DNA from: Betaproteobacteria bacterium
Lineage (GTDB): Bacteria; Pseudomonadota; Gammaproteobacteria; Burkholderiales; Burkholderiaceae_E
DNA length: 55,646 bases
Assembly: GCA_016868175.1 (NCBI GenBank)
Contig: VGHO01000003.1
Location: forward strand, 1-55,646
Direction of reading: 5' to 3'
Shown here: positions 1 through 55,646 of the stretch, piece after piece
How positions within the stretch are numbered: position 1 is the stretch's first letter
How the letters are laid out: every line of letters starts with the position of its first letter
The notes under the pieces: generated by a model
Databases searched by the model: none
What the model saw: only the letters and a program-made list of their open reading frames with translations
Told to the model about the DNA's origin: nothing
Position numbers and translations under genes: made by a program

Positions 1-2
1 CT

Positions 3-506
3 GCGGTCAACCGCTACCTCATCGAACGCAAAGTGCTCGACATCCACTGCGGTGCGGTGATCGGTCTGGTCGTGGAAACCTCCTGCCGCTACTTCGCGCC
101 CATCGCCTTTCCTGATCTGGTGGTTGCGGCAGTAAGGGTTGACCACCTTGGCAACAGCAGCGTGCGCTACGCCATCGGCCTATTCCGGGCGGCTGAGCGA
201 TCCACTGGGGCGGGGGCCGCTGAGCGATCCACTGGGGCGGGGGCCGCTGAGCTATCCACCGAGGGCGCCGCTGAGCGATCGACCGATGGGGGCGCCGCTG
301 CCAAAAGCGCTCCCGCGCTGGAGTTGCAGGCGATGCAACCCACACAACCCCTCGACCCCGCAACCGAGGCGGTTGCCGAAGGCCACTTTGTGCATGTGTA
401 TGTGGATCGCCACACCCGGCGCCCCACACCCCTTCCGGGTGCGCTTCGCAAGGCCTTGCTTGAATTACGGGTGCAGAGCCCTGAACCCGGGAAATCATGC
501 CTATGA
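3..506 (+). CDS. acyl-CoA thioesterase, hotdog fold (5' end outside window)
   Basis: The reading frame is open from the window edge, so the N-terminus is missing. The visible part resembles the second half of a 4HBT-type hotdog thioesterase, which hydrolyses acyl-CoA to free acid and CoA in the cytoplasm. Recognisable pieces are the VNRYLIE helix, the strands [16 protein letters not shown] and [13 protein letters not shown], and the last strand GHFVHVYVD. Between the last two strands, where relatives have a short loop, there is an insertion of about 60 residues that starts with four near-identical AAERSTGAG-type repeats. It overlaps the nitroreductase start by 10 bases, suggesting co-translation. 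The family call is fairly safe; the substrate is unknown. Confidence 0.75.
189..293 (+). repeat. in-frame tandem repeat in thioesterase loop
   Basis: Four direct copies with unit lengths 27, 27, 24 and 27 bases encode [26 protein letters not shown] and AAERSTDGG. The units are multiples of three, so copy-number change would not shift the frame. The array lies in a surface loop between two beta strands of the hotdog domain. Confidence 0.85.
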
Positions 507-1300
507 CCACATCCTCCCACCCTTTCAGCCCGTCGAGCAAGGGTGCGGCTTCGCCTCCTGGCGGGGCTGATGTTCCTGCGCAGGATTTGTCCCTGCGCAC
601 GGGCGTCGCCGCTTCGGTGGTGGATCAGGCCATCCTTTCGCGCCGCTCGATCCGTGCCTTTCTCGACAAGCCAGTGGCCGATGAACTCATCCTCCACTTG
701 CTCGAGGTTGCTTCCCGGGCCCCCTCGGGCACCAATACGCAGCCCTGGCAAGTGCACATCCTTCGCGGGGCGGCGCTGCAGCAACTGGTTGAGCAGGCGC
801 TTGCCGCCTTTGACAACCCCGAAGTGCTCGCCGCACAGCCCAAGCCCTATGACTACTATCCGCTCAAGTGGGTGTCACCTTACCTGGAGCGGCGGCGCAA
901 GGTGGGCTACGACCTCTATGCGCTGCTCGGCATCGCAAAGGGCGACAAGGAGGCCATGCATCGCCAACACGCGCGCAACTATGCGTTCTTCGATGCCCCG
1001 GTGGGGCTTTTCTTCAGCATCGACCGGGTGCTGTGCCAGGGAAGCTGGCTCGACTACGGCATGTTTCTCCAGTCGATCATGGTGGCCGCGCGTGGTCATG
1101 GTCTCGACACCTGCCCGCAGGCTGCCTGGCTGACGGTACAGGGGGTGGTCGAACGCTTTCTGGACTTGCGTGACGATCAGGCGCTGGTTTGTGGCATGGC
1201 GCTCGGCTATGCCCGGGGCGATGCGGTGGAGAATCGTCTCGAGACCGAACGGGTGTCCGCGCGCAGCTTTGCCCGTTTCTGCGAGGCGAGGGCAGCTTGA
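497..1300 (+). CDS. nitroreductase family protein
   Basis: A 267-residue FMN-dependent nitroreductase-like oxidoreductase, expected to use NAD(P)H to reduce nitro or quinone compounds in the cytoplasm. The FMN phosphate-binding arginines are in RRSIRAF at residues 49-55, followed by [10 protein letters not shown] at 75-84, the classic family motif. The C-terminal part has the [25 protein letters not shown] segment shared by relatives. The first 35 residues are Pro/Ser-rich and not conserved. The ATG lies 10 bases inside the upstream thioesterase gene. The true substrate cannot be read from sequence. Confidence 0.85.
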
Positions 1301-1311
1301 ACCTTCGGTCA

Positions 1312-1374
1312 ATGCGGTCGTCCCTTTGCGCGATGCGGTTGTCCCTTTGCTCGATGCGGTTGTCCCTCCTTCTG
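1312..1374 (+). repeat. 21-bp tandem repeat spanning start of pbpG
   Basis: Three 21-base units begin at 1312, 1333 and 1354, each starting with ATGCGG and encoding MR(S/L)SL plus two residues. Each unit supplies another possible start codon and more signal-peptide n-region. Confidence 0.85.
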
Positions 1375-2526
1375 ATCGCGCTGCTGGCTCTGGCTCCGTT
1401 CGGGCCGCTTCAGGCCCAGGACAACCGCGAGAGCGCCGCATCCAGGGCAAAGCCTGCGCTGCGCACTGCGCCGGACAAGGATGCGAAGAAGTCCTCAACC
1501 AAGTCATCCGCGAATACATCGTCGCGCTCTGCGGGCAACGCCTCGCCGGCAGCACGAAACTTTGGCGCCCGCCCGGCACGCAAGGACGTGCGCGGGCGTG
1601 GTCCGAGCATGCTCAACAAGAAGAAGACCCTCGCCGCTGCCGCAGCATCGAAGGCCGCCGCTTCAGGTCCGGCAGCGGCAGCCGCAGCAAAGACCTCAAC
1701 GGCGGCTGCGGCCGCCGGCGCGGCAACTGCCCAGCCAGAGGGTCGACCTTCCAACGGGGAACGCCTCGGGCTTCGCGAAACCGATGATCCGCTCGACTTG
1801 CGCTCGTCGGTGGCCTACGTGATGGAAGCGGAGAACGGGCGGGTAGTGTTTCAGAAGAACGCAGAGGTTGCGCTTCCGATTGCATCGATCAGCAAGCTGA
1901 TGACTGCGATGGTTGTGATCGACGCCGGTCAGGATCTGCACGAGATCATCGAGATTACCAACGACGATATCGATACTGAAAAGGGCACCCGGTCGAGGCT
2001 TCGCATCGGTTCCCGCCTGAGCCGCGGCGAACTTCTCCATCTGGCGCTGATGTCCTCCGAGAATCGTGCTGCGAGCGCGCTCGGTCGCAACTACCCGGGC
2101 GGCTTGCAGGCCTTCGTGTCGTCGATGAACGGAAAGTCGAAGCAGCTCGGGATGACCTCCACCCGTTTCACCGAACCCACGGGCCTCTCGAGCCGCAATG
2201 TCTCCACTGCGAAGGACCTCGCCCTGATGGTGCAGGCAGCCGGCGAGTATCCGTTGATTCGCCAGTACTCCACTTCGCCCGGTCTGCAGGTGGGTTCCGG
2301 GCGTTCCACCCTTGCCTACCGCAACACCAACCGGCTCACCGACAACCCCAAGTGGGAGATCGAGTTGCAGAAGACCGGCTTTATCTCAGAGGCGGGGAAT
2401 TGCCTGGTCATGCAGGTGCGGATCGAGGGGCGACAGATGGTGATGGTGTTGCTCGACGCAAGGCAAAAGCTGGCGCGCTTCGGCGACGCCCAGCGTCTGC
2501 GCAGCTGGATCGAATCGCATAGCTGA
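1312..2526 (+). CDS. pbpG: D-alanyl-D-alanine endopeptidase (PBP7 type)
   Basis: A serine peptidase of the S11 family that cleaves peptide cross-links in peptidoglycan in the periplasm. All three penicillin-binding motifs are present: SISK (SxxK, catalytic Ser and Lys), SEN (SxN) and KTG. The N-terminus from ATG 1312 is a signal peptide, with a hydrophobic core LLLIALLALAPFG and a probable cut after PLQA. Residues about 40-180 form a low-complexity linker rich in Ala, Ser and Lys, longer than in E. coli PbpG. The open frame extends upstream to 1189, but that part overlaps nitroreductase and lacks signal character. Three in-frame ATGs (1312, 1333, 1354) lie in a tandem repeat, so the exact start is uncertain. 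Confidence 0.88.
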   Translation: MRSSLCAMRLSLCSMRLSLLLIALLALAPFGPLQAQDNRESAASRAKPALRTAPDKDAKKSSTKSSANTSSRSAGNASPAARNFGARPARKDVRGRGPSMLNKKKTLAAAAASKAAASGPAAAAAAKTSTAAAAAGAATAQPEGRPSNGERLGLRETDDPLDLRSSVAYVMEAENGRVVFQKNAEVALPIASISKLMTAMVVIDAGQDLHEIIEITNDDIDTEKGTRSRLRIGSRLSRGELLHLALMSSENRAASALGRNYPGGLQAFVSSMNGKSKQLGMTSTRFTEPTGLSSRNVSTAKDLALMVQAAGEYPLIRQYSTSPGLQVGSGRSTLAYRNTNRLTDNPKWEIELQKTGFISEAGNCLVMQVRIEGRQMVMVLLDARQKLARFGDAQRLRSWIESHS

Positions 2527-2574
2527 ACGCGGGTAGCGCAGCCGAGGATTCTTTTGCGGATGTCGCTGTGCCTT

Positions 2575-3369
2575 TCAGGCGCGGGGTCTCGACCCCGGCC
2601 CGTCGTGGCCGAGCGACGAGGAGATGCGTGCAGCGGTCTCGCGCAACCACTCCACCCACTCCTCCCGCACCTGCTCGGCGGGAGCCGAGATCGAAAGCCC
2701 TGCCACCAGTTTGGCGCCATCGTCGTAGATTCCCGCAGCAATGCAGCGCACCCCGGGTTCAAGTTCCTCGTTGTCGCGCGCAAATCCGAGGCGTCGCACC
2801 TGGGCCAACTCGAACTCGAGCCGCGCGAGGTCGGTGATCGAGTTGGCGGTGTAGCCCTCGAGACCCGAACGCATCGCGTAGGAGCGCACAGCCTTCACCT
2901 CATCGGCGGCGAGAAAGAGTTTGCCTACCGAGGTGAGGTGCAGGGGCGCGCGTCCACCCACTGCGCGAACCACCTGCATACCCGATCGCTCGGAAAGCGC
3001 CCGCTCCACATAGACGATCTCGTCGCCCTGCCTGATCGAGAGGTTGATCGGTTGCGAGGTTCGCTGATGCAGCTCGCGCATCGGTCCCGTTGCCGCATCG
3101 CGGATGTTCAGCCTCGCCTTGACCAGACTGCCGAGTTCGAGCAGGCGCAGCCCGAGTTGGTAGCTCCCAGTGTCGACCCGCTCGACGAACCGCGCAGTGA
3201 CGAGATCGTTGAGGATCCGATGGGCGGTGGAAGGATGCAGCGCGGTTGCCCTGCTGAGCGTCTTGAGGGGAACCGGATCGCTGTAGTGCGACAAGACATC
3301 CAGAAGTCGCACGAGGCGTTCGATCACCTGAATGGTGGTTGGGCGCACGCCCTGTTCCCTGATCGACAT
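2575..3369 (-). CDS. IclR family transcriptional regulator
   Basis: A 264-residue DNA-binding regulator when started at the ATG at 3369, the usual length for the family. The winged helix-turn-helix is at about residues 14-70 (VIERLVRLLDVLSHYSDPVP, LHPSTAHRILNDL, GSYQLG). The effector-binding domain follows, with LHLTSVGKLFLAA and the C-terminal EELEPGVRCIAAGIYDD segment typical of IclR. An alternative ATG at 3444 would add 25 residues; the frame stays open to 3624 but has no family similarity there. It is divergent from lutAB, so control of that operon is a reasonable inference, not shown. It converges with pbpG, leaving 48 bases between stops. Confidence 0.88.
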   Translation of the reverse strand: MSIREQGVRPTTIQVIERLVRLLDVLSHYSDPVPLKTLSRATALHPSTAHRILNDLVTARFVERVDTGSYQLGLRLLELGSLVKARLNIRDAATGPMRELHQRTSQPINLSIRQGDEIVYVERALSERSGMQVVRAVGGRAPLHLTSVGKLFLAADEVKAVRSYAMRSGLEGYTANSITDLARLEFELAQVRRLGFARDNEELEPGVRCIAAGIYDDGAKLVAGLSISAPAEQVREEWVEWLRETAARISSSLGHDGPGSRPRA

Positions 3370-3780
3370 GCGGGAGGCGACCCGGGCCGGACTACCCTCA
3401 GGCGCGTGCTGGAACGCAGATCGTGAATTGGCGGCACGTGGCATGATTCGGTGACTTTTATACCACGAGGCCTTGATCGCAGTGTCTGTCGTCGTCCCTT
3501 GTTGCGCGGTGGCGAGGGTCCCTGTGAGGTTTGGTTCACCCCCGTCTCGGGCCCTGCGCGGTTCATGCCCAGCCCGGTCCGACCCTACCCAGCCCGACCG
3601 AACCCCGGCGAAGGCTACGATCATGGCTCGGTGGTGGCGTCAGGTCGTAGTTTCCGGGCGTGGCGTCCGAACCTGGCGTCCGCAAGCAAGCCTGACCCAG
3701 GCCAGACCGCATGGGGTTGCCAGGGACGGGTTCTGTCCAACAGAAAGCTCCAACAAACTCGACTTCATGCAACCCTCGCC

Positions 3781-3870
3781 TTCGGACCCCGTGCTTTCGG
3801 ACCCCGCGCCTTCGAACCCCGCGCCTTCGGTCCTCTCGCCTTCGGACCCCGCGCCTTCGAATCCCGCGCC
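3781..3870 (+). repeat. 15-bp tandem repeat, six copies
   Basis: Six head-to-tail units of consensus TTCGGACCCCGCGCC. In the lutA frame they would encode (S/P)(D/N)PAP pentapeptides. They lie upstream of the preferred lutA start, so they may be untranslated or part of a disordered N-terminal extension. Confidence 0.9.
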
Positions 3871-4036
3871 TGGCGCGGCTGCCGCAACGGGCGCACCCTC
3901 GCCCTGGGTTGCGCCAACGGCGACCCCTGCAGCCTTTGATTCGAAGGTCCTTGTGCCGCCTGCATCCTCTAGCGGCGGCCTCATGGCTACACCTGCGATG
4001 ACTACGCGGGCAGTTGCCGGCGCGTCAACGCCTGAG

Positions 4037-4041
4037 AGGAG
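4037..4041 (+). promoter_or_regulatory. ribosome binding site deciding the lutA start
   Basis: AGGAG lies 7 bases before the ATG at 4049. None of the upstream in-frame ATGs has a comparable Shine-Dalgarno sequence, which is why 4049 was chosen. Confidence 0.7.
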
Positions 4042-4048
4042 CGCCTCC

Positions 4049-4876
4049 ATGCCGATCCACCGACGCAAGGTGGAGCATCACATCGGCCCCCCGGTTGGCA
4101 GCCCTGCGGGATCAGGACCACGCGCGTCTTCGCCCGCCACGCTGCGGGTGGGACTCTTTTTCACCTGCCTTGTCGACGTGATGCGGCCTGAAGTGGGCTT
4201 CGCGGCGGTACGGCTGCTCGAGGATGCTGGTTGCCAGGTGGAGGTGCCCGAGGGGCAGACCTGTTGCGGGCAGCCGGCCTTCAATGCAGGTGACAGCCCT
4301 AGTGCGCGGGATCTTGCCGAACGTTGGGTCGTTGAATTCGAGCGCTACGATTACATTGTTGTTCCGAGCGGATCCTGCGCGGGGATGATCCGCGTGCACT
4401 ATCCGCAACTCGTGAGTTCCGATCCGGATCTGCGCAGCCGCATGCTTGCCGTGTGCGAACGCACCTGGGAACTCACGAGCTTTCTGGTGGACGTGTGTGG
4501 AATGCACAAGCCGCCAGGTGATTATGCGGGTGCGATCACGTATCACGATTCCTGCAGCGGACTGCGCGAACTCGGTGTGCGTGATCAGCCGCGGCAACTG
4601 CTCCAGGCCATGCCGCGCCTTGATTTGCGCGAAATGGGCGATGCGCGGGCCTGTTGCGGTTTCGGAGGCACCTTTTCGGTGAAGTACGGACATGTGAGTG
4701 CTGCGATCGCCGATGAGAAGCTTGCGCAGATCAGCGCAACCGGTGCGCCCTGCGTGGCGATGGGGGATGTGGGTTGCATGCTGCACCTCGAGGGTCGGCT
4801 TCGCCGAAGCGGTGATGCGACGACCCGGGTGATGCATGTGGCGGAGGTGCTGGTGCACGCGGCAGGAGGAAACTGA
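4049..4876 (+). CDS. lutA: LutA-type iron-sulfur oxidoreductase subunit
   Basis: A 275-residue CCG-domain protein, a subunit of the LutABC-type L-lactate oxidising complex (also known as YkgE). Two cysteine-rich CCG modules are visible: the first covers FFTCLVDVMRP to TCCGQPAFNAG, the second YHDSCSG to ACCGFGGTFSVKYG. Such modules bind iron-sulfur clusters. The N-terminal 30 residues are Pro/Ser-rich and unconserved. The stop overlaps the lutB ATG by one base, so the two are translationally coupled. The complex normally needs LutC, which is not adjacent here. The frame could extend to an earlier start (see intergenic entry). Confidence 0.88.
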   Translation: MPIHRRKVEHHIGPPVGSPAGSGPRASSPATLRVGLFFTCLVDVMRPEVGFAAVRLLEDAGCQVEVPEGQTCCGQPAFNAGDSPSARDLAERWVVEFERYDYIVVPSGSCAGMIRVHYPQLVSSDPDLRSRMLAVCERTWELTSFLVDVCGMHKPPGDYAGAITYHDSCSGLRELGVRDQPRQLLQAMPRLDLREMGDARACCGFGGTFSVKYGHVSAAIADEKLAQISATGAPCVAMGDVGCMLHLEGRLRRSGDATTRVMHVAEVLVHAAGGN

Positions 4877-6291
4877 TGCAGGTCCAATCCATGCACTTCA
4901 AGGCTCGAAGCGGCCAGAAACTTGCAGACCTGCGACTGCAAGCCAACCTGAAGAAGCTCTCCACCAAGTGGGTGGCGGGTCGCGCCCAGGCGATCGCCGA
5001 ACTCGATGACTTCGAGAATACCCGTGAAGACGCAGTGCAGCGCCGCAAGCGTGCGCTTGCCGACCTCGATGTGTGGCTCGAGCGCTTCGAGCAGGAGGCT
5101 ACCCGCCGGGGTACCACTGTGCTTTGGGCGCAGACGCCCGCAGAGGCCTCGAGGCTGGTTGTGGCGATCGCCAAGCGCCATCAGGTGCGCAAGGTCACCA
5201 AGTCGAAGTCGATGGTGTCGGAGGAAATGGCACTCAACCGAGCGCTGGAGGCTGCCGGCATTCAGCCTGTCGAGACCGATCTCGGCGAATACATCCTGCA
5301 GATCAACAACAACGAACCGCCCTCACACATCGTTGCCCCGGTCTTGCACAAGGATAAGGACGAGGTTTCCGACCTCTTCGCCCGGGTGCATCAGCGGCCG
5401 AGGCTCGACGAGGTTGGACAGATGACCCGTGAAGCGCGGGAGTTCCTGCGGCCCCACTTCCTGTCGGCCGACATGGGCGTATCCGGCGGGAACTTCCTGA
5501 TCGCGGAAACCGGGTCGGTGGCGCTCTTCACCAACGAGGGCAACGAGGGCATGTGCACCGTGCTTCCGCGGGTGCATGTGGCGGTTACGGGCATCGAGAA
5601 AGTGTTGCCAACGCTCGAGGACCTCGCGGTGGTTGCGCGCTTGCTACCCCGCTCGGCGACCGGGCAATCGATGTCGAACTATTTTTCGATCCTCACCGGT
5701 GCCCGCGCACCGGGCGAAACCGACGGCCCGGAGCATGCCTATGTTGTCCTGGTCGACGGCGGACGAAGCGGCCTCCTCGGCGGCGATTTCGAGGACATGT
5801 TGCGCTGTATCCGCTGCGGTGCCTGTATGAACCACTGTCCGGTCTACCAGAAGGTTGGGGGGCACGCCTACGGCTGGGTCTATCCCGGACCGATGGGTTC
5901 GGTACTCACGCCAGCCTACGTTGGACTCGAAAAGACACTCGACCTACCTCAGGCGGCCACCTTGTGCGGCGAGTGTCATGTGGTGTGTCCGATGAAGATC
6001 CCGCTGCCGGACCTCCTGCGCAAGCTGCGCGAGAGGCAGTTCGAGCGTGGTCTGCGACCCTGGTCGGAGCGGCTCGGTCTGGCGCTCTGGGCTTATGTGG
6101 CGCGGCGTCCGGCGCTCTATCGCTGGGCGACGCGCGCAGGATCGCAGGTGTTGCGCTGGATGGGTGGTCCTGCCGCGTCGATCCGAAGGATCCCCGGGGC
6201 CGGAGGCTGGACCGACCACCGGAACCTGCCGGCGCCCTCGGCGAAGCCTTTCCGGCATCAATGGGCTGAAGGCCGAAGGCCGCGTGGCTGA
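4876..6291 (+). CDS. lutB: LutB-type iron-sulfur protein
   Basis: A 471-residue LutB/YkgF homologue. An LUD (DUF162) domain spans about residues 70-290. The ferredoxin-like section has CIRCGACMNHCP with cysteines at about 311, 314, 317 and 321, and CGECHVVCP with cysteines at 364, 367 and 371, enough for two [4Fe-4S] clusters that would pass electrons from lactate. The start ATG shares a base with the lutA stop and follows GGAGGAAA. No lutC follows: the next gene, pyrD, is on the other strand 75 bases away. The C-terminal 30 residues are poorly conserved. Confidence 0.9.
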   Translation: MQVQSMHFKARSGQKLADLRLQANLKKLSTKWVAGRAQAIAELDDFENTREDAVQRRKRALADLDVWLERFEQEATRRGTTVLWAQTPAEASRLVVAIAKRHQVRKVTKSKSMVSEEMALNRALEAAGIQPVETDLGEYILQINNNEPPSHIVAPVLHKDKDEVSDLFARVHQRPRLDEVGQMTREAREFLRPHFLSADMGVSGGNFLIAETGSVALFTNEGNEGMCTVLPRVHVAVTGIEKVLPTLEDLAVVARLLPRSATGQSMSNYFSILTGARAPGETDGPEHAYVVLVDGGRSGLLGGDFEDMLRCIRCGACMNHCPVYQKVGGHAYGWVYPGPMGSVLTPAYVGLEKTLDLPQAATLCGECHVVCPMKIPLPDLLRKLRERQFERGLRPWSERLGLALWAYVARRPALYRWATRAGSQVLRWMGGPAASIRRIPGAGGWTDHRNLPAPSAKPFRHQWAEGRRPRG

Positions 6292-6365
6292 GGCGCTGTA
6301 AACGCAGGTTCAACCCGGCCGAAGCCTGCAGCGGTGGAGCAAAGTCCAGCAACGGGCCAGCTGGC

Positions 6366-7406
6366 TCAGTGCACGGTTGGCGTTGCATCGCGGATGCGCA
6401 AGGCTGCGTCACGCACGAGGCGTGGGCCGCTGTAGATCAGCCCGGTGTAGATCTGCACCAGGTTGGCACCCGCACGCATCTTTGCCGCAGCGTCGTCGGC
6501 GCTCAGCACGCCGCCCACGCCGATGATGGGAAAGCCCGGGCCGAGTGCCTGCCGCAGACTTGAAATCACACGGTTGGACGCCTCGAGGAGCGGTGCCCCC
6601 GAAAGGCCACCGGCTTCCGCGGCGTGCATCGCGCCTTGCACCTGCGCGCGCGACACTGTGGTGTTCGTGGCGATCACGCCGTCGATGCGGTGGCGCAGCA
6701 GCGCCCGCGCCACAACCACCACGCCATCATCCTCGAAGTCGGGCGCAATTTTCACCAGCAGCGGTACGCGCCGCCCGCGCCCGCGGTCGAGTTGATCGCA
6801 GCGCGCGCGCAACGCATGGAGGAGCGCATCGAGCGCCTGCTCCTGCTGCAGTAAACGCAGATTGCGGGTGTTTGGTGAGGAAATGTTGACCGCGACATAG
6901 TCGGCCCAGGCATGGACCGCGTCCAGCCCCCGCAGGTAGTCGCCGGCGGCACTCTCGATCGGCGTCGTGGCGTTCTTGCCGATGTTGAGCCCAAGCACGC
7001 CCCTCCAGCGGCGCTTTTGGACCTGGGCCAGGAAACGGTCGAGCCCGTCGTTGTTGAAGCCGAGCCTGTTGATGAGTGCGCGCTCGCGCACCAGCCTGAA
7101 CATCCGGGGTCTGGGGTTGCCGGGCTGCGCCTGCGGGGTAACGGTACCCACCTCGAGGAAGCCGAACCCGAGGCTTCCCAGAGCATCGATGTGCGCCGCG
7201 TCCTTGTCGAGTCCAGCCGCGAGTCCCACCCGATTCGGAAACGACAGCCCCATCACTTCGCAGGGGTCTGCCACCTGCGCTGGAACAAGATGCCGCAGAA
7301 GTCCGAGATCATGCAGCCGGCCGAGTTGACGCAGCGCCAGGTCGTGCGCTTGCTCCGGTTCGAGGTGAAACAGGAACTTGCGGGCGACCGGATACCAGTC
7401 GATCAC
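6366..7406 (-). CDS. pyrD: dihydroorotate dehydrogenase (quinone)
   Basis: Class 2 DHODH, a membrane-associated FMN enzyme that oxidises dihydroorotate to orotate with quinone in pyrimidine synthesis; 346 residues. The N-terminal membrane helix region [23 protein letters not shown]-site motif [18 protein letters not shown] and the catalytic-serine motif VNISSPNT are all present, as is IGVGGV near the C-terminus. The open frame continues to 7685, but that part is antisense to bpt. Family alignment puts the start at the GTG at 7406, with no good ribosome binding site. It is downstream of bpt on the same strand, with a gap of 28 bases. Confidence 0.95.
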
Positions 7407-7434
7407 GGCCGCAGGGAGGCAGGACCCCTCGCCC

Positions 7435-8190
7435 TCATCCCGGGGCGCGCGTTTCGGGGTAGTGGGACAGCGGGATCCAGCGACCCTGGTGCAGACCCTC
7501 CACAGGCCGGAAGGTGGCCTTGTAGGACATCTTGGGACTCTCGCGGATCCAGTAGCCGAGATAGAGGTGGGTGAGGCCCCGGCTGAGCGCCCAACGAATC
7601 TGCCAAAGGATGCAGTAGGTGCCAAAGTTGGATCGTGGGTGTGCGGCATCGAAGAAGGTGTAGACCGAGGACAGGCCGTCGGCAAGTTCGTCCACGATCG
7701 AGACCATCCGCAACACCTCCGAGCGCGGATCCCGGAACTCGATCAGATGGGTGCGCACGCGGCTCTGCAGCAGGAACTGTGCGTACTGCTCGCGGCTGTC
7801 CTGGTCCATCCCGCCGCCAGGGTGGCGCTGGCGCTGGTATTGCAGGTAAAGCCTGTAGTGCTCGTCGGAGAAGGTGAGGGGCACGAACTGGGCGTTCAGA
7901 TCGGAGTGGCTGGTCCATGCCCGCCGCTGACTGCGGCTCGGCTTGAACGACGCCACGATCACCCGCACCGGGACGCAGGCGCGGCAGTCGTCGCACCACG
8001 GGCGGTAGGTAAACACCCCGCTGCGGCGAAACCCAACGCGCACCAGCTCGCTGTAGGCCTCGTGGTGAACCAGATGATTGGGCGTGGCCACCTGCGAGCG
8101 GGCGTTCCTGTTCGGCAGATAGCTGCAGGGGTAGGGTGCTGTCGCGTAGAACTGCAGCGTGGAAAAGGGTGCTTCGTGCGGGCGAGTCAT
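7435..8190 (-). CDS. bpt: aspartate/glutamate leucyltransferase (Bpt)
   Basis: A 251-residue leucyl-transferase of the ATE family that attaches Leu from Leu-tRNA to proteins with N-terminal Asp or Glu, marking them for ClpS/ClpAP. Visible motifs are [13 protein letters not shown], the cysteine-rich [20 protein letters not shown], and the C-terminal [14 protein letters not shown] segment that is nearly invariant. Its ATG overlaps the aat stop (ATGA), so the two N-end-rule transferases are made together. The frame runs farther upstream to 8754 only as a shadow of aat. Confidence 0.93.
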
Positions 8191-8894
8191 GACCAGTCGA
8201 TGCGAATCTCCGACCATCTCGGCGCCGGGAGCGCACACAGGTGGGCAATCCTGGTCAGATACTCGGCGCGCGGCATCGGACCGGCGCCCAACCGCGCCAG
8301 ATGGTTCGTCTGTTGCTGACAGTCTATCATCCGGAAATCGTACTGATCGAGGCATACCACCAGCGCGGCGAGGCTGAGTTTCGATCCGTCGGCCACCCGG
8401 GTAAACATGGACTCGCCGAAGAACATCCGCCCAATACTCACGCCGTAGAGACCGGCCATCTGGCGATCCTCCTGCCATAGTTCCACCGAGTGGGCGTAGC
8501 CCATGCGGTGGAGTGCGCAGTAGGCATCGATCATCCGAGGCGTGATCCAGGTGCCGTTCTGGTCCTTGCGCGGGGCAGCACAGGCGCGCATCACGCCAGC
8601 GAAGTCGGCATCGATGCGCACCTCCCAGCCCCCCTGCGCCCAGAGTTGCCTCCTGCGCTTGCGCAACGACCGGTGCATCCGAAAGTGAGCGGGCAACAGC
8701 ACCATGCGCGGGTCGGGGCTCCACCAGAGCACTGGCTGACCTTCGCTGTACCACGGAAAGATTCCGCGCGGGTAGGCCTCAAGCAGGCGGCTCGCTGAGA
8801 GATCGCCGCCGGCACAGAGCAGCCCGTCGGGTTCCCGAAGGGCCAGCGAAGCGTCAGGGAGTGCCTCGTGGGCGTAAACCCAGGGTAATCGCAT
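8187..8894 (-). CDS. aat: leucyl/phenylalanyl-tRNA--protein transferase
   Basis: A 235-residue transferase adding Leu or Phe to N-terminal Arg or Lys of proteins, a cytoplasmic N-degron enzyme. Diagnostic stretches are [42 protein letters not shown] and [15 protein letters not shown]. The start ATG at 8894 is set by the family N-terminus ([15 protein letters not shown]). It overlaps the end of the Nudix gene by 41 bases and shares ATGA with bpt, so Nudix-aat-bpt is probably one transcript. Confidence 0.94.
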
Positions 8895-9420
8895 CGTAGT
8901 GGATCGGCGCAAGGTGATCCGGCTGCGCTGCCGCAAGGTCGTCGATGAACCAGCGGAGGGTCTTTTCCACGGTGCGGAACGCGATGTGGTCCCAAGGGAT
9001 GTCGGCAACCTGAAACAGCCGCGCTTCGAGGCTCTCTTCGCCCGGGTCGAGTTCCGGATGGAGCATTCTTGCGCGATAAAAGAGGTGCACCTGATTTACA
9101 TGTGGGACGTCGATCATGGCGTAGGGGCGAAGGAGTTCGATCGTAGCACCGGCCTCCTCGCGGGTCTCGCGTTCTGCGCCCTGGGCGGTGGTTTCGTCGT
9201 TTTCAAGAAAACCCGCGGGCAAGGTCCACAGACCGTAGCGCGGTTCGATCGCGCGTCGGCAAAGCAGGATCTCTTCGGCCCAGGTACTGACGGTGCCCAC
9301 GACCACGTTGGGGTTCTGGTAGTGGATCGCACCGCAATGCGCACAGCACCACCGCACACGGTTGTCACCAGGCGGGACAGCCTGGTGGACCTTGTTTCCG
9401 CATCCCGAGCAAAAGTTCAT
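8854..9420 (-). CDS. Nudix hydrolase with N-terminal zinc ribbon
   Basis: A 188-residue hydrolase of nucleoside diphosphates linked to another moiety. A zinc ribbon is formed by C4 and C7 (CSGCG) with C26 and C29 (CAHCG). The Nudix box starts at GFLENDE and continues through RETREEAGA, with the metal-binding REXXEE glutamates intact. Relatives are often annotated simply as Nudix proteins; a NADH pyrophosphatase role is possible from the zinc ribbon plus Nudix arrangement but is not proven. It is the first gene of the minus-strand group leading to aat and bpt, and its last 41 bases overlap aat. Confidence 0.85.
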   Translation of the reverse strand: MNFCSGCGNKVHQAVPPGDNRVRWCCAHCGAIHYQNPNVVVGTVSTWAEEILLCRRAIEPRYGLWTLPAGFLENDETTAQGAERETREEAGATIELLRPYAMIDVPHVNQVHLFYRARMLHPELDPGEESLEARLFQVADIPWDHIAFRTVEKTLRWFIDDLAAAQPDHLAPIHYDAITLGLRPRGTP

Positions 9421-9544
9421 CGATCAGAGGGTGGAGTCTTGGGCCGTTGATGCATCGCTGGGTGAACCGGGCAGGTCGCTCGCAGCTTCGCGGAACACTT
9501 CCCGACTGTGCTTCGGCCAGTTTATCCTGCCCGAGACCCTTCTG

Positions 9545-9551
9545 TTACACT
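9545..9551 (+). promoter_or_regulatory. possible -10 element of tRNA-fMet
   Basis: TTACACT, preceded by TG, lies 14 bases before the mature tRNA 5' end, a suitable distance for a short 5' leader. Similar TGTTACACT or TATACACT elements precede metG and rpsO. No convincing -35 box. Confidence 0.35.
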
Positions 9552-9564
9552 GGCCGCCAACTGA

Positions 9565-10101
<537 letters not shown>

Positions 10102-10692
10102 ATGAATACGATTGAGGCAACACGAATACTCGAGGCTGCTCTGCTCACTTCGCGCGAGCCCCTTAGCCTTGCACGACTGCGATCGCTCTACGACGACGCG
10201 GTTGGCAGCGACACGCTACGGCAGCTTCTCGAGGACTTGCGCCTCGCCTGGAGGGGGCGGAGTCTTGAGCTGGTTTGCCTCGCCGGCGGGTGGCGTTTTC
10301 AGAGTTCCCCGCAGCTCGCACCGTTCCTGCAGCGGCTCAACCCGGAGAAGCCGCCCAGGTATTCACGTGCAGTCATGGAAACACTTGCCATCATTGCCTA
10401 CAGACAACCGGTCACCCGCGGCGACATTGAGTCGATCCGCGGGGTTACGGTTTCAGCGCAGGTCCTGAGGACCCTCGAGGAGAGAGGCTGGATCGAGACC
10501 CTCGGACACAAGGAGGTGGTTGGCCGTCCGGCGCTCCTTGGAACGACCCGGCAGTTTCTCGACGATCTCGGTCTGCAATCGCTTGCGCAACTGCCAGCCC
10601 TCAACACCCCATCTGCCGACAGTTCCGCACGCCAGCAGCGGGATGAGCGCCTCACAGCCACGCTCGAAGCGCCAAAAGGAGCCATTGCATGA
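10102..10692 (+). CDS. scpB: segregation and condensation protein B
   Basis: A 196-residue ScpB, the winged-helix partner that with ScpA and SMC forms the bacterial condensin. The typical N-terminus [21 protein letters not shown], and the two winged-helix signatures [24 protein letters not shown] (split here by position 355-430 of the gene) and [22 protein letters not shown], are clear. The ATG at 10102 is chosen over an upstream in-frame GTG because the family begins there. It overlaps rluB by 4 bases (ATGA). ScpA is encoded separately at 26629-27582 on the other strand. Confidence 0.93.
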
Positions 10693-12476
10693 GTCTTCCC
10701 CCCGACGATCCGACGCGGTCCTCGCGAAGCGGGCCCCCGGAGGCTTTGGCCCCTGGGGCCGGGTCGAGCGATCATCCAAAACGCCGGCGCGGTCCCTTCG
10801 GCCCACGTCCGCGCAAGAAGGGTCCGGGGTTCGCAGACGGCCAGCAGGCCCGCCACGACGGATCGACATCCGGCCAGGCTGACGGGCAGCCTCGGCCCCG
10901 GCCTGGTCCAGGCGGCGCGCCCGAGGGCGGAAACCGCCCGCAGGGCCGTGGCAAGCCGCCACGACGTGAGCGCCCGCCAGAGGCCGAGGCCGATCCGCTT
11001 CCGATTCGCACCCAGGCTGCAAGTATCGTCCCTCCTCTGCAGCCGAGGCACACAGCCGATCCCGAGGCCGCCGGGCTCAAGCTGCAAAAGGTCCTTGCCG
11101 ATGCCGGGATCGGATCGCGGCGCGATATGGAGGAATTGATCCTCGCGGGGCGGATTTCAGTCAACGGACTGCCCGCGCATATTGGGCAGCGTATAGGCCC
11201 GAACGATCAGGTGCGGATCAACGGGCGGACGCTTCCGCGCAAGGTGCAGCCAGCGCCGCCCCGTGTGTTGCTCTACCACAAGCCCTCGGGCGAGATCTGC
11301 AGCCGCGACGATCCGGAGCAGCGCCCCACGGTGTTTCATCGGCTGCCACGGCTCAAGGGTGCGCGCTGGGTGGCTGTGGGCAGGCTCGACTTCAACACGG
11401 AAGGGTTGCTGATCTTCACCACGTCCGGCGACATTGCCAACCGGCTGATGCATCCGCGCTACGGATGGGAGCGCGAGTACGCGGTACGTATTCTCGGGCG
11501 TATCGACGACAACACCCGTGCCCGACTGCTCGAAGGGGTGAGTCTCGACGACGGGCAGGCACGCTTCAACAGCCTCGAGGATGTGGGCGGCGATGGTGCC
11601 AACCACTGGTACCGCGTTACCCTGGCGGAGGGTCGCAACCGCGAGATCCGGCGACTTTTCGATGCAGTCAACCTCACGGTGAGCCGCCTCGCGCGCATCC
11701 GCTTCGGGCCGCTTGGATTGCCTGAGGGGCTTGTGAGGGCGCGGTACGTGGAGCTCGACGAGGCCGAGGTGCGAAGGCTGCAGGAGTTTCTGCGCAACGC
11801 CGAGGCACAGGGCACAGGCCCTGCTGGCGTTTCCCACCGCCAGCCATACCCGGGCAAGGCAGGCACGGACGCTTCCCCGGTGCGAGACACGATGACCCCC
11901 GTGCAGCCCAGCGCAGCAGTGGTTTCCCGACCCGATCAAGGCGCCGGCGCAGCGCACCGTATGGGCGGGCAGGGCGCAAGCCGGCTTGGGGTGCGGCACG
12001 ACGATGATCCGGAGCACGATACGGATGCGATCGACCCCGAGCTCGACGATGCGCCACCGCCCGGCTTTGATCCGGCAGCCTATCTGCCGCGCTATGCCGA
12101 CGATCCGGAGGAGGCCGACGAGCACCACGACGAGGAATGGCAACCGCGCAACGCCAACGCACATCTCGAAGGCATCACCCGGGGCCTGCGAAAGTCACTG
12201 CGCAGCCCGAGCGCGCTGCCTGCGGGTCTTCGACCGCCGGGCAAGCTGTCGGGCGAGCCAGCGGCCAGGAAGAAGCGTCGTCATGCGGGGGCGGTATTCA
12301 ATCTTGCTCCCGGGGTCTACCAGCCACCCCAGGGGGGTATGGGAGCGGGTGCCTTTCCACAGCGGGGGCCCAAGCCTGGTGGGGGGGCGGCCAGCCCTTC
12401 GAAGCAGGGCGCTTTTGGCCCGAAGCCCTCGCGGGGCAGAAAAAAAACGGGCCGTACAGCGCCCAAGCCGGGCTGA
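10689..12476 (+). CDS. rluB: 23S rRNA pseudouridine(2605) synthase RluB, long form
   Basis: A RsuA-family pseudouridine synthase modifying 23S rRNA helix 89. The S4 RNA-binding domain is at about residues 127-175 ([22 protein letters not shown]), and the catalytic motif GRLDFNTEG has its aspartate at about residue 234. The [14 protein letters not shown] helix follows. At 595 residues it is about twice the E. coli length: the core is flanked by roughly 125 residues of Pro/Gly/Arg-rich N-terminal tail and over 200 residues of C-terminal tail with acidic ([17 protein letters not shown]) and then basic ([11 protein letters not shown]) stretches. Translationally coupled to scpB. Confidence 0.93.
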
Positions 12477-12482
12477 GGAAGC

Positions 12483-12488
12483 TATACT
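12483..12488 (+). promoter_or_regulatory. possible -10 element of the rimP-nusA-infB operon
   Basis: TATACT directly after the rluB stop, within the only non-coding gap before rimP. No recognisable -35 box at the right distance. Transcription from here would give a leader of about 100 bases ending in the hairpin at 12559-12583. Confidence 0.35.
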
Positions 12489-12558
12489 CGAATGCTGTCG
12501 GGACTGGGCAATGCGCGCGTGACTTCCCCACGTCCAACCCCACCACATCGACAACGAC

Positions 12559-12583
12559 GGGCTGGATTCAGCCCTTTTTTTTT
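12559..12583 (+). terminator. intrinsic terminator or attenuator before rimP
   Basis: GGGCTG-GATT-CAGCCC followed by nine T residues, a textbook rho-independent terminator. It lies 83 bases after rluB and 17 bases before the rimP start. Since rimP and nusA are downstream, and NusA modulates termination, it may work as a leader attenuator rather than a simple end of rluB transcription. Confidence 0.8.
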
Positions 12584-12600
12584 GCAGGACTCTCGTTCAG

Positions 12601-13356
12601 TTGGCGAAGCAACCAAGGCCCCTGCGCAGTATCGCTTCAGCGCAGCCCGCGCGGCTGTCGCTGGTGGTGTTGCGTCGGCTCGCGGAGGAAGCCTTGTTGC
12701 CCTGGGGCTACGAACTCGTCGACCTCGAGGTTGCTGCAGGCCTGATCCGTATTTTCATCGACTGGCCCGCAGACCTGAGGAGAAGTATCACGATCGATGA
12801 TTGCGAGAATGTGTCGCGGCAGCTTGGACAGCTGCTCATGGTTGCGGATCTCGATTACCGTCGCCTCGAGGTTTCCTCGCCTGGACTGGATCGGCCGTTG
12901 AAGAGCCTGCGCGACTTCGAGCGTTTTCAGGGTTGTCAGGTGCGCGTACGCCTGCGCGAGCTTCTGAAGGGGCGACGTCAGTGGGAGGGCACGCTCGTCC
13001 CGGTCAGCTCGCTCGGCGCGGAATTCGTGGCGTCGATGCCAGACGCGCAGAGGCCTCAGGATTCGGAAAGCCCTGAGCCCGGGAACGAAAGCAAGCGTTG
13101 GGCCCTGGTGCTCAACGCCGGTTCCCCCCCGGCGCATAAACCTGCCCACGCAGGTGCGCGCCCGGGCAAGACCCCCGGGCGTAAGGGCGAAACCCCCGGG
13201 CGCAAGGGCGAAACCCCTGGGCGCAAGGGCAAGGCTCCCGGGGTAGCGGGACTGGAGGCGCCCGCCGACCCCGCCGAAGCGGTGATGCCGATGGCCTTGT
13301 GTTTCCGACTCGACGAGTTGGAGAGTGCGCGGCTTGTGCCGCAACTGGAATTCTGA
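12601..13356 (+). CDS. rimP: ribosome maturation factor RimP with C-terminal insertion
   Basis: RimP helps assemble the 30S subunit. The N-terminal domain (LLPWGYELVDLEV, IRIFIDWP, ITIDDCENVSRQLG) and LEVSSPGLDRPL are highly characteristic. The frame starts at TTG 12601, with AGGA 11 bases before; GTGs at 12664 and 12667 are alternatives. The protein is 251 residues, about 100 more than usual. The extra part is a low-complexity insertion inside the C-terminal SH3-like domain, including three GRKGETP-type repeats, after which the final strand MALCFRLDELESARLVPQLEF resumes. First gene of the nusA-infB operon. Confidence 0.9.
   Translation: MAKQPRPLRSIASAQPARLSLVVLRRLAEEALLPWGYELVDLEVAAGLIRIFIDWPADLRRSITIDDCENVSRQLGQLLMVADLDYRRLEVSSPGLDRPLKSLRDFERFQGCQVRVRLRELLKGRRQWEGTLVPVSSLGAEFVASMPDAQRPQDSESPEPGNESKRWALVLNAGSPPAHKPAHAGARPGKTPGRKGETPGRKGETPGRKGKAPGVAGLEAPADPAEAVMPMALCFRLDELESARLVPQLEF
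13177..13239 (+). repeat. 21-bp in-frame tandem repeat in rimP
   Basis: Three units starting at 13177, 13198 and 13219 encode GRKGETP, GRKGETP and GRKGKAP. The units keep the reading frame. Confidence 0.88.
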
Positions 13357-13501
13357 ACGCTGCAGCCCGTTTCGCAGCAGGCACGCGCACACCCCACCTG
13401 CTGCGTGCCGTGACCCCGGTTGGACGTCCTGCGAGGGTTTGCAAGGGTGGGTTTGACGATGGTGCACAGCGCTGTGCGCCCCGAGATCGGGAGAGATGAG
13501 C

Positions 13502-14986
13502 ATGAGTCGGGAGGTCTTGCTGTTGGTGGATGCGTTGGCCCGCGAAAAGAACGTGCCGCGCGAGACCGTCTTTGTGGCGCTCGAACTGGCGCTTGCCTCG
13601 GCAACGAAGAGGCTCTTCAAGGACGAGGTTGACGTGAGGGTGCAGATCAACCGGGCCAACGGTGATTACGAGGCCTTCCGCCGCTGGCTGGTTGTGGCCG
13701 ATGGTGAACTCGAGGACCACGACCTGCAGATCATCCTGTCGGAGGCGCGCAAGCAGGTGAGCGATGTGGAACTTGGCGACTACATCGAAGAGGGCCTCGA
13801 GGCGATCGACCTCGGGCGGATCGGAGCGCAGGCTGCCAAGCAGGTGATCCTGCAGAGGATCCGGGATGCCGAGCGCGAACAGATCATCAGCGACTATCTC
13901 GCGCGCAACGATCCCATCGTGTCAGGAACCGTGAAACGTGTGGATCGCGAAGGCGCCGTGATCGAGTCGGGGAAACTCGAGGCGCGGCTGCACCGCGACC
14001 AGATGATCCCGAAGGAGAATCTGCGCACCGGCGACCGGGTGAGGGCTGCAATCCTGCGCGTCAACCGCGAGGGCCGGGGTCCGCAACTCCTTCTCTCGAG
14101 GACTTCGCCGGAGTTCATCAAGTACCTCTTCTCCAACGAAGTCCCCGAAATCGAGCAGGGGCTGCTCGAAATCAAGGCCGCCGCCCGCGACCCCGGTGTG
14201 CGGGCCAAGATCGGTGTGCTGAGCCACGACCGACGGGTGGATCCTATCGGCACCTGCGTAGGCGTGCGCGGGTCGAGGGTACAGGCGGTAACCCAGGAAC
14301 TCGCCGGCGAGCGGGTGGATATCGTGCTCTGGTCCGACGATCCGGCGCAGTTCGTGATCGGGGCCTTGGCCCCGGCCAACATCTCGTCGATTGTGGTCGA
14401 CGAGGAGTCGCACTCGATGGATGTGGTGGTCGACGAGGACAACCTCGCGCTGGCAATCGGCACCGGGGGCCGCAATGTGAGGCTCGCCTCTGAACTCACC
14501 GGCTGGACGATCAACATCATGACGGCAGCGGAGTCGGCTCAGAAGTCCGAGACCGAGCGGACCCAGGTACGCAAGGCGTTGATGGGCAAGCTCGATGTGG
14601 ATGAGGAGGTGGCCGACATCCTCATCGACGAGGGCTTCACTAGCGTGGAAGAGGTGGCCTACGTGCCCATCAACGAGATGCTCGAGATTGATGCCTTCGA
14701 CGAGGACACGGTCAACGAGTTGCGAACCCGTGCGCGCAATGTGCTTTTGACCGAGGCGATCGTGAAGGAAGAGAAGATCGATCGCAGCAGCGAGGATCTG
14801 CTTGGGCTCGAGGGGATGGACCGCGATCTGGCCGCAAAGCTCGCCGACGCCGGGATCCACACCCGCGACGAGCTTGCCGAACTGGCGGTCGATGAGCTGC
14901 AGGAGGCAAGCGGGATCGAAGAGGCGCGGGCGCGGGACCTGATCATGAAGGCGCGTGCCCACTGGTTCGCCGACGAGGCGCAATGA
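13502..14986 (+). CDS. nusA: transcription termination/antitermination protein NusA
   Basis: A 494-residue NusA, which binds RNA polymerase and nascent RNA to control pausing, termination and antitermination. Domains in order: N-terminal RNAP-binding domain ([18 protein letters not shown]), S1 domain at about 135-200 ([18 protein letters not shown]), two KH domains at about 200-345 ([34 protein letters not shown]), then two C-terminal acidic helical repeats as in E. coli. An ATG 6 bases earlier (13496) would add MS; 13502 was preferred because GGGAGAG is better spaced and the family begins MSREVL. The gap from rimP is 145 bases. Confidence 0.95.
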
Positions 14987-15071
14987 GGGCGGGGTCGCTG
15001 CGGGTAGTTGCCGAAATGTATCCAAGGATCAAACTTGCCGGTCTTCCGGTTCCCATTTTCAGGAAGTCCCT

Positions 15072-18000
15072 ATGTCCGTGAACAACGTCGCCAATTTCGC
15101 AGCCGAGCTGAAGATGCCTGCCGACGTGTTGCTGCAGCAGCTTCAGGCCGCCGGGGTCGCCAAGCTGTCGGCCTTTGACCCCCTGTCGGAAACCGACAAG
15201 GAGCAGTTGCTAAGTTCCCTGCGCAGGGCGCACGGCTCGGAGGACGTGGTCAAGCGCAAGATCACACTCACGCGCAAGCAGACGAGCGAGATCAAGCAGG
15301 CCGACGCCACGGGCAAGGCGAGGACCATCCAGGTCGAGGTCCGCAAGAAGCGGGTTTTCGTGAAGCGCGATGCCCCGGAGCCCACGCTGGCCGACCCGAT
15401 TGCGCAGCCAGAATTGCTTTCGCCCGAGGAATTGGCGGCCCGGGCCGAAGAGGAGCGGCATCAGCATGAGTTGCTCGAGCGTCAGGCGGCTGAGTTGCGC
15501 GAAAAGCAGGAACGCCTCGAACGCGAGCGCGAACGCGAGGCGCAGGCCGCCGCCGAGGCGGCCGCCCGCGAGGAGGACGCCCGTCGCGAACGTGAGCGGC
15601 TGGCAACGCTCGAGTTTGCGCAGCACGAGGATCTGAAGGCTCGCGCACAGGCGGAGACCGCGGCTGCGCTCGAGGAGGCTCGGCGCGCCAAGGAGGCCGC
15701 CGAGGCGCAGGCCCGGGCGCGACGCGCGGTGGAAAGCGAGGTTGCCGAGATCAACCGACTGATGAGCCTCCAGCGCAAGCCTGCTGCCAGGCTCGCCCAG
15801 GCCGCAGCGGCGCAGCCGGCCAGCCCCGCAGCGGAGGCTGGCGCCACGCCTGCAGCGCTCGCCGCATCAGGCCCTGGCACCGCAACAGCCGGCGTTGGGG
15901 CTGCCGGCCAGGCAAGTGGATCGGTGGCCGTGGTGGTACCGGGCGCCGCTGCGCCCGCCGGCCCCGGACAGGTATCTGGCGTGGCGCTTCGGGCCACACC
16001 TGGATCTGCGCCCGTTACGGTGCCCGGGGCCGCGTCCGGCGCTGCTCCCGGCGTCACGCCTGGTGCCTCACCCGGCGTCACGCCTGGTGCCTCACCCGGC
16101 GCCGCACCTGGTTCGCTTGCGCGGCACGGCGGGCCCGCGGCGAAATCGTCCGACCCATCGCGCAAGGAGGCAACCACCGGCACTCTGCACAAGCCCACGG
16201 CGGCCAAGGCAGCCGACGGCAAGCCGGGGACTGCGCCGGCCAAACCCAAGGAGAAGGATGCCAAGGACTCCCAGGGCCGCAAGCATCTCAAGTCGGAGAA
16301 GCTCTCCTCGAGTTGGGCCGACGAGGCTTCCAAGCGACGCGCGCTCAAGACCCGCGGCGATACCTCGATGGGCACCAGCGCCTGGCGGGCCTCGCGGGCC
16401 GGTGGGCGGCGTCCTCACAGCGAGCGCCACGACCAGCCGCAAGGTGTTGCCGAATTCGTGGCGCGCGACATTCATGTTCCCGAAACGATCACGGTGGCCG
16501 ACCTTGCACACAAGATGTCGGTCAAGGCCTCCGAGGTCATCAAGCACCTGATGAAGCTCGGCCAGATGGTCACGATCAACCAGGTGCTCGACCAGGAAAC
16601 CGCCATGATTGTCGTGGAGGAACTTGGCCACAAGGCCCTCGCTGCCAAGCTCGACGATCCGGAGGCGATGCTCGACCTGGTCCCCGACCACGACGCGGAA
16701 CTCACCAGCCGACCCCCGGTGGTGACGGTGATGGGCCATGTGGACCACGGCAAGACCTCGCTCCTCGATTACATCCGCCGCACCAAGGTTGCCGCGGGGG
16801 AGGCGGGCGGGATCACCCAGCACATCGGTGCCTACCACGTGCGCACCCACCGCGGTGTGGTCACGTTCCTCGACACGCCGGGCCACGAGGCCTTCACCGC
16901 AATGCGCGCACGGGGCGCAAAGGCCACCGACATCGTGATTCTCGTGGTTGCCGCCGACGACGGCGTGATGCCGCAGACGGTGGAGGCCATTGCCCACGCC
17001 AAGGCTGCAGGCGTACCGCTGGTGGTGGCCATGAACAAGATCGACAAGGCCGAGGCCAATCCCGAGCGTGTGAAGCAGGAACTCGTGGTCCACGAGGTGG
17101 TTCCCGAGGAGTTCGGCGGCGAATCGCCCTTCGTGGGAGTTTCGGCGCGCACCGGGGCGGGAATCGACGAGTTGCTCGAAAATGTACTCTTGCAGGCCGA
17201 GGTGCTCGAACTCAGGGCACCGCGCGATGCTCCGGCCAAGGGGCTGGTGATCGAGGCACGCCTCGATCGCGGACGCGGACCTGTGGCCACCGTGCTGGTG
17301 CAAAGCGGCACGCTCCACAAGGGTGACGTGGTGCTCGCGGGCAGTTCCTGGGGCCGGGTCCGGGCCATGCTCGATGAGAGCGGCAAGCCGGTCGACGAGG
17401 CCGGTCCGTCGATTCCGGTGGAAATCCAGGGCCTGCAGGAGGTGCCGAGCGCCGGTGAAGAGGTCCTGTCGCTGGCCGACGAACGCAAGGCACGCGAAAT
17501 CGCGCTCTTCAGACAGGGCAAGTTCCGTGATGTGAAGCTCGCCCGGCAGCAGGCTGCGAAGCTGGAGAACATTTTCGAGACCATGACCGAGGGGCAGGCC
17601 AAGAGCCTCACGCTCATCATCAAGTCCGATGTGCAGGGTTCTCAGGAGGCCCTGGTGCATGCGATGCAAAAGCTGAGCACCGATGAAATCAAGGTGCAGG
17701 TGGTCCATGCGCAGGTTGGCGGCATCACCGAGAGCGACATCAACCTGGCGGTCGCATCGAACGCAGTGGTGATCGGCTTCAATGTTCGTGCCGACCAGCA
17801 GGCCAAGCGGGTGGCCGAGGGCAACGGCGTGGACATTCGCTACTACAACATCATCTACGATGCGGTGGACGAGATCAAGGCGGCGATGGCCGGCCTGCTG
17901 TCGCCGGATCGCAAAGAGGAGATCATCGGCCTGGTGGAGATCCGCCAGGTCTTCCGGGTGTCGAAGGTGGGTAACGTGGCCGGTTGCATGGTACTCGAGG

Positions 18001-18212
18001 GGCTTGTGCGCCGCGGTGCCAGGGTGCGCCTGCTTCGCGACTCGGTGGTGCTCTTCACCGGCGAACTCGACAGCCTCAAGCGCTTCAAGGACGATGTGCG
18101 TGAGGTGAAGGAAGGTTTCGAGTGCGGCCTTTCGGTCAGGAACTACGACGACATCAAGGAAGGCGACCAGATCGAGGTCTTCGAGATCAGGGAAGTGGCG
18201 CGCACGCTCTGA
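15072..18212 (+). CDS. infB: translation initiation factor IF-2
   Basis: The GTPase that places initiator tRNA on the 30S subunit; 1046 residues, longer than E. coli IF2 (890). The N-terminal IF2-N subdomain ([21 protein letters not shown]) is followed by a charged coiled coil (about residues 120-240), an Ala/Pro/Gly linker with repeats (about 240-360), a second IF2-N module, and the G domain with GHVDHGKT at 555-562, DTPGHEAF at 601 and NKID at 655. Domains II, III and IV follow to the C-terminus. The start ATG follows AGGAAG. The frame open to 14955 is only overlap with nusA. Confidence 0.96.
16050..16097 (+). repeat. 24-bp in-frame tandem duplication in infB linker
   Basis: Two exact 24-base units encode GVTPGASP twice, flanked by decayed relatives (GAAPG). 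The array sits in the flexible linker before the G domain. Confidence 0.85.
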
Positions 18213-18220
18213 TACCCACC

Positions 18221-18676
18221 GTGCGACGTCGATCGGTTTCGTCGGCCTCGGTGCCGCGGCAGGCGCGCCTCGCCGAGCAGATCCAGCAGGAGCTCGCGCT
18301 GCTTTTGCAGCGCGAAATCAAGGATCCACGCATCGGATTGCTCACCCTCACGGGCGTTGAACTCTCCGCCGACTACGCGCATGCGGGCGTGTACTTCACC
18401 GTGCTTCCCGATGACGCGGCGCAACGCGAGCGGTGCGCCGCGGGTCTGCATTCGGCAGCGGGCTTTCTGCGCAACGAACTTGGTCGCAGGATACGGATGC
18501 ACACGGTGCCGGAGCTGCGCTTTCACTACGATTCTTCCACCCGCCACGGCATGGCCATGTCGCAGTTGATCGATCAGGCGCTTGCCCGGGAGTCGGCCGT
18601 CGAGGACGGCGCGGTTGTCGACTCAACCGCAACGCGGCCGGGGCAGCCTGCTGCGGCCAGGCAGAAGGCGCAGTGA
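18221..18676 (+). CDS. rbfA: ribosome-binding factor A
   Basis: A 151-residue KH-type protein that assists 16S rRNA 5'-end maturation. ARLAEQIQQELALLLQREIKDPRIGLLTLTGVELSADYAHAGVYF (two adjoining conserved blocks) and the VPELRFHYDSS motif are characteristic. The best start is the GTG at 18221, 8 bases after infB; there is no ATG before the conserved region and no strong ribosome binding site, so coupling to infB is likely. A tail of about 30 residues beyond the usual end is unconserved. Confidence 0.9.
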   Translation: MRRRSVSSASVPRQARLAEQIQQELALLLQREIKDPRIGLLTLTGVELSADYAHAGVYFTVLPDDAAQRERCAAGLHSAAGFLRNELGRRIRMHTVPELRFHYDSSTRHGMAMSQLIDQALARESAVEDGAVVDSTATRPGQPAAARQKAQ

Positions 18677-18720
18677 GCCATGCGGTCCGGGAAGGCTGGG
18701 TGGGCAGTGGAAGGGGCGTC

Positions 18721-19722
18721 ATGAGCGGTGCCGTTTCGTCGCTCGTAAAGGCTGAGGCCGCGCGCCGCCCGGTGCGCCAGCGCATCAACGGCCTGCTGCT
18801 GCTCGACAAGGCGTTGGGCGTCTCGTCCAACCATGCCCTGCAGCAGGTCAAGCGCCTGTACTGCGCAGCAAAGGCGGGGCATGGTGGCACGCTCGACCCG
18901 CTTGCGAGCGGGCTGTTGCCGGTCGCCTTTGGGGAGGCCACCAAGTTCCTGCATGCGCTGCTCGATGCCGACAAGTGCTACACAGCCAGGATCGTGCTCG
19001 GACGCAGCAGTTCAACCGGCGACGCCGAGGGGCAGCTGAGCCAATGGATCGATCCGCGGCCGATGCGCGGCGCGGTCGAGCAGGCGCTCGACCGTCTTCG
19101 AACATCAACGCAGCAGATACCACCCATGTACTCCGCGCTCAAGCGCGAGGGCGTTGCGCTTTACCGGCTCGCCCGGCAGGGTCTGGAGGTCGACCGGCCC
19201 GCGCGCAATGTACGTATTCATCGGCTTGACATGCTCGATATGGTCGAATGCGAGCTGGCGGGTCTCCCGATGCTTCAACTGCGTGTTTTCGTGCATTGCA
19301 GCAAAGGGACCTATGTGCGCGTGCTCGCCGAGGATCTCGGCGCCATGCTCGGCTGCGGGGCGCATCTGACGGATTTGCGCCGCACCCGGATCGGCCAACT
19401 CACTCCGGACCGCATGCTTGGTTTGCAGGAGCTGCAGTCACTCGATCCAGCCCGGCGGCGCGAGGTTCTGCTGCCGGTCGACCACCTCATCCACCACCTT
19501 CCGCGGGTGGATCTCGGCGCAGAGCTGGCCGAGCGTTTCAATCGCGGTCAGCGCCTGCGACTGCCTGCCTCGGCAGTCGTGGAGGCTTCCGGCGAAGTCT
19601 CCCAGGTGCGCGTCTACGGGGCGAGGTCGCATCTGCTGGGGACCGGAGTGCTCGATGCCACGGGCAGGCTTGCACCCCAGCGGCTGGTCTCAAGCGACGT
19701 GCCGCAGTCCAGTTCGGCCTGA
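18721..19722 (+). CDS. truB: tRNA pseudouridine(55) synthase
   Basis: TruB makes pseudouridine 55 in the T loop of most tRNAs. The 333-residue protein has INGLLLLDKALGVSSN, the catalytic motif HGGTLDPLASG with the nucleophilic Asp at residue 59, and the downstream motifs QIPPMYSALKREG and CSKGTYVRVLAEDLG. The ATG at 18721 follows GGAAGGGG; a GTG at 18673 that overlaps the rbfA stop (GTGA) is an alternative start adding 16 residues. Lies in the usual rbfA-truB order. Confidence 0.94.
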   Translation: MSGAVSSLVKAEAARRPVRQRINGLLLLDKALGVSSNHALQQVKRLYCAAKAGHGGTLDPLASGLLPVAFGEATKFLHALLDADKCYTARIVLGRSSSTGDAEGQLSQWIDPRPMRGAVEQALDRLRTSTQQIPPMYSALKREGVALYRLARQGLEVDRPARNVRIHRLDMLDMVECELAGLPMLQLRVFVHCSKGTYVRVLAEDLGAMLGCGAHLTDLRRTRIGQLTPDRMLGLQELQSLDPARRREVLLPVDHLIHHLPRVDLGAELAERFNRGQRLRLPASAVVEASGEVSQVRVYGARSHLLGTGVLDATGRLAPQRLVSSDVPQSSSA

Positions 19723-19791
19723 GGCTCTTTTTCCGGCGACGGCAGCCCTTGTGGCGGGCCGCGACTGCCTCGTTCATCGGGAGTGCTCAAC

Positions 19792-21657
19792 ATGAATCAA
19801 GCGGTAACCATCCGCAATCTCGCCATCATCGCGCACGTGGACCATGGCAAGACCACGCTCGTCGATCAGCTGCTGCGGCAGGCGGGCACGTTCCGTGCCA
19901 ACCAGGCCATGGTGGAGCGGGTGATGGACTCCAACGACCTCGAACGCGAGCGTGGGATCACGATCCTTGCCAAGAATTGCGCCGTCATGTTCAGGGATGT
20001 CCGTATCAACATCGTTGATACACCCGGGCACGCCGATTTTGGCGGGGAAGTCGAACGGGCCCTGTCGATGGTTGACGGGGTGCTGCTGCTTGTCGACGCC
20101 GTGGAGGGCCCCATGCCGCAAACGCGCTTCGTGACACGCAAGGCGCTTGCGCAGGGCTTGCGCCCGATCGTGGTGATCAACAAGGTTGACCGGCCTGGCG
20201 CCCGGCCCGACTGGGTGGTGAGCCAGACCTTCGATCTCTTCGACCGCCTGGGTGCGAGCGAGGAGCAGCTGGATTTTCCCGTGGTCTACAGCTCGGCACT
20301 CGCAGGGTATGCGAGCCAGGACCTGCAGACGATCCGCAGCGGCGAGGCCACCAGCATGGAGCCGCTCTTCGAGGCGATTCTTGCGCACGTGCCAGCGCGC
20401 ACCGACGATCCGGATGCTCCCCTGCAGTTGCAGATCTCGGCGCTCGATTATTCGAGCTATGTGGGCAAGATCGGGGTGGGGCGGGTGCGGCGCGGACGGT
20501 TGCGTCCAGGGCAGGCGATCGTGTTGCTGCATGGACTCGACGAGGACTACCCGGGGCATCCAGCCCCTGCAGCACTTACGGGCCGCATCGGTCAGGTGCT
20601 GTGCTACCGCGGACTCGAGCGCGTGGCCATGGACGAGGCGCTTGCCGGCGACATCGTTGCGGTGACCGGCGTGGACGACATCGGAATCGGCGTGACGCTC
20701 GCCGATCCTGCGCGTCCCGAGGCCCTGCCGATGCTTCGGGTGGATGAACCCACGATGAGCATGGAGTTCCTGGTCAACGCCTCACCGCTTGCCGGGAGGG
20801 AGGGGCGCTTTGTGACGAGCCGGCAGATCCGCGAGCGGCTCGAAAGGGAACTCAAGAGCAATGTGGCGCTGCGGGTGGAGTTTGGCGTCGACACCGAGTC
20901 GTTCCTCGTGTTCGGGCGCGGCGAACTGCACCTCACGATCCTGCTCGAGACGATGCGCCGCGAGGGTTACGAGCTGGCGGTGTCACGGCCGAAGCCACGC
21001 TTGCGCATGGTGGAGGGCGAGCGACTCGAACCCTATGAGGTGCTCACCATGGACCTCGAGGAAGCGTACCAGGGTGCGGTGATGGAGTTCATGGGGCCAC
21101 GCCGTGGTGAGTTGCTCGACATGGTCTCCGACGGACAGGGCAGGGTACGCCTCGACTACCGGGTGCCCGCTCGCGGGCTCATCGGCTTTCACGGTGAGTT
21201 CCTCAACATGACCCGCGGTACAGGGATCATGAGCCATGTGTTCGACGCCTACGGAAGCTGGGCCGGCAGCATCGAGGGACGGCGCAACGGCGTGCTCGTC
21301 TCGCAGGACGATGGTCAGGCGGTCGCGTATGCGCTGTGGAAACTGCAGGAGCGTGGACGCATGTTCGTCTCACCCGGCGAGGCCCTCTACGAGGGCATGA
21401 TCATCGGCATCCATAGCCGCGACAACGACCTGGTGGTAAACCCGGTGCGCGAAAAGAAGCTCACCAACGTGCGTGCCTCCGGCAAGGACGAGGCGATCGT
21501 GCTCACGCCGCCGATTGCGCTCAGCCTCGAGCGCGCTGTCGAGTTCATCGACGACGATGAACTGGTGGAGATCACGCCGAAAAGCATCCGCCTGCGCAAG
21601 CGTTTCCTCAAGGAGCACGAGCGCAAGCGTGCCTCGCGTGAGGAGGCTGCAGCCTGA
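19792..21657 (+). CDS. typA: translational GTPase TypA/BipA
   Basis: A 621-residue ribosome-associated GTPase involved in 50S assembly and stress responses. G1 is AHVDHGKT at residues 14-21, followed by [15 protein letters not shown] and NKVD. The C-terminal region contains the BipA-specific [28 protein letters not shown] and the [13 protein letters not shown] segment. ATG 19792 was chosen over the GTG at 19783 because GGGAG is 8 bases upstream. It follows truB after 69 bases and may share its transcript. Confidence 0.95.
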
Positions 21658-21711
21658 TGGCGCTGCGTGGAGCGATGGGATGCCGCCTATGCGGCGCGGT
21701 GCAATCGCGTT

Positions 21712-22872
21712 TCAGAATGACCTGGGCATGCCGAGCACATGCTCAGCGATATAGGAAAGGATCAGGTTCGTTGAGATCGGCGCTACCTGGTAGAGGCGGG
21801 TTTCGCGGAACTTGCGCTCCACATCGTATTCGCAGGCAAAGCCGAATCCACCGTGAAACTGAAGGCATGCGTTTGCCGCCTCCCAGCTTGCCCTGGCGGC
21901 CAGATACTTGGCCATGTTGGCTTGCGGACCGCAGGAAGCGCTGCGATCGAAGGCATCACAGGCGGCGTAGCGCATCAGGTTGGCAGCCTCCACCTCGATG
22001 AAGGCCTCGGCAATCGGGAACTGCACGCCCTGGTTCTGGCCTATCACCCGGCCAAACACCTTTCGCTCGCACACATAGCGCGACACCCGGTCAACGAACC
22101 AGTAACCATCGCCGATGCATTCGGCAGCGATCAGGATGCGCTCGGCGTTGAGCCCGTCGAGGATGTAGCGAAAGCCCTGTCCCTCGACGCCAATCAGCTG
22201 TTCGACGGGTATTTCGAGATCCTCGAAGAAGAGTTCGTTGGTTTCATGGTTGACCATGTTGCGGATGGGCCGCACGGTCATCCCCTTGCCGATCGCTTCA
22301 CGAAGGTCAACGAGGAAGATCGACATGCCCTCGGCCTTGTGCTGCACCTCGGCAAGCGCGGTCGTCCTGGCAAGCAGGATCATCAGGTCGGAGTGCTGGA
22401 TGCGCGATATCCACACTTTCTGCCCGTTCACCACATAGCGGTCACCAACCCGTCGGGCGGTGGTCTTGAGGCTTGTGGTGTCGGTTCCGGTGGTGGGTTC
22501 GGTCACGCCCATCGACTGCAGGCGCAGCCGCCCGGCTGCGACCTCGGGCAGGTACCTGCGTTTTTGCGCCTCGGAACCGTGACGCAGTAGCGTTCCCATG
22601 TTGTACATCTGACCGTGGCAGGCTGCGGCATTGCCGCCGCATCGGTTGATCTCTTCCATGATCACCGAGGCCTCTGCGAGCCCGAGTCCGCTCCCGCCGT
22701 AGGCGCTCGGAATCAGCGCAGCCAGCCAGCCGTCGCGGGTGAGAGCCTCCACAAAGGCTTCAGGATAGGCGCGCTGCTCATCGATGTTACGGTGGTATGC
22801 GTCGGGAAATGCCCGGCAAAGATCACGGATTGCATCACGGATCTCGGGGTGGCGGTCGAGCGAGGACTGCAT
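21712..22872 (-). CDS. acyl-CoA dehydrogenase (paralogue 1)
   Basis: A 386-residue FAD-dependent acyl-CoA dehydrogenase. The FAD/substrate segment is MGVTEPTTGTDTTSLKTTA, with VVNGQKVWISRIQHSD and the C-terminal LQFHGGFGFACEYDVER. The usual C-terminal catalytic Glu (as in EGT of medium-chain enzymes) is absent; a Glu at about residue 244 in GLNAERI is in the helix-G position used by isovaleryl-CoA dehydrogenase. AGGAAG precedes the ATG. It faces its paralogue at 23014 across 141 bases and converges with typA. Substrate unknown. Confidence 0.9.
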   Translation of the reverse strand: MQSSLDRHPEIRDAIRDLCRAFPDAYHRNIDEQRAYPEAFVEALTRDGWLAALIPSAYGGSGLGLAEASVIMEEINRCGGNAAACHGQMYNMGTLLRHGSEAQKRRYLPEVAAGRLRLQSMGVTEPTTGTDTTSLKTTARRVGDRYVVNGQKVWISRIQHSDLMILLARTTALAEVQHKAEGMSIFLVDLREAIGKGMTVRPIRNMVNHETNELFFEDLEIPVEQLIGVEGQGFRYILDGLNAERILIAAECIGDGYWFVDRVSRYVCERKVFGRVIGQNQGVQFPIAEAFIEVEAANLMRYAACDAFDRSASCGPQANMAKYLAARASWEAANACLQFHGGFGFACEYDVERKFRETRLYQVAPISTNLILSYIAEHVLGMPRSF

Positions 22873-23002
22873 CGGGACTTCCTAATGGGGAGAAGGCGTT
22901 AAGCCTTGTTGGGGAGCGTTCAGCCGCTTACCGGGCAACAACGGCCCCCTGCAGTGTAGGCGGCGCAGACGCACCTTCACGGGGGCGGGCGACTCCCCGG
23001 GC

Positions 23003-23008
23003 TATCAT
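23003..23008 (+). promoter_or_regulatory. possible -10 element giving a leaderless transcript
   Basis: TATCAT lies 5 bases before the ATG of the dehydrogenase at 23014, so a start of transcription 6-7 bases downstream would fall at the start codon. The element also sits in the loop of CCGGG/CCCGG. No good Shine-Dalgarno is seen. Weak evidence. Confidence 0.25.
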
Positions 23009-23013
23009 CCCGG

Positions 23014-24177
23014 ATGGACTTTGCCTTGAGTGCCGAGCAGCGCGCGATCGTGGAGGCGGTGGAAAGCCTTTGCGCCCGCTTCGATGCGGACTACTGGGCC
23101 GAATGCGAACAGAGCGCAAGCTTTCCGCATGCCTTTCATGCGGCGATTGCCAGCGCAGGGTGGCTTGGCATCGCGATGCCCGAAGCGTATGGCGGCGCCG
23201 GGCTCGGTATCCTGGAGGCCGCGCTGATGCTTCAGAGCGTTGCCGCATCGGGGGCTGGGATGAGCGGCGCCTCGGCGATTCACATGAATATCTTCGGGCT
23301 TCATCCCGTGGTGGTCTTCGGAACTCCGCAGCAGAAAGCCCGATGGTTGCCCGCGCTGATCCGCGGCGACGAGAAGGCCTGCTTCGCGGTCACGGAGCCC
23401 GACACCGGACTCAACACCCTCAAGCTCAGGACCACGGCACGCCGTGATGGCGATCACTATGTGGTCGACGGGCAGAAGATCTGGATTTCCACAGCGCAGG
23501 TTGCCCAGAAGATGCTTCTGCTGGCGCGCACCACTCCGCTCGAGGAGTCGCATGGGACCAAGGGGCTGAGCCTATTTTATGTGGACCTCGACCGCCGGCA
23601 TGTTTCTGTGCATGAGATCGACAAGATGGGGCGCAAGGCGGTCGACTCCAACCTGCTCTTCATCGAGGGCCTGCGCGTTCCGGTGCACGACCGGATCGGT
23701 GAAGAGGGCGAGGGCTTTTCCTACATCCTCCACGGGCTCAACCCGGAACGCATTCTGGTGGCGGCCGAAGCGGTTGGTCTGGGGCGCGCAGCCCTGGCGA
23801 GGGCGAGCACCTACGCCCGCGAACGCGTTGTCTTTGATCGTCCGATCGGCATGAATCAGGCCATAGCGCACCCGTTGGCACGCTGCTGGATGGAACTCGA
23901 GGCGGCGTATTGGGTCACGCTGCAGGCCGCCTGGCTGTACGACCGCGGAGAGGCCTGTGCTGCGCAGGCCAACAGTGCCAAGTATCTTGCGGGAGAGGCC
24001 GGCTTTCGCGCCTGCGAGACCGCAGTCATGACCCACGGCGGGATGGGCTATGCGCGTGAGTACCATGTGGAGCGCTACCTGCGTGAGAGCCTGATCCCGC
24101 GAATTGCGCCCGTGAGCCGGGAACTGATCCTGAGTTATGTTGCCGAGAAGGTACTCGGCCTGCCACGCTCCTACTGA
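23014..24177 (+). CDS. acyl-CoA dehydrogenase (paralogue 2)
   Basis: A 387-residue acyl-CoA dehydrogenase that matches its divergent neighbour along the whole length, including FAVTEPDTGLNTLKLRTTA, VDGQKIWIS, THGGMGYAREYHVER and the C-terminus APVSRELILSYVAEKVLGLPRSY. The catalytic base is again expected in helix G (Glu at about 245 in GLNPERI). The two genes probably came from duplication and may act on related substrates or together. The ATG at 23014 has no clear ribosome binding site. Downstream, 245 bases separate it from yaaA. Confidence 0.9.
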   Translation: MDFALSAEQRAIVEAVESLCARFDADYWAECEQSASFPHAFHAAIASAGWLGIAMPEAYGGAGLGILEAALMLQSVAASGAGMSGASAIHMNIFGLHPVVVFGTPQQKARWLPALIRGDEKACFAVTEPDTGLNTLKLRTTARRDGDHYVVDGQKIWISTAQVAQKMLLLARTTPLEESHGTKGLSLFYVDLDRRHVSVHEIDKMGRKAVDSNLLFIEGLRVPVHDRIGEEGEGFSYILHGLNPERILVAAEAVGLGRAALARASTYARERVVFDRPIGMNQAIAHPLARCWMELEAAYWVTLQAAWLYDRGEACAAQANSAKYLAGEAGFRACETAVMTHGGMGYAREYHVERYLRESLIPRIAPVSRELILSYVAEKVLGLPRSY

Positions 24178-24422
24178 GTGTCGGGTGCAACAGCCCCGCT
24201 TTCGGGCTCTTTCACCCTACGCAGATACTGGACGCTGAGTCAACATGGCCGTTTTCGGTCAAGATGCGGGCTGGTGGTGAAACCGTCCAGCACCTCAAAG
24301 CCTGCCCGGGTCTGCCGAGGCCACCCGAGGGGCTGCCGGGAGCCCCGGCAAACGACTTCGGAGGGGAGCGAAGAGCCCCCGCAGGACTTCGTCTCCCCTC
24401 TTCCGTGCTCTCGCGAGGTTGC

Positions 24423-25304
24423 ATGCTGTTTGTTTTGTCGCCAGCAAAGACGCTCGACTACGCATCGCCTGCAGCGTCGATCGAGCCCACCGTACCTCGC
24501 TGGATGAAGGAGTCGGCAAGGCTTATCCGTGGGCTGCGAAGGCTCGACGCCGAAGCCATCGCCAACCTGATGGACCTTAGCCCTCGGCTGGCAGAGCTCA
24601 ACGTTGGCCGGTACCAGGCCTGGAAGTCGAAGAACTACGAAGCGCAGGCGCGGCCCGCAATCTTTGCCTTCGACGGCGATGTCTACGAGGGTTTGCGTGC
24701 GCGCGACATGCACCGCGAAGCCCTGCATTGGGCGCAGGGGCACCTGCGGATTCTTTCGGGCCTCTACGGTGCCTTGCGGCCCTTCGACTGGCTCCAGCCC
24801 TACCGTCTGGAAATGGCAACCCGGTTTGAAAACGACCGGGGCCGTGACCTTTACGCCTTCTGGGGTGATCGCATCGCCCGGTCGCTTGAGGAGGATCTGA
24901 AAGGACATTCGGCTGCGCTCGTGGTGAATCTGGCCTCGGAAGAGTACTTTGCAGCGGTGGACCGCAGACGGCTCCGCGCTCCTGTTGTGCAGGCAGTGTT
25001 TCAGGAGTCCCGGGCAGGTTCGTTCAAGGTTGTGAGTTTTTCGGCGAAAAGGGCGCGTGGATTGATGGCGCGTTGGGCCATCGAGCGTCGCATCGAGGAT
25101 CCGGAGCGGCTGAAGGAGTTCGCTGAGGAGGGCTATCGGTTTTGCGCCGAGGCCTCGGAGGCGCGGGTCTGGGTGTTCAGGCGGGTGGTGGGCGAGCCCG
25201 ATTCCTCCCAGAGCATCAACCCTCCGCAGTCTTCCCGGGTTGCTTCACAGGCTCAGCCGATACTTGCGAGCATAAGCCCGCTTCCGGGCTCAGATCGATC
25301 GTAA
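24423..25304 (+). CDS. yaaA: peroxide stress protein YaaA (DUF328)
   Basis: A 293-residue member of the YaaA family, which in E. coli limits free intracellular iron and DNA damage during peroxide stress. The start MLFVLSPAKTLDY is diagnostic, followed by SPRLAELNVGRYQAW, PAIFAFDGDVYEGL, ILSGLYGALRPFDWLQPYRLEM and VNLASEEYF. A frame extending upstream to 24264 has no similarity and is ignored. The last 35 residues (Ser/Gln-rich) are beyond the usual 257-residue family length. Stands alone on this strand. Confidence 0.93.
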   Translation: MLFVLSPAKTLDYASPAASIEPTVPRWMKESARLIRGLRRLDAEAIANLMDLSPRLAELNVGRYQAWKSKNYEAQARPAIFAFDGDVYEGLRARDMHREALHWAQGHLRILSGLYGALRPFDWLQPYRLEMATRFENDRGRDLYAFWGDRIARSLEEDLKGHSAALVVNLASEEYFAAVDRRRLRAPVVQAVFQESRAGSFKVVSFSAKRARGLMARWAIERRIEDPERLKEFAEEGYRFCAEASEARVWVFRRVVGEPDSSQSINPPQSSRVASQAQPILASISPLPGSDRS

Positions 25305-25599
25305 CCCGTGGATGTTTCAGGAGATGCCTGGGCTTTTCCGATCGTGGTCCCGTGGTGTTTCCTCAACCCCCGAACAGGCTGGCGCCCTTCGCGCTCGGCA
25401 CCGACTCCCGGCCGGGAGGCATCGAAATCGCCTCGACCGCGCCTCGAAATCCGAAGAATCGCTGCCCTGTAGCGCCACACGACGCGTTTTGCGAATCCCG
25501 GTCCTTCCGCCAACTGAATTGCGGAGAGGCCGACAAGGATGGGCGAGGGGTCAGGTGATGGATTCGCTGCAAAGTCTCGGAACGGTTCACCATCACAGG
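25305..25599. other. convergent gap between yaaA and murB
   Basis: About 295 bases between convergent genes. Several short open frames cross it, none with a recognisable protein or start signal. I see no clear T-tailed terminator. Confidence 0.5.
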
Positions 25600-26613
25600 C
25601 TAGCTCAGCACTACCCTCGGTTCGATCGACAGTGGCACACCAAAGCGCTGCTCCACTGCACCGCGTACCTGATCCGCGAAGCTGATCAACTCCTCGCCGG
25701 TGGCTCTACCGTAGTTCACCAGCACCAGCGCATGCTGTCCGGACACGCCCACATTCCCGCTGCGCAGCCCCTTGAGGCCGCAGCGCTCGATCATCCAGGC
25801 CGCCGAAAGCTTCACCGATCCGCTCCTGTCGGGAGCGTGCACAAGCCCGGGCTCGCGCTCGAGGAGTTCGCCTGCCTTGTCGGCAGCAACCCGAGGATTG
25901 TGAAAGAAGCTCCCGGCGTTGGGGTATAGCGCAGGGTCGGGTAGTTTGCCCGCCCGGATCCTGCGTACAGCGTCGGCCACCTCATCTGCACAGGCCGGAG
26001 CTCGCTGCGCAAAGGCTGCGGCGAGGTCCGGGTGGGTCAGACGCAGGTCATCCGCCTTGCGCAGCGGCCGGAGCCGGAGTCGAAGACGGAGAATGATCCA
26101 GTGCTCCGCGCCGTGCTTGCGAAACACGCTGTCGCGGTACCCGAAGCTGCAGTCGCTTCGGTCGAAGCAGCGGGTTTCGCCGGTGAGCCAGTTGAAGGCA
26201 TCCAGCGACTCGAGACACTCCGCGAGTTCGACCCCGTAGGCGCCGATGTTCTGCACCGGTGCCGCGCCCACCGAACCAGGGATCATGCTGAGGTTTTCCA
26301 GCCCGCAGAGCCCCTGGCTGAGGCTCCATCCCACCAGATCGTCCCACGCAACCCCTGCTCCGGCCTCGATGCACCGATCGTCGCGGCGGTGCAGCCCGCC
26401 CCAGGCCACCTGAACCAGCGTGCCGCCCACCCGCGTGCCGAACACACTGTTGCTTCCCTCGCCGAGGACTCCCCGAAACGGCCCGCGGACTGCCTGCCTT
26501 GCTTCCTGAAGTTCTGCCGGGTGGTGCACCCGAATCAGGCGTTCGATGCGCGCACGCAGTCGCAGACTCAGCCGCGAGGACAGGTCTGCATCGTCGATGA
26601 TTTCCAGCGGCAT
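25600..26613 (-). CDS. murB: UDP-N-acetylenolpyruvoylglucosamine reductase
   Basis: MurB reduces UDP-GlcNAc-enolpyruvate to UDP-MurNAc with NADPH and FAD. This is the E. coli-like type I enzyme: 337 residues with LGEGSNSVF, MIPGSVGAAPVQNIGAYGVE (FAD site), YRDSVFR containing the substrate Arg, GSFFHNP with the proton-donating Ser, and a C-terminal Glu in SIEPRVVL. It follows scpA by 15 bases on the same strand and may be co-transcribed with it, although the upstream ribosome binding site is weak. Confidence 0.95.
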   Translation of the reverse strand: MPLEIIDDADLSSRLSLRLRARIERLIRVHHPAELQEARQAVRGPFRGVLGEGSNSVFGTRVGGTLVQVAWGGLHRRDDRCIEAGAGVAWDDLVGWSLSQGLCGLENLSMIPGSVGAAPVQNIGAYGVELAECLESLDAFNWLTGETRCFDRSDCSFGYRDSVFRKHGAEHWIILRLRLRLRPLRKADDLRLTHPDLAAAFAQRAPACADEVADAVRRIRAGKLPDPALYPNAGSFFHNPRVAADKAGELLEREPGLVHAPDRSGSVKLSAAWMIERCGLKGLRSGNVGVSGQHALVLVNYGRATGEELISFADQVRGAVEQRFGVPLSIEPRVVLS

Positions 26614-26628
26614 GCGCGCCCTCGCAAC

Positions 26629-27582
26629 CTAGTTCGGTGTGTACCCCAGACGGACGTAGATCGGTGCATAGCACTCGGCCTGGGTGAGTTCCACGAGCGA
26701 CTCACGGTTGAGTTCGAGGAGGGCTACGAAGGTCACGATCGTGTAGGCGAGTCCCTGCGCAGGGTCGAACAACTCCTCGAACTCGGCAAAGCGTCGATTC
26801 TGGAGTCGGCGCAGGACCTGCGTCATCGTTTCGCGCACCGAGAGTTCCTCGCGGCTGATGCGGTGGTGTTGCACCAACCGGGCCCTGCGCAGGATGTCGG
26901 ACCAGGCAGCCTGGAGATCCTCCGGCCGCACCAGCGGCAGTTGCCGGGCGCTCTCGAGGCTGCGCTCGGCCTGCGCTGCAAACACCTCACGGTCGAGCAT
27001 CGGCAGTTCATCGAGCAGCGCAGCCCCCTGCTTGATCGCTTCATACTCAATGAGTCTCCGGGCGAGTTCGGCGCGCGGGTCCGCAGGCGATTCCCCGCTC
27101 TCGCTGCGCTTCACGGGCAGCAGCATCCGTGCCTTGATGTCGATCAGCATCGCAGCCATCAGCAGATACTCGGCGGCCAACTCCAGATGGGTCGAGCGAA
27201 CCTCCTCCACATACACAAGGTACTGGCGGGTGAGTTCGGCCATCGGAATGTCGAAGATGTTGAAGTTCTGCCTGCGAATCAGGTAGAGCAGCAGATCCAG
27301 AGGGCCTTCGAAGGCCTCGAGAACGATCTCGAGCGCGTCAGGGGGAATGTAGAGGTCGTGAGGGAAATGGCTTAGCGGCTCGCCGTAAAGCCTGGCGATC
27401 GTCTTGAGTTCGAGCTGCCGAGGGGCGTCGGCAGGCTCGACCGGGGTATCCGCGAGGAATGCGCCCTCGCCAGCAGCCTTGCGCCGCTCGTCGTGGAGCT
27501 TTGCTCCATCCCGCAGGGGGCTTTCGGGCAGACCGCGGTTGCGCGCAGCGGCACTTCGCGGCGCGCTCCCGCGTTCAGGCAT
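26629..27582 (-). CDS. scpA: segregation and condensation protein A
   Basis: The kleisin subunit of SMC-ScpAB, 317 residues. The conserved N-terminal block EAFEGPLDLLLYLIRRQNFNIFDIPMAELTRQYL binds the SMC head (given here as adjoining pieces FEGPLDLLLYLI and DIPMAELTRQYL), followed by AAEYLLMAAMLIDIKARMLLP and the C-terminal winged helix FVALLELNRESLVEL. About 70 N-terminal residues before the kleisin domain are variable. The start overlaps the DUF3460 stop by 8 bases. Its partner scpB is at 10102 on the opposite strand. Confidence 0.94.
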   Translation of the reverse strand: MPERGSAPRSAAARNRGLPESPLRDGAKLHDERRKAAGEGAFLADTPVEPADAPRQLELKTIARLYGEPLSHFPHDLYIPPDALEIVLEAFEGPLDLLLYLIRRQNFNIFDIPMAELTRQYLVYVEEVRSTHLELAAEYLLMAAMLIDIKARMLLPVKRSESGESPADPRAELARRLIEYEAIKQGAALLDELPMLDREVFAAQAERSLESARQLPLVRPEDLQAAWSDILRRARLVQHHRISREELSVRETMTQVLRRLQNRRFAEFEELFDPAQGLAYTIVTFVALLELNRESLVELTQAECYAPIYVRLGYTPN

Positions 27583-27766
27583 TGTGGTACACGTAGGGCT
27601 TTTGCGGCACCTTCACCGACTGTCGTTCCTGGGTAGTCTCGAGATCCTGGGGCTTGTCCCACCATATCGATCGCCCCTGCCGCTGCTGGTCTTCGAGGTG
27701 GGGTCGTTCGGACTTGAGTTGCTCGATGAAGAGCGTGGCTTCGGAGCGGTAGGAGCGGTTCTTCAT
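27575..27766 (-). CDS. DUF3460 family small protein
   Basis: A 63-residue acidic/basic mixed protein (MKNRSYRSEATLFIEQLK... ending KPYVYHNA) that matches the DUF3460 family found in Burkholderiales next to scpA. Function unknown; no signal peptide or membrane segment. It overlaps the scpA start by 8 bases, so the two are translationally coupled. The motif RSIWWDKP in the middle is the most conserved part in my recollection of the family. Confidence 0.85.
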   Translation of the reverse strand: MKNRSYRSEATLFIEQLKSERPHLEDQQRQGRSIWWDKPQDLETTQERQSVKVPQKPYVYHNA

Positions 27767-27842
27767 GCACTCTCCGTGGAAGGAACCTGAAGGCTGGATT
27801 GTAGGTGAAGCACCCCGTCGTGCGCAGCGTGCACGTCGTGCG

Positions 27843-27867
27843 CCCGCGCCGGTCCTTCAGGCGCGGG
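27843..27867 (-). terminator. GC-rich hairpin across the SulP stop codon
   Basis: On the minus strand CCCGCGCC pairs with GGCGCGGG around a 9-base loop containing the TGA stop of the SulP gene. There is no T tract, so termination is uncertain. Just beyond it, CGTCGTGCGC occurs twice with an 18-base period (27817 and 27835). Confidence 0.35.
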
Positions 27868-29512
27868 ACTGAACGATGCGGAGTTGCGCCAGCGCTTCCC
27901 CGCGGCTTGCATGAATCTGCCGGCCTGCGAGCTTTTCGATGAAGCCGCTACGCCGGATGAGCGATGCCACATTTTCCGGCGCGCCGACGACTGCCAGCGC
28001 ACCGCCCGACTCGCGCAGTGCCCGTTCGTAGTCATCGAGTACTTCGAGCGCGCTCGTGTCGAGGTAGCTCACTTCGGACATGTCGACCATCACCCGGGTT
28101 GCAGGGGGGCGGGCGGCATCCAGCACGCTTTCGAGACGGTCGACAGCGCCAAAGAAAAGTGGTCCACGCAAGCGACACACCGCCACGCCCGCTTGCGCCT
28201 GCGCGTCCTCTGTCGAGCCTTCCCATTGCGCATGGCTCAAGCCCGCCATCCGGTGCAGAAAGAGCAGGCAGGCCAGACCCATCCCAACCTGGACAGCCAC
28301 CGTGAGGTCGTAGACCACCGTGAGCACGAAAGTGCTCACCATCAGCACCCGGTGCGCAACGCTGAAGACCCGGATCCGGCCAAAGGCCAGCCAATCCCCC
28401 ATGTGCCATGCCACAAACAGCAGGATCGCAGCCAGCACTGCAAGCGGGATGTTGGCCGCGAGCGGCGCAGCGAGCAACACGATGCTTGCGAGGGTGAGCG
28501 AGTGGACGATCCCCGAAACCGGCGAGCGCGCTCCGCTGCGCACGTTGGTGACGGTGCGCGCGATCGTGCCGGTGGCGGCGATTCCGCCAAAGAGGGGCAC
28601 CAGCAGGTTTGCGAGCCCCTGCGCCATCAGTTCCTGGTTGGAATCGTGGCGTTCGCGGATCAGACCGTCGGCCATGCGGGCGCACAGCAGCGATTCAATG
28701 CCACACAGCAGCGCGATGGAGAACGCGGGGATGAGGACTTCGCGGATCTTGGGCCAATCGATGTCGGGGAGGGAAGGCATGGGTAGGCTTGCCGGGATGC
28801 CGCCGAAGCGCGAGCCGATCGTGGGAACCTGGACGAGGCCGCTCGAGACCAGCGCAATGCCAACGGCCAGCACGATCACGGTTGCCGGAATGAAGCGTGC
28901 CCAGGATCTCCATCCAGGATGTTCGGCCGCATAGGCCTTGGGCCAGAAGTGAAGCACCACGAGGCTGAGGCTGCCCAGGGCAATCGAGGCGGGATCGAAA
29001 GTGTGCAGGTGATGCAGCAGAGTGTCGATCTGGGCGAAGAAGTCGGCCGGCATTCTGGCGATCGGCAAACCGAGGAAGTCCCTGACCTGCTGGAGCGCGA
29101 TGATCACCGCAATGCCGTTGGTGAATCCGGCCACGATGGCCACTGGCACATAGCGGATCATGCGGCCCACGCGCATTGCACCTGCAACAAAGAGCATCGC
29201 CCCGGCGAGCATGGTGGCCAGGAGTAGGTTGCCGGCGCCGAGGCGCTCGCCCAGGGTGTAGAGAAGCCCCACGAAGGCGCCCGCAGGGCCGGCAATCTGC
29301 ACCCGCGAGCCCCCGAAGACCGCCACCACGATCCCGGCGAGGATCGCCGTGACCAGTCCCTGGGCAGGCGTGACGCCGGAGGCGATTCCGAAGGCCATGG
29401 CCAGGGGCAGGGCCACGACGCCCACCGTGACACCCGCCGCAAGATCGGCCGTGAAGTCGGCGCCCCGATAGTGGACGAGCGAACGCAGCAAGGCCGGACG
29501 GAAGGTGAGCAC
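27857..29512 (-). CDS. SulP family anion transporter with STAS domain
   Basis: A 551-residue inner-membrane transporter of the SLC26/SulP family, taking up sulfate, bicarbonate or other anions. The N-terminal two thirds hold about 10-14 membrane helices, beginning DLAAGVTVGVVALPLAMAFG and including the SGLVTAI-like TPAQGLVTAILAGIV and QIAGPAGAF motifs. The C-terminal STAS domain (about 430-545) has VMVDMSEVSYLDTSALE with a conserved phosphorylatable Ser. It follows metG by 26 bases on the same strand and probably shares its transcript. The substrate cannot be told from sequence. Confidence 0.9.
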   Translation of the reverse strand: MLTFRPALLRSLVHYRGADFTADLAAGVTVGVVALPLAMAFGIASGVTPAQGLVTAILAGIVVAVFGGSRVQIAGPAGAFVGLLYTLGERLGAGNLLLATMLAGAMLFVAGAMRVGRMIRYVPVAIVAGFTNGIAVIIALQQVRDFLGLPIARMPADFFAQIDTLLHHLHTFDPASIALGSLSLVVLHFWPKAYAAEHPGWRSWARFIPATVIVLAVGIALVSSGLVQVPTIGSRFGGIPASLPMPSLPDIDWPKIREVLIPAFSIALLCGIESLLCARMADGLIRERHDSNQELMAQGLANLLVPLFGGIAATGTIARTVTNVRSGARSPVSGIVHSLTLASIVLLAAPLAANIPLAVLAAILLFVAWHMGDWLAFGRIRVFSVAHRVLMVSTFVLTVVYDLTVAVQVGMGLACLLFLHRMAGLSHAQWEGSTEDAQAQAGVAVCRLRGPLFFGAVDRLESVLDAARPPATRVMVDMSEVSYLDTSALEVLDDYERALRESGGALAVVGAPENVASLIRRSGFIEKLAGRQIHASRGEALAQLRIVQSRA

Positions 29513-29538
29513 GGGTGGCTGCCTGTGGCGCCCTGCCG

Positions 29539-31686
29539 CTAGCTGAGTTTCATGCCCGGGCGGGCGCCTTCCTCGGCATCAAGGAAAAACATGCTATTGA
29601 TCTCCCCGGAGACATCGGTGGCCGTGAGCAGCATGCCTTCCGAAGTGCCAAAACGCATCTTGCGCGGCGCGAGGTTGGCAACCACCACCGTGGTTCGCCC
29701 GAGCAGCCGTTCGGGCGCAACATGCTCCCGGATGCCCGAAAAAATGATGCGCGGTGCGGCTTCGCCCAGATCCACCGCAAGCTTCAACAGTTTGCTCGAT
29801 CCCTGCACTGCCTCGGCTGAAAGGATCTTCCCGAGCCGCAAATCCACCCGCGCAAAGTCCTCGATGCCGATCGGAGGTGAGGGGGTTGCCGGGCCGGTGC
29901 GCTGCTCGCGGTTTGCCTCCACCAGAGCGTCGATCTGCTTGCGGTCGACCCGGGCGAGAAGGTGCGGAAACACTTCGATGCGGTGGCCCGGCGGCATGCC
30001 TGCGTCGCCCAGGGGATCGATCGAGGCCCAGTCGCGGTTGCTCACGCGCAGCAGGTCGAGTGCGCGCGCGGCGGTGCCCGGGAGCACCGGTTGCAGCATG
30101 CGCATCAGGTGCGCAAAGACGCGCATCGCGGTGCTGCAGACCTGCTGAAGTTCGGCGCCTCGCTCGGCCTGCCTTGCAAGTTCCCAGGGCTTGCGCTGGT
30201 CGATGTATTGGTTGACCGCATCGCACAGCGCCATGACCTCGCGCATCGCACGGCTGTACTCCCGGCCCTCGTACAACGCGCCAAGGCTCTGTGGCCCGCA
30301 CCAGGCTCCGGCGAAGCCCTCGAGCGCAGAGTGCTCGCTCGCACCGAGGCAGCCGTCGTTGCGCCGCGCAAGGAACCCGGAACACCGGGCCGCGATGTTG
30401 ACCAGCTTTCCGACCAGATCAGCATTGACCCGGGCGACAAAGTCCTCGAGGTTGAGGTCGAGGTCCTCCATGCTTGCGTTGAGCTTGGCGGCGAAGTAGT
30501 AGCGCAGCCACTCCGGGTTGAGCCCTTGCTCGATGTAGCTTCGGGCATTGATGAAGGTGCCGCGCGACTTGCTCATCTTCTGGCCGTCGACGGTGAGAAA
30601 ACCATGCGCAAAGACTTTCGTTGGCGGGCGAAATCCTGAGAAATGCAGCATCGCCGGCCAGAAGAGCGTGTGGAAGTAGAGGATGTCCTTGCCAATGAAA
30701 TGGTACTGTTCACACGAGCTGTCTGGGCCGGTGAAGGCGTCGAAGTCGAGGTTCCGGTTCCGCGCGTGGCGCAGAAAGCTTGCGTAGTAGCCGATCGGCG
30801 CATCGAGCCACACGTAGAAATACTTGCCCGGAGCATCGGGGATCTCGAAGCCGAAGTAGGGTGCATCCCGCGAGATATCCCAGTCGGCGAGCCTTGCCTC
30901 GCCCGTGCCAGCCTCCACCCCTGCCTCGCCCGCGCCAGCCTCCACCCCTGCCTCGCCCGCGCCAGCCTCCACCTCTGCGCCGCCGTCGGAATGCCCGAGC
31001 CATTCGCGCAACTTGTTGCGCGCCTCGTTCTGCAGGCGGCCCTCCTCCAGAGCCCACTGGCGCAGGAAGTCCACGCAGCGTTGATCCGAGAGGCGAAAGA
31101 AGTGGTGCTCGGAATTGCGCCGCACAGGCACCGCGCCCGAGACCACCGAGCGTGGATCGATCAGATCGGTGGGGCTGTAGGTAGCGCCGCAGACCTCGCA
31201 GGAGTCGCCGTACTGATCGGGTGCGCCGCAGCGCGGACAGGTGCCGCGGATGAAGCGATCCGGGAGGAACATCTCCCGTTGAGGGTCGTACATCTGCGCG
31301 ATCGAACGCCGTTCGATGAGTCCCGCTTCGTTGAGCGCCTTGTAGATGCGTTGCGCAAGTTCCCGATTTTCCTCGGAGTGTGTGGTGTAGTAGTGGTCGA
31401 AGGCAATCCCGAAGTCCCGGAAGTCGCGGGTATGCTCATGCCAGACACTTTCGATCAGCGTTTCCGGGGTGATGCCGAGCGCCTCGGCCCGAAGCATGAC
31501 CGGTGTGCCGTGCGTATCGTCGGCACACACGTAGTGCACCTCATGACCGCACAGCTTCTGGTAGCGCACCCAGACATCGGTCTGGATGTATTCCACCAGA
31601 TGCCCAAGATGGATGTCGCCATTGGCGTAGGGTAGTGCCGAGGTCACCAGCATTCGGCGACCGGCGGCTTGCGTGGGTATCGTCAT
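29539..31686 (-). CDS. metG: methionyl-tRNA synthetase with repeat insertion
   Basis: MetRS, 715 residues. The class I signature is ANGDIHLGH at about residues 21-29, and KMSKS at about 369-373. The connective peptide has CPRCG and CEVCG for zinc. The C-terminal tRNA-binding (Trbp111-like) domain is fused, with [12 protein letters not shown] and GEINSMFF. Between REWLG and [14 protein letters not shown], where relatives have a short link, there is an insertion with three GEAGVEAGA-type repeats (about 237-264). ATG 31686 was preferred; the frame to 31893 overlaps apbC on the other strand. Confidence 0.95.
30896..30976 (-). repeat. 27-bp in-frame tandem repeat in metG
   Basis: Three 27-base units, nearly identical, encode Glu/Gly/Ala nonapeptides in the loop that joins the connective peptide to the catalytic core of MetRS. 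Confidence 0.9.
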
Positions 31687-31707
31687 CACATCGTGGACAA
31701 AGACCCG

Positions 31708-31714
31708 AGTGTAA
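31708..31714 (-). promoter_or_regulatory. possible -10 element of metG
   Basis: On the minus strand TGTTACACT lies about 25 bases before the metG ATG, in the 76-base divergent gap shared with apbC. It closely resembles the elements before tRNA-fMet and rpsO. No clear -35. Confidence 0.3.
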
Positions 31715-31762
31715 CAAGCGGGTGGATTAGACTGGGGGTGCTGAGTAACCGGAGACTTCCCG

Positions 31763-32851
31763 ATGAACCTTGATGAGCAAGGCCTGCGCGATCTGCTGAG
31801 TCGGGTGGTCGACCCGAATACCGGAAAAGACCTGGTCCGTGACAAGTCCTTGCGCAAGCTCCGGGTCGACGCATCCGAAGTCAGCATCGACATCGAACTC
31901 GGCTACCCGGCACGTTCGCAGGTTCCCGTTATCCGGGCACTGATCGAGGCGGCGATCCAGCCGCATGCGGGGTCGCGCCGCATCAGCCTGCACATCGGGC
32001 AGCGGATCGTGGCGCACGCACCGGCCGGGGCAACCCGGCCTCTTCCAGGGGTTCGCAACATTCTGGCGGTTGCCTCCGGCAAGGGAGGGGTGGGCAAGAG
32101 CACCACAGCGGTCAACCTGGCGCTTGCTCTCTCAGCCGAGGGCGCGCGCGTGGGGATGCTCGATGCGGATGTGTACGGACCCTCGCAACCGATGATGCTG
32201 GGCGTCTCGGGCAAACCCGAGACACGCGACGGCAAGTTGATGGAACCCCTTCTCGGACACGGCCTTCAGGTGAACTCGATCGGTTTCCTGGTGGGCGCCG
32301 ACACACCGATGGTGTGGCGCGGTCCGATGGCCACGCAGGCACTCGAGCAACTCATTCGCGATACCCGCTGGGACGATCTCGACTACCTGGTGGTGGACAT
32401 GCCCCCGGGCACCGGCGACATTCATCTCACGCTCGCCCAGCGCATTCCGGTCACAGGAGCGGTGATCGTGACCACGCCCCAGGACATTGCCCTGATCGAT
32501 GCGCGCAAGGGTCTGAAGATGTTCGAGAAGGTGGGAATTCCGGTGCTCGGAATCGTGGAGAACATGGCGATGCACCGCTGTTCGCAGTGCGGGCATGTGG
32601 AGCATATTTTCGGCGAGGGCGGTGGAGCAGCCATGGCCGGCGATTACAAGGTGCCGTACCTCGGCGGTTTGCCCCTGGATATACGCATACGTGAGCAGGC
32701 CGACGCCGGGCAGCCCACCGTGGTGGCCGAGCCCAGGGGAGAACTTGCCGGGCTCTACCTCGGCATCGCGCGCAGGATCGCAATTGCGGTGGCAGCCCAG
32801 GCAGTGAGCCACGCTGGCAAATTCCCGAGCATCGTGGTGCAGAACACCTGA
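31763..32851 (+). CDS. apbC: iron-sulfur cluster carrier ApbC/Mrp
   Basis: A 362-residue P-loop ATPase of the Mrp/NBP35 family that carries [4Fe-4S] clusters to apoproteins. The N-terminal MIP18 (DUF59) domain covers about residues 1-80, the deviant Walker [10 protein letters not shown] is at 106-114, and [10 protein letters not shown] follows. The bridging-cluster motif CSQC is at about 273. GGAG precedes the ATG. It diverges from metG, a common arrangement, and is followed after 12 bases by dcd. Confidence 0.95.
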
Positions 32852-32863
32852 AGGGGCGATGGC

Positions 32864-33433
32864 GTGAGCATCAAGTCCGATCACTGGATTCGTCGGATGG
32901 CTGGGGAGCACCGGATGATCGAGCCCTTTGCGGCATCGCAGGTGCGGGAAGGCCACGCGGGCGAGCGCATCGTTTCCTACGGCACTTCGAGTTATGGCTA
33001 CGATGTACGCTGTGCCGACGAATTCAAGATCTTTACCAACATCAACTCCTCGATCGTGGATCCGAAGGCCTTCGACGAGGGTTCGTTTGTGGACTTCAAG
33101 GGTCCGGTTTGCATGATCCCCCCGAATTCCTTTGCGCTCGCGCGCACGGTCGAGTACTTCCGGATTCCCCGCTCGGTACTCACGATCTGCCTTGGCAAGA
33201 GCACCTATGCGCGTTGCGGCATCATTGTCAACGTCACCCCGCTCGAGCCCGAGTGGGAGGGTCATGTCACGCTCGAGTTCTCCAACACCACGCCGCTTCC
33301 AGCGCGGATCTACGCCGGTGAGGGCTGCGCCCAGGTGATCTTTCTCGAGTCCGATGAGGTGTGCAGCGTGAGCTACGCCGACCGGGGTGGCAAGTATCAA
33401 CGGCAGCACGGGGTGACCTTGCCCCGGACCTGA
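32864..33433 (+). CDS. dcd: dCTP deaminase
   Basis: A 189-residue enzyme that deaminates dCTP to dUTP for thymidylate synthesis. Characteristic pieces are [35 protein letters not shown] and the catalytic Glu in HVTLEFSN. The start is GTG at 32864 with AAGGGG upstream; there is no suitable ATG. It follows apbC by 12 bases and is likely co-transcribed. Confidence 0.95.
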
Positions 33434-33451
33434 GGTTCGGGGACACGCGCG

Positions 33452-34432
33452 ATGTTGCCGGTCGCGTTGAAGCGCTCCGGGCCGGCTCTCGGACTTGCCC
33501 TGGGCGTTGCGGTGGTTTCCACTGCCGCCCTCCTTGTGCGCTGGGCCCTCGATGCAGGAGCCCAACCGCTCGCGGTGGCCGCCGCAAGGCTCACGCTCGC
33601 AGCACTCCTCATGTGGCCGATCTGCTGGTGGTCGTTGAAGCGCGATGGCCTGGCCGACAACGGGAAAGCCGTGCGCCAGGCGCGTCTGCCCGGTGGGCTG
33701 GTTGCATGGATCCTGGTGGCGGGCGTCTCCCTTGCAGCCCACTTTGCGGCCTGGATCAGTTCGCTGCACTACACCTCGGTGGCTTCGAGCGTTGCGCTTG
33801 TCACGACCAACCCGATCTGGGTTGCGCTCGGTGCGTGGCTCGTCTTTCGCGACCGTCCCGGCGCCCGGGTTTGGGTCGCCATCGCGCTTTCGCTCGCCGG
33901 AAGCCTTCTGATCTCGTGGTCCGACCTGATGTCACCCGCAGTGGCGCTTTCGCCTCTCCCGGAGGCATCGGCAGACCTATCGTCGCCGTCGGACGCCCAG
34001 GGTTCAGACCCGCTTCGCGGCAACGCGCTTGCACTGCTTGGCGCTGTTGCAATGTCGGGCTACATGCTGGCGGCCCGGGCAGTGAAGCGACGCGACCCAA
34101 CGATCGGGCTGCTGCGCTATGTGGCGATGGTCTACAGCGTTGCTGCAGTTGCGCTCAGCCTTTGCGCCTGGCTTGCAGGTGCTGCGTGGTGGGCACTTCC
34201 TGCTCCAGCCTGGCCCGCACTCATCCTGCTCGCACTGGGGCCGCAGGTCCTCGGACACACCCTCATCAACCACGCATTGCGTCATCTTGCGCCCACCGTT
34301 GTTGCGCTTGCGATTCTCGGCGAACCGATCGGTGCAGCCTTGCTCGCGTACGCGTTGCTCAACGAGGTGATCAGCGCGGGGCAGTTTCTTGGCTTTTGCA
34401 TGGTGATCCTCGCGGTTGTGCTGGCGCGCTGA
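33452..34432 (+). CDS. EamA/DMT family permease
   Basis: A 326-residue inner-membrane protein with about ten predicted helices in two EamA repeats, the first ending in ALVTTNPIWVALGAWLVFRDRPG (split at the Gly-Ala pair), the second in VVALAILGEPIGAALLAYALLNE. A hydrophilic linker of about 35 residues joins the halves. Members export or import small metabolites such as amino acids; the substrate is unknown. It lies 18 bases after dcd in the same direction. Confidence 0.88.
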   Translation: MLPVALKRSGPALGLALGVAVVSTAALLVRWALDAGAQPLAVAAARLTLAALLMWPICWWSLKRDGLADNGKAVRQARLPGGLVAWILVAGVSLAAHFAAWISSLHYTSVASSVALVTTNPIWVALGAWLVFRDRPGARVWVAIALSLAGSLLISWSDLMSPAVALSPLPEASADLSSPSDAQGSDPLRGNALALLGAVAMSGYMLAARAVKRRDPTIGLLRYVAMVYSVAAVALSLCAWLAGAAWWALPAPAWPALILLALGPQVLGHTLINHALRHLAPTVVALAILGEPIGAALLAYALLNEVISAGQFLGFCMVILAVVLAR

Positions 34433-34737
34433 GCTCTGGCCGTGCTATCGTCGAATCCACGATGATGATTTGGGTAGTCAACACGTGCGGCCTGTCTGCG
34501 CTGCACCTCGAGGTCGTGAGGCTTTGCGCCGCTTTGCCTTTCCGGGTGTGGCGCGCCTACGTGCTTCTTTCAGGTGCTGGTGGCCTGCTGCGACTGCGCC
34601 GCGCGCGCTAAGCCCAACGACGCCAGCGCCCGAGGGCGCCAGGGGGCTGCGGCACCCTGTCAACACCGAATCGACCGCAGTGACCCCCTCTGCCCGCAGG
34701 CCGGGCGGCCGCGCTCACTTTCCAGCGAGACTTCATC
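34433..34737 (+). promoter_or_regulatory. structured leuA leader region
   Basis: A 305-base gap between the permease and leuA. It holds a small Leu-rich open frame (34462-34611), then a strong stem AGGGGGCTGCGG (34641-34652) pairing with CCGCAG and CCCCCT (34675-34680, 34684-34689) with a 3-base bulge, then a smaller GCCCG/CGGGC hairpin near 34692. No T tract follows. The arrangement of Leu-rich leader peptide and downstream hairpins suggests translation-dependent control of leuA, by analogy with leu attenuators; not proven. Confidence 0.4.
34462..34611 (+). CDS. possible leuA leader peptide (49 residues)
   Basis: A short frame beginning ATGATG and ending TAA at 34609-34611 encodes a 49-residue peptide with 10 leucines and 6 valines, including two Leu-Leu pairs. 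It has no recognised family and no strong ribosome binding site. Its position just before the leuA leader stem is the only argument for expression. Confidence 0.3.
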   Translation: MMIWVVNTCGLSALHLEVVRLCAALPFRVWRAYVLLSGAGGLLRLRRAR

Positions 34738-36279
34738 ATGAGCGAACATCTCATCATATTTGATACAACCTTGCGCGACGGAGAACAGAGCCCGGGCGCA
34801 TCCATGACCCGCGACGAGAAGCTCCGGATCGCCCGCCAACTCGAGCGATTGAAGGTGGACGTGATCGAGGCGGGTTTCGCCGCATCCTCGAACGGGGATT
34901 TTGAAGCGGTTCGTGCCATCGCCCAGCACATCAAGGATTCCACGGTTTGCTCTCTGGCGCGCGCAAACGACCGTGACATTGCCCGTGCGGCGCAGGCGCT
35001 CGAGGCTGCACGCTCGAGGCGCATCCACACCTTCATTGCCACGAGCGCCCTGCACATGGAAAAGAAGCTCAGGCTCAGCCCCGAGCAGGTCTATGAGCAG
35101 GCGAGACTGGCGGTGCGCTTTGCGCGAAAGTTCACCGACGATGTGGAGTTTTCCCCGGAAGACGGCAGCCGCTCCGACCCCGACTTCCTGTGTCGCGTTC
35201 TCGAGGGCGTGATCGAGGAAGGGGCGCGCACCATCAACATTCCCGATACCGTGGGCTATGCGGTGCCCGAACTCTTTGCCGAGATGATCCGCAGTCTGCG
35301 TGGCCGGATACCGAATTCGGACAAGGCGGTATGGTCGGTCCACTGCCACAACGACCTCGGTATGGCGGTGGCCAATTCACTCGCCGCAGTCCAGAAGGCT
35401 GGCGTCCGTCAGATCGAGTGCACCGTCAACGGGCTGGGTGAGCGTGCCGGCAACACCTCACTTGAGGAAGTGGTGATGGCGCTGAAGACGCGGCGCGACT
35501 ACTTCGATCTGCACTTGAGCATCGATACAACGCAGATTGTTCCTGCAAGCAAGCTCGTCTCCGGAATTACCGGATTTCCGGTTCAGCCCAACAAGGCCGT
35601 GGTGGGCGCCAACGCCTTTGCGCACGCCTCCGGTATTCATCAGGACGGGGTGCTGAAGGCACGCGACACCTACGAGATCATGCGCGCCGAGGATGTGGGC
35701 TGGACGACGAACCGGATCGTGCTCGGGAAGCTCTCCGGGCGGACCGCCTTCCGGCAGCGTCTCCAGGAACTCGGCATCGAACTCGAGAGCGACCATGATG
35801 TGAACGCCGCCTTCCAGCGCTTCAAGGACCTTGCCGACCGCAAGGCCGAGATCCTCGACGAGGACATTCAGGCGCTGGTTTCCGACCAGGCTTTGCAGTC
35901 GTCCACCGAAGATGTGTTCCGGCTGATTTCGCTCGCACAGTCCTCGCGCACCGGGGGCCGACCGCACGGCGAGGTGGTGCTGAGCGTGGAGGGATGCGAG
36001 GTGCGTAGCGAGGCCGAAGGCAACGGCCCGGTCGACGCGGTCTTCAAGGCGATCGAGTCCGAAATCGGCTCGGGCGCCGAGTTGCTGCTCTATTCGGTCA
36101 ACGCCATCACCACCGGAACCGAGTCGCAGGGCGAAGTCACCGTGCGCCTGGGGCGCGGCGGGCGGATCGTGAACGGCGTGGGCGCCGACCCCGATATCGT
36201 GGTGGCTTCGGCGAAGGCCTATCTCAACGCACTCAACAAGCTTCAGACCCGACAGGAAAAACTCAATCCGCAACTCTGA
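34738..36279 (+). CDS. leuA: 2-isopropylmalate synthase
   Basis: LeuA condenses acetyl-CoA with 2-oxoisovalerate, the first step of leucine synthesis. The 513-residue protein starts with the metal-binding [13 protein letters not shown] and has [14 protein letters not shown] and GLGERAGN of the TIM barrel, then [18 protein letters not shown]. The C-terminal allosteric domain that binds leucine covers about 390-505. The ribosome binding site is weak, and the long structured leader may control translation. Confidence 0.95.
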
Positions 36280-36310
36280 GCCGATGGCGCAAGTGACGGC
36301 CCGCGCCTGT

Positions 36311-36318
36311 TATACACT
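36311..36318 (+). promoter_or_regulatory. possible -10 element of rpsO
   Basis: TATACACT preceded by TGT, 31 bases after leuA and about 84 bases before rpsO. No convincing -35. It would give a leader of about 78 bases. Confidence 0.4.
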
Positions 36319-36331
36319 CTCGCTCTTGTCA

Positions 36332-36396
36332 CGTACGGCTCCTCCCATGCCGTACGCACGTTCAACCACGGGCCCATGTGGCCTGGTTCAGGGGAG
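36332..36396 (+). promoter_or_regulatory. candidate S15 autoregulatory leader (hairpin/pseudoknot)
   Basis: A perfect 8-bp stem CGTACGGC (36332-36339) and GCCGTACG (36349-36356) encloses the loop TCCTCCCAT. The loop bases CTCCC (36342-36346) are complementary to GGGAG (36392-36396), the Shine-Dalgarno of rpsO. A loop-SD pairing would form a pseudoknot that hides the start site. E. coli S15 represses its own mRNA through a pseudoknot, so the idea is plausible but untested. Confidence 0.45.
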
Positions 36397-36401
36397 TCGG
36401 A

Positions 36402-36671
36402 ATGTCTATTGCAGCAATCGACAAACAGAAGATCGTGGGGGATTTCCAGCGTGAGGCTGGCGATACCGGTTCCCCCGAGGTGCAGGTGGCGCTACTCACG
36501 GCCCGCATCATCGAACTGACCGAGCATTTCAAGCAGCACAAGAAGGACTTTCACTCGAGGCGCGGCTTGCTTCGCATGGTGAGCCGTCGACGAAAGCTTC
36601 TTGATTACCTGAAGCGAACCAATACGGCAAGCTACCGCAGCCTGATCGAAAGACTCGGACTGCGTAACTGA
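36402..36671 (+). CDS. rpsO: 30S ribosomal protein S15
   Basis: An 89-residue S15, the exact family length, a primary 16S rRNA-binding protein. [22 protein letters not shown] and the rRNA-contacting [26 protein letters not shown] are conserved (quoted in part: [24 protein letters not shown]). The ATG at 36402 follows GGGGAG; an upstream in-frame ATG at 36378 lies inside the leader. Followed by a strong terminator, then pnp, as in many proteobacteria. Confidence 0.96.
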
Positions 36672-36683
36672 GCCAAGGCCAAA

Positions 36684-36710
36684 CCCGCAAGCGCTCTTGC
36701 GGGTTTTTTG
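36684..36710 (+). terminator. intrinsic terminator between rpsO and pnp
   Basis: ACCCGCAAG-CGCT-CTTGCGGGT with a run of six T residues. A perfect 9-bp stem 12 bases after the rpsO stop. Read-through would be needed for rpsO-pnp co-transcription. Confidence 0.93.
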
Positions 36711-36766
36711 TTCGCCGTGCGCCTTGCGCGCGGGACTTGCCCATCAACCGATGAGGAACCAGCAAC

Positions 36767-39109
36767 GTGTTTGAAATCGCGAGAAAAACATTCAGCTATG
36801 GGAACAACACCGTCACGCTCGAAACCGGCGAGATCGCCCGCCAGGCGGGTGGTGCGGTCCTGATCAACATGGACGACACCGTGCTGCTTGCCACGGTCGT
36901 TGCAGCCAGGAGTGCGAAGTCGGGTCAGGATTTCTTCCCGTTGACCGTGGACTATGTGGAGAAGTTCTATGCCGCCGGCCGTATTCCCGGGGGCTTCTTC
37001 AAGCGTGAAGGCCGGCCCTCGGAACGCGAAACCCTGATTTCGCGCCTGATCGACCGGCCGATCCGCCCCCTCTTTCCGGATGGCTTCTACAACGAGGTCC
37101 AGCTCGTTGTCACCCTGATGTCGAGCAATCCGGAGGTGGACTCGGACATTCCCGCGATGATCGCCGCTTCGGCTGCGCTTTGCATCGCGGGCATACCCTT
37201 CAGTGGTCCCCTGGGCGCAGCGCGGGTCGGCTACGTCAACGGCACCTATGTGCTCAATCCCTCCGCAACCCAGATGAAGTCCTCGGCCCTTGATCTGGTG
37301 GTGGCGGGTACCGAAGCTGCGGTGCTGATGGTCGAGTCCGAGGCGCATCAGCTCGCTGAAGACGTCATGCTCGGCGCGGTGGTGTACGGCCATGAACAGA
37401 TGCAGACCGTGATCCAGGCCATTCACGAACTTGTGGAGGCCGGGGGGAAACCCGAGTGGGACTGGCAGCCCGCTGCGCGCAACGAGGCGTTGATCGCGCG
37501 CATCGCTGCACTGGCCGAAGACGACATGCGCGCCGCCTACCGTGTGCGCGACAAGCAGCAGCGCACGCATCAGGTTGCCGCAGTGGAGAAGGCCACAGCG
37601 CGTGCACTCGCGGCGGAAGCAGCCGCGGCAGGTCAGCCGGCGCCCGACAGCAGCGAAGTGGCCAACCTGCTCTTCGAGCTGCAGTCGCGGATCGTGCGCA
37701 GCCAGATTCTCGCGGGCGAGCCACGCATCGATGGCCGTGACACCCGCACTGTGCGACCAATCGCGATCCGTTCCGGGGTGCTTCCACGGGCTCACGGCTC
37801 CTCGCTCTTTACCCGGGGCGAGACGCAGGCGCTGGTGGTGGCCACTCTCGGTACCAACCGCGATGAGCAGGTGATCGATGCGATCAACGGCGAGTACCGT
37901 GACCGCTTCATGATGCACTACAACATGCCACCCTATGCCACCGGCGAGACCGGCCGGGTGGGTAGCCCCAAGCGTCGCGAAATCGGACATGGGAGGCTCG
38001 CGCGCAGGGCGCTCGAGCCGCTTCTTCCTGCAGTGTCCGAGTTCGGCTACTCGATCCGGGTTGTGTCGGAAATCACCGAGTCCAACGGGTCATCGTCGAT
38101 GGCGTCGGTCTGCGGAGGTTGCCTTGCGATGATGGATGCCGGCGTACCGATCAGGGCGCATGTGGCCGGCATTGCGATGGGCCTGATTAAGGAGGGCTCA
38201 AGGTTTGCGGTGCTCTCCGACATCCTCGGCGATGAGGACCATCTGGGCGACATGGACTTCAAGGTGGCGGGTACTGAACGCGGCGTCACCGCCTTGCAGA
38301 TGGATATCAAGATTCAGGGCATCACAAAGGAGATCATGCAGGTCGCGCTCGCGCAGGCCCGCGAGGGGCGCCTGCACATTCTCGGCCGGATGCGCGAGGC
38401 CGTCACAGGGGCGCGAAGTGAACTCTCCGATTTCGCTCCGCGCATGTACAACATGAAGATCAACCCGGAGCGGATACGCGATGTGATCGGCAAAGGGGGC
38501 GCCACCATCCGCCAGATCACCGAGGAAACAGGTACCCAGATCGACATCCAGGACAACGGGTCGATCACGATTGCCGCAGTGGACGCGCAGGCGGCGCGGC
38601 GCGCGCAGCAGATGATCGAAAACCTCACCGCCGAGGTGGAGGTGGGCAGGATCTATGAGGGCCCGGTGCTACGCATTCTCGACTTCGGCGCGATTGTCCA
38701 GGTGATGCCCGGACGCGATGGCCTGCTGCATGTGTCGCAGATCGCCAACGAGCGGGTCAATCAGGTGAGCGACTATGTGAAGGAGGGGCAGGTTGTACGG
38801 GTGAAGGTGATCGAGGCCGACGACAAGGGTCGGCTGCGGCTTTCGATGAAGGCGGCAGCCGCGCAGGACGCCGCGCAAGCCGCCGCGCAGGCCCCGGCAG
38901 CAGCGTCCGCCCAGGCGCCCGCGCCCGCCCCGGCACCCGTGCCCGCCCCGGCACCCGTGCCCGCCGTCGTTGCCGCGCCCGCCCCGGCAGCAGCACCTGC
39001 ACCTGCCAACCCGAGCAGTCGTGCGGATGCTCTCCGGGAAGGCCCCAGCGCCAGTCCGGCGGACCCCAACGCCAATCCGGCGGACCCCAACGCCAGTCCG
39101 GTGCATTGA
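36767..39109 (+). CDS. pnp: polyribonucleotide nucleotidyltransferase (PNPase)
   Basis: A 3'-5' phosphorolytic exoribonuclease of the degradosome, 780 residues. Two RNase PH domains ([21 protein letters not shown] in part; later [12 protein letters not shown] and the catalytic region [13 protein letters not shown]), the KH domain with [17 protein letters not shown], and the S1 domain with [19 protein letters not shown] are all visible. The start is GTG 36767 after GAGGAA. The last 85 residues are an Ala/Pro tail with two repeat arrays, not seen in E. coli Pnp. Confidence 0.96.
38923..38958 (+). repeat. 18-bp in-frame tandem repeat in pnp tail
   Basis: Two exact units of GCCCGCCCCGGCACCCGT encode APAPAP(V)-type residues. 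Partial copies flank it, and GCCCCGGCAGCAGC occurs on both sides. Confidence 0.8.
39047..39109 (+). repeat. 21-bp in-frame tandem repeat at the pnp C-terminus
   Basis: Units starting at 39047, 39068 and 39089 encode [14 protein letters not shown] and NASPVH-stop. The stop codon lies in the third unit, so the protein end itself appears to have been formed within the repeat. Confidence 0.85.
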
Positions 39110-39133
39110 GAGAGGGTCCTTGACGTTCGGACG

Positions 39134-40108
39134 ATGGAGGCCTGGCTTCTGGACCCGGGTCGAGGGAGCCTGGGTCGTGTCGATTGCGAGATTCCCCGGC
39201 CTGGCCCCCAGCAGTTGCTCGTGCAGGTTCGGGCAGCTTCGCTCAACCGGGGCGAGTTTCTTGGCGTAGCGGCGGGGCCGCCGCGTCCCTGCGGCATCGA
39301 GGCCGCAGGCGTGGTCGTCGCCTGCGGCGCGTCCGCGTCTTCGCTGGCGGGCTTCGAACTCGCCACCGGGACGCGGGTGATGGGGCGCGCAGCAGGCGGG
39401 TTCGCCGAGTTTGCGATCATCGACGCCCACGACGTCTTGCCTGTGCCCGCGGAGCTCGGATGGGAGGAAGCAGGCGCGATTCCGATTGCCTATCTGGTGG
39501 CCTACGACATGCTCGCAGGCCACGGTGCCCTCGGCAAAGGCGAGTGCATGCTGATTGCCGGGGCAAGCTCGGGGGTTGGGGTGGCATGCCTGCAGATGGG
39601 AAAGGCGCTCGGCGCGTTCGTGATTGGCACTTCGGGCTCTGCCCGCAAGCTCGAACGGCTGGTCAAGGCCGGGCTGGATACTGGCATCTGTGCGCGTGGC
39701 GCAGAATTTGAGCAGGCAGTCCGCCGTCACCTCGAGGGTCGTGTTGTTGACCTGGCGATCAACAATGTGGGCGGCTCGGCGTTAGCAGCCTGCGTGGCTG
39801 CCCTGCGTTTCGAGGGAAGGCTCGCTCAGGTTGGCTTCGTCGACGGAGTCCGGACGGCCGTGCTCGACCTGGAACAACTTCACGCACAGCGCCTGCACGT
39901 CTTCGGTGTGAGCAACAAACTGCGCAGTGCCGCGCAGCGTGCGGCAACGGTGCGCGGCTTCGTTCACGACATGCTGCCGCATGTACGCAGCGGCACGCTG
40001 CGGCCACTGATCGACCAGGTGTTTGGCTTCAGCGACCTGCCGCTTGCGCGAGAGGCGATGCTCGCGGATCGCCATCTGGGCAAGCTGGTGATCCGCATGG
40101 ACGCTTGA
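39134..40108 (+). CDS. zinc-free quinone oxidoreductase-like MDR protein
   Basis: A 324-residue medium-chain dehydrogenase/reductase. The NADPH-binding loop AGASSGVGVACLQMGKALGA is clear, the catalytic zinc ligands of alcohol dehydrogenases are absent, and AASLNRGEFLG near the N-terminus fits the quinone oxidoreductase group. It lies 24 bases after pnp in the same direction; a quinone-oxidoreductase gene after pnp is common in Burkholderiales. The substrate is unknown. Confidence 0.85.
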   Translation: MEAWLLDPGRGSLGRVDCEIPRPGPQQLLVQVRAASLNRGEFLGVAAGPPRPCGIEAAGVVVACGASASSLAGFELATGTRVMGRAAGGFAEFAIIDAHDVLPVPAELGWEEAGAIPIAYLVAYDMLAGHGALGKGECMLIAGASSGVGVACLQMGKALGAFVIGTSGSARKLERLVKAGLDTGICARGAEFEQAVRRHLEGRVVDLAINNVGGSALAACVAALRFEGRLAQVGFVDGVRTAVLDLEQLHAQRLHVFGVSNKLRSAAQRAATVRGFVHDMLPHVRSGTLRPLIDQVFGFSDLPLAREAMLADRHLGKLVIRMDA

Positions 40109-40237
40109 GGGTAGCACTTGCTTCGTTGCACCAGCTGTCCCGGGCTGCTTCGCGCCGGCAGGCGCCTTCACCCTGCCTCGGCGTCGCTGCTCTTCCAGCC
40201 CCGCCCGCTCCACCGCCCCGACTTCGCCCACGCTGCG

Positions 40238-42259
40238 CTAGCGGCTTTGCCTACCCGCCCCTCTGCCGGCTCCGCCTACCCCCTCGTCGTGCTTCGCCCA
40301 GCCTGCGGGGCTCAGCCTCCAGCCCTCTGCTGCCCGATGGACTTTTCCGTCGGCCTCGAGCTTGATGAGGTGCGCGAGGAGCGAGCGCGCCGCTAGCGGG
40401 TAGAGCGATGGCGAGACCTCGACATAGGCGCCCGGCACGATCATCTCGACAGGAAATCCCGCTTCACCGTGATCAGCCCCGGCCAATGGATCCAGCGGTG
40501 CCTGGCCTGCACCTTCCCGGGCCTCGTGAAGCTTGCGCATGGACCCGAGGACGCTCGCCTCGCGCTGCAGGCGGTGACGGATCAGTTTGCGGATTTCGCG
40601 TGCCGGATTCCCCAGCACATAGCCGTGCGCTGGGAGGATGTAGTGGATCGGCAGCGTTTCGAGGCGAACCAGCGCGTCGAGGTAGTCTCGCATGTTGCCG
40701 TCTGGCGGGTTGATCACCACCGTGGAGCCGTTCATGATGTGGTCGCCCGACAGCAGCAGGCCGTCCTCCTCGATCAGAAAACAGAGGTGGTTCGACGCGT
40801 GCCCCGGCGTGTGAACGACCCTCAGATGCGTATCGGGAAGGATTTCGAGGCGCTCACCGTCTTCGAGGATCCTGTCGGGCATGAAGCCCTGTTCCGCCGC
40901 GACTGAAGCCCCGCTCGGACGCCCCAGAATCGGCACCCGGTAACCGCGCTCCATTGCGATCTCTCGCTGAAGCGTGAACGCTCCGGGCGAGTGGTCCTGG
41001 TGGGAATGCGTACACAGGATGGCCGCAATGCGATCACCCGTGAAATGCCGGATACGTCCCACGTGGGCCGCGATGTCGGGTCCCGGGTCGACCACGGTCC
41101 AATCGCCCGGTGCGCCAAGCAGGTAGGTGTTGGTTCCAGGACCCGTCATGCGTCCTGGATTCGGTGCGGTCAGACGAAAGAGATAACGGAGCAACCCTAC
41201 AGCCTCGTCGTGCTGCCAGTCGAGACGGTGAAGCACCTTGCCGTCGGGGTTTGTCATCTCGAGTTCGGCGAAGGGTGCTTCGTTTTCGGTGTAGCGGGTG
41301 TCCTGGCCCCCGAGCAGGCCGCCACGCGGACAGCTTCGCCACAGACGACCCGCAGCAAATTCCTGCTCCGCGTGTTCGAGAACAGCCTGTACGCAGCTGA
41401 AGCGTTCAAGTTGTTGCAGCGTCCGGATGGTGGGGAAGATCAGCGCGAACCCGCCTCGAGCGTGGCGCGCCAGTGCCTCGGCCGGGTTCACCCAGCACGG
41501 TTCGAACTGTTCGCCCTCGTCGGCCTCGGGCCGCTGTCCCTCCGGCGCACGGGCAACCAGGAAACGCACGTCGAAGCGCTTGGGAAGGTCGCGATCGGTG
41601 GTCCAGTGTGAAAAACTGTGTACTTCCTCCACCTGCGCATACCATCCCTGCCGGGCCAGCGCGGTCGCGAAGCCTTCCGGCGGGTGCCGCGGAAGATTGG
41701 CGATGACGTGTTGCAACAGGGGTGCGGGGTACAGAGATTCCGCCTGATGCCGGGTATCCGGGGCTGCGTGAAGCTGCGAATCCCGCGGAACTGACGCGGT
41801 ATTCTGCAAGAAGGGCGGATAACCGTGGATCCTCGCGGCAAGCAGCAATTGCACTTCCTCCCAGGCCTCCCGAAGCGCCGCCTGTGCGTAGATCCGGTGC
41901 AGTTGCGCTTGCCCGCTGCCGGGGAGTTCGCCGGGAGCAGAAATCGACAGCAGGGAAGGATCGCTGTCCACGGCCAGTGCATCGGCCTCGTCCACCACAC
42001 CGCCGGGAAACACGAAGGCTCCCGGGGCAAAGCTGGCCCGGGTTGACCGGCGTGTCATCAGCACCTCGAGCCGATCCTCACGGTCGCGCAGCAGCAGGAC
42101 CGTCGCTGCTGGCCGCGGGTCGACCGGCTTGCGCCACCCATGAAGCAGCTGGTTGCGCCGGACCTCCGGCCCGGGATCAGGCGGGGCCGTTACCTCCTGC
42201 CCGCCTTGACTTGCATCGGGCCGGTTCGGCCCTGTTGAACGCTGGCTCGGGGGGCTCAC
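40238..42259 (-). CDS. Nudix (NUDT19-like) / metallo-beta-lactamase fusion hydrolase
   Basis: A 673-residue two-domain protein. Residues about 48-290 form a Nudix domain in which the box is interrupted, with GG at 86-87 and REAWEEV at 130-136, separated as in NUDT19-type CoA diphosphatases. Residues about 365-570 form a metallo-beta-lactamase domain with THSHQDH at 417-423, HTPGHASNHL and SGDHIMNG, resembling LACTB2. A winged-helix tail follows. The start is set at GTG 42259, which overlaps the FadB-like stop (GTGA); no better start is visible. Upstream open frame to 42589 is antisense noise. Its place behind the beta-oxidation enzyme suggests acyl-CoA or CoA turnover, which is inference. Confidence 0.82.
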   Translation of the reverse strand: MSPPSQRSTGPNRPDASQGGQEVTAPPDPGPEVRRNQLLHGWRKPVDPRPAATVLLLRDREDRLEVLMTRRSTRASFAPGAFVFPGGVVDEADALAVDSDPSLLSISAPGELPGSGQAQLHRIYAQAALREAWEEVQLLLAARIHGYPPFLQNTASVPRDSQLHAAPDTRHQAESLYPAPLLQHVIANLPRHPPEGFATALARQGWYAQVEEVHSFSHWTTDRDLPKRFDVRFLVARAPEGQRPEADEGEQFEPCWVNPAEALARHARGGFALIFPTIRTLQQLERFSCVQAVLEHAEQEFAAGRLWRSCPRGGLLGGQDTRYTENEAPFAELEMTNPDGKVLHRLDWQHDEAVGLLRYLFRLTAPNPGRMTGPGTNTYLLGAPGDWTVVDPGPDIAAHVGRIRHFTGDRIAAILCTHSHQDHSPGAFTLQREIAMERGYRVPILGRPSGASVAAEQGFMPDRILEDGERLEILPDTHLRVVHTPGHASNHLCFLIEEDGLLLSGDHIMNGSTVVINPPDGNMRDYLDALVRLETLPIHYILPAHGYVLGNPAREIRKLIRHRLQREASVLGSMRKLHEAREGAGQAPLDPLAGADHGEAGFPVEMIVPGAYVEVSPSLYPLAARSLLAHLIKLEADGKVHRAAEGWRLSPAGWAKHDEGVGGAGRGAGRQSR

Positions 42260-44646
42260 GCTGCGCTGGCCCTGTCGTGTTCGGCCTCCGCCAGGGTGTG
42301 CAGGATCGCGGGCGGGGCGAACCGGTCGCCATATTGAGCCTGCAAGGCCTTGCAACGCGCAAGAAAGCGAGGCGCGCCAACATGGTGCACGTACTGCAAG
42401 GTTCCACCGGTCCAGGCAGGGAACCCCCAGCCCATGATGGCACCGATGTTGGCATCGTGCTCGGCCCGCACAACACCCTCCTGCAGGCAGCGGAGGGTCT
42501 CGATCGACTGGACCATGGTGAGCCGGTCGCGGATGTCGGTGTCGCTGATCGGCCTGGCTGCACGGGAGAACGCCACCAACCCGGGCCACAGGCGCTTGGG
42601 CTCGCCCTCGGGGTAATCGTAGAAGCCCCCTCCGTAGGCGCGGCCCATGCGCTTGAAGCCATGGGCCATCTTCTCGAGCACGTAGACCGCCGACTCGGCC
42701 ATACGTTGCGACCTGGGCGCAGTCCTGCGGCCCTGACGGCGGCCCTGGTCCTCCCGATGGCCGTGGTCATGTCCGTGGCCATGATCGTGTTCGTGAGCGT
42801 GGTCATGTCCGTGGCCATGATCGTGTTCGTGACCGTGTTCGTGAGCGTGGTCATGTCCGTGGCCATGACCGTGCCCGTGACCGTGTTCGTGACTGTGGTC
42901 ATGTCCGTGGCCATGACCGTGCCTGTGGTCGTGACCCCGGTTTCCCGCCGCATCTGCGATCGCGTCGAGCTCCTGGTGCAGCACATCGTCGGCAAGCTTC
43001 AGCGAGACCTCGTCGAGCACCGCGAGCGGCCCCACCGGCATGCCGAACTGCGCGGCAATGTTCTCGATCCGCGCGGGCAGCACGCCCTCGCCGAGGAGCG
43101 CCATACCCTCGTTCACATAGCTGCCGAAGACCCTGGAGGTGTAGAAGCCCCGGGCGTCGTTTACAACGATTGGCGTCTTGCCGAGTTGCTTCACGAAGTC
43201 GTAGGCTTTGGCGAGCGCAGCATCACCGGTCTGCCGTCCCCGAATGATCTCCACCAGCGGCATCTTCTCCACAGGAGAGAAGAAATGGATGCCGATGAAG
43301 TTCTCAGGACGGTGACTGGCCCGCGCAAGCTCGCTGATCGGCAGCGTGGAGGTGTTCGAGGCGAAGATCAGCTCCTCGTTGGCAAAAGCGAGTGCCTCCT
43401 GCGTGACCTGCGCCTTGAGGGCTGCGTCCTCGAAGACAGCCTCGATGACCAGATCGCATCCGCGCAAGTCTGCGGCATCTGCGGTGGCCTGGATGCGTTG
43501 GAGCGTGGCCTGCGCTTTCTCGGGCGGGATTCGCCCTTGCTCCACGCGGCGCGCCAGCAGGCGCGCACTCAGGGCCTTGCCCTGCTCGGCCTTTTCCCGT
43601 GTGAGGTCCTTCAGCACCACGCTGATGCCGCGCGATGCCGCAGCCCAGGCGATTCCCGCGCCCATCATCCCGGCGCCAAGAACGCCAAGCTTCATGGTCA
43701 TCCGCGCGGCCTCGGCCGATGGCCGACTGCGATCGGACTTGATGTCGTTGAGGTTGAAGAAGAACGCAGTGATCATGTTCTTGGAAACCTGGCCCGTGGC
43801 GAGGCGGGTGAGCCAACGCGATTCGATCCGCAGCGCGGTGTCGAAGTCGAGCCCAGCGCTCTCCACTGCCACGGCAAGGATCGCTTCCTGCGCCGGGAAG
43901 TTGCCGCGGGTCTTCTCGAGGAGCATCGCCGGAGCCACACTGAGCATCGCGGCAACCGATGGATTTGTCGGGCCGCCGCCGGGAATCCGGTGCTTCGGGT
44001 TATCCCAGGGTTGGGTGCAATGACCGCCCTCGAGTGCCGCAAAGGCTGCAGGCATCAGTGCGTCTTCATGGGTGACGATTTGCGTGACCCAGCCCATCTC
44101 CAGTGCCTGCTTCGGCGTGAGCCGGCGCGATTCGGTGAGGGTTTCCACCGCAGCCTGGATTCCCTTCAGACGGACCGTCTTCACGATGCCTCCGGCGCCC
44201 GGCAGAAGTCCGAGGCTGGCTTCCGGAAAGCCGATTTCGAGACCCGGTCGATCCACAACGATCCGGTGATGGCAGGCAAGCACCACCTCGAGTCCACCCC
44301 CCAGCGCTGAGCCGCTCATCGCAGCCACCACAGGTTTCCCAAGACGCTCGAGCGCGCGCAAGTCGGCCTTCATCGCTTCGACCTCGCGGAAAAAATCCGC
44401 AGCGTCGAGGGGACCCACGCCGAGCAGAGCCTTGAGGTCGGCCCCGGCGAAGAAGGTGCTCTTGGCCGAGGTGATGATCACGCCCTGGAGTTCGGGGTGC
44501 GCCTGCAGATCGCGGCGAATGGCGGCCAGCGCCTCGTGCAGATCGGTGCGAAAGCCCGCGTTCATGAGGTTCACTGAAGAGGCCGGCGCATCCAGCGTGA
44601 GGACGATCGCACGGCCGGATTCGATGGCATAACGGATCGAGCGCAT
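42256..44646 (-). CDS. FadB-like enoyl-CoA hydratase/3-hydroxyacyl-CoA dehydrogenase with His-rich insertion
   Basis: A 796-residue bifunctional beta-oxidation enzyme. The crotonase domain has SALGGGLE with Glu120 and FPEASLGLLPGAGG with Glu142, the catalytic pair. The dehydrogenase domain has GVLGAGMMGAG at about 321-331 and the His454/Glu466 pair in IGIHFFSPVEKMPLVE. The C-terminal helical domain contains MPVGPLAVLDEVSL and GGGFYDYPEG. Between these last two, residues 571-630 are thirty consecutive X-His dipeptides. All catalytic residues are retained. The start ATG is 2 bases after the thiolase stop. Confidence 0.93.
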   Translation of the reverse strand: MRSIRYAIESGRAIVLTLDAPASSVNLMNAGFRTDLHEALAAIRRDLQAHPELQGVIITSAKSTFFAGADLKALLGVGPLDAADFFREVEAMKADLRALERLGKPVVAAMSGSALGGGLEVVLACHHRIVVDRPGLEIGFPEASLGLLPGAGGIVKTVRLKGIQAAVETLTESRRLTPKQALEMGWVTQIVTHEDALMPAAFAALEGGHCTQPWDNPKHRIPGGGPTNPSVAAMLSVAPAMLLEKTRGNFPAQEAILAVAVESAGLDFDTALRIESRWLTRLATGQVSKNMITAFFFNLNDIKSDRSRPSAEAARMTMKLGVLGAGMMGAGIAWAAASRGISVVLKDLTREKAEQGKALSARLLARRVEQGRIPPEKAQATLQRIQATADAADLRGCDLVIEAVFEDAALKAQVTQEALAFANEELIFASNTSTLPISELARASHRPENFIGIHFFSPVEKMPLVEIIRGRQTGDAALAKAYDFVKQLGKTPIVVNDARGFYTSRVFGSYVNEGMALLGEGVLPARIENIAAQFGMPVGPLAVLDEVSLKLADDVLHQELDAIADAAGNRGHDHRHGHGHGHDHSHEHGHGHGHGHGHDHAHEHGHEHDHGHGHDHAHEHDHGHGHDHGHREDQGRRQGRRTAPRSQRMAESAVYVLEKMAHGFKRMGRAYGGGFYDYPEGEPKRLWPGLVAFSRAARPISDTDIRDRLTMVQSIETLRCLQEGVVRAEHDANIGAIMGWGFPAWTGGTLQYVHHVGAPRFLARCKALQAQYGDRFAPPAILHTLAEAEHDRASAA
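42757..42936 (-). repeat. 180-bp His-rich repeat, thirty X-His dipeptides
   Basis: Sixty codons alternate X-His, where X is Gly (15), Asp, Glu, Ala, Ser or Arg. At DNA level the array is built from larger units of about 36-48 bases that share a GTGGTCATGTCCGTGGCCAT core on the plus strand. The frame is preserved throughout. Confidence 0.92.
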
Positions 44647-44648
44647 GA

Positions 44649-45854
44649 TCAGACCCGCTCGATGATGGTGGCAATGCCCATGCCGCCACCCACGCAGAGC
44701 GTGGCAAGCCCGCGTCGCAGCTCGCGCCGCTCGAGTTCGTCGAGCAGGGTGCCAAGGATGATGCAGCCGGTGGCGCCAAGCGGGTGTCCCATCGCGATGG
44801 CGCCGCCGTTCACATTCACCTTTTCCGCCGGGATCGTGAGCTCACTCATGAAGCGCAACACCACGGCGGCGAAGGCCTCGTTTACTTCGAAGAGGTCGAT
44901 GTCGTTGGCCTCAAGGCCTGCGCGGGCGAGCGCCTTGCGACTCGCGGGAGCCGGCCCGGTGAGCATGATGGTGGGATCGGTTCCGGTTAGCGCGGTGGCC
45001 ACCACCCGCGCGCGGGGTTCGAGACCGAGCGTGGTTGCGGCCTGCGCATTGCCGAGCAGCATCAACGCCGCCCCATCCACGATGCCCGAGCTGTTTCCCG
45101 CGTGGTGAACATGCGCGATGCGCTCGACCTGCGGATACTTGCGCAGTGCGATCGCGTCAAAGCCCATTGCACCGAGCCTTTCGAAGGAAGGCTTGAGCGA
45201 CGCGAGGCTCTGGATCGAGGTTTCGGGGCGAATGGTTTCGTCGTGGTCGAGGATCGGCAGTCCGAGTTCATCGCAGACAGGGATGATCGAACGGTGGAAG
45301 TAACCGGCGGCCTGCGCCTGGGCCGCCTTGCAGTGCGATTGCGCGCCGAAGGCATCGAGGTCCTCGCGCGAATAGCCGTCGAGGGTTGCGACCAGATCCG
45401 CGCCGATTCCCTGGGGAACGAAGGAGGTGAGAACGTTGATCTCGGGGTCGTGGGCCCAGGCGCCGCCATCGGATCCCATCGGCACCCGCGACATCGACTC
45501 GACGCCGCCCGCTACCACCAGATCCTCCCATCCCGAGGCCACTTTCTGCGCAGCGAGATTCACCGCCTCGAGACCCGAGGCGCAGAAGCGGTTGATCTGC
45601 ACGCCTGCAGCCCTCAGGTCCCAGCCTGCGGCGAGCGCGGCGGTTCGTGCGATCACCGAGCCTTGCTCGCCCACCGGGCTCACACACCCGATCACCACAT
45701 CGTCAACGCGGGAGGTATCGAGTTGTGTGCGCTCGGCCAGGCTGCGCATGAGGTTGCTCAGGAGGCGAATCGGTTTCACCTCATGCAGTGCGCCGCTGGA
45801 CTTGCCCCGCCCGCGTGGCGTGCGGATCGCGTCGTAGATGAAGACCTCGGACAT
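44649..45854 (-). CDS. acetyl-CoA acetyltransferase (thiolase)
   Basis: A 401-residue degradative thiolase (FadA/PcaF-like) that cleaves 3-ketoacyl-CoA. The nucleophile is Cys91 in [12 protein letters not shown]; His357 in GHPLGATG and Cys387 in TLCVGGGMG complete the site. GGGAGC precedes the ATG at 45854. The open frame to 47258 is antisense to a dehydrogenase. It heads the minus-strand operon with the FadB-like enzyme 2 bases downstream. Confidence 0.94.
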
Positions 45855-45875
45855 GGGCCAGCTCCCGTTTGAGAA

Positions 45876-45924
45876 GTGTGGGGTGTGGAGTGTGGGGTGT
45901 GGGGTGTGGGGCGTGGGGCGTGGC
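45876..45924 (+). repeat. 7-bp G-rich tandem repeat between divergent operons
   Basis: Seven heptamers of consensus GTGTGGG. Within 45894-45918 four runs of GGGG are separated by three-base loops, ideal G-quadruplex spacing on the plus strand. It lies 22 bases from the thiolase ATG and 120 bases from the acyl-CoA dehydrogenase ATG. Confidence 0.88.
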
Positions 45925-46043
45925 CTTGCGCGACGCGACAACGCTTCCCGGAAGCCTGGAAGTCTAGCCGAGGTCGTGGGCGAACTATCCACCATGGTGT
46001 ACATTTCCAGCAAAGCAACGATAAACATGGGGAGACGGCCGGC

Positions 46044-47204
46044 ATGATCGCCCGGGAGCTTTTTCGGGAAGAGCACGCGCTTTACCGCGATACGGTGCGG
46101 CGTTTCCTTGAAAAGGAAGTGATGCCGCAACACGACCGCTGGGAAGAGCAGGGTTATGTGGATCGCGACGTCTGGGGCAAGGCGGGAGCCCTGGGCCTGC
46201 TCTGTTCGAGCATGCCGCCGGAGTACGGGGGCGCAGGTGTCGACCGGCGCTATGCGGTAGTGCTCATGGAGGAGATCGCCCGGGTCAACGCCACTGGTCT
46301 GGGTTTCGGCCTGCACTCGGAGATCGTGGCCCCCTATCTGCTGCGGTATGGCAGCGAGGCACAGAAGCGCAGTTTCCTGCCGCGCATGGCACGTGGCGAC
46401 ATCATCGGCGCGATCGCCATGACCGAGCCCGGCGCAGGCTCGGACCTGCAAGCGGTGCGCAGCACGGCGCGCGACCAGGGCGACCACTTTCTGCTCAACG
46501 GCTCCAAGACCTTCATCACCAACGGATGGCAAGCCGACCTGGTGATCACGGTGGTGAAGACGGATCCGGAGGCCGGAGCCAAGGGAACGAGTCTGTTGCT
46601 GCTCGAGCGGGGCATGGAAGGTTTCACGAAGGGGCGGCGCTTGCGCAAGGTGGGGTTGAAGGCGCAGGACACTGCCGAACTCTTCTTCGATCAGGTCAGG
46701 GTACCCCGCAGTCACCTGCTCGGCGACCTCAATTGCGGCTTCATGTACCTGATGCAGGAACTGCCCTGGGAGCGCCTGCAGATTGCCATCAGCGCAGTGG
46801 CTTCTGCCCTGGTGGCGATCGAGCAGACGCTCGCCTACACCCGCGGGCGCCAGGCCTTTGGCCAGGCAGTGGCGCATTTCCAGCACACCCGGTTCACGCT
46901 CGCTGAATTGCAGACCGAGGTGCAGGTGGCGCAGGTCTTCGTGGATCGCTGTACCGAGTTGCTGCTCGAGGATCGTCTCGACACTGCAACCGCCTCGATG
47001 GCCAAATACTGGTGCACCGACCTCCAATGCAAGGTGCTCGACGCCTGTGTGCAACTCCACGGTGGCTACGGTTACATGTGGGAGGTCCCGGTGGCACGCT
47101 CCTGGGCCGATGCCCGGGTCCAGCGGATCTACGGGGGCACCAACGAGATCATGAAGGAAGTGATCGCCCGCTCGATGGGCCTGGCCGCGCGACAACCCGG
47201 GTGA
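46044..47204 (+). CDS. acyl-CoA dehydrogenase (operon with liv-type transporter)
   Basis: A 386-residue FAD acyl-CoA dehydrogenase. [45 protein letters not shown] and [12 protein letters not shown] are classic. The base is likely the Glu at about 243 in LPWERL (helix-G position), since the C-terminal motif is GGT, not EGT. ATG 46044 follows GGGGAG; the frame to 45876 would translate the heptamer repeat and is rejected. It leads the operon with the ABC transporter, 4 bases before livH. Confidence 0.93.
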
Positions 47205-47208
47205 GCGT

Positions 47209-48087
47209 GTGATTGACGCGGCGCAGTTGCTCATCTCGGGAGCCGCGATCGGCTGCATCTATGCGCTGATCGCACTCGGGTTCGTGCTCATCTACAAGGC
47301 CACCGAGGTCGTGAACTTCGCGCAAGGCGATGTGATGATGCTTGCCGCCTTTGTGGCCTTCAGCTTCGCGAGCCTGCTCGATCTTGGCTTCTGGGCATCG
47401 CTTCCCCTGGCAATCCTGGTGATGGCCGTGTTCGGTGCGGCCTTTGACCGGGTCTTGCTGCGGCCGATCATTGGCATGCCAACCTTCTCGGCGGTGATGA
47501 TCACGCTGGCCGCAGGTTTCGCGATGCGCGGGATTGCCTCGATGATCCCGGGCTGGGGGACCGACACCCATTCGTTCAAGGCACCGTGGTCGGATGAAGT
47601 GATCCGTATGGGTCCGGTGATCGTGTCAACCGACCACCTGGCGATCCTTGCGGTGACCGCGCTCCTTTGTGTGGGCCTCTATCTCTTTTTCAAGGGTACG
47701 CGCGTAGGGATGGCGATGCAGGCGGCTTCGCAGAACCAGCTTGCTGCGTACTACATGGGTATTCCTGTGCGCAGCATCAACACGCTGATCTGGGCGATCG
47801 CAGCCTCGGTGGCCGCACTTGCCGCAGTGCTGCTCGCCCCTATCACCTTTGTGCACAACAACATGGGCTTCATCGGCATCAAGGCCTTTCCGGCTGCGGT
47901 TGTAGGCGGGTTCGGATCGATTCCTGGCGCGATCGTAGGTGGCCTGATCATCGGCTGGGTGGAGGCCTTCGCCGGCTTCTACCTCCCAGAGGGCTTCAAG
48001 GATGTTGCGGCCTACGTGGTGGTGTTGCTTGTCCTTGTGATCCGCCCCTCGGGGATCTTTGGCCAGATGCGGCGCAAGAAGGTTTGA
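47209..48087 (+). CDS. livH: branched-chain-amino-acid-type ABC permease, LivH family
   Basis: A 292-residue inner-membrane permease with about eight helices, opening with [30 protein letters not shown] (conserved in pieces such as [10 protein letters not shown] and VNFAQG). The motif [21 protein letters not shown] is typical of LivH. The start is GTG 47209, 4 bases after the dehydrogenase stop. With the neighbouring acyl-CoA enzymes, the cargo is more likely a carboxylic acid than an amino acid; inference. Confidence 0.93.
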
Positions 48088-48098
48088 GAAGAGGACGT

Positions 48099-49175
48099 AT
48101 GCGGTTCATTTTCAAGACGCGCTACGAGCAGGATCTCCAGTTTTTCAAGGATGTGCCCACGGCCTGCAGCTACGCGCTGCTGGGTGCGGCGCTGCTCGCT
48201 GCGCCCTGGGTGGTATCGGAGTACTACCAGACGCAGTTGGTCTTTGTGTTCATCTACGGCATCGTGGGCTTTGGACTGATGCTGCTCGCCGGCTTCACCG
48301 GGCAGATGTCGATGGGCCACGCGGCTTTCCTGGCGATCGGCGCGTATGCGGAAGCCTACTTTCAGGCGCGCGGCATGCCTTTTGTGGTCTCGGCGCCGCT
48401 TGCAATGCTGCTGAGCGCCGCGGCCGGTGTGGCGATCGGGCTGCCCGCATTGCGCCTGAGCGGCCTTTATCTGGCGATCGCCACGCTCGCTTTCGGCTTT
48501 ATCGTGGAGGAGGTCCTGGCGCGCTGGGAATCGGTGACGGGCGGTAACGGGGGGATGATGGTGGCACCGCTCAAGCTCTTCGGGGGCACGCTCAACAGTT
48601 CCTGGGGCTTTTACTACCTGTGCCTGGTGCTCGTGGTGCTCGTGGGCGTGGCCATGGTGAACCTTTTGCGCTCGCCCACCGGACGCGCCCTGATTGCCAT
48701 CCGCGACTCGGAAATCTCGGCGCAGAGCATGGGTGTGCACCTCGCCCGCTTCAAGACCCTGAGCTTTGCCTTTTCAGCCGCAATCACAGGACTTGCAGGT
48801 GCGCTCTACGCGCACCAGATCAAGTTTCTGAGTCCGGAGCAATTCACGGTGCTGGTGTCGATCGAATTCCTCATGATGGTGGTGATCGGCGGCCTCGGTT
48901 CGCTCCACGGCGCGATCTTCGGGGCAATGTTCATTATTTTGCTCCCCGAGGCGATTTCCACCGCAAAGGACTATCTGCCGGATGCAGTGGCCGACCAGAC
49001 CGGACTCAAGGCCACGCTCTTTGGCATCATCATGATCCTGTTCGTGGTGTTCGAGCCGCGCGGCCTCTACGGCACCTGGGTGAAAGTACACGCCTACTTT
49101 TCGCTCTTCCCGCTATACAAGCGTGGCATGTTCCGGAGGCAGCGCGCCTACACACGCTCGGAACGGGTGCACTGA
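48099..49175 (+). CDS. livM: branched-chain-amino-acid-type ABC permease, LivM family
   Basis: A 358-residue permease, partner of LivH. Conserved parts are GLMLLAGFTGQMSMGHAAFLAIGAYAEA (in part), RSPTGRALIAIRDSEISAQSMG and VVIGGLGSLHGAIFGAMFI. GAGG precedes the ATG. The stop overlaps the livG start by one base. Confidence 0.93.
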   Translation: MRFIFKTRYEQDLQFFKDVPTACSYALLGAALLAAPWVVSEYYQTQLVFVFIYGIVGFGLMLLAGFTGQMSMGHAAFLAIGAYAEAYFQARGMPFVVSAPLAMLLSAAAGVAIGLPALRLSGLYLAIATLAFGFIVEEVLARWESVTGGNGGMMVAPLKLFGGTLNSSWGFYYLCLVLVVLVGVAMVNLLRSPTGRALIAIRDSEISAQSMGVHLARFKTLSFAFSAAITGLAGALYAHQIKFLSPEQFTVLVSIEFLMMVVIGGLGSLHGAIFGAMFIILLPEAISTAKDYLPDAVADQTGLKATLFGIIMILFVVFEPRGLYGTWVKVHAYFSLFPLYKRGMFRRQRAYTRSERVH

Positions 49176-49945
49176 TGCGGTCGGGCGCAGCCTTTTTCGA
49201 GATCGACAGGCTGAGCAAGCGTTTCGGTGGGCTTGTCGCGCTCGACGAAGTGAGCTTTTCGGTGCGCGAAGGGGAGATCTACACAATCATCGGCCCGAAC
49301 GGTGCGGGAAAGACCACGATCTTCAATCTCATCAGTCTGATCTATCCGGCTTCGAGCGGCACGATCCGGTTTTGCGGCGAGGACCTGCTTGGGCGATCGC
49401 CCGAGCAGGTTGCGCGGCTCGGGATTGGAAGAACCTTCCAGAACATCGAGCTTTTCGCGCAGGCAAGCGTGCTGCAGAACCTGCTCATCGGCCGACATGT
49501 CCATGTGCCGAAGAACCCCCTTGCCGAAATGTTCTTCACGCCTGCGGTGCGTCGGCGCGAACTCGAGAGTCGGCGCGCCGTGGAGGAGGTGATCGACTTT
49601 CTCGCATTGCAGGCGTATCGCGACGCGGTGGTGGCGGGTCTGCCCTACGGCGTACGCAAGGTGGTGGAGCTGGCGCGCGCCCTTTGCACCCGGCCGCGCC
49701 TGTTGCTTCTTGATGAGCCGTCTTCGGGACTCAATGTGGAGGAGACCGAGGACATGGCCTACTGGATCCAGGACATTCGCGACGAGCTCGGCATCACGGT
49801 ACTGATGGTGGAGCACGACATGTCGCTTGTCTCCCGAGTCTCCGACCGGGTACTCGCCGTGAACTTCGGCAAGGTCATCGCCCATGGCACACCAGCCGAG
49901 GTGCAGTCGCACCCGGATGTGGTTGCCGCCTACCTTGGCCACTGA
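49175..49945 (+). CDS. livG: ABC transporter ATP-binding protein, LivG family
   Basis: A 256-residue ATPase. Walker A GPNGAGKT at 40-47, RTFQNIELF after the Q loop, Walker B LLLLDEPSSGLN and the switch His in MVEHDMSLV. The signature region reads LPYGVRKVVELARAL, somewhat divergent from LSGGQ but normal for LivG-type proteins. The ATG overlaps the livM stop by one base. Confidence 0.93.
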   Translation: MRSGAAFFEIDRLSKRFGGLVALDEVSFSVREGEIYTIIGPNGAGKTTIFNLISLIYPASSGTIRFCGEDLLGRSPEQVARLGIGRTFQNIELFAQASVLQNLLIGRHVHVPKNPLAEMFFTPAVRRRELESRRAVEEVIDFLALQAYRDAVVAGLPYGVRKVVELARALCTRPRLLLLDEPSSGLNVEETEDMAYWIQDIRDELGITVLMVEHDMSLVSRVSDRVLAVNFGKVIAHGTPAEVQSHPDVVAAYLGH

Positions 49946-49957
49946 AGCGGGTGTTGC

Positions 49958-50728
49958 ATGGCTGATGCGATCCTGCGGCTGAGCAATGTTGAGGCGAGCT
50001 ACGGTCCGGTGCAGGCGATCCGGGGGGTGTCGCTCGAGGTGCCCCAAGGCAGCATCGTGACCGTACTGGGCTCCAACGGTGCGGGGAAGACCACGATCCT
50101 GAAGACGATTTCGGGGATTCTCGATGCGCGCAAGGGAACGCTGCACTTCGCGGGCGCGCCGATCCAGGGACTCGAGCCCGATGCGATCGTGCGCCGCGGT
50201 CTGAGCCACGTGCCAGAGGGGCGCGAGGTGTTCCCGCTTCTCACCGTGCGCGAGAACCTGCTCATGGGCGCGTATACCCGAGGCGACGACGGGGTTGGTC
50301 GCGACTTCGACCGGATGTATGGATACTTTCCGATTCTTCGTGAGCGAAGCGGGCAGGAGGCAGGGCAGCTCTCGGGGGGGCAGCAGCAGATGCTTGCGAT
50401 TGCGCGCGCGCTGATGTCGCGGCCGAGGATGTTGCTGCTCGATGAACCCAGTCTCGGGCTTTCGCCAAAGCTTGTGAAGGAGATCTTCGCGATCATCGGC
50501 CGCATCAACCGTGAAGAGGGCACCACGATGCTTCTCGTCGAGCAAAATGCGCAGATCGCCCTCGAGACGGCGCACTTCGGCTATGTGCTCGAGGTTGGGA
50601 GAATCGTGCTCGAAGGACCCGCCGCAGAGTTGCTCCACAAGGACGACATCCGCGAGTTCTACCTTGGTGTGAAGGCCGACGCAGTCCGCGGCGAGCGCCG
50701 TTGGAAGAAGAAGAAACAATGGCGATAA
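49958..50728 (+). CDS. livF: ABC transporter ATP-binding protein, LivF family
   Basis: A 256-residue ATPase. Walker A GSNGAGKT at 38-45, LSHVPEGREVFPLLTVRENL, signature LSGGQQQMLAIARAL, and Walker B MLLLDEPSLGL. The tail is basic (RRWKKKKQWR). The last 10 bases overlap the acyl-CoA synthetase gene. Confidence 0.94.
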   Translation: MADAILRLSNVEASYGPVQAIRGVSLEVPQGSIVTVLGSNGAGKTTILKTISGILDARKGTLHFAGAPIQGLEPDAIVRRGLSHVPEGREVFPLLTVRENLLMGAYTRGDDGVGRDFDRMYGYFPILRERSGQEAGQLSGGQQQMLAIARALMSRPRMLLLDEPSLGLSPKLVKEIFAIIGRINREEGTTMLLVEQNAQIALETAHFGYVLEVGRIVLEGPAAELLHKDDIREFYLGVKADAVRGERRWKKKKQWR

Positions 50729-52605
50729 GCACAAGCTTTTCAGGTTCCGGGCAGGCTGCAGCAGCGCCCGGGTGGTCCGCGGTCCGCAGCGGGTTGCCCG
50801 GAAACACGGTGGGCGAAAAGTTCTGGAACGCTGTGCAGTCGCGCGGCGATCGGGTTGCCCTGCGCCAGAAGGAGTTCGGCGTCTGGGAGGAGATCAGCTG
50901 GCGGCGGTTCGGGCAATGCGCAAGGCAGATCGGCATGGGTCTGGTGAGCCTCGGACTCGAGCCGGGTGACTGCATGTCGATCCTTGCCAACACCCGCCGG
51001 GAGTGGGTTTACTGCGACTTCGGAGCACTCGCGGCTGGGCTGGTGGTCTCGGGGATCTACCCCACGGATGCCCCGGAGCAGGTGGAGTTTCTGTGCGCCG
51101 ACTCGCGTACCCGTGTGGTGATCGTGGAAGACGAGGAGCAACTCGACAAGGTGCTGCAGGTGCGCGGCGCGCTTGCCGACCTTCTGCGGATTGTTGTGAT
51201 CGACATGGAAGGTCTGCGGGATCTGCGCGATCCGCAGGTGATCTCGCTCGCGGAACTCATGTCGGCGGGCGAGGCGCTCGACCGGGGCTCGCCGGGACTT
51301 TTCGAGCAGCGATTGCGCAGCCGATCGGTCGGCGACGTTGCGATCCTTGTGTACACCTCGGGAACGACCGGAAAGCCTAAGGGCGCAATGATCACCCATC
51401 GCAACCTGCGCGCAGTGATGGAGAATTTTCCGCGCCAGCTTCCCCAGGGCGAAGACGACGACAAGATGTCGTTCCTGCCGCTGTGTCATATCGCCGAGCG
51501 GATGTTTGGCCTGATGCTCTCGCTCGAGCGCGGTTCGCGGCTCAACTTCGTTGAAAACCCGGATACCGTGCCGGAAAACGTGCGCGAGATCGCCCCCACG
51601 ATCATGCTCGGGGTTCCCCGGGTCTGGGAGAAGTTCTACTCGGCGATCAATCTGCGGATCAAGGAGTCCACCGCCTTTCAGCGCTGGGCCTACCGTGTGG
51701 CGCTGGCCGTGGGCGAGCGCTGCTCCCACTACGCGATGCGTGAAGAGTCTGCGCCGCCCGGTCTGAGGCTGTTGAACCACCTGGGGCGCTGGCTCGTGCT
51801 CAACAACGTGCGCAGGGCGCTCGGACTCGACCGGGTGCGCTGGGCCGCCACGGGTGCCGCGCCGATTTCGCCCGATCTGATCCGCTGGTACTGGGCGCTG
51901 GGCGTCCCGCTTTTCGAGGTGTGGGGGATGACCGAGACCACCGGCGGCGGCACCATCAACCTTCCGGGCGCGTTGAGGATCGGTACGATCGGCAAAGCGC
52001 AGGCCGGCATCAACGAAGTTCGCATCTCTTCGCAGGGTGAGATCCTCACCCGCGGGCCCAATGTCTTTCTCGGCTACCTCAACCAGCCCGACAAGACCTC
52101 CGAGGTCATCGACGCCGAGGGCTGGCTGCACACTGGCGATGTGGGCGAGATCGACGCCCAGGGTTTTGTGCGTATCACCGACCGGATGAAGGACATCATC
52201 ATCACAGCGGGTGGCAAGAACGTCACGCCCAGCGAGATCGAGAACGAACTGAAGTTCTCCCCCTTTATCACCGATGCCGTCGTGGTGGGTGACCGCAAGC
52301 CCTACCTCACGCTGCTGGTGATGATCGACCACGAAAACGTGGAGCATCATGCGCAGGAGCGCAACATTCCTTTCTCCAGCTTTGCAAGCCTGTGCCGCGC
52401 GCCCGAAGTGCAGGCGCTGATCCAGGCCGAGGTGGATCGCGTGAACGCCAGGTTCGCGCGCGTGGAGCAGATCAAGAAATTCCGACTGATCGAGCAAAAG
52501 CTCACGGCCGAAGACGAGGAACTCACCCCAACGATGAAACTCAAGCGCAAGCTGATCAACGAGAAGTACCGCGACCTGATCGCCCAGATGTATGCACCCG
52601 GCTAA
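50719..52605 (+). CDS. long-chain acyl-CoA synthetase (AMP-forming)
   Basis: A 628-residue adenylate-forming enzyme that activates carboxylic acids to CoA thioesters. P-loop YTSGTTGKPKG at about 212-222, FLPLCHIAERM, the A5 motif GMTETTGGG, A7 LHTGDVGEID, A8 DRMKDIIITAGGKNV, and a C-terminal Lys in TMKLKRKLI. The length fits FadD15-like long-chain ligases. ATG 50719 is inside the end of livF, so ligase and transporter are translated together. Confidence 0.92.
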   Translation: MAISTSFSGSGQAAAAPGWSAVRSGLPGNTVGEKFWNAVQSRGDRVALRQKEFGVWEEISWRRFGQCARQIGMGLVSLGLEPGDCMSILANTRREWVYCDFGALAAGLVVSGIYPTDAPEQVEFLCADSRTRVVIVEDEEQLDKVLQVRGALADLLRIVVIDMEGLRDLRDPQVISLAELMSAGEALDRGSPGLFEQRLRSRSVGDVAILVYTSGTTGKPKGAMITHRNLRAVMENFPRQLPQGEDDDKMSFLPLCHIAERMFGLMLSLERGSRLNFVENPDTVPENVREIAPTIMLGVPRVWEKFYSAINLRIKESTAFQRWAYRVALAVGERCSHYAMREESAPPGLRLLNHLGRWLVLNNVRRALGLDRVRWAATGAAPISPDLIRWYWALGVPLFEVWGMTETTGGGTINLPGALRIGTIGKAQAGINEVRISSQGEILTRGPNVFLGYLNQPDKTSEVIDAEGWLHTGDVGEIDAQGFVRITDRMKDIIITAGGKNVTPSEIENELKFSPFITDAVVVGDRKPYLTLLVMIDHENVEHHAQERNIPFSSFASLCRAPEVQALIQAEVDRVNARFARVEQIKKFRLIEQKLTAEDEELTPTMKLKRKLINEKYRDLIAQMYAPG

Positions 52606-52661
52606 AATCCGGGCCGCGGGTAACTGTTTCACGACCGACGCAACTCCAAGGAGACCTCACG

Positions 52662-53909
52662 ATGGCTCAACAACATGATCCAACCCACCAGGCAATGGTT
52701 CAACTGCTCGCGCAGGCGGCAGACCGGCGCGCATTTCTCGCGCTGAGCGCGGGAGCCGCCTCGCTCGGCGCTCTCGCTTCCACAGCGTCCTTTGCGCAAA
52801 CCACCCAGGGCGTCTCGAAAACCGAGATTGTTCTGGGCCACATCGGCGATCTTTCAGGGCCGCTGGTGTCGCTCTCCAAGCCCTCGATCAACGGTATGCG
52901 CATGCGCGTGAAGGAGCTCAACGATCAGGGCGGCATCAACAACCGCAAGGTCAAGCTCAACGTGGAGGATTCGGGCTACGACCCGAAAAAGGGCGTGCTT
53001 GCAGCGCAAAAGCTGCTCACGCAGGACAAGTCCTTCGCCATGATCGGCACGCTCGGCACGGTGATCTCGCTGCCCACCATTCAGTTGTGCCTCGAGCGCG
53101 GTGTGCCGCACCTCTTCCCGATCACTGCGCACCACGGCAACTATGAACCCTTCCACAAACTCAAGTTCGCTTCGTTTGCGCCCTATCCGGAGACCACTGC
53201 GGCAGGCCTTCGCGAACTCCTCAAGCAGCGCCCCTTCAAGCGGATCGGCATCCTGTATCAGGACGACGAGTTCGGCATGGAGATTCTGCGGGGTACCGAG
53301 ATGGCGCTCAAGGACCTGCCCGGCGTGCAACTGGTTGAAAAGACCTCGTACAAGCGTGGTGCCACCGATTTCTCATCGCAGGTGCAGCGGCTTCTTGCGG
53401 CCAAGGTGGAGTTCATCGTGCTCGGCACGATCATCCGGGAAACGATTGCCACGATCGGCACTGCGCGCAAGATGGGCTACGGCGGTGAGTTTTTCGGCTC
53501 CTCGGCGGCCTACATGCCGGCAGTCGCCAAGGCAGGCGGAAAGATCGTCGAGGGTTTTTTCGCAATGGCCGAGGCACCCACCCCCTACCGCGATGATCCG
53601 AAGAACAACAAGCTCCTCAACGACTGGATGGACCGCTACAAGGAAGAGTTCAAGGAGGACGGCGACCTGTGGTCGGTGGTGGGTTGGGTGCTCATCGACA
53701 TGTTTGCAAAGGCTGCCGAAAAGGCGGGCACCGGCCTCACTGCCGACGCGTTGGTGAAGGCGCTCGAGTCGAATCCCTACCCGCGTACTTTCCTGGGCAC
53801 TCCCGAATACTCCTGGGGGCCCAACAAGCGCCTTGGCAACAACCAGATGCGTATTGCGCAGATCCAGGGCGGCCGCTGGGTGACCGTGAGCGACTTTCTC
53901 CGGGGCTGA
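52662..53909 (+). CDS. periplasmic substrate-binding protein of the liv-type transporter
   Basis: A 415-residue type I periplasmic binding protein. After a 20-residue polar n-region come Arg22-Arg23 in DRRAFLALSAG, a hydrophobic stretch and ALASTASFAQ with a likely cut after residue 45; this looks like a Tat signal. The mature part has IVLGHIGDLSGPL, VKLNVEDSGYDPKKG and GILYQDDEFGMEILRG. AAGGAG precedes the ATG. Last gene of the operon. The ligand is unknown. Confidence 0.92.
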   Translation: MAQQHDPTHQAMVQLLAQAADRRAFLALSAGAASLGALASTASFAQTTQGVSKTEIVLGHIGDLSGPLVSLSKPSINGMRMRVKELNDQGGINNRKVKLNVEDSGYDPKKGVLAAQKLLTQDKSFAMIGTLGTVISLPTIQLCLERGVPHLFPITAHHGNYEPFHKLKFASFAPYPETTAAGLRELLKQRPFKRIGILYQDDEFGMEILRGTEMALKDLPGVQLVEKTSYKRGATDFSSQVQRLLAAKVEFIVLGTIIRETIATIGTARKMGYGGEFFGSSAAYMPAVAKAGGKIVEGFFAMAEAPTPYRDDPKNNKLLNDWMDRYKEEFKEDGDLWSVVGWVLIDMFAKAAEKAGTGLTADALVKALESNPYPRTFLGTPEYSWGPNKRLGNNQMRIAQIQGGRWVTVSDFLRG

Positions 53910-53982
53910 TCAGCAGGGCCTGACCAAGCGGGCCTGATCAAGCGGATCCGGTCGTCCGGGGACCGCAGGCGCGCTGCATCGC

Positions 53983-54453
53983 TCAACTCACGATGTAGCT
54001 CGCCGCCCCGGTGGCGATGAGCAAACCCCCGTCGTTGTGCAGTTCCATCTGGGTTGAGGCGATCCGCCCTCCAATGCGCGTCACCCGTGCGCTCGAGGAG
54101 AATCTCTGCCCCAGCCCCTGGCGCAGGTAGTCCACCCTCAGATCGATCGTGCCCACCCGCGTGAAGCGGGCAAGCGTCTGATCGGCGCTGTCGTGCGGAT
54201 GACGATCGGCAATACCCATCATCACCGCGCAGCCCGCGGTGGCGTCGAGCGCCGCAGAGATCACGCCTCCGTGCAGGCGTCCATGCTGAAAGTGCCCCAC
54301 CAGTTGCGGCTGCATTGCAAAACCGATCACTGCGGTTCCGGCGCCCAACTGCTCGACGCACAATCCAAGCACGTCGTTGAAGCGGATCTCCTTCTCGAAC
54401 ATCGCGCGGAGCGCGCGTTCGAACTTTTCCTGCTCGATCGCATTGCGGCGCAT
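53983..54453 (-). CDS. PaaI-like hotdog thioesterase
   Basis: A 156-residue hotdog protein with the HGG-type active-site segment HFQHGRLHGGVISAALDATAG and a closing strand GRIASTQMELHNDGGLLIATG. Such enzymes remove CoA from stalled acyl-CoA intermediates. It is convergent with the binding protein gene and 39 bases downstream of the hydratase on its own strand. Confidence 0.87.
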   Translation of the reverse strand: MRRNAIEQEKFERALRAMFEKEIRFNDVLGLCVEQLGAGTAVIGFAMQPQLVGHFQHGRLHGGVISAALDATAGCAVMMGIADRHPHDSADQTLARFTRVGTIDLRVDYLRQGLGQRFSSSARVTRIGGRIASTQMELHNDGGLLIATGAASYIVS

Positions 54454-54492
54454 GGTGGCTCGGTCCTCCCGGGGTTCCGTGGGCTAGGTGGG

Positions 54493-55299
54493 CTAACAGC
54501 CCCTGAACACGGGTGCACGCTTTTCGAGAAACGCGCGGATACCCTCGCGGCAATCCTCGGTTGCCGCAGCCTGCGACTGCAATTGGGCCTCGCGCTCGAG
54601 TTGTTCGCTCAGCCCTGTCTGAAGACTCAGGTGCAGGGCTTGCTTGGCAAGCGCATAGGCCGCAGTGGGCATGCTGGCCAGCGCGTGCGCGGTACGCACA
54701 CAGAAGGGCTCGAGCTCTGCATCGGGTACCACCTTGTAGACCAGACCGATGCGTTCGGCTTCTTCTGCGCTGATCCGTTCGGCGAGCATCACGAGCGCGC
54801 GCGCCTTCGCCTCGCCCACCAGACGCGGCAGGAACCAGGTACTGCCCGCGTCGGGAATCAGGCCGATGCGCGCAAAGGCCTGCAGAAACGATGCAGACTC
54901 GCCACAGACAATGATGTCTCCAGCCAGCGCAAGACTCATTCCGGCGCCGGCCGCAACGCCATTGACCGCAGTCACGATCGGCTTGGGCAGGCTGCGCATT
55001 GCTTCGATCACCGGGTTGAAGATCCGGCGCAGTTTGTCGCCAACCGCTGCGGATGCTGCGTCCGCCGTGCCCGGGCTTGCAAAGCCGCTTTCGGCCAGGT
55101 CAGCCCCGGCACAAAAGCCCCGTCCTTCGCCGCTTAGCAGTACAGCGCGCACCGAGGCGTCGTCGCCGGCGAGGGTGAGCGCGGCATGCAGTTCGAGCAT
55201 CAGTGTGTTGGTCATCGCGTTGAGCACCGAAGGCCGATTGAGGCGAATCCGCAACACTGCAGCGTTGCGTTCGATCAGGATCGCTTTCTCCTGGGTCAT
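54493..55299 (-). CDS. enoyl-CoA hydratase/isomerase, PaaG-like
   Basis: A 268-residue crotonase. The oxyanion hole is formed by GFCAGADL and AVNGVAAGAGMSLALAGD; the catalytic residue is an Asp in IGLIPDAGSTWFLPRLVG, as in PaaG-type isomerases, where hydratases have Glu. The start MTQEKAILIERN at 55299 fits the family; the upstream frame crosses a repeat. Could act on ring-epoxide or dienoyl-CoA substrates; not determined. Confidence 0.9.
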   Translation of the reverse strand: MTQEKAILIERNAAVLRIRLNRPSVLNAMTNTLMLELHAALTLAGDDASVRAVLLSGEGRGFCAGADLAESGFASPGTADAASAAVGDKLRRIFNPVIEAMRSLPKPIVTAVNGVAAGAGMSLALAGDIIVCGESASFLQAFARIGLIPDAGSTWFLPRLVGEAKARALVMLAERISAEEAERIGLVYKVVPDAELEPFCVRTAHALASMPTAAYALAKQALHLSLQTGLSEQLEREAQLQSQAAATEDCREGIRAFLEKRAPVFRGC

Positions 55300-55356
55300 T
55301 GCTCCTCCCTTGAGCTGGGGTTGTGAAGGTGGAGATCGCTTGGCAGCCACAGCGAA

Positions 55357-55465
55357 CCGCTGCGCCAGACGGCAGCACGCGGCGCCAGACGGCAGCACGC
55401 CGCTGCGTCAGGCGGTAGCACGCCGCTGCGCCAGACGGCAGCACGCCGCTGCGTCAGACTGCAAG
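55357..55465 (+). repeat. about 23-bp tandem repeat, five imperfect copies
   Basis: Copies of CGCTGCGCCAGACGGCAGCA and variants with GTCAGGCGGTAG lie in the 223-base gap upstream of the PaaG-like gene. The gap holds no gene; the array probably lies in the 5' region of that gene. Confidence 0.8.
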
Positions 55466-55522
55466 GCCACCGCGGCAAACCGCTGGATCACGCCGCAAGG
55501 CACCCATCCGGCAACGCCGCAT

Positions 55523-55646
55523 TCAGGGTTCGAGCCCGAGTTGCCGCGCGGCGAGTTCGTACATCACTTCCTCGGCGCCGCCGCCAATCATCATCACTTT
55601 CACTTCGCGGTAGATTCGTTCACTTGCGCTTGCCCGCAGGTAGCCC
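55523..55646 (-). CDS. acyl-CoA dehydrogenase C-terminus (5' part outside window)
   Basis: The last 40 codons read GYLRASASERIYREVKVMMIGGGAEEVMYELAARQLGLEP (split: ERIYREVKVMMIGGGAEEV then the closing helix). The motif YREVKVM.IGGGAEEV is the C-terminal end of acyl-CoA dehydrogenases in which the EGT/GGT loop is IGGGAEE. The rest of the gene is outside the window. Same direction as the PaaG-like gene and likely the same operon. Confidence 0.8.
   Translation of the reverse strand, partial: GYLRASASERIYREVKVMMIGGGAEEVMYELAARQLGLEP

Follow-up and report, generated by a model that had tools for sequence, protein, structure and literature searches.

A histidine-rich, predicted disordered loop in FadJ-like beta-oxidation enzymes of one bacterial family, and its possible role in metal buffering

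A FadB/FadJ-like multifunctional enzyme of a betaproteobacterium carries thirty consecutive X-His dipeptides within its C-terminal helical domain, and many of its relatives have kept such a tract while losing their catalytic domains. We read this as a His-rich disordered loop that was gained in one family and binds metal as a cytosolic buffer or store, catalysis then being dispensable, and we give this reading a probability of about 0.58. The DNA analyzed (55,646 nucleotides, hereafter the window) comes from a 2.95-Mb genome in 353 contigs (labeled G000), of which it is contig 3.

The gene is located at 42256..44646 on the minus strand, has an ATG start, and encodes 796 amino acids. Pfam analysis placed ECH_1 at residues 14–200, 3HCDH_N at 319–497, and the first 3HCDH stretch at 500–562, all N-terminal of the tract; the order ECH, 3HCDH_N, 3HCDH is that of FadB and FadJ enzymes. 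The PF02492 nucleotide-binding domain was not among the Pfam matches of this protein or of nine eroded relatives. The NCBIfam equivalog models gave 500.4 bits for FadJ (PRK11154, cut-off 869) and 473.7 bits for FadB (PRK11730, cut-off 870). Because both scores are below the cut-offs, we regarded the protein as a member of the FadB/FadJ superfamily and not as the E. coli-type protein. The AlphaFold2 model had a mean pLDDT of 85.4 and a pTM of 0.82. Foldseek aligned it to Mycobacterium tuberculosis FadB (4b3h / 8oqo) with a TM-score of 0.82 by query and 42% identity. This closest solved protein shares the three-part architecture, the fold, the catalytic residues, and an adjoining thiolase gene. 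The first-pass annotation, made from the sequence of the window, had called the protein FadB-like, and domain order and fold bear this out, though below the equivalog cut-offs. It had also stated that the catalytic residues of both domains are intact. E120, E142, H454, and E466 are indeed all present; from work on FadB, we take E120/E142 to be the crotonase Glu pair and H454/E466 to be the dehydrogenase His-Glu pair.

The longest uninterrupted run of a non-His residue followed by His spans residues 571–630 (42757..42936, minus strand). On recounting, it contained exactly 30 pairs, as first annotated. The X residues are G (15), D (7), E (4), A (2), R (1), and S (1). Outside the run, only 16 of 736 residues (2.2%) are His, so chance does not explain the tract. 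In the DNA, it takes the form of a 48-bp tandem array of 3.6 copies with 88% matches. It is not an assembly slip of one record, because other assemblies, including the single-contig genome G018, carry equivalents. Other tandem arrays in the window with a unit divisible by three lie at 30895–30978 (27 bases), 38883–38989 (18 bases), and 3773–3871 (45 bases). An odd GGG preference among the Gly codons of the tract was dropped as a lead, as 23 Gly codons preceding His elsewhere lean likewise.

The stretch without a counterpart is slightly longer than the run and comprises residues 570–652 (42691..42939, minus strand). It puts 83 residues with 30 XH pairs in the place of 5 residues in 4b3h. Residues 570–641 are the only segment of the model with pLDDT below 50 and are flanked by helices 549–566 and 651–663; the tract is thus predicted to be intrinsically disordered. 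The structure prediction proposed by the first-pass annotation placed it as a disordered segment between two helices. The same annotation had described it as interrupting the C-terminal helical domain. It does lie inside that domain, but at a natural loop.

All three other genomes of the same genus had the tract. For the whole family, 74 genomes were searched with the C-terminal region of an eroded relative as the probe. The probe matched in 64 genomes and had no match in the other 10, indicating that the His-tract gene is dispensable. Among the matching genomes, 56 were parsed with a regular expression that favors members with the usual right-hand anchor, and three more, tract-less members that it had missed, were added from the alignment. 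A His-rich stretch was present in 55 of these 59 parsed members, with 10–75 His (median 32). The exceptions include three full-length members of genus g5 (G008, G010, and G011), whose linkers are 41–45 residues long with a single His at the edge; the fourth g5 member, G009, has 13 His. G021, also among the 59, is cut by a contig end. A His-rich region is also visible in four further members cut by contig ends (G028, G041, G054, and G073), and the G038 homologue is a fragment. Judged by these members, the tract is a family trait and not a strain-level repeat, which answers the earlier question of whether it is fixed or strain-specific, though three g5 members lack it.

Tract length varied among close relatives, with 72–102 residues between anchors at 91–97% identity outside. 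G001 and G002 are 97% identical outside the tract, and their anchored intervals are 90 and 102 residues, respectively. These comparisons suggested that tract length turns over fast while the His content stays. G002 also has two copies of the gene region, L009 (G002:C276) and L012 (G002:C19), perhaps from a strain mixture in this metagenome-derived genome; their different tracts show fast turnover as well. In L186 (G072:C1:3532000-3541500), two frames each hold part of the gene (query 1–481 and 478–784), owing to a frameshift or a sequencing error.

Outside the family, the corresponding linker was short. Besides L058 of the same genus, 79 named loci were examined, and L076 (cut) and L118, L127, and L136 (wrong ORF picked) were dropped. 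All 75 measurable loci, placed elsewhere by their record titles alone, had an aligned linker of 3–31 residues with 0–2 His. A search of 399 genomes of the order gave 37 matches outside the family, four of them by the tract alone, and 19 of the other 33 were read. A search of 369 genomes of the class led to the reading of eight enzyme loci outside the family, one being a gene already read. All 27 loci (26 distinct genes) had 17–27 linker residues with 0–2 His. Among the loci read, the tract appeared confined to one family; rare cases outside may exist.

We analyzed how well the histidines are retained in the tract. An in-register cell was defined as a position with His two places away on both sides and non-His direct neighbors. 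The center residue was His in 1079 of 1196 cells (90%), a figure to be taken as a guide and not as proof, since cell choice by flanking His, a mixed start, and repeat homogenization all favor His. The His codons of these cells were CAC 681 and CAT 398, similar to 290 and 186 outside the tract, and the synonymous sites look near equilibrium. In a neutral simulation started from CAC only, 7–31% of His was left once CAT had reached 25–37%, a result that a mixed start or repeat homogenization would weaken. The His positions seem to be kept by selection beyond neutral expectation. A long His-rich segment apparently under selection, one of the features by which we judged metal-store proteins, was found in the tract.

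The catalytic domains had a different fate from the tract. Of the His-bearing members with a frame across all four catalytic positions, 23 of 23 kept them; G043 was included despite the truncation of its first 89 residues, and G072, with its two frames, was left out. The three tract-less g5 members likewise kept the four residues. In 29 members, the catalytic domains were decayed or gone or catalytic residues were lost, whereas the helical C-terminal domain and the tract were retained. Among these, G022 was counted as eroded by hand, as the regular expression had missed it, and it has no label on the protein tree. Eight cut or fragmentary members (G016, G021, G028, G038, G040, G041, G054, and G073) were classed neither as full nor as eroded. 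One of them, G041, has a cut tract but covers the four catalytic positions, all of which are kept.

The eroded members represented several stages of decay. G004 has a crotonase domain and no recognizable NAD-binding domain, and G014 has a crotonase remnant in which E142 is replaced. G056 and G057 have no crotonase, a decayed NAD-binding region, and a replaced catalytic His. G019 retains a partial 3HCDH_N above the Pfam cut-off, with no crotonase and the catalytic His replaced. In G020, a His and a Glu align at the dehydrogenase positions in an otherwise decayed region. In most of g15 and in G013, G027, and G063, open frames of 274–362 codons encode little more than the helical C-terminal domain and the tract. 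In g13, the open frames of G036 and G037 have 214 and 206 codons; here the tract lies at the N terminus, and the linker contains no His. The probe match in g13 runs over an in-frame stop and the C-terminal end is missing; these short proteins may be decaying themselves.

The probe matched in all nine genomes of genus g11, in five of which much of the pathway appeared to be missing. The acyl-CoA dehydrogenase family PF00441 gave one weak match each in G017, G020, G021, G023, and G024, whereas G000 had 18 matches and G045 had 34; within g11, G018 had 2 and G025 had 8. The best 3HCDH_N matches were weak (E 5e-5 in G017 and E 4e-5 in G024), though both counted above the Pfam cut-off. Thiolase matches numbered 1–4 in g11 except in G019, which had 9; G000 had 6 and G045 had 13. 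With G020 80% and G024 88% complete, some absences may be gaps. In five g11 genomes, the remnant outlives most of beta-oxidation. Because the tract is kept where the enzyme parts have decayed or disappeared, these results suggested that it has its own job, separate from catalysis.

We then compared the gene neighborhoods. A thiolase (acetyl-CoA C-acetyltransferase) gene is located at 44649..45854 on the minus strand; it scored above the NF006090 cut-off, and its start was set at the beginning of the family model. Two bases separate its stop from the ATG of the His-tract gene, and it is the probable operon partner. A seven-base tandem repeat (GTGTGGG, about 7 copies) lies at 45876–45923, just ahead of the likely thiolase start, and is probably intergenic. 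Downstream of the His-tract gene is a gene for a NUDIX + metallo-beta-lactamase-fold (NUDIX/MBL) hydrolase (40238..42136, minus strand, start approximate), and the polynucleotide phosphorylase (pnp) open frame at 36755..39106 on the plus strand served as a syntenic marker. The synteny set contained 24 loci, the window included, and 13 were eroded. pnp was near the His-tract gene in 21 of the 24 and the NUDIX/MBL gene adjoined it in 19; at least one of the two was nearby in every locus. The five g11 loci had pnp and no NUDIX/MBL hydrolase. A GGDEF-EAL gene adjoined the His-tract gene in 13 of the 24 loci. In many relatives (e.g., L190 10265–14326), the adjoining genes encode a 7TM GGDEF-EAL protein and a FeeM-like protein, of the N-acyl amino acid synthase type but below cut-off; this is not so in the window.

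The trees differed on the history of erosion. On the tree of the protein's C-terminal part (67 rows, 184 columns), the eroded forms fell in one clade with long branches and required one change. The pnp protein tree (27 rows) required five changes, with some forks unresolved; it grouped the eroded G056 and G057 with full-length members of g16, and G035 with full-length members of g12 and g6. Two histories would account for this: parallel loss of the domains with convergence of the remnants, or in-place replacement of full genes by an eroded one. Since the eroded forms group in a single clade on the tree of the protein itself, erosion may have happened once and then spread.

Histidine-rich metal-store proteins include Hpn, His-rich HypB, SlyD, and HspA. 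Eight proteins were found here by the tract alone, and Pfam assigned five of them to metal handling: two CobW/HypB/UreG-type GTPases, which we read as HypB, a UreE, a ZnuA, and a cation-efflux protein. The remaining three were an N-formylglutamate amidohydrolase and two proteins without a Pfam family. The amidohydrolase (PF05013), another metabolic enzyme, is encoded by the minus-strand ORF 1677–3404 of L237 (G316:C1:18000-21500) and has a C-terminal His-rich tail. L238 (809–1540, plus strand) and L239 (1594–2142, minus strand) encode small proteins from two genomes that share a genus (f17, g32); neither has a Pfam match, and both end in a Cys/His-rich tail and are possibly small metal-handling proteins. 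The HypB-type GTPases, UreE, ZnuA, and cation-efflux proteins share the type of tract, but their domains serve metal pathways and the beta-oxidation domain does not. A genomic link to metalloenzyme or metal genes, another feature by which we judged metal stores, was not seen when urease, NiFe hydrogenase, and the gene neighbors were examined. The identified neighbors (pnp, NUDIX/MBL, GGDEF-EAL, FeeM-like, and thiolase) include no metal genes. An Rfam riboswitch search of 8 loci found no riboswitch, only a tRNA.

Several known proteins resemble parts of this arrangement. Helicobacter HspA is described as a GroES homologue with a C-terminal His/Cys-rich, metal-sequestering extension (PMC7840056). 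Like HspA, the present protein is a housekeeping protein with a lineage-specific His-rich addition, which here would bind metal. Unlike in HspA, the addition lies within the chain, and many relatives have lost the housekeeping activity. In Cupriavidus metallidurans, another report describes CobW2 as a zinc-storage protein with a run of adjacent metal-binding sites and CobW3 as having lost its GTPase function (PMC12632275). A run of adjacent, here putative, metal sites on a folded domain is common to both cases, but the scaffold is a beta-oxidation enzyme here and a GTPase there (PMC12632275). The FadJ-like Legionella Lpg1596 is also an enoyl-CoA hydratase/3HCDH protein, and it binds nickel resin. 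It differs in having no His stretch: it was a Ni-NTA contaminant without a run of consecutive His, and its authors, in the text available, favor surface His clusters and give it no metal role (PMC12211046). Because Lpg1596 binds Ni-NTA without a His run, nickel-resin binding would be weak evidence for the role of the tract (PMC12211046). A literature search for histidine-rich FadJ, FadB, hydroxyacyl-CoA dehydrogenase, or enoyl-CoA hydratase, with subscription papers largely outside its reach, found no such protein.

We propose that one family acquired a His-rich disordered loop within the C-terminal helical domain of a FadJ-like enzyme of beta-oxidation. The alternating His, with Asp, Glu, Gly, or Ala between them, would bind transition metals, zinc first and then cobalt, copper, or nickel. 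Carried on a stable folded helical domain, the tract would buffer or store metal in the cytosol. Both catalytic domains, crotonase and dehydrogenase, would then have decayed in many relatives, because the metal job needs no catalysis, the extreme being the 3HCDH C-terminal domain plus the tract; such relatives without catalytic domains set the group apart from the FadB/FadJ alpha subunit of the trifunctional beta-oxidation enzyme. As in the first-pass annotation, metal binding is the leading idea; we infer it, as we do which metal is bound, the buffering function, and the sequence of events. That annotation had worked from a single sequence and lacked the family-wide sharing and the catalytic decay in relatives; its interpretation is partly supported. 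Our guess is that zinc is likelier than nickel, because no rare enzyme is needed and CobW2 is described as a zinc-storage protein (PMC12632275). More tentatively, at somewhat less than even odds, these proteins would form a new metal-buffer family converted from a beta-oxidation enzyme, in which domains were shed several times, or once with in-place replacement, and whose present-day members range from full enzyme to a remnant of roughly 200 residues.

Other explanations were weighed against metal buffering. The tract might act as a pH- or metal-tuned scaffold or condensate, driving self-association or the clustering of pathway enzymes, with His protonation as the switch and metal incidental. 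A predicted disordered, length-variable tract of His with G, D, A, and E would suit condensate formation. However, the remnant persists where most acyl-CoA dehydrogenases are lost, and therefore beta-oxidation clustering cannot be its general role; with five of the eight tract-only proteins being metal proteins as well, we consider this idea unlikely. A tract that senses metal and switches the enzyme would fit the intact catalytic sets of the 23 His-bearing enzymes, but the 29 members that kept it without a full catalytic set make such control distinctly unlikely.

A nickel store or chaperone for urease or NiFe hydrogenase is suggested by the XH tracts on the family's CobW/HypB/UreG-type protein and UreE (L223 and L224). 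As the general role, it is disfavored. Among 59 tract-bearing genomes, 31 had urease, one had NiFe hydrogenase, and 28 had neither; 6 of the other 15 genomes (two with a cut or fragmentary homologue) had urease, and no association was visible. We regard this role as very improbable. The first-pass annotation had also allowed for a neutral repeat expansion without function. The tract is a tandem repeat, its length varies between close relatives, and some family members lack it, as such an expansion would predict. Against this, it is family-wide (55 of 59 parsed members), its His resist substitution (kept at 1079 of 1196 in-register positions, the synonymous sites being near equilibrium), it persists after catalysis is lost, and in g13 it has an N-terminal place. 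Neutral expansion now appears the least credible account, with a very small chance of being right.

Metal proteins and a few chaperones are known to carry His-rich metal tracts. Here, such a tract is found on an enzyme of central metabolism, is apparently under selection, and persists where the enzyme is lost. Should the metal role hold, the family would show, in natural graded steps, how an enzyme turns into a metal-handling protein, and proteins labeled "3-hydroxyacyl-CoA dehydrogenase" in this family would often not be enzymes. A link between fatty-acid oxidation and metal buffering becomes directly testable.
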